A stretch of 47,484 bases of DNA. Origin: Acidobacteriota bacterium. GTDB lineage: Bacteria > Acidobacteriota > Terriglobia > 20CM-2-55-15. Of the stretch, positions 1-47,484 are shown piece after piece. Under the pieces are notes generated by a model that saw only the letters and a list, made by a program, of their open reading frames with translations, searched no databases and was not told where the DNA came from. The position numbers were made by a program, and so were the translations under genes. The stretch's first letter is position 1, and every line of letters starts with the position of its first letter. Location: the NCBI GenBank assembly GCA_023265365.1, contig JAHFTY010000006.1, forward strand, positions 1 through 47,484. The letters run 5' to 3'.

Positions 1-183
1 AGCTGTCTCAAACGCTCGTTGAAGATCCGCATCACGGAACCGGCCGAAGACTCCACGCAACTGAACGAAGAATCGCCGGCCATACTGCTGTGTGTCCGCA
101 GGCGGCGATATCTGTTGTTCGCGCTGCGCCTGAATGATCGTCGAACACCAGAACGCAGCCGCGAGACACAGTAAGCGGGACAT
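1..183 (-). CDS. Exported protein of unknown function, N-terminal part only
   Basis: The gene runs off the left edge, so only about 61 N-terminal residues are visible. The ATG at 183 is preceded by a GAGGAAA Shine-Dalgarno-like stretch. An in-frame ATG at 204 would add MSRTTRK. The start (MSRLLCLAAAFWCSTIIQA) looks like a cleavable signal peptide with cleavage near AQR, so the product is probably periplasmic, outer-membrane or secreted. The visible mature part (Gln-rich, then YGRRFFVQLRGVFGRF) matches no family I recognise. It is divergent from the NHL-repeat gene, and the intervening 278 bp hold a palindromic repeat. Confidence 0.6.
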   Translation of the reverse strand, partial: MSRLLCLAAAFWCSTIIQAQREQQISPPADTQQYGRRFFVQLRGVFGRFRDADLQRAFETA

Positions 184-217
184 TTTCCTCGTGGTCCTTG
201 ACATGTCGTTACCTTAA

Positions 218-366
218 CAGCCCGTGGCAGAAGATGGTAATTCTGGGTCAGACATCGGCGCCCATTTTCGGTGGGGTCACACCCTTGCTTTATCAGTTCT
301 TTGGGTCTTGACCCCGAATTGTGAAAATGGGCGCCGAGGTATCTGACCCACTTCTGCCACGGGCTG
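218..366. repeat. MITE-like palindromic element, copy 1
   Basis: This 149-bp non-coding element has perfect 16-bp terminal inverted repeats, CAGCCCGTGGCAGAAG (218-233) and its complement (351-366). Inside, GGGTCAGAC and GGCGCCCATTTTC on the left recur inverted on the right (GAAAATGGGCGCC, TCTGACCC), so nearly the whole element can fold into one long hairpin. A near-identical copy in opposite orientation lies at 45573-45720. It carries no ORF, so a mobile or REP-like repeat mobilised in trans is the likeliest reading (inference). CTTA occurs just outside both ends (213-216 and 367-370) and could be a target duplication. It fills most of the 278-bp gap between two divergent genes. Confidence 0.85.
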
Positions 367-461
367 CTTAGCAGTTTGACGCAAAAAAGCGGGCCCCGAA
401 GTAAATGTCTTCGTGTAAGAATTCTGGACGTTTGACGGAAAAACCATGAACGGAGTGTCAT

Positions 462-3400
462 TTGAACGTTTACCTTCGAGCGGGCATGATCCTTTCGATC
501 ATGCTGAGCGCAACCCAGAGCAGCCTCGGTCAATCCCCGATCGTCCCCAATGGAATCGGCCTGATTTCCACACACATCAATTCAGCGGGCTTCTTTTACA
601 ACGGCGGAGCCGCAATAACCTTTTCTATCGGGATTCCATCCACGGTCGCCGCTTCGACGGACGCCCGTGGAGGGTTCTATTTCGCGACACCGGAACATCA
701 CCGGGTTTACCGCGTCCTTGACAGCGGCGAAATCTTCGTCGTTGCGGGAAGCACAACGGGCTTCAGCGGAGACGGCGGTCCCGCCCGATCGGCACAACTG
801 TCTTTTCCGAATGCGCTCGCGGTGGATCTGGCGGGAAATATTTATTTGTCCGACAAAGGGAATTCGCGGATTCGAAAAATAGACACGAATGGCGCGATCA
901 GGACCCTCGCTACCGCCGTCAGCAGCCCGGCGGGGCTCGCGGTCGATCTCGCGAACAATCTTTATATCGCGGACAGCGTGGCCAACAAGATCCTGAAAAT
1001 CGCATCGGACGGCACTCTGTCCACTTTTGCGGGTACCGGTTTCACGGGATTCTCGGGCGATGGGGGGCCTGCCGTTGAAGCGTCGTTTTCCGGTCTTGAA
1101 GGATTGGCCACGGATGCGCAGGGAAATGTCTATATAGCCGATTCGATGAATCATCGGATTCGCGTGGTCAGGACTGACGGGATCATCACTACGGTTGCGG
1201 GCACGGGCATCGCCGGGTTTCGCGGCGATGGTGACCCCGCCATCGTGGCGGACCTGAATCAACCCAGAGGCGTCGCTGTGGATGGCTCCGGAAATGTTTT
1301 CATTGCCGACACTGCGAATCACGCCGTTCGCAAAGTGGCGGCAAATGGACTGATCAGCACACTGGCCGGAACCGGCGTCGGCGATTATTACGGCGACAGC
1401 GGACCAGCCGCGAAAGCGCTGCTCAGAAGTCCGGCCGCGGTTTCGGTGGATCGGCGGGGCGTTGCGTACATCGCCGATTCGATTAACGGTCGTATCCGCA
1501 GGATCACGCCCGCCGGCGCCATCTTCACGGCCGCCGGCGGCGGTTCGGTCACCGGCAGCGATTTCCGGCCGCAGAATATCGCGCAGGACGGTTTGGGCAA
1601 TCTGTACATGACGGGGGCCGGCAGCAACACCATTTTCAGAGTGGCGCCCAATGGGGCCGTCGCTGTATTTGCGGGCTCTGCCGCCTCAGGTTACAGCGGG
1701 GACAGCGGGCCTGCCCGGCAGGCGCTGTTTGCGTCACCGGCCGGACTGGCGTTCGACGGCAGCGGCAACCTCTACGTGGCGGACTCGGGAAACAACTGCA
1801 TCCGGCGGATCGGCGCCGGCGGGATGGTCACCACCATCGTCGGGAACGGTGCCGGTGGATTCAGCGGCGATGGCGCCGGAGCCGGCGCGGCGCGATCGGC
1901 GTCCCTGCTTTCGCCGCAGGCAGTCGTCGTCGACAGGAATGGAAACCTGTTCATCGCGGATACCGGAAACCATCGCGTCCGAAGCGTCACGCCCAACGGC
2001 GCGATCAACACTGTCGCCGGCAATGGTCTGACCACGATCCGCGGCGATGGAGCGGCCACGTCGATCTCGCTCAACGCCCCGGCTGGTCTGGCGATCGAAG
2101 CCAATGGCCTGCTGTTGATTTCGGATACTCAGAATCACCGCGTTCGGAGACTGATGGCGGACGGAACCATCCTGACGATTGCCGGTGAAGGCATCGCGGG
2201 GTTCACGGGAGACGGACAGGCGGCAGTCGTGCGAATATCGGCGCCAATGGGGCTGGCCGTCGACTCCGGCGGCAACATCTACATTGCGGACTCCGGCAAT
2301 AACAAGGTCCGCCGAGTCAGTCCGACCGGCTTGATCACGACGGTCGCCGGTACGGGAGCCGCCGGCTATTCGGGAGACTCCGGACAGGGCGTGTTCGCAG
2401 CATTGAATGCTCCCTCCGGAGTCATCTTCGATCCCGGAGGGATTCTATACATCGCCGATACCTTGAATAGCGCCATTCGCAGACTCCCGGCGACATACTC
2501 GTCATCGTTTTCGATTGCGAATGCCGGAGCCGTTTCTTCCGAAACCTCCGGAAACGGCGCCGCGCTTTCGACCGGTTATGCCACCATTCAACCCACAGGT
2601 GGAACGACATCCCCCGCCGGAATGGCGATTTTTGGTTTTCGCGAAAAGGGCGTTCTCGTCTCCGAAGCCAGCGTGCCCGCGGCTGCAGCGCTCCGGTCCG
2701 GAAGGATTTATGCCGAGGTCAACGGACCCGTAAACACCGGACTTGCCGTTGCGAATCCGAACGTGGAGGCCGCGGTCATCCGTTTCTACTTCACGGATGC
2801 GACGGGCGATTTCCGCAATGGAAGTTTCACCATCGCGGGAAATGAGCAGTTTACGGCGTTTCTCAATCAGGCGCCGTTCAATGGCGGATCAGCCGTGAAG
2901 GGAAGTTTTACGTTTGTTTCTTCGGTGCCCGTTGCGGTTACCGCTCTGCGCGGATTCACAAATGAAAGAGGGGAGTTCCTGATCACGACTCTTCCCGTCG
3001 CCGACCTGGACGCTTCGCCAGAATCCGGAACGATCTGGATTCCTCATTTCGCGTCGGGAGGCGGATGGAAAACGCAGGTGGCGCTTGTGAATCCCACCGA
3101 AACCACGCTGGCCGGCGTTGTGCAATTCACGCGGACGAACGGAAACGATGCCGGCCGCATCTCCTATTCGATTCCGCCACGTGCTTCCCAAACGGTGGAC
3201 GCCTCGGGGGCTTCGGCATCCGCAGTGACGGTCGGAACGGCGCGCATTATTCCTTCCGGCGCCTCTTCATCCCCTTCAGCGACGGCGGTATTCTCGTACC
3301 GCACGAACGGTGTCACGGTGAGCGAGGCCGGTGTTCCGTCCGTCGCTCCCTCGCGCGGCTTCCGGCTTTATGCCGAGGCCTCCGGTGATTTCGCCGGGCA

Positions 3401-3863
3401 CGGACCGGGTTCGATTCAAACCGGTCTTGCGATCGCCAACACCACGTCGAGTCCTGTGACAATCACGCTTTCCATCGGCCCTGAGGGCGCATTTGCGTAT
3501 GGTGTGGGATCGTTCACCCTTGCCGCAAGTGCGCAGGTCGCCGTTTTCCTGAATGAAATTGCCGGTTTCGAGGCGTTGCCGAAAGCCCTTCAAAGCGTTG
3601 TTCGTATGCAGGCATCGCAGGAGGTGTCGGTCATCGGCCTTCGGGCCCGCTATAACGAGCGCGGTGATTTGCTGATCACCACGACCGCGCCCGCCGACGA
3701 ACTTTCGCCGGCGTCCGCCGTTCCCATGTATTTTGCGCATTTTGCGGATGCGGGTGGCTACAAGACGCAGTTTGTTCTGTTCAGCGGAAAGACAAACCAG
3801 ACGCCGGCCGGTTTGATGAAACTGTTTTCGAAATACGGAGAGCCGCTGCCCCCATCCAGATAA
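462..3863 (+). CDS. Secreted NHL-repeat protein with tandem C-terminal units
   Basis: This is a large extracellular or surface protein of about 1,133 residues. The start is a TTG at 462 with GGAG six bases upstream; an ATG at 486 is the alternative. The N-terminus (MILSIMLSATQSSLGQ) is a signal peptide. Residues from about 60 to 670 hold some ten NHL-type beta-propeller repeats, each carrying variants of 'LAVDxxGNIYIADSGNxRIR' and 'TVAGTGxxGFSGDGG'. From about 680 to the end come two tandem units sharing paired segments: SEASVP/SEAGVP, TGLAVANP/TGLAIANT, NERGEFLITT/NERGDLLITT and GWKTQVALVN/GYKTQFVLFS. NHL propellers usually bind proteins or ligands or act as lyases; no catalytic residues can be assigned here. 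The gene ends 9 bp before a small palindrome and converges on the amidase gene. Confidence 0.9.
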   Translation: MNVYLRAGMILSIMLSATQSSLGQSPIVPNGIGLISTHINSAGFFYNGGAAITFSIGIPSTVAASTDARGGFYFATPEHHRVYRVLDSGEIFVVAGSTTGFSGDGGPARSAQLSFPNALAVDLAGNIYLSDKGNSRIRKIDTNGAIRTLATAVSSPAGLAVDLANNLYIADSVANKILKIASDGTLSTFAGTGFTGFSGDGGPAVEASFSGLEGLATDAQGNVYIADSMNHRIRVVRTDGIITTVAGTGIAGFRGDGDPAIVADLNQPRGVAVDGSGNVFIADTANHAVRKVAANGLISTLAGTGVGDYYGDSGPAAKALLRSPAAVSVDRRGVAYIADSINGRIRRITPAGAIFTAAGGGSVTGSDFRPQNIAQDGLGNLYMTGAGSNTIFRVAPNGAVAVFAGSAASGYSGDSGPARQALFASPAGLAFDGSGNLYVADSGNNCIRRIGAGGMVTTIVGNGAGGFSGDGAGAGAARSASLLSPQAVVVDRNGNLFIADTGNHRVRSVTPNGAINTVAGNGLTTIRGDGAATSISLNAPAGLAIEANGLLLISDTQNHRVRRLMADGTILTIAGEGIAGFTGDGQAAVVRISAPMGLAVDSGGNIYIADSGNNKVRRVSPTGLITTVAGTGAAGYSGDSGQGVFAALNAPSGVIFDPGGILYIADTLNSAIRRLPATYSSSFSIANAGAVSSETSGNGAALSTGYATIQPTGGTTSPAGMAIFGFREKGVLVSEASVPAAAALRSGRIYAEVNGPVNTGLAVANPNVEAAVIRFYFTDATGDFRNGSFTIAGNEQFTAFLNQAPFNGGSAVKGSFTFVSSVPVAVTALRGFTNERGEFLITTLPVADLDASPESGTIWIPHFASGGGWKTQVALVNPTETTLAGVVQFTRTNGNDAGRISYSIPPRASQTVDASGASASAVTVGTARIIPSGASSSPSATAVFSYRTNGVTVSEAGVPSVAPSRGFRLYAEASGDFAGHGPGSIQTGLAIANTTSSPVTITLSIGPEGAFAYGVGSFTLAASAQVAVFLNEIAGFEALPKALQSVVRMQASQEVSVIGLRARYNERGDLLITTTAPADELSPASAVPMYFAHFADAGGYKTQFVLFSGKTNQTPAGLMKLFSKYGEPLPPSR

Positions 3864-3871
3864 GACAAATT

Positions 3872-3895
3872 CGGTGTCAGGCACCACTGACACCG
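3872..3895. repeat. 24-bp palindrome (GGTGTCA/TGACACC) at the amidase stop
   Basis: CGGTGTCAG and CTGACACCG flank a GCACCA centre, forming a short perfect hairpin between two convergent genes. The amidase stop codon (TGA, 3879-3877 on the minus strand) and its last codons lie inside the palindrome. It could be a bidirectional terminator, although no T-run follows on either side. It could also be one of the short REP-like palindromes common in environmental bacteria. I cannot decide from one copy. Confidence 0.6.
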
Positions 3896-5697
3896 GATTT
3901 CAGGACGGGTTTTTTCGTATGGAGTTGCGCGACGTCCTGGAAGGACTTCGCCACGAAGAGGATTTCGGTCTCCTTGAATGGCGGGCCGTACAGAACCACA
4001 CTTTGCGGTGTGCCTGCCGGCGCTCCCTCCGCCGGTTCGCTGAACGAGGTCACGACGTTGACGCCCGGATAGCCTGCGGAATTGGTGTTGCCCGTTCCGC
4101 CGCCGGCCGCGCCTCCGCCACCGCGAGCGCCGCCCCGAGCAGCAGCGGGCGCGTCGGGTGCCCCAGCGCCGCGTCCGCCGCCTCCACGCTGGCCGCCGGC
4201 GCCTCCCGCTGCCGAGAAATAGACGTCGACGCCGGCTGTCGCCTTGGCCAGGTGCATCATCATCATCATTCGAATACGCTGGCTCTGCAGATAATCGACA
4301 ACGCTCATGATCCGCGCCGCTTTGAACCCGTCCCCACGGCCCGGATTCGTCATTTTCGCGACGCCGCCGCTGCGCACCAACTCGTCGAAAAAGGCGCCCT
4401 GTTCATAAGTGAATCCTTCGGCGACCTGAGGCAGGTTATCGGGCGGAATCGCCAGAGGGATGAGCGTCGCGCCCAGTCCCTTGAGAACATCCATCAGTTT
4501 TTGGGCGTTCGGATTTTTCTGTGGACTGTCGAGTCCGGTGACGCCGATCCGGATTTTCTTGAGATCCATTTTTGCGGGATTCCAGTTGAAGGGGATGTCG
4601 GAAACGCTCATGTCGCGTCCATCCGGCCTGGCAACCACGGACATCACCATCGCGCAGTCTTCGGCGTACCGGCACATCGGGCCGAGACGGTCATAGGTCC
4701 ATCCGAGCGTCATGGCGCCATGGCGGCTGATGCGTCCGAAGGTCGGACGCAGGCCCGTGACGCCATTGGTTCCTGAGGGGCTGAGGATCGAGCCCTGCGT
4801 CTCCGTGCCGATCGAAAAGCCGACGCAGCCGGCCGCTGTTGCCGAGCCTGGTCCGGCCGATGATCCGCTTGCGCTCCCGTAGTTCCATGGATTGCGCGTC
4901 ATGCCGCCAAACCAGTTTGCCCCCTGCGCCAGTTCGCCGGAGGTGAGTTTGGCGATCAGCACGGCCCCGCTTTCGCGAAGGATTTCGACGATGCTGGCGT
5001 CGTAATCGAAGACCTGATCCTTATAAGCGCCGGAGCCCCACGTGGTCTTGTATCCCTTCACTGCGATGATGTCCTTGCAGCCCCACGGAATTCCATGCAG
5101 GGGACTCTTCATCCGTCCGGCGGCCAGCGCGGCGTCCGCGGTCTTCGCCTGGCTCATGGCGAGTTCGTCCAGGAACGTAACGGTGTTCAGCAGTTGTCCG
5201 TTGTACCGGTGAAGCCTGTCCAGATACATCCTGGTCAACTCGACAGACGAAACCTGTTTGGTCCGCAGTAACTCCGAAAGGTGCCGGACCGGCCAGAACG
5301 CAACGTCTTCCAGGTTTCCGGGGACTTTCAAGCCAGACACTTTGCCCAGTTCGAAGGGCTGCGGAATCCGGTTCACGACGACGCCCGGAACAATCGCGTT
5401 GATGTGAAAAGGCGGGGAAACGTCATTCGGGATGTGGAATGCGCGCACAGACAACGCGCGGGTCAGGTTCTGGTTGGCGGTGTTGACCATCTGCTTTCGT
5501 TCGTCTTCGGTGAACTCCACTCCACCGATCTTCAGCGAGGTCGATAACATTTCCAGCGTGATCTGTTGGGCGCCGGCGTCCTGCATCTTGCCCCACAGGA
5601 TTCCCGGCACCAGCGTTCCGGCGAGCCCGATGCTCGAGAAGTAAGCCATGAACCGGCGTCTGCTTTCGTCAATACGGATCGTCTTTTTCTTTTTCAT
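3877..5697 (-). CDS. Exported amidase-signature family hydrolase
   Basis: Related to the GatA/amidase-signature family, which hydrolyses amide bonds with a Lys-cisSer-Ser triad. The start chosen is the ATG at 5697 (MKKKKTIRIDESRRRF); an upstream in-frame ATG at 5736 would add 13 residues. The N-terminus has consecutive arginines followed by a hydrophobic stretch (FMAYFSSIGLAGTLVPGIL), which suggests Tat-type export. Triad candidates are Lys208 in WGCKDI, Ser279/280 in SASGSSAG and Ser303 in TETQGS. At about 606 residues it is longer than usual (around 480-500). It has an N-terminal extension and, late in the protein, a Gly/Ala/Arg-rich low-complexity stretch (GGGGRGAGAPDAPAAARGG). Because it lies outside the cell and has no GatB/GatC neighbours, a peptide or amide hydrolase is likelier than tRNA amidotransferase. 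Substrate unknown. Confidence 0.88.
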   Translation of the reverse strand: MKKKKTIRIDESRRRFMAYFSSIGLAGTLVPGILWGKMQDAGAQQITLEMLSTSLKIGGVEFTEDERKQMVNTANQNLTRALSVRAFHIPNDVSPPFHINAIVPGVVVNRIPQPFELGKVSGLKVPGNLEDVAFWPVRHLSELLRTKQVSSVELTRMYLDRLHRYNGQLLNTVTFLDELAMSQAKTADAALAAGRMKSPLHGIPWGCKDIIAVKGYKTTWGSGAYKDQVFDYDASIVEILRESGAVLIAKLTSGELAQGANWFGGMTRNPWNYGSASGSSAGPGSATAAGCVGFSIGTETQGSILSPSGTNGVTGLRPTFGRISRHGAMTLGWTYDRLGPMCRYAEDCAMVMSVVARPDGRDMSVSDIPFNWNPAKMDLKKIRIGVTGLDSPQKNPNAQKLMDVLKGLGATLIPLAIPPDNLPQVAEGFTYEQGAFFDELVRSGGVAKMTNPGRGDGFKAARIMSVVDYLQSQRIRMMMMMHLAKATAGVDVYFSAAGGAGGQRGGGGRGAGAPDAPAAARGGARGGGGAAGGGTGNTNSAGYPGVNVVTSFSEPAEGAPAGTPQSVVLYGPPFKETEILFVAKSFQDVAQLHTKKPVLKSGVSGA

Positions 5698-5816
5698 CAG
5701 GTCACACCCACCTTCCGAACATTTTTGATGCGGCATTCTGGACCAGATCGATGGTTTCGAACAATCCTTATGTACTCGTACGAAACAGCGGTGAATGGGT
5801 TATCCTTGTTGTACCT

Positions 5817-6194
5817 ATGTTGAAACCAGGCGGGACCGTCGATAGTTGGTGCGGCACATGCAAACTCATTTTGGCTCACACCATCGAAGCCATGGTCGGT
5901 GACAAACCGGCCCGAGTTCACTGCAACACGTGCCAGGCACAACACTCATACAAACCGAACAAGCCAGGCACTTCCGCGCGATCGGGGAAGCCACGGCCGA
6001 CCAAATACCAGACGCTTTTGAACGGGAAGGATATGGCGCATGCGAAGCGCTATTCGACCAAAGACAAGTACGAGCCCGGCGACATTCTGGATCATCCCAG
6101 TTTCGGTGTCGGCGTGGCGACGGCTGTCAAAGACGGCACCAAGGTCGAGGTGACGTTCGAGGGCGGCGTGAAGCTGTTGATTCACGGCCGATAG
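5817..6194 (+). CDS. Small zinc-ribbon protein, uncharacterised family
   Basis: A 125-residue cytoplasmic protein. The N-terminal half has paired Cys motifs (WCGTCKLILAH and VHCNTCQAQHSY), typical of a zinc ribbon. A Lys/Pro-rich linker follows, then a compact C-terminal domain (GDILDHPSFGVGVATAV, then VEVTFEGGVKLLIHGR). From memory, proteins with this layout occur in myxobacteria and acidobacteria as uncharacterised proteins. I chose the ATG at 5817 because the product then begins MLKPGGTVDSWC as I recall for relatives; an in-frame ATG at 5751 is possible. No clear Shine-Dalgarno precedes either start. It is divergent from the amidase and convergent with recA. Confidence 0.75.
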   Translation: MLKPGGTVDSWCGTCKLILAHTIEAMVGDKPARVHCNTCQAQHSYKPNKPGTSARSGKPRPTKYQTLLNGKDMAHAKRYSTKDKYEPGDILDHPSFGVGVATAVKDGTKVEVTFEGGVKLLIHGR

Positions 6195-6289
6195 AGTTCC
6201 TGCATCCATCCGTTCTTTCGCAGAACCTCCGAAGTGTCTTTTGTCTGGTCGAATAATCCAGGTCTGACCTGCCTGGCCGGGTGTGTCGA

Positions 6290-6323
6290 AAAGGCCTGCG
6301 GCGGAGTGATGCCGCAGGCCTTT
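6290..6323 (-). terminator. Intrinsic terminator of recA
   Basis: AAAGGCCTGCGGC (6290-6302) and GCCGCAGGCCTTT (6311-6323) form a perfect 13-bp stem with an 8-base loop. Read on the minus strand it lies just after the recA stop and ends in TTTT. It can also serve the convergent plus-strand gene, but the T-run is weaker on that side. Confidence 0.8.
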
Positions 6324-6327
6324 GAAG

Positions 6328-7392
6328 TTATCGGCGCTTGCCGTTTCCGCTTGCGGCGGTCTCGGCGGCGGCAGCCGGAGGAATGGTGGGGACGGCCATG
6401 CCCATGATCTCGCGGAGCGCGAGTTCGATGCGGCCGCGATAGTCATGGTTCTCTTTCAGGAACTGGCGCGCGTTTTCACGACCCTGGCCGAGGCGTTCGC
6501 CCTGGAAGGAGAACCAGGCGCCGCTCTTGTCGACGACGTTTTTGTCCACCGCCATGTCGAGCACTTCGCCTTCGCGCGAAATGCCTTCGCCGTACATGAT
6601 GTCGAACTCGGCCTCCCGGAACGGTGGGGCAACCTTGTTCTTCACGATCTTGGCTTTCGTGCGGCTGCCGACCACTTCATCGCCGTCCTTGATGGACGCG
6701 ATGCGCCGGACGTCGACGCGGACCGAAGCGTAGAACTTCAGCGCGCGGCCGCCGGTGGTGGTTTCGGGATTGCCGAACATGACCCCGATCTTTTCGCGGA
6801 TCTGGTTGATGAAGATGAGGCACGTCTTCGATTTGGAAACGATGCCGGTGAGCTTGCGCAGCGCCTGCGACATCAGCCGGGCCTGCAATCCCATCTGCGC
6901 GTCACCCATTTCACCTTCGAGTTCGGCGCGGGGGACGAGAGCCGCGACCGAGTCGATCACCACGATGTCGACCGCGCCGCTGCGAATAAGGACTTCGGCG
7001 ATTTCCAGAGCCTGTTCGCCGCTGTCGGGCTGCGAGACGAGCAGGTTGTCGATGTCGACGCCCAGTTTTCGCGCATAGTTCGCATCGAGCGCGTGTTCGG
7101 CGTCGATGAAGGCGGCGGTTCCGCCAAGCTTCTGCGCTTCGGCGATCGCGTGAATGGAAAGCGTCGTTTTACCGCTGGATTCCGGTCCGAAGATCTCGAT
7201 CACGCGGCCCCGAGGATAGCCGACGACGCCGAGCGCGGCGTCAAGACCGAGCGATCCGGAGGGCACGGCGTCCATGACGGCGTTAGGATCCACGCCGCCC
7301 ATCCGCATGATGGATCCTTTTCCAAATTGTTTTTCGATTTGCGAGACGGCAAGGTCAAGCGCACGCGTCTTTTCAGTACGTTCTTCAGCCAT
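6328..7392 (-). CDS. recA: Recombinase RecA
   Basis: RecA forms ATP-dependent filaments on single-stranded DNA, drives homologous strand exchange and stimulates LexA self-cleavage in the SOS response. The 354-residue length is normal. Visible are the Walker A motif GPESSGKTT (about residue 69), the Walker B region VVIDSVAAL, the [10 protein letters not shown] stretch and the typical N-terminus [23 protein letters not shown] strong Shine-Dalgarno (AAGGGGTG) precedes the ATG at 7392. It is the last gene of a minus-strand run with only 42 bp separating it from the TPR gene, and a small hairpin (7417-7433) lies in that gap. I saw no recognisable LexA box there. Confidence 0.98.
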
Positions 7393-7434
7393 TGTTCACC
7401 CCTTGAATTGTGGAAACGCCGGTCGAGCCGGCGG

Positions 7435-8589
7435 CTACTTGGTCCGCTTGGGCGGCGCCGGATACTTCACCAGGCGCAGTTCTTCGCGGATGAGTCCGTT
7501 GAGCTGGTCGGGGCCGGTTGCTTCCTCGGAAAAGCTGCGCACGCGTTTGCGGTAGCGGCCTTCCTTCGGATTGAGGGCTTGAGCCGTCTTGAAACATTCC
7601 TGGGCTTTCTTGAGCCAGTTCATCTCGAGGCAGAGAAGGCCAAGCTGATAGAAAGCTTCGTCGAAATCAGGGTCCAATTCCGTCGCCTTCCGAAGATGAC
7701 CGATCGCACGCTTGTGCTGACCGGAATCGTAATAAACGGCGCCCAGGAGAAAGTGCACCGGGGCGCTCGGCTTCAGCTTGAGGGCGGTGGCGAGATGTTT
7801 CAGGGCCTTTTTCCTGTTGCCGACTTCGGCGAACAGAGAACCGAGCGACGCATGCGCTGCGGAGGAATCACTCTTGAGTCCGACGGCATTCTCAAGCCGG
7901 GTCTGCGCTTCGTGAAGGTCGCCTTTCCGTTGCTGCACCAGGCCCATCAGAAACATGGCTTCGAAATGGGCCGGCCTGGCGTCGAGCACGCGCCGCAGAT
8001 AATCGATCGCGGTCACATACTCTTTGTTCTGGAAACAAACCTCCGCTAACAACAAACCTAATTCGTGGTTGGCAGCATCGTGCTCCAACGCCGTCTTTAG
8101 AAAGTGGATGCTCTCAGGCGCGCGGTCCGCGACCAGCAGGTCATATGATTTTTCGATCCACAAGCTGAACTGTTGACGATCCGAGCCTTTGTAACTCTCC
8201 ATGATGCGCTGCATGCGCGCACTGAGCCGGTCGACTTCTTCCGTTTCGAGGATCCGCGAATCGATGCGTTTCCGCCATTCGGACTCCAGATTGGCGAGAT
8301 CGATACCGGCGGATTCCAGCGAATCCGTCAGCGTTTCGATCATCGTGTGGTCGATGAAGTTCGAGGCCGCAACGCGCTCGATGGTTTCCATCATGGAATC
8401 GACACGTTTCGTCAACGTGTTGATGGAATACTCCAAAGCGCTGATTCGCTCGAGAACGTGTTCCTCCATGAACGGGAGTCCGGCGTCGAACGGAGCCGGT
8501 CCGGAAGGCACCAGCAACCTGGCTCCGCACTTCCAGCAGAATTCCCGATTCAAAGAGTTACGAGTCGTACAGTTCTGACAATGAATCAT
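7435..8589 (-). CDS. Zinc-ribbon, coiled-coil and TPR protein
   Basis: A 384-residue cytoplasmic protein of unknown role. It begins with a four-cysteine zinc ribbon (CQNCTTRNSLNREFCWKCG, residues 4-22). A probable coiled coil follows (about 40-135), then at least six TPR-like helical repeats from about 145 to 350, with signatures such as AIDYLRRVLDARPAHFEAMF and AIGHLRKATELDPDFDEAFY. TPR arrays are protein-binding scaffolds, so an adaptor role is likely. No signal peptide or membrane segment is seen. AGGAAG precedes the ATG. It lies 39 bp after the 3-hydroxyacyl-CoA dehydrogenase gene and just before recA, so the genes may be co-transcribed. Nothing in the sequence ties its function to either neighbour. 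Confidence 0.85.
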   Translation of the reverse strand: MIHCQNCTTRNSLNREFCWKCGARLLVPSGPAPFDAGLPFMEEHVLERISALEYSINTLTKRVDSMMETIERVAASNFIDHTMIETLTDSLESAGIDLANLESEWRKRIDSRILETEEVDRLSARMQRIMESYKGSDRQQFSLWIEKSYDLLVADRAPESIHFLKTALEHDAANHELGLLLAEVCFQNKEYVTAIDYLRRVLDARPAHFEAMFLMGLVQQRKGDLHEAQTRLENAVGLKSDSSAAHASLGSLFAEVGNRKKALKHLATALKLKPSAPVHFLLGAVYYDSGQHKRAIGHLRKATELDPDFDEAFYQLGLLCLEMNWLKKAQECFKTAQALNPKEGRYRKRVRSFSEEATGPDQLNGLIREELRLVKYPAPPKRTK

Positions 8590-8628
8590 AGATACAGCTT
8601 CCTACTTGGACGGACAAAACGGGTCCCA

Positions 8629-9471
8629 TCAGTAGTGATAAAACCCTCGCCCCGACTTTCTTCCCAGATATCCTGCATCCACCATCTTGATGAGCAGGGG
8701 GCACGCCCGGTACTTCGAGTCTCCGAGCCCTTCGTGGAGCACCTTCATGATGTCGAGGCAGACATCCAGGCCGATCAGGTCGGCGAGTGCCAGGGGACCC
8801 AGAGGATGATTCATGCCGAGCTTCATGACCTGGTCGATTGCTTCGGGGGTTCCCACGCCTTCCATCACGCAGAAGATTGCTTCGTTGATCATCGGCATCA
8901 GGACGCGGTTCGAAACGAATCCCGGATAGTCATTCACTTCGACGGCAGTCTTGCCCATTTTTTCGGCAAGTTCCTTCGTCGTTTGATAGGTCTCGTCCGA
9001 AGTGGCCAACCCGCGCACGATCTCGACCAGCGTCATCACGGGAACCGGATTCATGAAATGCATGCCGATGACTTTGCCGGCGCGCTTCGTTCTCGATGCG
9101 ATCTTCGTGATTGAAATCGAGGATGTGTTGGACGCCAGTATCACGCCGGGTCTTGCGATTTCATCCATTGCCGCAAAAATTTTCGACTTCAAATCGAAAT
9201 TTTCGACGACCGCTTCAACGATGAAATCCGCGTCTGCCATTGCGGCGTTGCCTGTCGTTCCGGTGATCCGCGAAAAAGCCGCGGATTTGTCGGACTCCGT
9301 GATCTTGTTTTTCGCGACTTCCCGTTCCAGATTCTTCGCGATCGTGCTCAGCGCACGGTCGATAAACCGCTGCTCAATATCGAGCAGAATGACATTAAAG
9401 CCTGCTTTTGCCGCAACATGGACGATTCCATTGCCCATCGTCCCGCCGCCGATCACGCCTATTGTTTTCAT
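8629..9471 (-). CDS. 3-hydroxybutyryl-CoA dehydrogenase
   Basis: A 280-residue single-function 3-hydroxyacyl-CoA dehydrogenase that interconverts acetoacetyl-CoA and 3-hydroxybutyryl-CoA using NAD(P). The Rossmann fingerprint GGGTMG (8-13) is at the N-terminus. The catalytic His138-Glu150 pair sits in [15 protein letters not shown], and the substrate-binding helix [16 protein letters not shown] and the C-terminal [11 protein letters not shown] are canonical. Its ATG overlaps the thiolase stop codon by 4 bp (ATGA), so translation is coupled and the two enzymes act in consecutive steps of short-chain acyl-CoA metabolism. Whether the flux is degradative or synthetic cannot be told. Confidence 0.95.
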
Positions 9472-10646
9472 CGTTCCACCGCAAGGGCCACTGCATTTCC
9501 ACCGCCGAGACAGAGCGTTGCAATTCCACGCTTCGCGTTCCGCCGCGTCATTTCATGGAGCAGCGTCACCAGAACGCGTGCTCCGCTGGCGCCAATCGGG
9601 TGTCCGAGCGCGACGGCTCCTCCGTTGACATTGACTCGTTCCGGATCCAGTTCCAGTTGTTCCATCACCGCAATCGCCTGCACTGAGAACGCCTCATTGA
9701 GTTCTACGAGGTCCACATCGCTCAGGTTCCAGCCGATCTTTGCGACAAGCTTCCGGACCGCTTTCACCGGAGCCATCATCACCAACGCGGGCTCAATTCC
9801 GCTGACCGCCTGTCCCGCAATCCGCGCGATCGGGGTCCTGCCGAGGGTGTTTGCCCGCTCGGCGGACGTCACCACCAGCGCTGCCGCTCCATCGTTGACT
9901 CCGGGCGCGTTACCCGCCGTTACAGTGCCGTCTTTCTTGAATGCCGGCTTGAGTGCGCGCAGCGTTTCGATTGAAGCGTCGGGCCGGGGCGATTCGTCGG
10001 TATCGAAGATCAGGGGATCTCCTTTTTTCTGCGGTATCGGAACCCCGGTGATTTCATCGTTGAATTTTCCGGCCTTTATGGCGGCAACGGCTTTTCGATG
10101 GCTGCTCAACGCGAACTCGTCCTGGCGCTCGCGCGACACTTTGTATTTGTCCGCGACGATCTCGCCGGTATTGCCCATATGGAAGTTTTCGTATGCGTCC
10201 CACAGCCCGTCGTGAACCATCGAGTCGATCAGGGCTCCATTACCGAGACGGTATCCGTCTCGAGCGTTCGGCAGCAGGTAAGGCGCATTGCTCATGCTCT
10301 CCATTCCGCCTGCAATGACGATTTCGGAATCTCCGGTCTGGATTCCCTGCGCGGCCAGCCCAACCGACTTCAACCCGGATCCGCAGACCTTATTAATGGT
10401 CATTGCGGCGACATCCGGCGGGAGTCCGCCCCGAAGCGCAGCCTGGCGTGCCGGATTTTGTCCGAGTCCGGCCGACACCACGTTGCCCATGATCACTTCA
10501 TCGACGAGCGCCGGATCCAGCCCGGCCCGTTCGACAGCGGCTTTGACGGCGATCGCGCCAAGCTGTGTCGCCGTGATGGATTTCAAAGTACCCTGGAATT
10601 TTCCAATGGGAGTTCGCACTCCACTGATAATGACGACGTCTCTCAT
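9468..10646 (-). CDS. Acetyl-CoA acetyltransferase (thiolase)
   Basis: A 392-residue type II thiolase that condenses two acetyl-CoA to acetoacetyl-CoA, or the reverse. The nucleophile Cys88 ([10 protein letters not shown]), His349 ([11 protein letters not shown]) and Cys379 (CLGGGNAV) are all present, and the length is normal for the AtoB/PhaA group. It is followed by 3-hydroxybutyryl-CoA dehydrogenase with a 4-bp overlap, making a compact two-gene acyl-CoA module. Upstream lies the tonB gene in the same direction, separated by a long palindrome that may end the tonB transcript. Confidence 0.95.
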
Positions 10647-10674
10647 GAGGGTAAAGTTAGCACAGATAAATGCG

Positions 10675-10740
10675 GAACGGCGGTGATCTGCCGCCGCTAC
10701 ATTCGATCGTTCCTGTAGCGGCGGCAGATCACCGCCGTTC
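10675..10740. repeat. Perfect 27-bp-arm palindrome after tonB
   Basis: The left arm 10675-10701 (begins GAACGGCGGTGATCTGCCGC) and the right arm 10714-10740 are perfect complements around a 12-base loop. Read on the minus strand it lies between the tonB stop and the thiolase start, so it could end or attenuate the tonB transcript. There is no T-run. The GC-rich arms and perfect pairing also fit a REP-like interspersed palindrome. No second copy of this exact sequence is in the window. Confidence 0.8.
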
Positions 10741-10754
10741 GATTCTTCCGGAGG

Positions 10755-11864
10755 TTATCGCAGGTTGAAATTCACTTCGATATTCAAGGCGACAGGCACC
10801 GGCACACCGTTCTGTTTCGCCGGGCTGAATTTCCACTGACGCAGCGCTTCGATCGCCTTTTCATCGAGGCCGAATCCGAGACTCCGCACCACTCGAACGA
10901 TCTGAACGGATCCGTCTTTCTGGACGATGGCTTCAAGGACGACCGTGCCCTGGTACCGGGCTTTGCGTGCTTCCTCGGAATACTGCGGATCGACCTTGTG
11001 AATGATCGAAGGAGCGCTCACGCCTCCACCAACTCTGAAGATACCGCCGCCGTATCCTCCGCCTTCGCCAGGCCCGACACCCGGTCCGCTTCCCGAACCA
11101 ACCCCGCGCCCGGTTCCGTTACCAATGCCGCCGCCGCTGCCCGATCCTGAGGACGGCGGTCCGGGAATCCCCTGGGGATCGCCGATGTTCAGCAGGTTCA
11201 AACTCGGCAACTGTGCCAACTGCGGTGCGACGACTGTCGGTTCAACGATCAGCGTGGGATCCGGATTCTTCGGCGGTTCCGGATCCGGCGGAACGAATTG
11301 TTTGTCTGCCGGACGAGGAAGTTTTCCAAGGGACGGCGGAGTGAGTTGGTGCTTTCCGCCGCCGCCGCCGCCGCCCGAGGACGTGTCCAGTTTCGGGAGG
11401 TTCAGAACGAGGGACTCCGGCTGGACCAGCATCACGTTGGTGGCTGTCGCAATTGGCGTTTTTGAAGACGTTGCCCAGGGAATCAGGGCCAGGATGACGA
11501 TGCCGGCATGAACTCCCACCGAGAGGAGACCGGAAAGTCCCGCGTTCTTGTCTTTCGACCAGATCTCGTCGACTTCCACCGGGGTGGCGGTCGTTTCAAT
11601 TTTGCGCGGATGCAGCGTGTCCTGAATGAGTTCTCGCAGACCGGACGCCAGTGAGGTGTATGCGGAAGGCTGCTCCACAAGCTTGCTGAGCGCCGACATG
11701 TCTTTCTCTGCAGTTATTTCAACCCGGGCTTGAGGGTTCCTCCGCTCATCCCGCATTTCACGCAGTTGGCTGACGAGCGAGGAAAACCACGATTCGCCGT
11801 CGGAAATCGAAGTTCCGGTTACGAATACACTTTCGCCTGGCTCGTTGTTTTGTTTAGGTTTCAT
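10755..11864 (-). CDS. TonB-family energy transducer with long N-terminal extension
   Basis: A 369-residue TonB protein that would pass energy from the inner-membrane ExbBD complex to outer-membrane receptors. The single membrane segment is at about residues 112-130 (LLSVGVHAGIVILALIPW) rather than at the extreme N-terminus, leaving about 110 cytoplasmic residues. A Pro/Gly-rich spacer spanning the periplasm follows (about 150-285). The C-terminal TonB domain (about 286-369) has DPQYSEEARKARYQGTVVLE, the DGSV turn and ALRQWKFSPAKQNGVPVPV. No exbB or exbD is in the window. It is divergent from lspA with 88 bp between. Confidence 0.92.
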   Translation of the reverse strand: MKPKQNNEPGESVFVTGTSISDGESWFSSLVSQLREMRDERRNPQARVEITAEKDMSALSKLVEQPSAYTSLASGLRELIQDTLHPRKIETTATPVEVDEIWSKDKNAGLSGLLSVGVHAGIVILALIPWATSSKTPIATATNVMLVQPESLVLNLPKLDTSSGGGGGGGKHQLTPPSLGKLPRPADKQFVPPDPEPPKNPDPTLIVEPTVVAPQLAQLPSLNLLNIGDPQGIPGPPSSGSGSGGGIGNGTGRGVGSGSGPGVGPGEGGGYGGGIFRVGGGVSAPSIIHKVDPQYSEEARKARYQGTVVLEAIVQKDGSVQIVRVVRSLGFGLDEKAIEALRQWKFSPAKQNGVPVPVALNIEVNFNLR

Positions 11865-11937
11865 GCCCTTTGTCTGACCTCAGTTGAAATAGCTCCATAA
11901 GACTACCATATTTGCCGGGAGCTAAGGGCAAATCCTC

Positions 11938-11943
11938 TATAAT
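11938..11943 (+). promoter_or_regulatory. Candidate -10 element for a leaderless lspA transcript
   Basis: A consensus TATAAT ends 9 bp before the lspA ATG, so transcription would start within about 3 bases of the start codon. No Shine-Dalgarno lies before the ATG. The -35 is weak: TTGCCG at 11912-11917 gives a long 20-bp spacer. Confidence 0.5.
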
Positions 11944-11952
11944 TCTGAACCG

Positions 11953-12450
11953 ATGGCATCGAAATTCCACGCGCGTTACCCTTACCTGATTCTGATGCTC
12001 GTCACGCTCTGCCTCGACCGCTGGACCAAGTCCATCATTCAGTCCCGATTCTCCCTGAATGAATCGATTTCGGTAATAGACGATTTCTTTAACATTACGT
12101 ATGTAACAAATACCGGCGTGGCCTTTGGAATTTTTTCATCGATCAGTTCACCCACAAAAGCCATGCTCCTCTCCCTCTTTACGGCGGTGGCGGCCGTCGT
12201 TGTGGTCGTGTACAGCCTCCGGAGTCCGGCAGGCGACCGGTTGCTGCAGGTCGCCCTTGCCTCTATTCTCGGCGGCGCGCTGGGCAATCTTTACGACCGG
12301 GTCAGCTATGGCTACGTGATCGACTTCCTGGAGTTCTATTACCGCAGCTACCACTGGCCGTCATTCAACGTTGCCGATTCCGCGATTTCTACCGGAGTCG
12401 TCCTTCTCGCCATCGAGATCGTGCGTAATGAAACTCACGCCCGGACCTGA
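11953..12450 (+). CDS. lspA: Lipoprotein signal peptidase (SPase II)
   Basis: A 165-residue inner-membrane aspartyl protease that removes signal peptides from diacylglyceryl-modified prolipoproteins. Four hydrophobic segments are visible. The two catalytic Asp motifs are present: GNLYDRVSYGYVIDFL and FNVADSAISTGV. The N-terminal CLDRWTKSII and ITYVTNTGVAFGIF stretches are also typical. Its substrates would include the diheme lipoprotein at 40.1 kb. The last 23 bp overlap the start of rluD, so the two are probably co-transcribed, a common bacterial pairing. Confidence 0.97.
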   Translation: MASKFHARYPYLILMLVTLCLDRWTKSIIQSRFSLNESISVIDDFFNITYVTNTGVAFGIFSSISSPTKAMLLSLFTAVAAVVVVVYSLRSPAGDRLLQVALASILGGALGNLYDRVSYGYVIDFLEFYYRSYHWPSFNVADSAISTGVVLLAIEIVRNETHART

Positions 12451-13345
12451 CGACAAAGGGTTGCGCCTCGACCAGTTTCTCTCGCGGCATCTGGAGTCCG
12501 TCACTCGATCTCAGATTCAACACCTCAACCGGTCGGGATCGGTCCACATTAACGGCCGGCTCGAAAAAGCCGGGTACCGTATTCGAGGAGATGAAACGGT
12601 TGAGATCGAACTGAATACCTCCGAACCGGTTACTCTCACACCAGAGCAAATCCCGCTCCAAATCTACTTTGAGGATGAGGATCTGGCCGTCATCGAAAAG
12701 CCGGCAGGCCTCGTGGTCCATCCCGGCGCCGGAATCCAAAGCGGTACGATCGTTCACGCGCTCCTCTATCACTTTCAGAAGCTCTCGGACTTTGGCGGCG
12801 AAGCTCGTCCGGGAATTGTTCATCGGATTGATAAACGGACTTCCGGGCTTCTCATTGTGGCAAAAAACAATCCCGCCCACGCGTTGCTCGGCCGGGCGTT
12901 TCAGGATCGAGCCGTGGAGAAGAGGTACACCGCTCTGGTGCACGGGAAAGTCGCACGACCATCGGGTACGCTGCAGACACCCATTTCGCGGCATCCTTCG
13001 ATTCGAACCCGGATGGCGGCGCGTGCCGGCCAGGGTCGTCAGGCCTACACCGAGTACCGGTTGATCGAGGGTTTTCGCGCGTTTTCTCTTCTGGACGTCG
13101 GGATCAGGACGGGTCGCACTCATCAAATTCGAGTTCATCTGAGCGCGATGGGCCACCCCGTGGTCGGCGATGATGTGTACGGAGAGAAAGCCCAAAAGGC
13201 CTTCGTCCGGAAGTACGGCAGCCTGGGCCGGTACTTCCTCCACGCGAAGTATCTTCGGTTTACTCATCCCAGGACCGGAGTGGAACTCCAATTCCAATCC
13301 CCGCTCCCGGCAGAGTTGCAGGATTTCCTTTCGCGCATAAGATGA
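12428..13345 (+). CDS. RluA-family 23S rRNA pseudouridine synthase (RluD-like)
   Basis: A 305-residue enzyme that isomerises uridines in 23S rRNA. An N-terminal S4 RNA-binding domain (about 1-65; RLDQFLSRHLESVTRSQIQ) is followed by the RluA catalytic core with the catalytic Asp in HRIDKRTSGLLIVAKN. It also has VVHPGAGIQSGTIVHALLYH and RTGRTHQIRVHLSAMGHPVVGD. The length and S4 domain fit RluD better than RluA or RluC. The start at ATG 12428 (MKLTPGPDDKGL) lies inside the 3' end of lspA; longer in-frame versions would overlap lspA needlessly. The rnpB promoter appears to lie in its last codons. Confidence 0.93.
   Translation: MKLTPGPDDKGLRLDQFLSRHLESVTRSQIQHLNRSGSVHINGRLEKAGYRIRGDETVEIELNTSEPVTLTPEQIPLQIYFEDEDLAVIEKPAGLVVHPGAGIQSGTIVHALLYHFQKLSDFGGEARPGIVHRIDKRTSGLLIVAKNNPAHALLGRAFQDRAVEKRYTALVHGKVARPSGTLQTPISRHPSIRTRMAARAGQGRQAYTEYRLIEGFRAFSLLDVGIRTGRTHQIRVHLSAMGHPVVGDDVYGEKAQKAFVRKYGSLGRYFLHAKYLRFTHPRTGVELQFQSPLPAELQDFLSRIR
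13316..13343 (+). promoter_or_regulatory. Candidate rnpB promoter inside the rluD 3' end
   Basis: TTGCAG (13316-13321), a 16-bp spacer and TAAGAT (13338-13343) would start transcription around 13350, about 9 bases before the P1 helix of RNase P RNA. Pattern match only. Confidence 0.4.
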
Positions 13346-13358
13346 TACCCTCTGAAAC

Positions 13359-13718
13359 GGCAGGCAGACGGGTGATCGCTTTCTGAAAAGAGAGAGGAAA
13401 GTCCGAGCTCCACAGGGCAGTGTGCTTCGTAACTCGATGGCCCGTAAGGGACGGAAAGTGCCACAGAAAATATACCGCCCCGATTTTCCAGATCCGGGGT
13501 AAGGGTGAAAAGGTGCGGTAAGAGCGCACCAGCGGTCCGGTAACGGGCCGGCTTGGCAAACCCCACACGGAGCAAGGCCAAATAGGGAAACGACGGACGG
13601 CCCGTCCAGTTTCCGGGTAGGCCGCTCGAGCTTCGGGGAAACCCGGAGCCCAGATGAATGATCGCCGCTTCGTTTCGCAAGAGACGGAGTACAGAACTCG
13701 GCTTATAGTCTGCCTGCC
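13359..13718 (+). ncRNA. rnpB: RNase P RNA, bacterial type A
   Basis: The catalytic RNA that trims the 5' leader of pre-tRNAs. The ends pair as helix P1: GGCAGGCAGAC at 13359-13369 with GTCTGCCTGCC at 13708-13718. The hallmark conserved blocks are present in order: GAGGAAAGTCCGAGCTCC near 13394, ACAGGGCAGTGTGCTTCG, GTAAGGGTGAAAAGGTGCGG, AGGCCAAATAGG and ACAGAACTCGGCTTATAG before the 3' P1 strand. The total of about 360 nt is normal for type A. A short stem (CAAGACTC 13720-13727 with GAGTCTTG 13748-13755) follows, then a long palindrome with a T-run at 13792-13878. ORFs read on either strand here are spurious. Confidence 0.97.
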
Positions 13719-13791
13719 GCAAGACTCGGTAATAAACCTGCTCTAGGGAGTCTTGAAGAAGAAAAGAATCTGTAGTGAATGTGTCGAATTT

Positions 13792-13874
13792 AACTAACGA
13801 GGCTGCGCTTCAGACCGACATAGGGCAATCGCGGATAGAGCACCACATCGGTCTGAAGCGCAGCCTCGTTAGTT
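13792..13874. repeat. Perfect 27-bp-arm palindrome downstream of rnpB
   Basis: The arms 13792-13818 (begins AACTAACGAGGCTGCGCTTC) and 13848-13874 are perfect complements around a 29-base loop. On the plus strand the right arm runs into TTTTT, so it can act as an intrinsic terminator for rnpB. It also separates rnpB from the epimerase gene. Its arm length equals that of the palindrome at 10675-10740 but the sequence is unrelated. Confidence 0.8.
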
Positions 13875-13896
13875 TTTATCCGGGAGACAACAGGGA

Positions 13897-14862
13897 ATGC
13901 CTAATTACGTCGTGACGGGTGGAGCGGGGTTCATCGGATCGCATATCGTCGAAGAACTTGTTCGCCGCAGCCAAAACGTGAAGATCATCGATAATTTTTC
14001 CACCGGAAAATGCGAAAACCTCGATTCGTTTGGACGTGACGTCGAAGTCATCAATGCCGACATCAGTTTGTCGGACAATCTGGTCAGCATCTTTGCCGGC
14101 GTGGACTACGTGATTCACCAGGCAGCTATTCCATCGGTTCCCAAGTCCATCATCGATCCCCGGACTTCCCACAATGCCAACGTGAACGGAACCTTGAATG
14201 TCCTGATCGCGGCTCGCGACGCGGGTGTCAAGCGCGTGGTCTATGCCTCGTCGTCTTCGTTGTATGGGGACAGCCCGACGCTTCCGAAGCATGAAGAGAT
14301 GATGCCCAATCCACTCTCGCCTTATGGCGCGCAGAAACTTTTCGGCGAGATGTATGGACAGGTGTTCACGAAAGCCTACGGACTCGAGACCGTTGCGCTT
14401 CGCTACTTCAATGTCTTTGGCCCGCGCCAGGATGCCGGCTCACAATACAGCGGAGTACTTGCGAAGTTCATTCCGGCGGTTCTACAAAACCGGCGGCCCG
14501 TGATCTATGGCGATGGCCTTCAGTCGCGCGACTTCACCTTCGTTCAGAACGTCGTCGAAGCGAACCTTCTTGCGTGCGCCGCTCCGGGTGCCGGCGGCGA
14601 GGTGTTCAATATCGCGTGCGGCGATCGCATCACGGTCAACGAGATGTTGGCTGGCATCAACGAGATCCTTGGAAAGAAAATCGAGCCGATCCACGAAGAG
14701 CCTCGAGCCGGCGACATCAAGCATTCGCAGGCGGAAATCAGCAAGGCGAAGACGAAATTGAACTACCAGCCCAGGGTGAGTTTTCTGGAAGGATTGCGGC
14801 GCACCGTCGACTGGTACGCCGCCCATGTCGATTCCGGAGTGAAGCCGGCCGCTACTGTCTGA
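13897..14862 (+). CDS. NAD-dependent nucleotide-sugar epimerase (SDR)
   Basis: A 321-residue extended short-chain dehydrogenase, most like UDP-glucose/UDP-GlcNAc 4-epimerases. The NAD-binding GGAGFIGSHI is at residues 8-17. The catalytic Ser region (YASSSSLYGDSP) and the Tyr-x3-Lys pair in SPYGAQKLFGE are intact. ALRYFNVFGPRQ and RDFTFVQNVVEANL are typical of this group. It supplies activated sugars for surface polysaccharide; the exact substrate cannot be assigned. GGGAG lies 10 bases before the ATG. Its last 11 bp overlap the convergent outer-membrane gene. Confidence 0.92.
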   Translation: MPNYVVTGGAGFIGSHIVEELVRRSQNVKIIDNFSTGKCENLDSFGRDVEVINADISLSDNLVSIFAGVDYVIHQAAIPSVPKSIIDPRTSHNANVNGTLNVLIAARDAGVKRVVYASSSSLYGDSPTLPKHEEMMPNPLSPYGAQKLFGEMYGQVFTKAYGLETVALRYFNVFGPRQDAGSQYSGVLAKFIPAVLQNRRPVIYGDGLQSRDFTFVQNVVEANLLACAAPGAGGEVFNIACGDRITVNEMLAGINEILGKKIEPIHEEPRAGDIKHSQAEISKAKTKLNYQPRVSFLEGLRRTVDWYAAHVDSGVKPAATV

Positions 14863-16060
14863 CCGTTATCTCAAGCTCGGAGGTCGCGATCCCGCCCTTT
14901 CCATCGGCTGCGGTCGCGCGGACGGTGTATTTACCCGGTGTCAGGCCGGCCGCCCGGAACATGACCTTATCTCCGGTCCCTTCGACCTTCCCTCCCGTCG
15001 ACGTCCAGGAGTAGGTCAGTGAGTCATTGTCCGCGTCGAAGCCGGTGGCGACGATCGATGCGGATCCGTCGGCCGGGATTTCCGTGTTATCGGCTTCGAG
15101 AGCCAGAACCGGATAGTGGTTGTTGCCTACGGACTTGACCGGTTTTGTATAGCTCAACCCAACCACCAGGCCGGTCCGCTGGCGGTTATTCGGGAACTTC
15201 CGGTCGAACTTCGTGTTGATCGTATACCCCGCGCTAAACGTCAGACCGCGGTCCAGCAGAAGCACGCGAAGGCCTCCCCTCACATCGGAAGGGTTAATGA
15301 CCGTGACGCTTGCCGCGTTTGGCGAACTTGCGCCGACGGCGGTGCTGGTGACGTACTCGAAGATCCCCTGAATGGGATGCGTCGATGGAAACACCAGGCC
15401 CAGTCCGCTTCGAAGCTGGTCCTTCAGCTTGATCGGGCGTGGATCCTTGCCGTCGCGGGTCGCCGTGAATCCCATCGTCGAGTGGAGCAGGAAATCATGG
15501 AACTTCCACGGCATCGCCGACGTGAATATCAGGTCGATACCTCCATCGGTCTGCCCCGTGCCGAGGCCCTTTTTCGGATCGGCAGTTCCGAATTTAACGA
15601 AACCCTTGATCGCCATTCCACCGACGTTATCGGGTTGCCGCCACACGCGATATTTTCCGGAGAGGTAGGCGTCGCCGGGACCCTTCTGGAATCCGGATTC
15701 GGCATAGGGAAATTCCGGATTGAATCCGGTTTGCACGACATTCGATACCTTGACCTGACGCTGAGTTTCGAAGGTTCCCGTCACTGTCAGGCGCGAGATG
15801 ACGCCGATCGAAAACGATACGGGAAAGGTGTTGATGTCGACATCCTTCGGAGTGCGGTCGAGGTTGCTCCAGCCGGCTCCAAATGAAAACTGACCTTTGT
15901 TCAGCGTTTCCACCGAAGGCACAGTGAACAAACCACGATCGCCGGTGAGTGTGGCGCTTTGTTTTTCAATGCGAGTTTGCTTTGCGATTCGTTCGGCATC
16001 CTGCGCGTGAAGTGAGGTTGCCACAGCCAGTAGGAACATTGGGACAAGGAATCGTTTCAT
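14852..16060 (-). CDS. Outer-membrane beta-barrel protein with C-terminal PKD-like domain
   Basis: A 402-residue exported protein. The ATG at 16060 begins MKRFLVPMFLLAVATSLHAQ, a clear signal peptide, with GGGA eight bases upstream; a TTG at 16066 would add two residues. Residues from about 40 to 315 have the alternating polar/aromatic pattern of a transmembrane beta barrel (FSFGAGWSNL, FSIGVISRLTVTGTF, AYLSGKYRVW, LTFSAGYTINTKF). About residues 325-402 form an Ig/PKD-like fold (NDSLTYSWTSTGGKVEGTG, PGKYTVRATAADGKGG). PKD domains bind glycans or proteins and are usually outside the membrane, here perhaps in the periplasm. No specific family recognised. The divergent M1 gene starts only 15 bp away. 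Confidence 0.8.
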   Translation of the reverse strand: MKRFLVPMFLLAVATSLHAQDAERIAKQTRIEKQSATLTGDRGLFTVPSVETLNKGQFSFGAGWSNLDRTPKDVDINTFPVSFSIGVISRLTVTGTFETQRQVKVSNVVQTGFNPEFPYAESGFQKGPGDAYLSGKYRVWRQPDNVGGMAIKGFVKFGTADPKKGLGTGQTDGGIDLIFTSAMPWKFHDFLLHSTMGFTATRDGKDPRPIKLKDQLRSGLGLVFPSTHPIQGIFEYVTSTAVGASSPNAASVTVINPSDVRGGLRVLLLDRGLTFSAGYTINTKFDRKFPNNRQRTGLVVGLSYTKPVKSVGNNHYPVLALEADNTEIPADGSASIVATGFDADNDSLTYSWTSTGGKVEGTGDKVMFRAAGLTPGKYTVRATAADGKGGIATSELEITVRQ

Positions 16061-16067
16061 GTACAAT
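16039..16067 (+). promoter_or_regulatory. Promoter for a leaderless M1 aminopeptidase transcript
   Basis: TTGGGA (16039-16044), a 17-bp spacer and TACAAT (16062-16067) make a good sigma70-type promoter ending 8 bp before the ATG at 16076. It overlaps the first codons of the divergent barrel gene, because no other space is available. No Shine-Dalgarno is present. Confidence 0.6.
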
Positions 16068-16075
16068 CCCGATTT

Positions 16076-18520
16076 ATGCGTACCCTTCTGGGCCTTTTAA
16101 TTGCGGTGCTTGCGAGTGTTTCCACTATCGAACCCGGTGAAACGGACCAGATCTTAGATCAGTTGTTGAAAATCCGTCTAGACAAAAAGCAGATCTACAC
16201 CTTGCGTGACGTGACGATCCGGCGCGATGTCGCGTCGATTTCCTTTAAACGCGGCACGATTGCGTTTCTCGAGCCGGTCATGGGCAAAGTCACGGGCGCC
16301 GTGTTCATCGGGAGCGGGGAGATTGTGGCGATCCCTCCCGATGCGGTCGAGAAACAGCAGATGCACAAGTTCACGGGATCGCCCGTACTGAATGAACCGT
16401 TTGGCGCCGGTTTCTTTCGTTTCACCGACGATACCTATGAAGAAATCGTGAAAGCGTATGAAGAACACGCTCACGAGGACCCCGTCGACGATGATGCATC
16501 GCAGTTCCTGCCGTGGGAGAAGGTGCTGACGGATCGTTCGGGCATTCTGAACTATCGCATCCTCGCCGATTATCTCGGTACGCCCAAGCCCGTTTTTTTC
16601 GCTGAACTGAATGGCGAGCGTTCCGGCTGGTTCGACGTCGTCGTCGATCCTCGAATGGTGGAAGAAGTCGCGTTCCTGAAGGTCCACGAACAGGGAACGG
16701 CCTTCAACGTCGACGTTTGGGCAAGTTTCAATCGCCGCAGCGAATCGCGCGATCTGGAAGCCGCTGCAAAGGAAAACAAGTTCCCGCTCGACGTTCTGTC
16801 CTACGACGTGGACGCCACCATCACCGCATCCGGTCAACTCGATGCGAAGACCACGCTCCGTGCGAAAGCGCGGAGTGACGGCGAGCGTGTCATCAGCATG
16901 GACCTGTCACGGTTTCTGCGAGTGTCTTCGGTGACGACGGGAACGGGAGAAACGGTGCCGTTCTACCAGCACGTCAACATGACCGATGAGGAGATCCGCC
17001 GCACCGGCATCAACGCCGTCGTCCTGGTTTTGCCACGAACCACCGCGGCCGGAGAAGACATCACACTGAAATTTGCCTACGCCGGGGACGTCATCGAGAA
17101 AAAAGGAACCGGCATTTTCTTTGTCGGCGAGCGCGGCCTCTGGTATCCGACGTTCGGGACGACCGACCGCGCCCGGTTCCATCTCGATTTTCACTTTCCG
17201 GCAAAGTACTCGCTCGTCGCAACGGGGAGAAAAATCAGCGAAACCGAAGACGCGGCCATTCGTCACTCGACGTGGGAAAGCGACAAGGACTTTTCCGTCG
17301 CCGGGTTCAACCTTGGGGACTTCACCATTCTTTCCGATGCCTGGGGAACCACACCCGTTTCGGTCAGTGTGAACAACGACGTTGAAACTGTTTTCCAGGA
17401 GGTTGCTGCCCGGCGCGCGATGCAAAAAGAAATGGCCATGCGCGCCGCAACTGCGCTGGGCCGGAGAGGTATGCCTCCGAACAGTCAGACGGTCTCGCCT
17501 GAACCGAATCTCTTCAGCACGAAAGACCTTGGCGAAAACGTCTTGAAGGGAATTCGCGATACTCTGTCTTTTTTTGTCGATGAACTTGGTCCTTACCCTT
17601 ACTCGCAGCTTACGGTTTCGCAGTTCCCGGTGAATTACTCCCAGGGCTGGCCCTCGCTGCTCTACGTTTCGACCCTTTCGTTTTTCACGAAGGATCAGAG
17701 GCAGAAGCTGGGTCTGGATTCGGAATCGGACTTCATGTTTACCGAGTTGATTCGCGCACATGAGCTGGCGCACCAGTGGTTCGGCAACAAAATCGGATGG
17801 AACTCGTACCACGACCAGTGGATCCCCGAAGGCTTTGCCAACTATTTAGGCGCGATGTACATCGAGCACAAGTACAAGGATCAAGGAAAACTTCGTGAGA
17901 TTCTGGACAGCGGCAGACGGCGACTATTCGAGCACGCACCCGATGGAAACACGTACGACAGTCTCGGACCGATCTGGTTGGGGCAACGCCTGAGCACGAC
18001 CGCCGCTCCGGACGGTTACAGCGAGATCACCTACAGCAAAGGAACATGGATCGTTCACATGCTGCGCTCCATGATGAAGTCCGATGGAAAAGATCCCGAT
18101 GCCGCGTTTCTGAAAATGGTCCGCGAATTCCTCACGCAGTTTGATGGAAACAACATGTCGACGTGGGATCTGAAGCGGATTGCGGAAAAGTACATGAACA
18201 AGGCCATGGACGTTCGAAACGACGGGAAGCTCGATTGGTTCTTCGATGACTGGGTCAGGGGAACCGGCATACCCGTCTACACCATGAACTACAAGGTCCT
18301 TCCGGAGTCGAAAGGCGGGTTTGCGGTCGAAGGCCGGATCAGCCAATCGTCCGTTCCGGACACATTTGTGATGCCCGTTCCTGTTTATGCCGACGATCAA
18401 CTGCTCGGCTATGTCGTTGTCGACGACGAGCAGGGTTACTTTCGCTTTGCCGTGAAGAACAAGCCTGCGAGAGTTGCCGTCGATCCGCGGGAAACCATCC
18501 TGGCCATCGTCAAGAATTAA
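16076..18520 (+). CDS. M1-family metalloaminopeptidase, exported
   Basis: An 814-residue gluzincin peptidase. The zinc motif HELAH (562-566) is followed 18 residues later by Glu585 in WIPEGFANY, exactly the HEXXH-x18-E spacing of family M1. A hydrophobic N-terminus (MRTLLGLLIAVLASVSTIEPG) suggests export. The first 400 or so residues are a long beta-rich domain that is poorly conserved. The usual exopeptidase motif GAMEN is not evident; SQGWPSLLYVSTLSFF occupies the equivalent place, so substrate specificity may differ from classical aminopeptidase N. The downstream region (TYSKGTWIVHMLRSMM) has the Tyr typical of M1 active sites. It probably digests peptides in the periplasm. Confidence 0.9.
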   Translation: MRTLLGLLIAVLASVSTIEPGETDQILDQLLKIRLDKKQIYTLRDVTIRRDVASISFKRGTIAFLEPVMGKVTGAVFIGSGEIVAIPPDAVEKQQMHKFTGSPVLNEPFGAGFFRFTDDTYEEIVKAYEEHAHEDPVDDDASQFLPWEKVLTDRSGILNYRILADYLGTPKPVFFAELNGERSGWFDVVVDPRMVEEVAFLKVHEQGTAFNVDVWASFNRRSESRDLEAAAKENKFPLDVLSYDVDATITASGQLDAKTTLRAKARSDGERVISMDLSRFLRVSSVTTGTGETVPFYQHVNMTDEEIRRTGINAVVLVLPRTTAAGEDITLKFAYAGDVIEKKGTGIFFVGERGLWYPTFGTTDRARFHLDFHFPAKYSLVATGRKISETEDAAIRHSTWESDKDFSVAGFNLGDFTILSDAWGTTPVSVSVNNDVETVFQEVAARRAMQKEMAMRAATALGRRGMPPNSQTVSPEPNLFSTKDLGENVLKGIRDTLSFFVDELGPYPYSQLTVSQFPVNYSQGWPSLLYVSTLSFFTKDQRQKLGLDSESDFMFTELIRAHELAHQWFGNKIGWNSYHDQWIPEGFANYLGAMYIEHKYKDQGKLREILDSGRRRLFEHAPDGNTYDSLGPIWLGQRLSTTAAPDGYSEITYSKGTWIVHMLRSMMKSDGKDPDAAFLKMVREFLTQFDGNNMSTWDLKRIAEKYMNKAMDVRNDGKLDWFFDDWVRGTGIPVYTMNYKVLPESKGGFAVEGRISQSSVPDTFVMPVPVYADDQLLGYVVVDDEQGYFRFAVKNKPARVAVDPRETILAIVKN

Positions 18521-18531
18521 GAACCAAAAAC

Positions 18532-20703
18532 CTAGAAACTCACCAGGTGCGTCAGCTTGAGAATGATCGCGCGGGCCGCGGGAGCCAGGTGCGCCGTGGA
18601 TCTGGTTTCATTGAAAACGACGAACAGGTCGCTCAATGGATGGTGAATGACGTTGAATCTGACGTTCGAGACCACCTCTCGATTCACGCTGTTGTACTGC
18701 ACATACGCGTTGAGGAACATGCGGGTCGAAAACGAGGTGTCCAGCCGAAGCTGAACGAGATTCGTCGCGAAACGAATTCCGGGAAGGTCCACCTTGTCGT
18801 GGCTGTAGTTCAAGCTGGACGCCAGTTTGGCGCTGTAACGGAAACGCCCGCCGGCCGAGAATCCGGATTTTGTTCCATTCCAGAAATTGCCGAAACGGAG
18901 TGCGCCACTGACGGACAGCCGGCGGGCGCGGCTCGAAGAGTAATCCATGTTCCCGTCGCCGAACCGGTATTGGCCCACGGGAATCGAGTAATCGGAACGG
19001 ATACGAAACGGCGTGGACAGAGCTTCCTGATTGAATCGGTAGGTCAGCTTGAAATTGGCGCCGTCCGCAAAGTCGATGTTGAAGGTCGGACTCGCGGTTG
19101 TTGTCTCAACGCCGAACCCCTTCCGTGTGAATCGCGCGTACGGCAGCTCCGCCCGGTACTCGCGAACCCATTTGTATGTGAGTGCCGGACGAATCCGCCG
19201 CGCCGCAGACGCATTTGCAATATGGACGCCGGGGCGCGGGATGAATCCGAGGTCGTCGCGAAAATTCCTGCCGAGCGCGGTGTAACTTGCCGAGAAGCGA
19301 TTCAAGGTCGAGTCGAACATGAAGCCCAGGCGCGAAGCATCGCCACCGCCGACTCCGGTCTTCGCGCTTCGCATCCACAGTCCGTCAATATCCAGAACGC
19401 GGCGTATGTTGAACCGGAGGTCGCCACCTCCTGCGCGGTTTGAGACAGAACCCCTTTCCTTGCCGAGGTAAAACACGCTCGCCGACGAGTTCGACAGAAA
19501 CTCGCGCGCAAATCGGATGACCGAAAGATTGGCGGCCGGCAGATCCGGGAGGCTTCTTCGTTTTTCGATTTCGGTTTGAATATTCATCACACCGATACTG
19601 TTGCGTCCCACTTTCCCGGTGAGGCGGGCGCCGCCGAAGATGGGGACGGGCGTGCCGGTATCGGACAGGCCGATGGTGCGGCTGAAGAAAGGCAGGAAAT
19701 CGGGAGGTCCCGAAGATTGTGCGCCGGCGTTGTTGTTATTCGGAAGCGGAGGGCCCATCTGGAACGTACCCTGGTTTTCGAGAAAGAACTCGCGTTTTTC
19801 CGGGAAGAAGAGGTTGAAGCGTGTCAGGTTCACCTGCTGCTCGTCGGCTTCGACCTGCGAAAAATCGGTGCGGTAGGTCCCATCGAGAACCATGTTGCTG
19901 CCGATTCCGACCTTGACGTCGACACCGCCGTCTCCATCGGATTTCGTTCCGGCTGCGCTTCGCGATGCGCTACCCGTGACAAACGGCTTAACGCGGAGAT
20001 TGCGTCCGGGTTTGACGCCCCGGATGCCTTCGAGAGTGCCGGCATATGAGACTTTGAATTGCGAGAACTGCCGCGGCACCGGTGACCACAACGTGATTTC
20101 GTTCTTCCGCCGAATGAGTCTGAAGATGTTGACTCCCCATGCCTGCTCTTCGGCATCGGAGAATCGCAGACTCTTGAACGGAATCGCGTATTCGACGATC
20201 CACCCGCTGTCGAAGATCGACGCCTTCAGATACCACACCGCATCCCAGTTCTGGTTGTTATTGCGGCCATCGTCGTAGCTTTGCGTGTCCCGCTGGGCGC
20301 CCATCGGGTTCGTCTGAAATCCGTAGGAGTTTCTCCTGTCGTGGAACGTATCCAGAACAAGCACAAACAGATCGCCGTCGCGGGCGTTGAAGTCGCGTTT
20401 CAACTCGTTGATGATCAGCCTTTGCGGCTCATCGTCGTAAAGCGTGGCCCCGACGTACAGGTTGTCGTCATCGTAGAGGAATCGCACCTCGCTCTTCTCG
20501 GTTGTGGGAGCACCTTCTTTGGGCTGCTGCTGGGTGAAACCGGCGGCGGGTTCGGCTGTTTTCCAGACGGATTCGTTGAGCTTTCCGTCGATGACGATCT
20601 GATGACCGGGTATGCGGACCGCCTGGACACGACGAGCAGGATCCTGTGCGTGCAGGTCCAACGCAAGGGCGAACCCGATCAGGACGGGAATCAGCCGGCG
20701 CAA
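18532..20703 (-). CDS. DUF5916 outer-membrane protein with CBM9-like N-domain
   Basis: A 723-residue exported protein. After a signal peptide (MRRLIPVLIGFALALDLHA) comes a carbohydrate-binding family 9-like domain at about 25-220, with IDGKLNESVWKTAEPAAGF, VRFLYDDDNLYVGATLYDDE and WIVEYAIPFKSLRF. The rest is the DUF5916 barrel-like region, including FFPEKREFFLENQGTFQMG and FFSRTIGL, ending in a terminal Phe typical of outer-membrane barrels. The function of DUF5916 is not established; the N-domain suggests glycan binding. It starts 1 bp after the stop of the TonB-like barrel gene, so the two form an operon and may work as one outer-membrane uptake unit. It converges on the M1 peptidase with 11 bp between. 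Confidence 0.88.
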   Translation of the reverse strand: MRRLIPVLIGFALALDLHAQDPARRVQAVRIPGHQIVIDGKLNESVWKTAEPAAGFTQQQPKEGAPTTEKSEVRFLYDDDNLYVGATLYDDEPQRLIINELKRDFNARDGDLFVLVLDTFHDRRNSYGFQTNPMGAQRDTQSYDDGRNNNQNWDAVWYLKASIFDSGWIVEYAIPFKSLRFSDAEEQAWGVNIFRLIRRKNEITLWSPVPRQFSQFKVSYAGTLEGIRGVKPGRNLRVKPFVTGSASRSAAGTKSDGDGGVDVKVGIGSNMVLDGTYRTDFSQVEADEQQVNLTRFNLFFPEKREFFLENQGTFQMGPPLPNNNNAGAQSSGPPDFLPFFSRTIGLSDTGTPVPIFGGARLTGKVGRNSIGVMNIQTEIEKRRSLPDLPAANLSVIRFAREFLSNSSASVFYLGKERGSVSNRAGGGDLRFNIRRVLDIDGLWMRSAKTGVGGGDASRLGFMFDSTLNRFSASYTALGRNFRDDLGFIPRPGVHIANASAARRIRPALTYKWVREYRAELPYARFTRKGFGVETTTASPTFNIDFADGANFKLTYRFNQEALSTPFRIRSDYSIPVGQYRFGDGNMDYSSSRARRLSVSGALRFGNFWNGTKSGFSAGGRFRYSAKLASSLNYSHDKVDLPGIRFATNLVQLRLDTSFSTRMFLNAYVQYNSVNREVVSNVRFNVIHHPLSDLFVVFNETRSTAHLAPAARAIILKLTHLVSF

Positions 20704-20704
20704 G

Positions 20705-23188
20705 CTAGAAGTTGAAACGCAGTCCCGCCTCGATTTCGCGCGGGTTGCGGGCGTTGAACGAACGGCCGAAGTACGGCGACGTCATCACACCCGATGGAGT
20801 TCCGTAGTTCGTTCGATTGAAGGCGTTGTTCATGTTCGCGAACAGATTCAGATTCGTGCCGCTGCCCTTGAGCCCTTTTCTTTCGCCGAAGAAAATCGCT
20901 TTCGAGATATTGAAGTTGAAGCTCACGAAATTCGGACTGTTCGCACTGTTGCGCGCGCCACCGGCGGGCCTGTCGTTGGTCTGGCCATCCTGGTTGTCGT
21001 CGGCGCCGGTCGTAATGTTGTAGGGCTGTCCGCCGTTACGCACCATGCTGCCGGTGAGGAACACTCCAAGTGGAAGCTGCGCATTGATCGTCGTATTGAG
21101 GTTGTAGGGTTGCCGCCAGCCGGCGCGTCCCCAATCGGCGCGGAGATCGTAATTGTCGGCCGGGAGATTCCACCAGCCTTCGGAGTCCGTATAGGTGCTG
21201 CCCGTACTGTAAGACGCGTTCAGGTTGAAAATGCTGAAGCGCTGTCGGGCGGAAAGCCGCAACGTCTGAGAGTTCGACAACGCGGTGGATTCCAGATTCA
21301 AGACGTTCCCGCGGGTGGGATCGGGATTCTGGGTTTGCCCGCGGAACGGTGCATTCAGATTACGAGTGCGGAGTTGACGCACGCCGCGGTTCCGGTCATA
21401 GCTGACGCTGAGGAAGAGGTTGTTCTTGAACGTCTTCTCGACCGAAATCTGCGCCACGATGTTGTACGGCGTTGTGAGGTCCCGGTCGGTCACACGAATC
21501 GAAGAAGGCGGGACCACGGTCACATCGCCCGATTGAAAAGGGTCCGGCCACGAGGGGTTGTTGACCACGATTTCGTACTGGCGCGATCCGTCGAACCGGC
21601 GTTGCTGCTGAATGATATCGTTCTGGATCCGCTGATAAAACACACCGGATCCCCCGCGAATCACAAGGGACCTGCCCATCGCATAGGCAAAGCCAAAACG
21701 CGGCGCAATGTTATTGCGATCCGCGATGTTGGTCTGCCAGTCGTAGCGGCCGCCGGCCATGAGGGTGAGCCGCTGGTTGACCTTGAAGTCGTTCTGCATG
21801 AATGCGGACATTTCGAGTTGATTCAGATCCAGGACCGGGTTTCCCCGGGTGATCCGATAGGTAATGGGACGGCCGGCCACGTAGTCCTGAAGATTCGAGA
21901 AGGTGAAGGTTCCCGCGTAATTCTGAATCGAGTAATTGTGGTTCGTCCGGTACGAGCCGTCGATTCCCGCTTTGAGCGTCCACGCCGAACCCATACGCGT
22001 CAGGAGGTTTGAGAAATTGTATTCCCGGGCCTGGTTGTCCGTCTTGTCCTGCGCGCCGCCGGCGCGGAAGGCGTCCAGGACGTTGACCGCCACTTTCTCC
22101 GAAAGGGGCTTCGTGCGGAAATGCCTCCGCTGGATTTCGAATGAGGTTTCATACAGCGTCTGCTCGGAGATTACGGAGAACTGGCGGACCCCGAAATTCG
22201 AGTTGCTTCCCAGAGAACTGGAGGCGCGCTCGGGAAGCGTAAAACCTCCGACGAACTGATTCTTCTGACTGTTTGTGCCGTAGCGTGTGTTGAAAATGAG
22301 GGAATGCTTTTCCGTGAGCTGAAGCGTGCCGCTAATGCCAGCAGACCGGTTGGTGTTGGGATGCACGATCCCCAACTCGAACACACCATCGGGTTGGATG
22401 GCATGCACGGTATCCACGTTCTGGGACTCGTTGTTGTGACCGGAGAAATTGATCGTTAAACGATTGCGAATCAATGGTCCGCTGAAGTTCCCGCTGACCT
22501 GGCGCTCCTGGTAAGGCGGCTTGTTGCTCGCAAAGGGATTACGCGCATTCAGTGTTTCGTCCTGCAGGTTCACGGATCCCTGTCCGTGAAATGCGCCGCT
22601 GCCGCCGCGCTCGATGACTTCCGGGCCGCGGTTTCCGCCACCGCCGCCACCCATCATCATTCCCATTCCGCCCCGAAAGAATCCTTCTTCGGCGGTGAAA
22701 TTGTTGTTGTTGATACGGATGAACTGGGTCTGCTGCTTTTGCCGATCCTGAGACTTGGCGAGCGCGCTTTTTGCGATTGTCTTCTCCGACTCATGGCGTT
22801 CCCAGAGGGCAAGCTGTTCGACAGTCAGGTATTCTCGAAGCCGCTTGCTGAACTCGGTCTGCATCCACTGAATCGCCGCGACTGCGCGGTCCATCTGCTG
22901 TCCCTGGACAGGCCCGCCGCGGAAATCCATCGTTTCGCCGAAAAGCTGCTCGGAGGCCTGACGTCTGTCCTCGGTCATCAGCGCGATGCTTTTTTCCTGT
23001 TCGTCCGTGAACGGCCGGCCGGCCTCCCTGAGAAGAGCCTTAACTTCTTCGCGAAGATCGTCCAGCGGATTGGATGAGGTTGAACTCGAACCCTGCTGGG
23101 CGGACAGAAGAACGGGTGCCAGAAAAACGATGGCAATGAAGACGGTTGCAAGAATCCGGAATCTCACGAAGATGTTCACTCTCCTCAC
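20705..23188 (-). CDS. TonB-type barrel protein with Spy/CpxP-like helical N-domain
   Basis: An 827-residue outer-membrane protein. The N-terminus (RILATVFIAIVFLAPVLLSA) is a signal peptide. Residues about 40-150 are charged and helical with an LTVEQ motif at 121-125, like the LTxxQ motif of Spy/CpxP chaperones. Then comes only the second half of a TonB-receptor plug (FIRINNNNFTAEEGFFRGG; GSGAFHGQGSVNL; ETLNARNPFA; GNFSGPLIRNRLTINFSG), followed by a barrel ending in EAGLRFNF. The usual carboxypeptidase-like domain, the TonB box and the first half of the plug are absent. The start is uncertain: GTG at 23188 is kept, and GTGs at 23179 and 23167 are also in frame. Operon with the DUF5916 gene. 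Confidence 0.82.
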   Translation of the reverse strand: MRRVNIFVRFRILATVFIAIVFLAPVLLSAQQGSSSTSSNPLDDLREEVKALLREAGRPFTDEQEKSIALMTEDRRQASEQLFGETMDFRGGPVQGQQMDRAVAAIQWMQTEFSKRLREYLTVEQLALWERHESEKTIAKSALAKSQDRQKQQTQFIRINNNNFTAEEGFFRGGMGMMMGGGGGGNRGPEVIERGGSGAFHGQGSVNLQDETLNARNPFASNKPPYQERQVSGNFSGPLIRNRLTINFSGHNNESQNVDTVHAIQPDGVFELGIVHPNTNRSAGISGTLQLTEKHSLIFNTRYGTNSQKNQFVGGFTLPERASSSLGSNSNFGVRQFSVISEQTLYETSFEIQRRHFRTKPLSEKVAVNVLDAFRAGGAQDKTDNQAREYNFSNLLTRMGSAWTLKAGIDGSYRTNHNYSIQNYAGTFTFSNLQDYVAGRPITYRITRGNPVLDLNQLEMSAFMQNDFKVNQRLTLMAGGRYDWQTNIADRNNIAPRFGFAYAMGRSLVIRGGSGVFYQRIQNDIIQQQRRFDGSRQYEIVVNNPSWPDPFQSGDVTVVPPSSIRVTDRDLTTPYNIVAQISVEKTFKNNLFLSVSYDRNRGVRQLRTRNLNAPFRGQTQNPDPTRGNVLNLESTALSNSQTLRLSARQRFSIFNLNASYSTGSTYTDSEGWWNLPADNYDLRADWGRAGWRQPYNLNTTINAQLPLGVFLTGSMVRNGGQPYNITTGADDNQDGQTNDRPAGGARNSANSPNFVSFNFNISKAIFFGERKGLKGSGTNLNLFANMNNAFNRTNYGTPSGVMTSPYFGRSFNARNPREIEAGLRFNF

Positions 23189-23318
23189 TCAAACGGCGCT
23201 TCAGTTTACACGTTTTGGACCCGTTTTTGTTGCAGTATAGCGAATTCGCCGGGCGGCAAATTCAGCTTCCCTTTTTGTCTTCAGTAGTGCGCGCGTCCCG
23301 GCGCGGATTGGGTTTCGC

Positions 23319-23408
23319 TCAGGTCGGAACGCCGAGCCGCGGGAGGATCCAATACTGAAGTGCGAACCAGACTGCCAGAAACAGTCCAAAGGTAATCATG
23401 GAGTTCAT
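23319..23408 (-). CDS. 29-residue membrane peptide downstream of prmC
   Basis: A tiny ORF starting 12 bp after the prmC stop, with a good Shine-Dalgarno (AAGGGG, six bases before the ATG) directly after that stop codon. The product is MNSMITFGLFLAVWFALQYW followed by ILPRLGVPT. It has one hydrophobic helix with a basic Arg near the end, as expected for a single-span membrane peptide. Frame, ribosome site and amphipathic composition support a real gene. The stop is TGA. Read through it, the frame continues SETQSAPGRAHY to another TGA, with no Cys, so normal termination is the simplest reading. Function unknown. Confidence 0.6.
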   Translation of the reverse strand: MNSMITFGLFLAVWFALQYWILPRLGVPT

Positions 23409-23420
23409 TTCAAGCCCCTT

Positions 23421-24254
23421 TCAAAGCGGTTTCTGCGCGACGACAGCCCTGGGAATCCCCTGCAGATCCCTCCGGGTCGGAAGCGCGTTCCAGCTTCCGT
23501 CAATCAGTGACAGTACCGATTCTTCCATCGCAAATCCAATTTCCATGATCAGTCTCCCCCCCGGCTTCAACAGGTTGATGGCCGATTGAATCAGACGTCG
23601 ATAGATGGCGAGGTCGTCTCCCGGATCGAACAGGGCGACATGCGGCTCGTGGTCGCGAACTTCGCGCTGAAGGCTGCCGGCGTCCCGCCTGGGAACGTAT
23701 GGCGGGTTGCTGACGACGAAGTCGAAATGATCGGAAACGGCGTCCAGAACGTCCATGCAGACGAATGCCACACACGCGCCCAGGCGTTGCGCGTTCTGTT
23801 TTGCCGTCTGAAGAGCGGCTTCCGAGATGTCGGCCGCGAAGACGGATGAATGTGGAAGTTCGAGAGCCAGCGTCGTTCCAATGCAGCCCGAACCGGTGCC
23901 GACGTCGATGATGCGGGTGTTTGGAGAGTGTCCGGTCTCGAGCACGGCTTCGATGATGTGTTCCGTCTCAGGGCGGGGGATCAGCACCGACGGGTTGACG
24001 AGGAAGTCGCGTCCGTAAAACTCCTGATGTCCAACGATGTATTGGACAGGGACGCCGCTGATGCGCTCGCCGATGGCGTTCTCGATCTTTTCGCAGATCG
24101 CCGGCGGCAGCGGTTCGTCGTCGTGTGAATAGAGATAGGTTTTGTCGACGTTCAGGAAATGGGAAAAGAGGACTTCGGCGCAACGCCGGGGATGAGGGAC
24201 GCGTTGGAGTTCGAGCCGGTGGCTGGCGTCGAGAAGGGCTTCCCGGATTGTCAC
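23421..24254 (-). CDS. prmC: Release factor glutamine methyltransferase
   Basis: A 277-residue SAM-dependent enzyme that methylates the Gln of the GGQ motif of RF1 and RF2. The SAM-binding [18 protein letters not shown] and the catalytic NPPY ([13 protein letters not shown]) are present. So are the N-terminal helical domain ([21 protein letters not shown]) and [14 protein letters not shown]. The start overlaps the prfA stop by 4 bp (ATGA), so enzyme and substrate are translationally coupled, as in many bacteria. Confidence 0.96.
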
Positions 24255-25342
24255 GCCACGAGTTCTTTTTTGAGCCGCTCCGCTTGATAGTAGGACGTCA
24301 GCGCTTCGACGATTTCACCGAGGTCGCCGTTCATGACGGAGTCGAGCCGATGAAGCGTGAGACCGATACGATGATCGGTGACTCGATTCTGCGGGTAGTT
24401 GTACGTTCGGATCTTTTCGCTGCGGTCGCCCGTTCCGACCTGCGACCGGCGTTCGTCCGCGAGCGCCTTCTGCTGCTTCTCCATTTCGATCTCGTACAAC
24501 CGCGATCGGAGAACGCGCAGCGCCTTCGCGAAGTTCTTGATTTGCGACTTCTCGTCCTGACAGGAAACCACAAGACCCGTAGGAATATGGGTCAGCCGAA
24601 TCGCGGAATACGTCGTGTTGACCGACTGCCCGCCGGGGCCTGACGAGCAGAAAGTGTCCTTGCGCACGTCATTCATGTTGATCTCGACTTCCACCTCCTC
24701 GGCTTCCGGCAGAACGGCAACGGTAATGGCCGAAGTGTGAATTCGTCCGCTGGCTTCGGTCGCGGGCACGCGCTGTACGCGATGCACACCGCTTTCATAC
24801 TTCAACCGGCTGTACGCGCCCTTACCTTCGATCAAAGCGATGACTTCCTTCAAGCCGCCGATGCCGGTATGGCTCGATGACATGATCTCCACCCGCCCTC
24901 CCTGAGCTTCGGCGAACCGCGTGTACATTCGGAACATGTCGGCCGTAAACAGTGCGGCTTCGTCTCCACCGGTTCCGGCCCGGATTTCGAGGATAACGTT
25001 GCGTTCGTCGTTGGGATCTTTGGGAAGGAGCAGAATCTTCAGGTCGGCTTCGCACTTCGCCAGACGTTCTTCAAGCGCGGCGAGCTCGTCCTCGGCCATC
25101 TTTTTCATGTCGGCATCCGCGCCCACCTCGCCAAGCATGGCGCGGGTGTCCGCGATGCCGCGTTCGAGGTCCTTGTATTCGCGGAACCGGTTCACGATCT
25201 CGCTGAGGTCGCTGTGTGCCTTTGCGGTCTTCTGGTATCGCTTGCTGTCCGAAACGACCTCAGGACTCGCCAGTTCCTGGTTGAGTTCTTCGTAACGCGT
25301 TTCCACGCTGCGAAGTTTGTCCAGCAGGAGGTTTACGCTCAT
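24251..25342 (-). CDS. prfA: Peptide chain release factor 1
   Basis: A 363-residue class I release factor recognising UAA and UAG. It has the stop-codon-reading PAT tripeptide ([17 protein letters not shown]), the hydrolysis motif GGQ in [10 protein letters not shown] and the conserved [21 protein letters not shown]. The PAT motif separates it from RF2. Its start overlaps the DUF1385 stop (ATGA) and its stop overlaps prmC. It sits in the common rpmE-prfA-prmC arrangement. Confidence 0.97.
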
Positions 25343-26289
25343 ACGGTCAGTGCTTCTTCAAGGGCGCGGATTGCGATTTCAAGCTGAGCCTTGTCGGGCT
25401 CTTTCGTCGTAATTTTCTGCAGAAGAAGTCCCGGCATCGTGACGAAACGGAGGATGTTCTTCGGATGTTTCGCGGAATATCGAATGATCTCGTACGAAAT
25501 CCCGGCGACCAGCGGCAGCAGGACGATTCTGGAAAGCAGTTTCGCGCCGATCGAGTCGAAATGGGCGACTGAAAAGACAACGATGCTGACGGTCATGACG
25601 ACCAGAAGGAAGCTGGTGCCGCAGCGCGGATGCAAAGTCGAGTACTTCGAAGCGTTTTCGACGGCCAGTGTTTCGCGGGCTTCGAAGTTGTAAACGGTCT
25701 TGTGCTCGGCGCCATGATACTGGAACACTCGCCGCATATCGTTCATCAGCGAGACCATGGTCAGGAATCCGAGAAACACGATCACCCGGAAGAAACCGTC
25801 GACCAGGTTGAACAGCAGTGAACTCTGAAAACCGGTCTCGGCCTGAATGAAACGAGTCAGAAACAGCGGAAGAACGACAAACATCAGGACGTTGACACCC
25901 AGCGCCAGAACGAGATTGCCGGCGATGAGAGTGTTCGACGTCTTCCTGGCGTCGGCCGCGTTCCCCTGCTTTTCCCCTTCGCCGGCGATGGCTTCTTCGG
26001 CCGAAAAACGAAGGGCCTTGATGCCGAGAACCAGAGCCTGTCCCAGCACGCCGACGCCGCGGAGCACGGGGAGTTTGAATGCTTTCCACTTTTCGCCGAC
26101 GGTGAGGAGGGCGTCTTTGATGACGCGCACCGTGCCATCCTGGCGGCGGACCGCCACGGAGTAGCCTTTCGGGGATCGCATCATCACACCTTCAATGACG
26201 GCCTGGCCGCCAACAAGGATGTCGTCGTTGGAACTGCTCAAGGCCCAGTTCGTGGCTGTCAGGGCGAGACTAAGGAGATAGCGGAGCAT
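25339..26289 (-). CDS. DUF1385 family multi-pass membrane protein
   Basis: A 316-residue protein related to Bacillus YqhQ, often found between rpmE and prfA. DUF1385 signatures are the N-terminal [20 protein letters not shown], the [13 protein letters not shown] segment with conserved His residues, and [13 protein letters not shown]. About four membrane helices occur (around 125-150, 165-185, 220-245 and 250-270). Function is unknown; the conserved HGAEH suggests metal binding or catalysis near the membrane (inference). The ATG directly abuts the rpmE stop codon, and the stop overlaps prfA. Confidence 0.92.
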
Positions 26290-26490
26290 TTAGTTTTTGG
26301 AGTACTTTCTGTTGAATCTTTCGACGCGTCCGGCAGTGTCCACAAGTTTCTGCTTGCCGGTGAAGAAGGGATGGCACTTCGAGCAGATTTCGAGATGGAT
26401 CTCGGGCTTGGTCGAGCGGGTCTTGAACGTCTCTCCGCAAGCGCATTTTACGGTTGCTTCGATGTACTTCGGATGGATGTTTGCCTTCAT
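26290..26490 (-). CDS. rpmE: 50S ribosomal protein L31, zinc-binding form
   Basis: A 66-residue ribosomal protein. The start is ATG 26490 (MKANIHPKY) with a consensus AGGAGG four bases upstream. Four cysteines (CACGETF and CSKCHPFF) mark the zinc-binding C+ type. The C-terminus [17 protein letters not shown] is typical. It is first in the operon with DUF1385, prfA and prmC and is divergent from rpsA across about 230 bp. Confidence 0.97.
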
Positions 26491-26555
26491 TGAGCCTCCT
26501 GTCAAACGAGCAATTATAAGGCAAAAGACGTTTCCGCCCAGCGGGTAATTCGACG

Positions 26556-26585
26556 GGGATTCCGGAATTCGGTTTCCGGAATCCC
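26556..26585. repeat. Palindrome in the rpmE-rpsA intergenic region
   Basis: GGGATTCCGGAA (26556-26567) and TTCCGGAATCCC (26574-26585) are perfect 12-bp inverted arms around a 6-base loop. They lie between divergent ribosomal protein genes. Further imperfect pieces of the same motif follow (GAAATCCGGATTGCGGG near 26630). It could be a regulatory hairpin or operator, or a degraded interspersed repeat. Confidence 0.55.
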
Positions 26586-26653
26586 GATTTTGGCGGAATT
26601 ACGCCGCAAATTGAAATCTGCCTTCCGAAATCCGGATTGCGGGCCGGTCGTGG

Positions 26654-26682
26654 TTGCAAACGCCTTTGAAATCCGATACCTT
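26654..26682 (+). promoter_or_regulatory. Candidate rpsA promoter
   Basis: TTGCAA (26654-26659), a 17-bp spacer and TACCTT (26677-26682) would give a start near 26689 and a leader of about 30 nt carrying the AGGAGGA Shine-Dalgarno at 26704. The -10 is a weak match. Confidence 0.35.
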
Positions 26683-26719
26683 AGCAGTTTTGCAAATGTA
26701 CCCAGGAGGAAACTAGAAG

Positions 26720-28432
26720 ATGGTTAATGAACCCGGAAAATTGGCGATTGCCAGCCAATTTGCTCTTTCAAAAGGAGAGGAGGAAAGCTACGAGCAGCTC
26801 TTAGATCAGTACACTGGCCGCCGCTTCGCCGAAGGCGAGGTCATGAAGGGCACTGTTCTGAAGATTACGAGCACCGACGTCGTTGTCGATGTCGGCTACA
26901 AATCTGAAGGCGTAATCCCCGTCCACCAGTTCATCGATGGCGCCGGTAACTGCACCGTCAAGATCGGTGATGTTATCGATGTGTTGCTGGAAGACACCGA
27001 GGACTACGACGGTCACATTGTCCTGTCGAAGGAAAAAGCAGAGAAGGTCAAAGTCTGGGAAGACGTCGAACGGGCCTATAACGAAAATACGATCATCAAA
27101 GGCCGCGTTGTTGAACGCATCAAGGGTGGTCTCTCCGTGGACATCGGGATCCGCGCCTTTTTGCCCGGATCTCAGATCGATGTCCGTCCGGTCAAGAATC
27201 TCGACGCCCTGAAAGGCAAAGAGATCGAATGCCGGGTGATCAAGCTGAACCGAAAGCGCGGCAATATCGTTTTGTCCCGCAAGATCGTTCTGGAATCCGA
27301 GCAGCAGCGCAAAAAGGCGTTTACTCTCGAAGTTCTGAAAGAAGACGCCGAAGTTCGGGGAACCGTGAAGAACATTACGGATTACGGCGTGTTCATCGAC
27401 CTCGGCGGGATCGATGGACTGCTTCATGTCACGGATCTGTCCTGGGGCCGTGTGAACCACCCATCCGAAATGTTCAACGTCGGCGATGAGATCACCGTGA
27501 AGGTGCTCAAATACGACAAAGACAAGGAACGCGTCTCGCTCGGTTATAAGCAACTCACACCGGATCCATGGTCTCTGGTCCGTGCGCAGTACCCGATTGG
27601 CGCCCGCGTCGCCGGCAAGGTGGTGAACCTGACCGATTACGGCGCTTTTGTCGAGTTGGAGGCTGGAGTCGAAGGCCTGATTCACGTTTCCGAAATGTCG
27701 TGGAGCAAGCGCGTCAAACACCCCTCCAAGCTGCTCAACGTCGGACAGGAAGTGGAAGCGGTCGTCCTCGATGTCGACATGGAGAATCGCCGGATTTCGC
27801 TCGGGCTCAAGCAGACCGAACCGGATCCATGGACGACGCTGACGGAACGATACACGATCGGTTCGGTCATTGGCGGAAGGGTCCGCAACCTGACGGATTT
27901 CGGCGCATTTATCGAGGTCGAAGACGGAATTGACGGTCTGGTCCACGTGTCGGATATTTCACCGCGCCGCATCAAGCATCCTTCCGAAGTCTTGAAGAAA
28001 GGCGAGAAGGTCGAAGCCGTGATCCTCAATATCGACACCGAGAATCACCGGTTGTCACTCGGCATCAAGCAACTCCAGCCCGACATCTGGGAGCAGTTCT
28101 TCACGAACCACCACGTTGGCGATTCGGTGAAGGGCAGGGTCGTCCGTCACGCCCCGTTCGGAGTCTTCGTCGAACTGGACGAAGGCATCGAAGGGCTCTG
28201 CCATGTTTCGGAGATCGACGACGACAAGCGCAACAACGCCGAAGCTTATTTCGTGGTCGGTGCCGAGGCGGAGCTAAAGATCATCAAGCTCAGTCCAACG
28301 GAACGGAAAATCGGTTTGAGCCAGAAAGCCATGGCCGAAGACGCCGAGCGGCGGGAATACGATTCCTATCGCGAGAACGCCGATGGCAGCGCCACGCTGG
28401 CCGACATTTTTCACGCCAAAGACAACAGTTAG
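26720..28432 (+). CDS. rpsA: 30S ribosomal protein S1
   Basis: A 570-residue RNA-binding protein that helps the 30S subunit capture mRNAs. Six S1 domains are visible at about 40-105, 124-190, 210-278, 295-365, 382-450 and 468-537. Domains 3-5 have the typical G-x-V-x-N-[IL]-T-D-[YF]-G-x-F signature. This is the full six-domain form of Gram-negative bacteria. The ATG has a consensus AGGAGGA nine bases upstream. S1 matters here because several nearby genes appear to lack Shine-Dalgarno sites. The next gene is sppA, after a short hairpin-rich gap. Confidence 0.97.
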   Translation: MVNEPGKLAIASQFALSKGEEESYEQLLDQYTGRRFAEGEVMKGTVLKITSTDVVVDVGYKSEGVIPVHQFIDGAGNCTVKIGDVIDVLLEDTEDYDGHIVLSKEKAEKVKVWEDVERAYNENTIIKGRVVERIKGGLSVDIGIRAFLPGSQIDVRPVKNLDALKGKEIECRVIKLNRKRGNIVLSRKIVLESEQQRKKAFTLEVLKEDAEVRGTVKNITDYGVFIDLGGIDGLLHVTDLSWGRVNHPSEMFNVGDEITVKVLKYDKDKERVSLGYKQLTPDPWSLVRAQYPIGARVAGKVVNLTDYGAFVELEAGVEGLIHVSEMSWSKRVKHPSKLLNVGQEVEAVVLDVDMENRRISLGLKQTEPDPWTTLTERYTIGSVIGGRVRNLTDFGAFIEVEDGIDGLVHVSDISPRRIKHPSEVLKKGEKVEAVILNIDTENHRLSLGIKQLQPDIWEQFFTNHHVGDSVKGRVVRHAPFGVFVELDEGIEGLCHVSEIDDDKRNNAEAYFVVGAEAELKIIKLSPTERKIGLSQKAMAEDAERREYDSYRENADGSATLADIFHAKDNS

Positions 28433-28441
28433 GAGATTGCG

Positions 28442-28511
28442 AATTGCGGATTTCGAATTGCGAACTTAGAGCAGCCAGCGTCCTGCTTCACGCAACGCGA
28501 AATCCGTAATT
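28442..28511. repeat. Inverted repeat between rpsA and sppA
   Basis: AATTGCGGATTTCG (28442-28455) pairs with CGAAATCCGTAATT (28498-28511), with one G-T pair, around a 42-base loop. Similar AATTGCG/CGAAATC strings occur at about 36650-36680 and 44165-44190. This suggests a degenerate spacer repeat rather than a dedicated terminator, and no T-run follows. Confidence 0.5.
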
Positions 28512-28526
28512 CGGATTTGCCGCCTG

Positions 28527-29426
28527 ATGCCCACAAGCAACCGCACACTCATCTGGCTCCTCCTCGGCGGAGGAGCCTTTGTGCTTTTAGCGATCACTTT
28601 TCTGGCCGTACTGATCACGGTTGGGAGTGGGGACGCCGCGGAATTCGGGTTCAGCGATCGAGTTCAGATCGTCGATCTTGAAGGCGAAATCGTTGACTCG
28701 CGTGACGTCATTGCCCAACTCAAACGCTACGAAGACTCCAATACCGTTCGCGCCATTCTCCTGAACATCGATTCTCCAGGCGGCGGGGTGGCGGTTTCGC
28801 AGGAACTCTACACGGAAATCAAGAGGCTTCGCGAAAAGAAGGACAAGACGATCGTCGCCTACATGTCCTCAACAGGCGCTTCCGGTGCGTATTACGTCGC
28901 GTGCGCCGCCAACAAGATCGTCGCCAATCCCGGGACGGTGGTGGGCAGCATCGGCGTCATTGCCGAATGGATTAACTACGGCGATCTGATGGAATGGGCC
29001 AAGCTCAAGGAAGTGGTTTTCAAAACAGGCGAGTTCAAGGACACGGGGTCGGCGACCCGGCCCCTGACCGACAGAGAAAAGACATATTTCCAATCGCTTA
29101 TCGACGATATGTACATACAATTCGTAGAAGCGGTGGCCAAAGGCCGGGGCCTGGAAATCCAGGACGTTCGCTCGATGGCTGACGGCAGAGTCTTCACGGG
29201 AAGAGATGCCAGGGAAAAGAAGCTGGTCGATGAAATCGGGAACTTCCAGGATGCGGTCGATCTGACTGCGAAACTGGCGGGGATATCGGGAAAACCCCAT
29301 TTGATTCAGACCGGAAGGCAAAGGGTTACACTGTTGGATGTGCTGACGAGCGATCTGTCGCGGATCATGCCGTTTCAAGGCAAGGCTCTAAAATCGCAGA
29401 TTCGCTTTCAATATCTTTGGAAGTAG
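28527..29426 (+). CDS. sppA: Signal peptide peptidase SppA
   Basis: A 299-residue membrane-anchored serine protease (family S49, short 36-kDa type) that degrades cleaved signal peptides. One N-terminal membrane segment (IWLLLGGGAFVLLAITFLAV) is followed by the S49 fold with AILLNIDSPGGGVAVSQ. The nucleophile Ser is in SSTGASGAYYVAC, and the general-base Lys is probably in KTGEFKDTGS. The short form works as an oligomer and lacks the duplicated N-terminal half of E. coli SppA. No strong Shine-Dalgarno is visible before the ATG. It lies between rpsA and the HU/IHF gene. Confidence 0.94.
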   Translation: MPTSNRTLIWLLLGGGAFVLLAITFLAVLITVGSGDAAEFGFSDRVQIVDLEGEIVDSRDVIAQLKRYEDSNTVRAILLNIDSPGGGVAVSQELYTEIKRLREKKDKTIVAYMSSTGASGAYYVACAANKIVANPGTVVGSIGVIAEWINYGDLMEWAKLKEVVFKTGEFKDTGSATRPLTDREKTYFQSLIDDMYIQFVEAVAKGRGLEIQDVRSMADGRVFTGRDAREKKLVDEIGNFQDAVDLTAKLAGISGKPHLIQTGRQRVTLLDVLTSDLSRIMPFQGKALKSQIRFQYLWK

Positions 29427-29500
29427 CGTGTCGCGGCGCTCGATGAGCGTCTTCAACGAATGCCGGCGGTTACGGACCGCCCTACAGGGGTAAGGAGAAG

Positions 29501-29842
29501 ATGACAAAAGCAGACCTGGTCGAAGAAGTAGCCAAAGTGACAGAACTGACCCGAAAGGACTCCGAGGTCATTGTCGATACGTTGTTTGAAAGCGTAATCA
29601 AAGCTCTCCGAACCGGCGACAAACTCGAAGTCCGCGGATTCGGCAGTTTCCGCGTTCGACAGCGCAACGCTCGTGTGGGCCGCAACCCCAAGACCGGCGA
29701 CAAGGTTGAAGTGCCGGCAAAACGCGTCCCTTATTTCAAGCCGAGCAAAGAACTCAAGGACCTCATCAACGATGGAACCGAAGCGGCTGCGGCGCCAGCG
29801 GCACCCGTTGCAGGATCGGACGCCGGCACTCCGCCCGCGTAA
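29501..29842 (+). CDS. HU/IHF-family DNA-binding protein
   Basis: A 113-residue nucleoid protein that bends DNA. The HU/IHF fold is complete: MTKADLVEEVAKVTELT, then VRGFGSFRVRQRNARVGRNP with the DNA-contacting arm, then VPAKRVPYFKPSKELKDLI. GRNPKTG-type arms and the length fit the IHF-like group. A C-terminal Ala/Pro tail (about 96-113) is extra to the family. TAAGGAG precedes the ATG. Just upstream, GGCGGT and ACCGCC (29465-29481) form a small hairpin. The stop is 1 bp from the HIT gene start, so the two are co-transcribed. Confidence 0.95.
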   Translation: MTKADLVEEVAKVTELTRKDSEVIVDTLFESVIKALRTGDKLEVRGFGSFRVRQRNARVGRNPKTGDKVEVPAKRVPYFKPSKELKDLINDGTEAAAAPAAPVAGSDAGTPPA

Positions 29843-29843
29843 C

Positions 29844-30332
29844 ATGGATTTCATCTGGAGTCCCTGGCGCTACACGTACATGGCGTCAGCCGGGAAGGCC
29901 GGTGATCCGGCCTCCTGCGTTTTCTGCATTGGCGAGGATTCGACCGGGGACGAAGGGCGGCTGGTTCTTCATCGCGGCCTTCACAATTTCGTCATTCTGA
30001 ACCTGTTTCCCTATACATCCGGCCATTTGATGGTGATGCCTTATGCGCACCTCCGCTCCGTTGTCCACGCCTCCGCCGACCAGACCGCCGAAATGATGGA
30101 ACTCACCAAACGCGCCATCGCGGTGTTGACGGCCGTCTACAATCCCGAAGGCTTCAACGTGGGCATGAACCTCGGACACGTTGCCGGGGCCGGCGTCCGG
30201 GATCATTTTCATCTGCACGTTGTTCCGAGATGGGCCGGCGACAGCAACTTCATGACGATCACCGGAGAGACGAGGGTTCTGCCCGAGGAGTTGTCCACGA
30301 CGTACCGGAAACTGAAAAGCAGTTTTTTATAA
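29844..30332 (+). CDS. HIT-family nucleotide hydrolase or phosphorylase
   Basis: A 162-residue histidine-triad protein. The signature HFHLHVVPRW carries the nucleophilic His; LNLFPYTSGHLMVMP and the Cys-containing N-terminus (SCVFCIGED) fit the Ap4A phosphorylase/FHIT-like branch. I chose ATG 29844 (MDFIWSPWRYTYM) because FIWSPWR is the usual start of this branch. Likely role: turnover of dinucleoside polyphosphates or adenylated intermediates. The 3' end overlaps the convergent acetyltransferase gene by 6 bp. Confidence 0.93.
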   Translation: MDFIWSPWRYTYMASAGKAGDPASCVFCIGEDSTGDEGRLVLHRGLHNFVILNLFPYTSGHLMVMPYAHLRSVVHASADQTAEMMELTKRAIAVLTAVYNPEGFNVGMNLGHVAGAGVRDHFHLHVVPRWAGDSNFMTITGETRVLPEELSTTYRKLKSSFL

Positions 30333-30782
30333 GATCTTTTTCGCCATCAGGTAGGCGTCGTTTCCATTGGAGTAGTAGTGGGGTAACAGATGCACCACTT
30401 CGAATCCGCTCTTGACATAGAAACCGACGGCATCCCGGTTGTTCACGTCGACCTGCAGTTCGCAGCGTCTGACCTCGTTGTTGCGGAGCATCTCTTCTGA
30501 AGCGTTCAACAACTGTGATCCGATTCCCCGGCGCCGATTCTCAGCGAGCACGTCCAGCGTTACAACAGTCGCGGTTCGCTTGCGGCGATGGATTTCCAGC
30601 AGGATGAATCCGGCAATCCTGCCGTCAATTTCCGCCACGAGCGTTGCGGCTCCGTCGCGGTTCATGTAGTAGGCGAGTTCCCGGGAGTCGTAAGCGATAC
30701 CTGGCTCGAAACTCGCCTTGTCGATGCTCAAAAGCGTTGGAAAATCGGTGCCGGCAGCGTGCCGGATAAGACTTTTCGACAT
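30327..30782 (-). CDS. GNAT N-acetyltransferase, RimI-like
   Basis: A 151-residue GNAT protein. The acetyl-CoA-binding motif ENRRRGIGSQLL, VTLDVLAENRRRG and the C-terminal ELQVDVNNRDAVGFYVKSGF match the RimI group that acetylates protein N-termini such as that of ribosomal S18. The target is not proven; there is no tsaB neighbour, which often accompanies rimI. It overlaps the HIT gene tail to tail and starts 37 bp from the divergent small membrane protein. Confidence 0.88.
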   Translation of the reverse strand: MSKSLIRHAAGTDFPTLLSIDKASFEPGIAYDSRELAYYMNRDGAATLVAEIDGRIAGFILLEIHRRKRTATVVTLDVLAENRRRGIGSQLLNASEEMLRNNEVRRCELQVDVNNRDAVGFYVKSGFEVVHLLPHYYSNGNDAYLMAKKIL

Positions 30783-30810
30783 TGAAGAAACCGAAGTTCG
30801 CCTTTATGAT
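30782..30810 (+). promoter_or_regulatory. Promoter for a leaderless transcript of the 30820 gene
   Basis: TTGAAG (30782-30787), a 17-bp spacer and TATGAT (30805-30810) form a near-consensus promoter ending 9 bp before the ATG at 30820. There is no Shine-Dalgarno. The -35 begins on the last base of the divergent acetyltransferase start codon. Confidence 0.6.
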
Positions 30811-30819
30811 ACAGCAATT

Positions 30820-31065
30820 ATGCCCCGCTGCCTTCACATCTACGCGTCGGGCTTCCAGTGTATCGATGACTCCGTCGAGGCGACAGAGTTTTGCGACGTT
30901 CATCAGAAAGTGGTCGAGTTTGAACGCCTCGAAGACTCGCCGGTCCGCAAACTGTTCTTCCGGCTGATCGCGCTTGTTCTGCTGCTGCTCTTTCTGATCC
31001 CCGTTTTCTACACCCTCCGGAACCTCTACATTGGCCCCCCGGCGAAAGCGCAGGAGGCCTGGTGA
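30820..31065 (+). CDS. Small Cys/His membrane protein, unknown
   Basis: An 81-residue protein not recognised from any family. The cytoplasmic N-terminus carries C4, C15, C25 and H28 (MPRCLHIYASGFQC and FCDVHQKVVEF), a possible zinc site. A strongly hydrophobic helix follows at about 46-66 (FFRLIALVLLLLFLIPVFYT), then a short tail. A longer in-frame start at 30718 would overlap the acetyltransferase gene and lies upstream of the promoter, so ATG 30820 is preferred. Its stop overlaps the GTG of the DUF4159 gene (GTGA), and AGGAGG for that gene lies inside this one, so the two proteins probably act together. Confidence 0.75.
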   Translation: MPRCLHIYASGFQCIDDSVEATEFCDVHQKVVEFERLEDSPVRKLFFRLIALVLLLLFLIPVFYTLRNLYIGPPAKAQEAW

Positions 31066-31847
31066 GGCGTTTCTGGACCGCCGGCCTGCTGCTCGTGCTC
31101 GTGATGCTTGGCACCGTTTTCGCACAGCAGGAATTGAATTTTCTGGGTCGGTACGATGACGTCCGATTTATCCGTCAGGACAAAAGCGATACGAATCAGA
31201 TCGTTTTCGCGCGACTGATCTACAACGGCAGGATCCTCGGGTACTACAAAAACTGGTACACGGATTATCCCAAAGGCGACGAGCAGTTGATCATGGGGAT
31301 CAAGCGGCTGACCAATCTGAACATCGCCGATCACGAACGTGCGATTCCCCTCAACGATCCGGACCTTTTCAAGTATCCCTTCATTTATTCGAGCGAAGTC
31401 GGGCAGTTGAAGTTCAACGACCAGGACGCAGCCATCATGAGAGAGTACCTGTCGCGAGGCGGCTTCTGGATGGTGGATGACTTCTGGGGAAGCTTCGAGA
31501 TGGAGAACTTCACTCAAACGATGAAGAAGGTGCTTCCCGGCTCGGAGATCAAAGACATTCCAATGGATCACCCGGTCTTCCACCTGTTTTACGATATCGA
31601 TAAGGTCATCCAGGTTCCGAGCCTGGCGTACACGATCAACGGTGGAATCACTTATGAGCAGGATGGCTTCGTCGGGGAATGCAAGGGGATCTGGGACGAC
31701 CATGGAAGGCTCGTTGTGGTGATTAATCACAACACCGATCTTGGTGACGCCTACGAGTGGGCCGATGAGCCGAAGTACCCGAATTACTTCTCGAGTTACG
31801 CTTACCGGGTCGCCATCAACACTATTCTTTACTCACTGACGCATTGA
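31062..31847 (+). CDS. DUF4159 exported protein
   Basis: A 261-residue protein with a GTG start and AGGAGG at 31052. The N-terminus (FWTAGLLLVLVMLGTVFAQQ) is a signal peptide. The body matches DUF4159: YPKGDEQLIMGIKRLTNLN, the EYLSRGGFWMVDDFWGS segment, and a C-terminal GRLVVVINHNTDLGDAYEWA. DUF4159 resembles glutamine-amidotransferase-like folds and is found in acidobacteria and other phyla; its function is unknown. The gene overlaps its neighbours at both ends (GTGA and TTGA). Confidence 0.9.
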   Translation: MRRFWTAGLLLVLVMLGTVFAQQELNFLGRYDDVRFIRQDKSDTNQIVFARLIYNGRILGYYKNWYTDYPKGDEQLIMGIKRLTNLNIADHERAIPLNDPDLFKYPFIYSSEVGQLKFNDQDAAIMREYLSRGGFWMVDDFWGSFEMENFTQTMKKVLPGSEIKDIPMDHPVFHLFYDIDKVIQVPSLAYTINGGITYEQDGFVGECKGIWDDHGRLVVVINHNTDLGDAYEWADEPKYPNYFSSYAYRVAINTILYSLTH

Positions 31848-32416
31848 TCGCCGCCATCGTTCTCGCTGCAGGAAAATCGGAAAGGATGGGCCGACCCAAA
31901 GCCCTGCTCCTTTTTGGCGGTCGGACGTTTCTCGAGAACATCCTCGATAACATTTCTGCCGCATCCGTCGAGTACACCGTTGTTGTGCTGGGGCATCATC
32001 GTGACGAAATCGTCGCCGCCGTACAGGTCGAAAACCCGGTATTTAACCCGGACTACGAACTGGGGATGACGACGTCGATGAAGGCCGGAATCCGGGCTCT
32101 GCCCGGACAGGCGAAAGGCGCGTTTGTTTTTCTGGTCGATCATCCACTCACGCGAACCACGACAATCGAGGCACTGGCTCGGCATTTTCGGCCCGGACAT
32201 ATTGTCCTTCCGACCTTCGATGGCAGGCGGGGACATCCGGTTCTCTTCTCGCGGGAGGTGCTGGAAGAGATTTTGTCCTTGCCCGCATCTCTGGGCGCAA
32301 ACACGATCGTGTGGAAGGATCCATCGCGGATTATCGAGGTTCCCGTGGAAGATGCCGGAATCCGAATCGACATCGATACGCCGGAACAGTTCAAGCAACT
32401 TCGTCGAAAGGAATGA
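31844..32416 (+). CDS. MobA-like nucleotidyltransferase
   Basis: A 190-residue NTP-transferase, nearest to the MocA/MobA group that attaches CMP or GMP to molybdopterin. The start is TTG at 31844, sharing TTGA with the preceding stop. The NTP-binding loop AAIVLAAGKSERMGRPK is at the N-terminus, and the metal-binding Asp is in AFVFLVDHPLT. The C-terminal RIDIDTPEQFKQL is typical. No other molybdenum-cofactor gene is nearby, so the substrate could also be a different cofactor or sugar phosphate. It sits between DUF4159 and gamma-glutamyltransferase in one coupled chain. Confidence 0.85.
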   Translation: MIAAIVLAAGKSERMGRPKALLLFGGRTFLENILDNISAASVEYTVVVLGHHRDEIVAAVQVENPVFNPDYELGMTTSMKAGIRALPGQAKGAFVFLVDHPLTRTTTIEALARHFRPGHIVLPTFDGRRGHPVLFSREVLEEILSLPASLGANTIVWKDPSRIIEVPVEDAGIRIDIDTPEQFKQLRRKE

Positions 32417-32418
32417 GG

Positions 32419-34041
32419 ATGACCCCGTTTACCAGTTTCAGGCATGGCGATCGCCCGGCCGCGTCCGCGCAGGGAGGACGATCGCCCGTGCTCGCCATGA
32501 ACGGCATGGTCGCAACCAGCCAACCGCTCGCGTCTGCGGCCGCGCTTCGAGTACTTCAGGACGGAGGAACCGCCGCCGATGCGGCAATTACCGCGGCGGC
32601 GGTGTTGAATGTCGTCGAACCCATGATGACCGGCATCGGCGGTGATGTCTTCGCCATTGTCATGGCGAAAGGAGAGGCGGGCCCAGTCGCTCTGAACGCC
32701 AGCGGATGGTGCGGCTCGAAAGGATCCATCGATTTCTTTCAGACGAGGGGTCTTGATCAGATTCCAACTTCAGGAATGCACTCGGTCTCGATTCCCGGCG
32801 CCATCGCCGGTTGGTTCAAGCTCCACTCCAGATACGGTACGCTGCCGATTTCCCGTCTGCTCGAGCCCGCGATTGCCTATGCCGAGGAAGGATTCGCCGT
32901 CTCCGAAATCATCGCTGCGCAATGGAAACGCTCCGAGGCTTTGCTGCAACGGACCCGGGATGCGGCATCAACTTTTCTTAAAGACGGCAAGGCTCCATAT
33001 CATGGCGAGATCTTCAGAAATCCCCGTCTGGCACGATCATTAAGACTGATCGCTGAGGAGGGTCGCGACGCATTTTACAGAGGCGAACTGGCCCGGAAAC
33101 TGGTTCGGTTTTCCGAAGCGAACGACGGTTTGCTCACGGCGGCCGATTTTGAGGAGTTCGACGCCCAATGGACGGAACCCTCGCACACGAACTATCGAGG
33201 ATACGAACTATACGAAATTGGGGAGAACACCCAGGGCACCACCGCACTGGAAATGCTGAACATCCTTGAAGGATTCGACCTTAGGTCCTTCGGACACAAT
33301 ACCGCCGATCACGTCCATTTCATGGTTGAGGCGAAGAAACTCGCGTTCGCGGACCGGGATGCCTACATCTGCGATCCCCGGAAATCGAAAACGCCTCTGA
33401 GCCGGCTGATTGCGAAGGACTATGCCACCTCGCGCCGGAAAGGGATTCAGGCGCGCCATGCGATGCCCGCGGCCTTACCTGGAGTTCCGGAAGAAGGAGA
33501 CACGGTGTATCTCACCGTGGTCGACAAGGATCGAAACGTTGTTTCCTTCATTAACAGCATTTTTGGACACTTCGGCTCCGGGATGGTCGCCGGCGATACG
33601 GGAATCGTCCTGCAGAATCGCGGCTCCCTGTTTGAATTAAACCCGAACCATCCCAATCGGATCGAACCCCGGAAGCGGCCGTTCCATACATTGATTCCCG
33701 CTCTGGTACTCAGGGATGGAAAACCGTTCTTTTCATTCGGGGTGATGGGCGGAGATATGCAGCCGCAAGGCCACGCGCAGGTCCTGATCAACGTCGTCGA
33801 CTTTGGAATGGACGCTCAACAGGCCGGTGAAGCTGCGCGGTTTCGTCACTCGGTGCAGGGGTTGGCGTTGGAATCGGGGTTTGGCAGTGCGGTTCGATAT
33901 GAGCTTTCCGAGAGAGGGCATGCGGTGATCAGCTCGGTGGATGCGTTCGGAGGTTATCAGGGAATCATGATCGATCCGTCTACCGGGGTCCTGATGGGCG
34001 GCTCGGACGTCCGGAAAGACGGCCTCGCGATCGGTTGGTAA
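32419..34041 (+). CDS. Gamma-glutamyltransferase, apparently without signal peptide
   Basis: A 540-residue Ntn-hydrolase that cleaves gamma-glutamyl bonds in glutathione or similar compounds after self-processing into two subunits. The expected catalytic Thr is in EEGDTVYLTVVD. Other family marks are VVEPMMTGIGGDVFAIV, SIPGAIAGWFKLHSRYGTLP, GHFGSGMVAGDTGIVLQNRG and the C-terminal GGYQGIMIDPSTGVLMGGSD. No signal peptide is seen, so it resembles the cytoplasmic YwrD-like branch. ATG 32419 has AGGA six bases upstream; the ATG at 32413 overlaps the previous stop and lacks proper spacing. It ends the four-gene chain starting at 30820. Confidence 0.92.
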   Translation: MTPFTSFRHGDRPAASAQGGRSPVLAMNGMVATSQPLASAAALRVLQDGGTAADAAITAAAVLNVVEPMMTGIGGDVFAIVMAKGEAGPVALNASGWCGSKGSIDFFQTRGLDQIPTSGMHSVSIPGAIAGWFKLHSRYGTLPISRLLEPAIAYAEEGFAVSEIIAAQWKRSEALLQRTRDAASTFLKDGKAPYHGEIFRNPRLARSLRLIAEEGRDAFYRGELARKLVRFSEANDGLLTAADFEEFDAQWTEPSHTNYRGYELYEIGENTQGTTALEMLNILEGFDLRSFGHNTADHVHFMVEAKKLAFADRDAYICDPRKSKTPLSRLIAKDYATSRRKGIQARHAMPAALPGVPEEGDTVYLTVVDKDRNVVSFINSIFGHFGSGMVAGDTGIVLQNRGSLFELNPNHPNRIEPRKRPFHTLIPALVLRDGKPFFSFGVMGGDMQPQGHAQVLINVVDFGMDAQQAGEAARFRHSVQGLALESGFGSAVRYELSERGHAVISSVDAFGGYQGIMIDPSTGVLMGGSDVRKDGLAIGW

Positions 34042-34100
34042 TTCCTGTATATTATGGTTCCTGAATCATTTCTCTCACCTTTGGAGGTTGAACAAAATCA

Positions 34101-34292
34101 ATGGCATCAGGCGGTAAACTTAGTAAGACGGCACGTGCATCTCTTGGAAAAGACAAGAGCCAGATCGAACAGGGAAAGCCCTGTCCGCAGTGCACGACCC
34201 CGATGGTCGCCACGCGCGTCATCAAATCCGCGGGAATGCCGGGCGGAATGTATTGGGTTTGTCCAAAGGACGAATACCGCGTCAAGACATAA
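34101..34292 (+). CDS. Small zinc-ribbon-like protein
   Basis: A 63-residue basic cytoplasmic protein. CPQCTTPM and a later VCPKDEY provide three cysteines for a possible zinc site; the N-terminus (MASGGKLSKTARASLGKDKS) is Lys/Ser-rich and probably flexible. GGAGG lies 14 bases before the ATG. The family is not recognised. It stands alone between gamma-glutamyltransferase and the next small gene. Confidence 0.65.
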   Translation: MASGGKLSKTARASLGKDKSQIEQGKPCPQCTTPMVATRVIKSAGMPGGMYWVCPKDEYRVKT

Positions 34293-34371
34293 ACCGGATT
34301 TTTTCGGAAAGAGCCCGCTTGTGTCAAACCTGTCATTTTGTTAAAGATATGTCGGCTCAAATTCCACTTGC

Positions 34372-34608
34372 ATGAGCAATCAACCACAGCGAGCTATGGA
34401 CTCAGATTTTCTAGACGGCATTGACGACCAGTTCCAGCGCCTGATGAAACTTCACGGCAACGGTAAACGGAATGGCCGGTCCAATGGCCGGTCCAACGGA
34501 GACGACCGGCTCATCCTGCAGATCGTCGAGAATCTTGAGGGGCTATCACGGACCCAGAAGGAACAGGTTCTCGTTTTCGTTGAATCGCTCAGACAGAAGG
34601 CTGAGTAA
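34372..34608 (+). CDS. Small protein of unknown function
   Basis: A 78-residue hydrophilic protein. It has a Gly/Asn/Arg-rich linker with a short duplication (NGRSNGRSNG, about 38-47) followed by a helical C-terminus (LILQIVENLEGLSRTQKEQV). It could be a protein-interaction peptide. Its stop shares TAATG with the next gene's start, so the two are coupled. A possible promoter, TTGTGT-17-TAAAGA, lies at 34319-34347 (weak). Confidence 0.6.
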   Translation: MSNQPQRAMDSDFLDGIDDQFQRLMKLHGNGKRNGRSNGRSNGDDRLILQIVENLEGLSRTQKEQVLVFVESLRQKAE

Positions 34609-34985
34609 TGGCTGACGTGCCGAAGCCGCAGTCGCGGCGGCTCGTCCTTTTGGTTTGGATCCTGGTCGCCATCTTCTATTTCTACCTCTCGTTCGATTAC
34701 ATCCGCGTTTCCACAAAAGACCGAAACCTGGGCGAATATCTGGATTACGTCATCCAACTCGCTGCGAACGAACACCGGCCGGCCAAAGAAATCCGGGACC
34801 TGATTCTCGTTAAAGGGGAAGAACTCGGGCTTCCGCTCTCCGGCGATCAGGTGGTGATTCGGGGGAGCGGGCAGACGCTCAATGTCATCATCGAGTACAC
34901 CGCGGATATCGAGATCCCGATATTTGAGCGTGTGATCTACCGGAAGAAGTTCCACCACGAAGTGAAGTACCACTCGCCCGGGTGA
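34608..34985 (+). CDS. Single-pass membrane protein, unknown
   Basis: A 125-residue protein with one N-terminal membrane helix at about 11-29 (LVLLVWILVAIFYFYLSFDY) and an alpha/beta periplasmic domain. The domain ends in strands (TLNVIIEYTADIEIPIFERV) and resembles the layout of DUF4845-type pilus-associated proteins, but I cannot confirm that. It is coupled to the preceding 78-residue gene by a 1-bp overlap and converges on the twitching operon 17 bp away. Confidence 0.7.
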   Translation: MADVPKPQSRRLVLLVWILVAIFYFYLSFDYIRVSTKDRNLGEYLDYVIQLAANEHRPAKEIRDLILVKGEELGLPLSGDQVVIRGSGQTLNVIIEYTADIEIPIFERVIYRKKFHHEVKYHSPG

Positions 34986-35002
34986 TTCCGGATTCCGGGA
35001 TC

Positions 35003-35467
35003 TTACTTTTCGCCCAGCGCGGCAAACACTTCCTTATAGATGCGGTACATCGCCTGGAACTCCGTCCAGGACTTCTTCAGGATCGCCGTGAAGTTCGGAA
35101 GGTCGGTCGTATTGACTACCAGTCGAACGCTCTGGCCGAATGCCTGCATGGCGTCGAGCGTTTTAAACCCGCTGCCGATCAGCACCACCATGGAATATCG
35201 CCGTTGCGCCATGGACAGGGGCGACAGATAGTTCAGAACGGCGTTCGATTTAAGTGAGCTGCCGGCGAAGTTGTCCTGAATCACGATGATGTCGTACGGA
35301 TTGTAACGCGTCCGTTCGATGGCAATCTCGCCGGTTTCGGCGGTGTGGAATTTGAAGTTCAGATCCCGCAGGGTTGCCCGCACGACTTCTCCGACATTGG
35401 GATCCGTGCAGATAAGCGAAGTCAGGTCGCCGACTTCAAAGAAATCCATTTTTTCGGTAGAGCTCAT
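35003..35467 (-). CDS. Degenerate CheY-like receiver protein
   Basis: A 154-residue protein with a receiver-like pattern (LTSLICTDPNVGEVVRATLR; YNPYDIIVIQDNFAGSSLKS; SMVVLIGSG). In the usual D-x4-D-x4-G layout, the phospho-acceptor position appears to be Gln with Asp next to it (IVIQDN), and the conserved late Lys is not evident. Phosphorylation is therefore doubtful, and it may be a pseudo-receiver that binds partners constitutively. Its start overlaps the stop of the second PilT gene (ATGA), which links it to twitching or pilus retraction. Confidence 0.75.
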   Translation of the reverse strand: MSSTEKMDFFEVGDLTSLICTDPNVGEVVRATLRDLNFKFHTAETGEIAIERTRYNPYDIIVIQDNFAGSSLKSNAVLNYLSPLSMAQRRYSMVVLIGSGFKTLDAMQAFGQSVRLVVNTTDLPNFTAILKKSWTEFQAMYRIYKEVFAALGEK

Positions 35468-36630
35468 TTTTTCTTCCCGTAATCCGAGTCCAGACTGAGA
35501 CCGGTGAGCGTTGTGGTGGACTGACCCCTCAGTTTCTTGATTTTGTCGATGCCGCGAGACATGACGCCCTTGTTTGAGCAGTAGAGAAGAGCGGTCTCTT
35601 CGGTGATCTGTTCGTGTTCGTAAAGTTCCATGATCGCCATATCAAAGGTCTTCCAACCGAAGGTCGACGACGCTTCGATGATTTCGTAAAACGTTTTGCC
35701 CTCGGACTCGCCGTGCTCGATGCAGTCCTTCACGCGCAGGTTGCTTCCCATGATTTCGAGCGCGGCCACGCGTCCTCCGCCGACTTTGGGCAGGAGCCGC
35801 TGAGAAACGACCCAACGAAGCGTTTCGGCGAGGCGGATCCGGATCTGTTTTTCTTCCGACTGATCGAACATGCCCACGATACGGTTGATCGTCTGTCCGG
35901 CATTGATCGTGTGCAGCGTGCTCATGACGAGGTGACCCGTCTCTGCCGCCGACATGCCGATTTCGACCGTCTCGCGGTCCCGCATTTCGCCGACCAGAAT
36001 GATCTTCGGCGCCTGCCGTAACGCGGCGCGAAGGCCGGATGCGAAGGAGACGAAGTCGTTACCCATTTCGCGCTGATTGAAGGTCGCCTTTTTCTGCGGG
36101 TGAACGAACTCGACCGGATCTTCGAGGGTGACGATATGGATCGACTTCGTGAGATTCAACTCGTTGAGCAGTGCAGCCAGGGTCGTCGATTTACCGGAAC
36201 CCGTGGCGCCGGTGACGAGCACAAGGCCCGTTTTTTCCTTCGCGATCGTGCCGAACACGGCCGGCATGTTCATCTGCTCGAGGGTCGGGATCTCGGTTGA
36301 GAGTCTTCTCAGAATGATGGTGTAGTGGCCCCGCTGCGTGAAAATATTCACGCGGAAACGGGCTTTCTGCCCGAGCGAGTAGGAGCAGTCGCAGGAGCCG
36401 TTCTTCAACAGGTCTTCGGTGAGACGGCGGTTGTTATTGATGATGGTCATCGCGATCGTCTCTGTCTGGAACGGCGTCAGCCGTTCGACCGCAGGTTCGA
36501 TGGCGACCAAAACGAGTTCACCGGACGACTCCACCTGGAGCGGCTTGTCGGCAGTGATATTCAGATCCGACACGTTCTTGTGCGAATCGAGCATCGTGCC
36601 GAGGATGTAATCGAGTTCTGCCTTGGTCAT
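35464..36630 (-). CDS. PilT/PilU-family pilus retraction ATPase
   Basis: A 388-residue secretion-type ATPase. Walker A GATGSGKST, the Asp-box stretch (HIVTLEDPVEFVHPQKK), Walker B (KIILVGEMRDRETVEIG) and the His box (HLVMSTLHTINAGQTINR) are intact. The usual PilT C-terminal AIRNLIRE motif is replaced by GSNLRVKDCIEHGE, and a C-terminal tail is present, so it fits PilU or a second PilT rather than canonical PilT. AAAGGA precedes the ATG. It lies downstream of pilT and overlaps the receiver gene, so three genes form one unit. Confidence 0.92.
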   Translation of the reverse strand: MTKAELDYILGTMLDSHKNVSDLNITADKPLQVESSGELVLVAIEPAVERLTPFQTETIAMTIINNNRRLTEDLLKNGSCDCSYSLGQKARFRVNIFTQRGHYTIILRRLSTEIPTLEQMNMPAVFGTIAKEKTGLVLVTGATGSGKSTTLAALLNELNLTKSIHIVTLEDPVEFVHPQKKATFNQREMGNDFVSFASGLRAALRQAPKIILVGEMRDRETVEIGMSAAETGHLVMSTLHTINAGQTINRIVGMFDQSEEKQIRIRLAETLRWVVSQRLLPKVGGGRVAALEIMGSNLRVKDCIEHGESEGKTFYEIIEASSTFGWKTFDMAIMELYEHEQITEETALLYCSNKGVMSRGIDKIKKLRGQSTTTLTGLSLDSDYGKKK

Positions 36631-36681
36631 TGTCCTTTACCTTAGATCCGCAATTTCGAGATTCGAGATCCTCAAATCCCC

Positions 36682-37758
36682 CTATTCCCACTCTTCAGGC
36701 GGGTTTTTCAGGAACGGTCTGAACTTGTTCTTGTCGATGCATCGGGTATAGGCATCTTCTGCGCTGATCATCTTCTTGTTCAGCGCATCCATGATCGCGT
36801 CGTCGAGCGTCTGCATTCCGTACTTCTTGCCCACCTGCAACATGCCCGGAATCTGGAACGTCTTCGCTTCACGGATCAGGTTGGCGATCGCCGGCGTCAC
36901 CACCAGAATTTCCAGCGCGGCCATTCGGCCTTTGACATCGATGCGCTTGAAGAGGTTTTGCGCGACGACGCCCTTCAACGCTTCGGAAAGTGTGTTGCGA
37001 ATCTGGTTCTGCTGCGCGGCCGGAAATACGTCAATGACACGGTCAATGGTCTTGGCGGCGCTGGGCGTATGCAACGTGCCGAACACCAGATGTCCGGTGG
37101 CTGCGGCCGTGATCGCGAGTTCGATCGTTTCCAGATCGCGCATTTCGCCGACGAGGATGATGTCCGGGTCTTCGCGGAGCGCTCCGCGGAGCGCGGATGA
37201 GAACGATTTTGTGTGGAGTCCGACCTCGCGGTGGTTCACAAGGCAGCTTTGGCTCTGGTGAACGAATTCAATGGGATCTTCAACCGTGATGATGTGATCC
37301 TGCCGCGTCTTGTTGGCATGGTCGACAATCGCCGCCAGGGTCGTCGATTTGCCGGATCCGGTCGGACCCGTCACCAGCACGAGGCCCTTCTTCAGGGCGG
37401 CAAACTTCCGCATGATCGGCGGCAGTCCAAGTTGATCGCACGTCAGGACCTTCGATGGAATTTCGCGGAACACCGCCGCGCATCCGTACTTTTGATTGAA
37501 GAAGTTGGCGCGGTAACGCGCGACTCCTGGAATTTCGTAGCCGAAGTCCACGTCGCCGGTTTCTTCAAAAACCTTCACCTTGTATTCCGGCGCGATCTCG
37601 TAAAGCATCTCCTTGAGTTTGTCGTTCTCGAGAGCCGGAAACGTCAGACGCTCCAGTTCTCCACGGACCCTGACGATCGGCTGCGATCCCGAAGCCAGGT
37701 GCAAGTCCGAAGCACCGTGCTCGTGCATGAAATTGAAAAACGCGTCTAGTTGCGCCAT
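36682..37758 (-). CDS. pilT: Twitching motility ATPase PilT
   Basis: A 358-residue hexameric ATPase that retracts type IV pili. The start is ATG 37758 (MAQLDAFFNFMHEHGASDLH) with GGAGGAG just upstream; the longer frame to 37845 would overlap the divergent gene. It has Walker A GPTGSGKSTT, HIITVEDPIEFVHQSQSC, Walker B DIILVGEMRDLETIE and the His box HLVFGTLHTPSAAKTIDR. The retraction motif is a variant (AIANLIRE, about residue 290). No pilB or pilC is in the window. It is divergent from the peroxiredoxin gene with 37 bp between starts. Confidence 0.95.
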   Translation of the reverse strand: MAQLDAFFNFMHEHGASDLHLASGSQPIVRVRGELERLTFPALENDKLKEMLYEIAPEYKVKVFEETGDVDFGYEIPGVARYRANFFNQKYGCAAVFREIPSKVLTCDQLGLPPIMRKFAALKKGLVLVTGPTGSGKSTTLAAIVDHANKTRQDHIITVEDPIEFVHQSQSCLVNHREVGLHTKSFSSALRGALREDPDIILVGEMRDLETIELAITAAATGHLVFGTLHTPSAAKTIDRVIDVFPAAQQNQIRNTLSEALKGVVAQNLFKRIDVKGRMAALEILVVTPAIANLIREAKTFQIPGMLQVGKKYGMQTLDDAIMDALNKKMISAEDAYTRCIDKNKFRPFLKNPPEEWE

Positions 37759-37780
37759 GTCTCCTCCGGTCGGGCTATTA

Positions 37781-37786
37781 TATATA
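37781..37786 (+). promoter_or_regulatory. Candidate -10 for a leaderless peroxiredoxin transcript
   Basis: An AT-rich TATTATATATA run ends at 37786, 9 bp before the ATG at 37796, and no Shine-Dalgarno is present. The -35 region (TGTCTC, 37758-37763) is poor. It is supported mainly by sharing the geometry of three other genes here. Confidence 0.45.
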
Positions 37787-37795
37787 CCGGCCTTT

Positions 37796-38242
37796 ATGAA
37801 ACAACTGCCTGCTGGCCTTCCAGCTCCCGATTTTGAACTTCCCACTCTGGATGGAGGTGCGTTCCACCTCAGCCAGGCGCTCAGCGGCGGCCCGGTCGTC
37901 CTGGCGTTTTATAAAGCGGCCTGTCCGACGTGCCAGTTCACCTTTCCGTATCTTCAGAAAAGCGGGAACTCCCGAATCTGGGCCATTTCGCAGGATGAAC
38001 CGGAGGAAACGCGGGCTTTTTTGAAGCACTTCGGGATTGCGTTGCCGGTGCTGATCGACCCGCATCCATACGAGGTTTCCCGGGAGTACGGCGTCGAGTA
38101 CGTGCCTGCCGTATTCATCATCGGGCAGGATGGAGTCATCCGGACCAGCGATTACGGGTTTTCGAAGGACACGCTATCGAAGATTGCCGGACACGAGATG
38201 TTTCCTTCGGACGATGGCATTCCGGCGACGCGGCCCGGTTGA
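37796..38242 (+). CDS. Peroxiredoxin / thioredoxin-fold protein
   Basis: A 148-residue AhpC/TSA-type protein. The redox site is CPTC within LAFYKAACPTCQFTFPYL, a Cys-x2-Cys pair rather than a single peroxidatic Cys, so a thiol-disulfide reductase of the TlpA kind is also possible. APDFELPTLDGGAFHLSQAL at the N-terminus and VEYVPAVFIIGQDGVIRTS near the C-terminus complete the fold. No signal peptide is seen, so it is cytoplasmic. It is divergent from pilT. Confidence 0.88.
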   Translation: MKQLPAGLPAPDFELPTLDGGAFHLSQALSGGPVVLAFYKAACPTCQFTFPYLQKSGNSRIWAISQDEPEETRAFLKHFGIALPVLIDPHPYEVSREYGVEYVPAVFIIGQDGVIRTSDYGFSKDTLSKIAGHEMFPSDDGIPATRPG

Positions 38243-38248
38243 CGCTCT

Positions 38249-38271
38249 AAAAACTGATCGCCCGTGGGGCG
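38249..38271 (-). terminator. Intrinsic terminator after the DksA/TraR gene
   Basis: CGCCC (38259-38263) and GGGCG (38267-38271) form a short GC stem with a 3-base loop. On the minus strand it is followed by TTTTT (38253-38249). It lies just after the DksA-like stop. Confidence 0.55.
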
Positions 38272-38274
38272 GAA

Positions 38275-38619
38275 TTATTGCTTCTTGCTTTGTTTCTCTT
38301 TGCAATCCACGCAAACACGCGTCCATGGAACGGCGTCGAGCCGGACATTGGGGATCTCATTCTCGCAATCCGTGCAGATGCCGTAGGTCCCCTGGTCCAT
38401 ACGATGGATGGCTTCCTCGATCGCACGCAGGAGTTTCGAGTCGGTCTGTTTCAGGGCAAGGCGCACGTGTAAGTCGCTCTCCTGACTGGAATGGTCGATC
38501 CAGTCGCCGCTTTTTGAGCCCGGCTCGATGGCGGGAGTGCGCGCGGGTGCCGCGTTTTGGAGTTCGTCACGCTTGGCTTCAAGAATGTCTCGATACTTCT
38601 TCAGATCTGTGGGAGTCAT
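38275..38619 (-). CDS. DksA/TraR-type zinc-finger protein
   Basis: A 114-residue protein of the DksA/TraR family, whose members bind the RNA polymerase secondary channel and adjust transcription, often with ppGpp. The C-terminal four-cysteine finger is complete (YGICTDCENEIPNVRLDAVP then RVCVDCKEKQ). The N-terminal coiled coil (about 5-70) has SGDWIDHSSQESD at the tip in place of DksA's DxxDxA, so its activity may differ from true DksA. A terminator follows it. It lies downstream of the unknown 181-residue gene on the same strand. Confidence 0.9.
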   Translation of the reverse strand: MTPTDLKKYRDILEAKRDELQNAAPARTPAIEPGSKSGDWIDHSSQESDLHVRLALKQTDSKLLRAIEEAIHRMDQGTYGICTDCENEIPNVRLDAVPWTRVCVDCKEKQSKKQ

Positions 38620-38667
38620 GTGTTAGATGTCCGGTGCGAATTTCTGAGCTCTTCCAAACCGCCGATT

Positions 38668-39213
38668 CTAGCACCAGGAACGTAGCTGTGCAAAGACGAG
38701 GTCTCGAACCGTGAGCAGGTCGTACTGGGCGATCAGCCGGTCATCCGTTTCCGATAGCCAGAGCCGTATCTGGTCCGTCAGGACTTTCTCGATCTCGGCG
38801 GTATCGTCTATCCGGTAGTTTTCCTTCAACTGCCGGATCACGGCCGCGTTCTCCGGTAACGCGAAGAACTCGGGAACATAGCCTGGAGCGGCCAGCCGGA
38901 TTTCCTGCAGCCGGCCGGCCTGTGCGGCCAGTTGGCTGCGTTCGCGCCATGGTTGAATCTTCGCATCGACGACCTCTTCGATTCGGCCGCGAATGATGTT
39001 GGAGAAAAGCTCCTCATTGGACGCTTTCTCCATGGCGGATCGGACAGCCGCAATCAACTGGGCTTCCTGATCCGGCGTCAGAGTGAAGTCATATGGGAGC
39101 AATTGGGTCCGGGTATACGTTTCCAGATCTTCATACCGCGAAAGGCGCTCGGGAGAGGGCTCGTCGCCGGGTTTCCAGAATCTCCGAAAAAACTGTCTGC
39201 GGGACAGGGCCAT
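38668..39213 (-). CDS. Uncharacterised protein
   Basis: A 181-residue hydrophilic, probably helical protein that I do not recognise. It begins MALSRRQFFRRFWKPGDEPS. The arginines look like a Tat motif, but no hydrophobic stretch follows, so export is unlikely. An ATG at 39225 would add four residues. Blocks such as FTLTPDQEAQLIAAVRSAME and IDDTAEIEKVLTDQIRLWL could be interaction helices. It is divergent from the enoyl-CoA hydratase region and upstream of the DksA-like gene. Confidence 0.6.
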   Translation of the reverse strand: MALSRRQFFRRFWKPGDEPSPERLSRYEDLETYTRTQLLPYDFTLTPDQEAQLIAAVRSAMEKASNEELFSNIIRGRIEEVVDAKIQPWRERSQLAAQAGRLQEIRLAAPGYVPEFFALPENAAVIRQLKENYRIDDTAEIEKVLTDQIRLWLSETDDRLIAQYDLLTVRDLVFAQLRSWC

Positions 39214-39238
39214 GGGCCCAAACATAGCACAACCGGCC

Positions 39239-39247
39239 TGCTATAAT
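39239..39247 (+). promoter_or_regulatory. Extended -10 promoter upstream of the 17-codon ORF
   Basis: TGC followed by a perfect TATAAT (39242-39247) is an extended -10 motif, which can work without a good -35. Transcription would start near 39254, about 8 bases before the ATG of the small ORF at 39262. Confidence 0.5.
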
Positions 39248-39261
39248 CCGGGATTCACACT

Positions 39262-39315
39262 ATGAACATATCCAACTTCGCCGAGCTGAATCTGAGCCAC
39301 GCCCCGGGCTGCTGA
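39262..39315 (+). CDS. 17-codon upstream ORF before enoyl-CoA hydratase
   Basis: It encodes MNISNFAELNLSHAPGC and ends 5 bp before the hydratase ATG. It lies directly downstream of an extended -10 promoter. The hydratase has no clear Shine-Dalgarno of its own, so ribosomes may reach it after translating this ORF. The C-terminal Cys could be a leader-peptide feature (inference). It may also be chance. Confidence 0.35.
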   Translation: MNISNFAELNLSHAPGC

Positions 39316-39320
39316 CACGT

Positions 39321-40109
39321 ATGTACCAGACCATCATCTTCAATACGCAGGGTTCGATTGGAGTTCTCAGGCTCAACCGTCCCGAAAAGCTGAATGCCTT
39401 CGGCGGCCCCATTCGAGACGAGATTCTCGATGTATTGGGAAAAATCCGGGATGACCAAACCATCCGCGTCCTTGTCGTGACGGGTGAAGGCCGCGGGTTC
39501 AGTGCGGGCGGCGATATCGATCACCTGAAGCAGTTGCGTGAAAACCGGGACGAAGAAGGGTTCAAGCTGGTTTTGGGCAAGGGCCAGCAGATCACTCGAA
39601 CCATGCGCGCTCTCCCAAAGCCGGTGATTGCTGCCGTGAATGGCGCGTGCGCTGGGGCCGGATTCAGCTTCGCGCTCGGATGTGACATCCGTATCGCGTC
39701 GGACAGGGCGACTTTCGGTCCGAGCTTCGCGCGAATCGGGCTTCATCCGGATTGGGGCGGGAGCTGGTTCCTTCCGAAGCTGATCGGAAGTGCGAAGGCC
39801 TGCGAACTGGTCTTCACCGGGAGCATGGTTCCGGCGGTCGAAGCGGAAAGGATCGGCCTGGTGAATCGCGTCGTCCCCCACGATGACTTGATGCCCGTCG
39901 TCATGGACCTTGCAACAACGATGTCGCTCAACCCTCCAGGCGTCCTGAGACTTGCGAAAGAGTCGATCTATCGAAGTCTCAGCTCCGATCTTGAGACCGC
40001 GTTCGCCCGCGAGACACAGGTCCAGACGGAGTGTTTCCACAGCGAAGATTTTCTCGAAGGCGTGACTGCGTTCACGGAGAAACGAAAACCTCAATTCAAA
40101 GGGCGCTAA
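39321..40109 (+). CDS. Enoyl-CoA hydratase/isomerase family protein
   Basis: A 262-residue crotonase-fold enzyme. The oxyanion-hole segments are present: RGFSAGGDIDHLKQL and AAVNGACAGAGFSFALGCDI. ARIGLHPDWGGSWFLPKLIG replaces the usual two-Glu pattern: the first catalytic Glu position appears to be Ala/Gly (GACAGAG) and the second is Asp (HPDWGG). It may therefore be an isomerase or a PaaG-like enzyme rather than a straightforward hydratase. Role in fatty or aromatic acid breakdown is likely. It is preceded by a 17-codon ORF and followed after 3 bp by a diheme lipoprotein gene. Confidence 0.9.
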   Translation: MYQTIIFNTQGSIGVLRLNRPEKLNAFGGPIRDEILDVLGKIRDDQTIRVLVVTGEGRGFSAGGDIDHLKQLRENRDEEGFKLVLGKGQQITRTMRALPKPVIAAVNGACAGAGFSFALGCDIRIASDRATFGPSFARIGLHPDWGGSWFLPKLIGSAKACELVFTGSMVPAVEAERIGLVNRVVPHDDLMPVVMDLATTMSLNPPGVLRLAKESIYRSLSSDLETAFARETQVQTECFHSEDFLEGVTAFTEKRKPQFKGR

Positions 40110-40112
40110 TCC

Positions 40113-40613
40113 ATGCGATCGTCTGTCTTGTTGATATCTCTGGCTCTCCTGTTGAGTTCCTGCAACCAGAACATGCAGCCCGGTAACGGTGAACTGCTGA
40201 GCGATTCCAAACCTCCCGCCAAGGCGAGCAACCCGCGCCCCCTGGCCAGTGAGGATGGCGAGATGAAAATACCGCCATTCGTGAAGGCGTACTTCATGCA
40301 TCAGTTTGTGGAGGCGCTCTACAGCACGCCGAAGAACTTCAACCCGAATCCGGACTGGTCGTCGCCGCTGAAGGACCCGGAGAACGGCCGCGTGTGGTGC
40401 ACGGACTGTCACGTTTCGGGGCAGGTCGACTTCGCGAAGATCCCGAAGCGCAAGATGCCGATGAACGAAGACCTCGAGAAGAACAAGGGGTTCATGGCCG
40501 ACCTGATGAAGAAGTGGGTCGCCCGGTTGAATAGCGATGACTTCGGAGCCAAAGGGAAACTGAAGCAGCCGGTGACATGCCTGACCTGCCACGCGACGAA
40601 TCCCGCGCCATAG
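40113..40613 (+). CDS. Diheme c-type cytochrome lipoprotein
   Basis: A 166-residue exported protein. The signal peptide ends in the lipobox LLSSC (Cys17), so the protein would be lipid-anchored by Lgt and LspA. Two covalent heme sites are visible, CTDCH (in WCTDCHVSGQ) and CLTCH (in TCLTCHATNPAP). They lie in a segment with MPMNEDLEKNKGFMADLMKK between, reminiscent of the small diheme cytochromes common in acidobacteria. It is probably a periplasmic electron carrier. Why it follows an acyl-CoA enzyme by only 3 bp is unclear. AAGGG before the ATG is a weak ribosome site. Confidence 0.88.
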   Translation: MRSSVLLISLALLLSSCNQNMQPGNGELLSDSKPPAKASNPRPLASEDGEMKIPPFVKAYFMHQFVEALYSTPKNFNPNPDWSSPLKDPENGRVWCTDCHVSGQVDFAKIPKRKMPMNEDLEKNKGFMADLMKKWVARLNSDDFGAKGKLKQPVTCLTCHATNPAP

Positions 40614-40629
40614 GGCGCCTGTTGTTCGT

Positions 40630-41907
40630 CTACACCACGGTCCCGTCGGGAAGGACGCCATTCTTCGGAACGATGACGATCCCGTCGCGGATGTAGTACC
40701 CCGGGCCATCGAAGTTGGCGATGTGCAGATCGTTCAGCACCCGGACGTTCGCGCCGATGTGGGCGTTCTTGTCGATGATGGCGTTCTTGATGACCGAACC
40801 CGCGCCGATGCCGATATCCGGGATCCCAAGTTGCCGGTTGTAATCGTGATCTTCCTCGTCTTCGTAGTAGTCCGCACCCATGACGAGCGTCCGTTCGAGG
40901 ACGACGTTTTCCCCGACCAGGCTTCGAATGCCCACAATCGAATTGAAGATTCGGGCGCCTTTCAAAACCGACCCTTCCGCAATGATCGCCGCGCGAACTT
41001 CGCATTGCTCCACCCGGGATGGAGGGAGGAATCGGGGACGCGTGAAAATCGGAGCGGCCATGTCGTGAAAATCGAAGTGAGGATCGCTGCTCGTGAGGTT
41101 GATGTTCGCCTTGTAGAACTCCATGATCGTTCCAAGATCTTCCCAATAGCCGTCGAACAGATGTCCATAGACGTCGTACTGTTCGATGGCTTTGGGAATC
41201 ACCTGGTATCCGAAGTCGATCATCGAAGGGTCCGCAAGAAGATCGATGAGGACGCTCCTTTTAAAAAGATAAATCCCCATCGACGCCAGATAGGGCCTGT
41301 CCGGAGCCCCCGTGTCGGTCCGCATTTCGTGGAGCGCGCTTCCCCTTGGTTTTTCACGGAACTGCCCGATCTTTCCATTCGGACCGAGCTTCAATAAGCC
41401 AAAGGACGACCCCATCTCCTCACTTTTTGGGATCACGCATACCGTCACGTCAGCGCCGCGTCTCCAGTGGGATTCGAGAAGGTCGTGGAAGTTCATGCGA
41501 TAGAGTTGATCGCCCGCAAGGATCAACTGGTAGTCGTCGTCGCGCCCGCTGAAGCGATGCAGGTGCTGGCGAACCGCATCGGCCGTTCCCTGGAACCAGT
41601 TCTGGTTCGAGACTGTCTGCTCGGCAGCCAGCACTTCGATGAAGCCTTCGCCGAACGGATCGAAACGATAGCTGTTCGTGACGTGGTGGTTGAGCGACGC
41701 GGAATTGAACTGCGTCAGCACGAATATTTTCTTCAGGCCCGAGTTCAGGCAATTGCTGATCGGGATATCGATCAACCGGTACTTGCCTCCGAGGGGAACC
41801 GCCGGTTTCGATCGATCCTGGGTGAGAGGAAACAGCCGCTTTCCCGCGCCACCCGCGAGAATGATCGACAGTACGTGCGACGAATTGTGGCGGTCTTTGC
41901 GAACCAT
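40630..41907 (-). CDS. glgC: Glucose-1-phosphate adenylyltransferase
   Basis: A 425-residue enzyme that makes ADP-glucose, the committed step of glycogen synthesis. The start is ATG 41907 (MVRKDRHNSSHVLSIILAGG); a longer frame reaching 42099 would overlap mscS. Key motifs are AGGAGKRLFPLTQDRSKPAVP (part of the activator and ATP loop), GTADAVRQHLH, IDFGYQVIPKA and the left-handed helix domain (IIDKNAHIGANVRV). No other glg gene is in the window. It converges on the diheme lipoprotein gene. Confidence 0.95.
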   Translation of the reverse strand: MVRKDRHNSSHVLSIILAGGAGKRLFPLTQDRSKPAVPLGGKYRLIDIPISNCLNSGLKKIFVLTQFNSASLNHHVTNSYRFDPFGEGFIEVLAAEQTVSNQNWFQGTADAVRQHLHRFSGRDDDYQLILAGDQLYRMNFHDLLESHWRRGADVTVCVIPKSEEMGSSFGLLKLGPNGKIGQFREKPRGSALHEMRTDTGAPDRPYLASMGIYLFKRSVLIDLLADPSMIDFGYQVIPKAIEQYDVYGHLFDGYWEDLGTIMEFYKANINLTSSDPHFDFHDMAAPIFTRPRFLPPSRVEQCEVRAAIIAEGSVLKGARIFNSIVGIRSLVGENVVLERTLVMGADYYEDEEDHDYNRQLGIPDIGIGAGSVIKNAIIDKNAHIGANVRVLNDLHIANFDGPGYYIRDGIVIVPKNGVLPDGTVV

Positions 41908-42033
41908 ATGCGAAGAATGCCTCGAATTTTTCCATGATACACTACGCGCTGCCGGGAAAATCGAGCCACGGATTTGACGGACGGCGCCGATGATGGAATC
42001 CACGGCCAACCTGTAGTCCGCCGGCACCTGAAC

Positions 42034-42897
42034 ATGCCTGAGTTTCTCCGACAAACCTTCGGCCTGACCTACGCTCCCGTCATTATTCCTCTTCTGCACA
42101 TCGGCTCGATGCTCTTCTTTGCCTGGCTCGTGCTGAAGCTCATCGACTCCGCGTTGTCGCGCCTGCGCCTGCTCATTCCTCCCGGCGATGTGCTGGGCGT
42201 TCCTCGCGCCGAACAGCGAGCGGAAACGCTAAGGCACATCGTTCGCAGCGTGGCGAAGTTCATGCTGATCGTCTTCGTCGGACTGACGATCAGCAGCGAA
42301 CTGGGTTTCGACATCGCTCCCATCCTCGCCAGTGTCGGAATTGCCGGGGTGGCGATCGGGTTCGGCGCGCAAAGTCTCGTGAAAGACGTCATCGCGGGAT
42401 TCTTCATTCTCCTCGAGGATCAGTACGGAGTCGGTGATGTGATCAAAGTCGGGGAACATTCCGGAGTCGTCGAGCGCATGTCATTACGTGCGACCGTGCT
42501 CCGGAATCTGCAGGGACAGGTTCACGTCATCCCGAACGGCACCATTCAAACCGTTTCGGTGCTCACCAAAGAATGGGCGCGGGCCGTCGTCGATGTGACG
42601 GTGGGATACGGCGAGAGTCTGGACACCGTGTTTGGAGTGCTCGATGAGATCGGGGAATCGCTTCATCGGGACTGGCCGGATCGGTTGACCGAGAAGCCCG
42701 TCATTCTTGGGATTGAACAACTCGGACCGGATGGCGTTGTGATTCGGTGCGCGGTGAAGACACCGCCGATGAAGCAGTGGGAAGTGACTCGAGAGTGGCG
42801 GCGCCGAATCAAGGAGGCGTTTGAGCGGCAGGGAATCGAATGGCCGGTCCCGCAGCGGACGCTATTGATCCAGCCGGAAAAGAACCGCGAGGGCTAA
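42034..42897 (+). CDS. Small-conductance mechanosensitive channel (MscS family)
   Basis: A 287-residue membrane protein that releases solutes during osmotic downshock. There are three N-terminal membrane helices at about 12-40, 68-88 and 95-120; the pore-lining third helix region is GVAIGFGAQSLVKDVIAGFF, the MscS hallmark. A beta domain follows (VIKVGEHSGVVERMSLRATV, NGTIQTVSVLTKEWARAVVD). The start is ATG 42034 (MPEFLRQTFGL), since upstream in-frame sequence from a TTG at 41974 is not hydrophobic. It is followed by a strong terminator. Confidence 0.92.
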   Translation: MPEFLRQTFGLTYAPVIIPLLHIGSMLFFAWLVLKLIDSALSRLRLLIPPGDVLGVPRAEQRAETLRHIVRSVAKFMLIVFVGLTISSELGFDIAPILASVGIAGVAIGFGAQSLVKDVIAGFFILLEDQYGVGDVIKVGEHSGVVERMSLRATVLRNLQGQVHVIPNGTIQTVSVLTKEWARAVVDVTVGYGESLDTVFGVLDEIGESLHRDWPDRLTEKPVILGIEQLGPDGVVIRCAVKTPPMKQWEVTREWRRRIKEAFERQGIEWPVPQRTLLIQPEKNREG

Positions 42898-42903
42898 CGA
42901 TCG

Positions 42904-42929
42904 AAAGGGCAGCCGGACGGCTGCCCTTT
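42904..42929 (+). terminator. Intrinsic terminator of mscS
   Basis: AAAGGGCAGCCG (42904-42915) pairs perfectly with CGGCTGCCCTTT (42918-42929), making a very stable hairpin 7 bp after the mscS stop, followed by CTCTGGTTTT. It can also serve the convergent TPR gene. Confidence 0.8.
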
Positions 42930-42958
42930 CTCTGGTTTTGATGATCGTTGCGATACGT

Positions 42959-44008
42959 TTACGGTTGGGCCGCGAGCCACTGTTTCCGTTCGGCAATCTT
43001 CGCGTCGAGTCCGCTCATGTCCCCGCTGTTCTTGGTATTCCACAAGCGGTCGAGTTGCGTTTTTGCAGGAGCCTGGGTCGTGCCGCCGGCGGCGACCGAG
43101 GTGGCCAGGGTGTCGATGGCCTGATCGCGTTTGGCTCGCAGGTTCTGTTCGAGGGCGGAGCTTTGAGCCTTCAATTCATCGATCTGAATCTGATCGGCTT
43201 TCGCGCCGATCGCGTCATTGGTCGCCTTGACCGCACTCTGGTAATTCTTCGTGATGTCGACCGCCTGCTGGTTGTACACCAGGCCCAACAGGTACCAGGC
43301 GCCGCCGTCTTTCGGGGTCGCCTTGGTGGCGGCGAGACAGTCCTCTTCGGCTTTCGGGTAGTCCTGGTTGTTAAAGGCAATGCTGCATAGGGTGGTGTGC
43401 AGCGTCCCCTCGATACCGGACTTCTGCTTCGCCCAGTCGGCTTCCGAGAGCCCGACCGATTTCGGATCCAGCTTCGCGACCAGCGTCAGCGCCTTGGTCG
43501 CGAAACCCTTGGCCTTTTCCAAACCGGCCTTGTCGCTTGGCGTGGCTGCCGGAATTGTGCTCGACAGCGTGATCAGAGTGTTGAGATCGTCGGGAGCCAG
43601 ACTCAGCACTTTTTCCCCGAATGCGATGGTTTGAGCCGCATTGTTGCTCTGCTGGGCCGCCTGCATTCCCTGCGCGTACATCGTGGCCTTGTTTGCCGCG
43701 GACATACCCGGAAACATCTGATCGACCTTGCCGGTCAGTTCCAGGACTTTCGCCCAGTTACTGAGTTTGCCGTGGTTGCTGACGGTTTGCCGGAATACGG
43801 GCTCGGCATATTGGGATGCCGGAAAATCCTTGATGAACTTCTCTCCCGCTTCGGCTTTCGTCTTCGGGTCCGTTTGCGGAATGTTGTAGTACGCCGTGTA
43901 TGCGCCGGCATCGTTCTGGGCCGGCGCCGCCCGTGGCCCTGCAAAGGTGGGGACTGCCAGTGCTGCCAGGAGCAGGAAAGAGCAACCCAAATATGCGGTT
44001 TTTTTCAT
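42959..44008 (-). CDS. Exported TPR-like protein
   Basis: A 349-residue protein with a signal peptide (MKKTAYLGCSFLLLAALAVPTFAG). Repeated helical pairs (KFIKDFPASQYAEPVFRQTV; AFGEKVLSLAPDDLNTLITL; YPKAEEDCLAATKATPKDGG) indicate TPR repeats in the periplasm. Two cysteines near 200-220 (TTLCSIAFNN, EEDCLAA) may form a disulfide. A consensus AGGAGG precedes the ATG. The function is not known; TPR proteins usually act as assembly scaffolds. The 193-bp region upstream contains no gene and only degenerate AATTGCG-type repeats. Confidence 0.85.
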   Translation of the reverse strand: MKKTAYLGCSFLLLAALAVPTFAGPRAAPAQNDAGAYTAYYNIPQTDPKTKAEAGEKFIKDFPASQYAEPVFRQTVSNHGKLSNWAKVLELTGKVDQMFPGMSAANKATMYAQGMQAAQQSNNAAQTIAFGEKVLSLAPDDLNTLITLSSTIPAATPSDKAGLEKAKGFATKALTLVAKLDPKSVGLSEADWAKQKSGIEGTLHTTLCSIAFNNQDYPKAEEDCLAATKATPKDGGAWYLLGLVYNQQAVDITKNYQSAVKATNDAIGAKADQIQIDELKAQSSALEQNLRAKRDQAIDTLATSVAAGGTTQAPAKTQLDRLWNTKNSGDMSGLDAKIAERKQWLAAQP

Positions 44009-44201
44009 TGAAAACTAACCTCCTCACAAATCGAAGGATTTGCCCCCGAATTGAGTGCGAAACTCGAAAATGTTCTTCAAAAGCGATAGGCCGTTACCAC
44101 GAGGCTTTCCGGCAATCGGTGGATCATACTCAAACCTGTAGCCGCATGCAACGAGAAGAGATAGCGAATTTTGAATTGCGAACTTTCAAATCCGATAATC
44201 C

Positions 44202-45518
<1,317 letters not shown>

Positions 45519-45572
45519 TAATTCCTCCCTATTTGGACCGATTGACGGCGAGCCGGCACAGGCCGGCGCCGG

Positions 45573-45720
45573 CAAGCCGTGGCAGAAGTGGGCCAGATAC
45601 CTCGCCGCCGATTTTCACAATTCGGGGTCAAACCCAAAGAACTGATAAAGCAGGTCTGACCCCACCGAAAATGGGCGCCGAGGTGTCTGACCCAGAATGA
45701 CCTTCTTCTGCCACGGGCTG
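45573..45720. repeat. MITE-like palindromic element, copy 2
   Basis: This 148-bp element is the reverse complement of the element at 218-366 with a few substitutions and short indels. Its right end (45705-45720) matches the 16-bp terminal repeat exactly; the left end (CAAGCCGTGGCAGAAG, 45573-45588) has minor differences. It lies between sdhB and the inositol-phosphate synthase gene, and its right end abuts the sdhB stop codon (TAG, 45723-45721 on the minus strand). It contains no ORF. Confidence 0.85.
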
Positions 45721-46494
45721 CTAGGCACTTTCGTTTCTAAACGCGTCGCCCCGCTGAGTCCAGCTTGCCTTGATGAAGTCACGGTTCATTCGAGCAATGA
45801 CTTCGAGTTTGATTTCCTTGGGGCACACCGCTTCGCATTCGCCGATGTTGGTACAGCTGCCGAACCCTTCCGTCCTGACTTGAGCTGCCATATTCAGCGC
45901 CCGGTCGTATCGTTCGGGCTGGCCTTGCGGGAGCAGACCGAGATGCGCAATCTTGGCGCCGGTAAACAATGCTGCGGCGGCATTCGGGCACGCTGCAACG
46001 CACGCGCCGCAACCGATGCAGGCCGCCGCGTCCATGGCCAGATCGGCGTTCTCCTTGGGCACGGGAATGCAATTGGCGTCCTGTGGCGAACCGGCGGCCA
46101 CCGAAATGAAACCGCCGCTGGCAATGATGCGATCGAACGCGCTGCGGTCCACGACCAGGTCTTTGACCGCGGGAAACGCGGAAGCGCGCCACGGTTCGAG
46201 ATAAAGTTCGTCGCCATCCTTGAAATGCCGCATATGAAGCTGACACACCGTGGTCCCCGGCTGAGGGCCGTGCGCCACGCCGTTGATCATGAATCCGCAC
46301 GAGCCGCAGATGCCTTCGCGGCAGTCGTGATCGAACGCAACCGGTTCTTCCCCCTTCGCAATCAGTTCTTCGTTCAGCACGTCCAGCATTTCCAGGAACG
46401 ACATGTGTGTGCTCACCTGCTTGTGTTCGTACCGGACCATCTGGCCCGCGTGCGCGGGGCTTTTCTGTCTCCACACGTGAAGGATAAGTCTCAT
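45721..46494 (-). CDS. sdhB: Succinate dehydrogenase/fumarate reductase iron-sulfur subunit
   Basis: A 257-residue electron-transfer subunit of complex II. The [2Fe-2S] site is in [20 protein letters not shown] with a later Cys in TTVCQLHM. The [4Fe-4S] and [3Fe-4S] ligands are in [15 protein letters not shown] and [15 protein letters not shown]. The start is 1 bp after the sdhA stop, so the two are coupled. The stop codon directly touches the palindromic element at 45573-45720, so the last codons may have been reset by it. No membrane anchor subunit (sdhC) is seen and it may lie upstream, beyond the window. Confidence 0.95.
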
Positions 46495-46495
46495 C

Positions 46496-47484
46496 TTATT
46501 TGTAGCTCCGTTGCGTTGGATGAACGTACTCGAATTCCAGCGGCTCTTTGTTCAGCACCGGAGCCCTTCCGTCGCCGGCATACTCCCAGGCGCCAACGTA
46601 GCTGTAGCGCTCGTCGTCCCGCTTCGCTTCTCCATCCGGTGTTTGAAACTCCTCCCGGAAATGGCCGCCGCACGATTCGTTGCGGTGGAGGGCGTCCATG
46701 CACATCAATTCGCCGAACTCCAGGAAGTCCGCCACCCGTCCGGCATTTTCGAGCGACTGATTCAGTTCTTCGCCGCCGCCCAGAACGTTCACGTTCTTCC
46801 AGAACTCTTCGCGCAGTTCAGGGATCTGTTTCAGAGCGCGCTTCAGCCCGGCTTCGTGTCGAGCCATGCCGCATTCATCCCAAAGCAGTTTGCCGAGTTC
46901 TCTGTGGAATGAAGTGACGGTTCTCTTTCCCTTTATGCTCAAGAATCGGTTCGTACGTTCCATCACGCCCCGCTCCGCATCCTTGACCGCAGGGTGATTC
47001 GAGTCCACCTTTTCGAATTTCGTCTGGGCGAGATAGTCGCCGATCGTATACGGCAGAACGAAATAGCCGTCGGCCAGACCTTGCATCAGTGCGCTGGCGC
47101 CGAGCCGGTTGGCGCCGTGATCGGAGAAGTTTGCCTCGCCGATCGAATACAGGCCGGGGACGGTGGTCATCAGGTTGTAGTCCACCCAGAGTCCGCCCAT
47201 CGTGTAATGAATGGCGGGATAAATCCGCATCGGCGCTTCGTAGGGATTCTCACCGGTAATGCGCTCGTACATGTCGAAGAGGTTTCCGTATCTTTCTTTG
47301 ACGCCGTTCCTGGTCAGGCGCTTGATCGCGTCCGCAAAATCGAGGTAGACGCCGAGACCCGTTCCCACGCCGCGTCCTTCGTCGCAAACCTGCTTCGCGT
47401 TTCGCGATGCCACGTCGCGGGGAACGAGATTCCCGAAACTGGGATACTTCCGCTCGAGGTAGTAGTCGCGTTCGTCATCCGGAA
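46496..47484 (-). CDS. sdhA: Succinate dehydrogenase/fumarate reductase flavoprotein subunit, C-terminal part
   Basis: Only the C-terminal 329 residues lie in the window; the frame is open to the right edge (first visible residues [20 protein letters not shown]). This FAD-binding subunit oxidises succinate to fumarate. The catalytic Arg is in [15 protein letters not shown], and the capping region and FAD-binding C-terminal part are visible ([40 protein letters not shown]). The C-terminus [16 protein letters not shown] is typical of the Bacillus-like SdhA group. sdhB follows after 1 bp. Confidence 0.95.

Follow-up and report, generated by a model that had tools for sequence, protein, structure and literature searches.

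The window analysed here, a 47,484-nt contig (C249) of a 4.72-Mb acidobacterial genome in 362 contigs (G000), carries an intact open reading frame at 20705–23188 that encodes an outer-membrane β-barrel preceded by a helical domain and a remnant of a plug. The features of this gene and of its immediate neighbour are as follows.

20705..23188, minus strand: whole gene, Spy-like domain, plug remnant and TonB-dependent-type barrel (827 aa, GTG start, full-length homologues)
23096..23188, minus strand: signal peptide, residues 1–31 (..LLSAQQ), from the sequence and a model helix at 8–27; present in homologues
22760..23071, minus strand: four-helix Spy/CpxP-like domain, residues 40–143, from predicted helices, the domain model, a structural second look and profile comparison
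22997..23014, minus strand: first LTxxQ-like element, PFTDEQ, residues 59–64 (P59, F60 and Q64 invariant), aligned in register with LTxxQ in LTXXQ-family proteins
22814..22828, minus strand: second LTxxQ motif, LTVEQ, residues 121–125 (L121 and Q125 invariant)
22589..22729, minus strand: plug remnant, residues 154–200, with strands FIRIN and PEVI flanking a Gly/Met-rich insertion, from the plug profile and the model
20708..22588, minus strand: outer-membrane β-barrel, residues 201–827, from PF25183 (1.1e-52) and the second look
18532..20703, minus strand: neighbouring CBM9 and DUF5916 protein, 1 nt downstream of the fusion gene and on the same strand

Pfam recognises the barrel alone in the window protein (OMP_b-brl_4, PF25183, 1.1e-52), with no match to CarboxypepD_reg, Plug or STN, and NCBIfam returned no match for the protein. 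The chain ends in an aromatic residue (..GLRFNF), and in the structural second look the barrel resembles the TonB-dependent transporters OprC, FrpB and PirA at Z ~16. The AlphaFold2 model, built with 21 homologues, places helices at residues 41–55, 62–86, 97–120 and 123–143, followed by two short plug strands (154–158 and 190–193) and a barrel of ~22 strands; at full length the model is of moderate quality (mean pLDDT 67, pTM 0.67). An assembly or frameshift artefact is ruled out because full-length copies occur in many genomes under purifying selection. Elsewhere in the window, positions 462–3863 encode a 1133-aa NHL-repeat (β-propeller) protein. CBM9/DUF5916-related genes like the downstream neighbour also adjoin fusions in two other genomes (G002 and G005) and an unfused pair in a third (G007); of the loci tested, three fusion genes and an unfused pair had such a neighbour, so it is not a general component of the system.

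To define what remains of the plug we used a 145-position profile, built from the N termini of complete relatives and running from the TonB box to the first barrel strand. The window protein matches it from position 80 on (80–144, residues 150–227), and a sister group of fusions, here termed type 2, matches from position 39. TonB-box-like motifs lie ahead of the plug in 10 of 12 ordinary relatives, in none of seven type-2 proteins and in two of 23 proteins of the window's type, these last being a single motif inside a helix in two near-identical copies; no TonB box occurs at any conserved place across the 23 copies. CarboxypepD_reg is present in the unfused paralogue of the window gene. Judged by the start of the profile match and the motif counts, the window protein has therefore lost its carboxypeptidase-like domain and its TonB box, and some two-thirds of the plug is gone with them. 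A preliminary description of this DNA had already listed the first two among the missing parts and had credited the protein with half a plug. The plug is indeed incomplete, in the profile and in the predicted structure, where two strands and not a complete plug are seen; the loss is nearer two-thirds than half. Between the remaining strands, the Gly/Met-rich insertion (residues 169–187) is very variable in length and reaches dozens of residues in some copies.

The barrel belongs to the same family as those of Oar-like transporters, PF25183 being also the best match of the ordinary relative, and the ordinary relatives share the layout of Myxococcus xanthus Oar, that is CarboxypepD_reg, plug and barrel (PMC6434023). 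Unlike Oar, the fusion has neither CarboxypepD_reg nor TonB box, keeps about a third of the plug and carries a Spy-like domain instead. In Oar itself the TonB box matters in PopC secretion.

The helical domain shares with Spy/CpxP/LTXXQ proteins (PF07813) and Metal_resist proteins (PF13801; CnrX, NccX and ZraP) four helices with LTxxQ-like elements at both ends. The preliminary description had pointed to such a likeness from LTVEQ at residues 121–125; that motif proved real and conserved, and PFTDEQ at residues 59–64, which it had not mentioned, forms the second element. Conservation at both ends of the domain rules out a chance motif. Profile–profile comparison was made with LTXXQ sequences aligned from the same class and with Metal_resist. 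When the partner repeats described below were included, the domain reached 94% (E 1.3e-7) for LTXXQ and 89% for Metal_resist; without them the fused domain gave 51% (E 1.5e-4) and 13%, and reversed controls gave 0.2%. Pfam LTXXQ matched weakly in 5 of 21 members (best 0.0033, below the gathering cut-off), and one standalone partner passed the Metal_resist gathering cut-off (35.8 versus 29.2). Modelled alone, the domain has a pLDDT of 83.6. Plain Foldseek with this model gave no significant match, and searching the domain's sequence against solved structures gave none at all. In the structural second look, proteins of the Spy group lay near the top and made up the majority of the top rows (STV, Z 8.6; CnrX, 7.7; CpxP, 7.3; Spy, 6.6; ZraP, 6.4; also NccX), mostly at an r.m.s.d. 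of 2.6–4.1, and unrelated helical proteins at similar Z lay mostly at ~5 and above. Since Z scores of 6–8.6 are modest and common for helices, the three lines of likeness count jointly rather than singly; motifs, profiles and second look, taken together, support a resemblance of the domain to the LTXXQ/Spy superfamily. Unlike the members of that superfamily, the domain is covalently joined to an outer-membrane barrel, has no conserved His or Cys and scores below the Pfam gathering thresholds. The lack of any invariant His or Cys among the aligned copies rules out metal sensing of the CnrX kind.

The domain is under purifying selection. In 21 aligned copies, 22 of the 118 profile positions are invariant, and dN/dS is 0.05–0.18 in close pairs where it could be estimated. 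Mean identity over 210 pairs is 65% for the helical domain versus 55.5% for the barrel, the domain being the more conserved in 206 of them, and among the seven paralogues of one genome (G001) the figures are 72% and 60%. Such a pattern is expected of a docking module that serves diverse barrels, and an N-terminal domain kept constant while the barrels vary would fit one that meets a common partner.

A search for the same fusion in other acidobacteria, suggested in the preliminary description, found the layout shared by homologues in eight genomes and in a second class. Neither outcome that the description had named as fatal to its reading came about, namely a complete plug in the predicted structure, or a helical region unlike LTxxQ proteins in a layout that no homologue has. 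There are 24 copies in the eight genomes, all from one acidobacterial family and with up to seven paralogues per genome: two in the window's genome, seven in G001, four in G002, five in G004, three in G005, and others in G003, G007 and G009, the copy in G007 being interrupted by an assembly gap. In G002, three type-2 genes also stand in tandem. The search was then widened to a larger sample of the phylum and afterwards to the class that gave new matches. It found the domain in a second family, in 4 of its 43 member genomes; three of these domain-bearing genes (L148, L149 and L151) read as the window's layout. Two of the three nest with good support among the genes of the first family in the barrel tree, which suggests that the fusions of the second class were likely acquired by horizontal transfer.

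Searching with the domain alone uncovered small secreted proteins in G055, G049, G037 and G007 whose genes adjoin CarboxypepD_reg–plug–barrel transporters. Alignment shows two Spy-like repeats in this standalone partner, a secreted protein whose gene directly follows that of a complete transporter. It adjoins a transporter of the fusion's clade at 12 of 14 standalone loci, with gaps of −41 to 302 nt at the eight loci measured. The two exceptions are both in G010, and the partner is therefore not tied solely to the channel; one stretch of that genome (L153, G010:C105, 2951–6409) is a sigma/anti-sigma/Spy-like/partner/lysA block without the transporter. The window's own genome holds two unfused pairs of transporter and partner.

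L060, G000:C270:7520-14914, 1015-6243: unfused locus with sigma factor, anti-sigma and Spy-like genes, transporter and partner
L061, G000:C322, 1461-5073: unfused locus with transporter and two-repeat Spy-like partner

At the C270 locus the order is sigma factor, likely anti-sigma gene, small membrane-anchored Spy-like protein, transporter (L060, 2455–5367), partner (L060, 5443–6243) and lysA; Pfam confirms the ECF sigma factor, and the size and position of the short gene make it a likely anti-sigma gene. At the C322 locus the transporter and partner genes overlap by 41 nt. Compared with the partner, the fused domain of the window's type corresponds to repeat 1 (HMM 3e-12 in a 15-sequence set; 4e-9 per genome) and the N termini of type 2 to repeat 2, in some cases with the end of repeat 1 as well (15-sequence set); profile–profile comparison of fused domain with partner gives 97.6% (2.9e-12). 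These sequence comparisons identify repeat 1 of the standalone protein as a homologue of the fused domain. That relatives encode the partner separately, next to the transporter, supports a functional connection between Spy-like domain and transporter, whatever its role. It also suggests that Oar-like transporters have a periplasmic helper, of which our literature search found no description.

In a barrel tree of 53 sequences, the window's type (T3, 100/99) and type 2 (T2, 100/100) are each monophyletic and are sisters at 95/98, all support values coming from single searches; the sister grouping falls to 83/94 after the second-class sequences were added and four long-branch type-1 sequences dropped. 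Type 2 has the same domain, in the form of repeat 2, ahead of a plug that is almost complete. A gene at a contig edge in G463 (L150, G463:C150, ~1–905, minus strand) encodes the two repeats followed by SSNEISQIRM, a stretch that resembles the remaining plug strand; as the gene is truncated, this is suggestive. Type 2 and this two-repeat gene look like intermediates, and the simplest reading is a single fusion, after which the window's type lost repeat 2 together with the front of the plug. The ancestral state, of a kind still seen in relatives and in the window's own genome, would have been a four-part transporter (CarboxypepD_reg, TonB box, plug and barrel) with the gene of a secreted two-repeat Spy-fold partner behind it. 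In one lineage the partner would have been joined at the N terminus, where it took the place of the TonB box and of the carboxypeptidase-like domain and gave type 2; in the window's type, nothing but repeat 1 and the final two strands of the plug would then have been left. Because the partner gene comes after the transporter gene in the operon but its product is N-terminal in the fusion, a step of tandem duplication is likely.

We propose, at about even confidence, that an Oar-like transporter absorbed its operon partner and that the Spy-fold domain gates or docks the channel without TonB pull. The barrel would sit in the outer membrane with the Spy-fold domain at its periplasmic mouth, where the domain may fill or cap the gap in place of the lost plug and may dock on a shared periplasmic partner; the channel would then be gated without TonB pulling on a TonB box. 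The preliminary description had suggested that the protein may not be powered by TonB in the usual way, or that the domain may chaperone or regulate the channel, and these readings are plausible. Oar without its plug reaches the outer membrane at a reduced level and shows no secretion (PMC6434023); losing the plug is thus not enough to yield a useful channel, and the new domain is therefore expected to matter.

Spy and ZraP are periplasmic chaperones. The resemblance of the domain to their superfamily would also suit an intramolecular chaperone that keeps the barrel soluble en route and has little role after insertion, the separate partner doing the same for ordinary transporters, whose genes it adjoins and in places overlaps. 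Such a role leaves the loss of the TonB box and plug front unexplained, however, and most transporters in the class manage without a partner, any match to which is found in 31 of its 299 genomes. We regard this explanation as rather unlikely.

An extra periplasmic domain before the barrel, together with an ECF sigma factor at the locus of unfused relatives, recalls receptors of the FecA/FpvA type, and the domain might replace the FecA-type STN and report occupancy of the barrel to a CnrYXH-like anti-sigma complex. At the unfused locus in G000 and G003, genes for an ECF sigma factor and a membrane-anchored Spy-like protein accompany a short, likely anti-sigma gene, related sigma/anti-sigma/Spy-like loci occur in G008 and G010, and CnrX is among the nearest folds in the second look. 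Yet FecA-type receptors keep the TonB box and a complete plug, the fold of the fused domain is unrelated to STN, and its want of conserved His or Cys sets it apart from the metal sites of CnrX. Moreover, no sigma or anti-sigma gene lies in the window or beside the fusion genes among the neighbourhoods listed. A signalling receptor seems improbable.

We regard it as quite improbable that TonB still drives the protein by way of a contact that escaped recognition, in the linker or in the plug remnant with its conserved QTQ.[VI]RI. The QTQ at 153–155, R158 and I159 are nearly invariant, and TonB genes are plentiful (14 matches in the window's genome, one of them within the window at 10755–11864, TonB_C 7.6e-22), so that a degenerate contact could still serve the fusion protein, but the RI belongs to an ordinary plug strand and no TonB-box-like motif occupies a conserved place.

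To return to a Spy-fold domain that gates or docks the channel, our literature search found no published description of a fusion between a Spy-like domain and such a barrel. A survey that sorted TonB-dependent transporters by their N-terminal domains required a Plug match and would therefore have missed the fusion proteins (PMC6434023). It is conceivable, and we hold it tentatively, that these proteins form a class of TonB-independent outer-membrane channels, descended from TonB-dependent transporters, in which a Spy-fold domain captured from the operon partner serves as the gate in place of plug front and TonB box, and that this class has multiplied into many paralogues and moved between classes. 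TonB-dependent transporters are understood by one scheme, in which the plug moves when TonB pulls on the TonB box. A conserved and multiplying branch that does without the TonB box and the front of the plug is a natural test of the need for plug and TonB.
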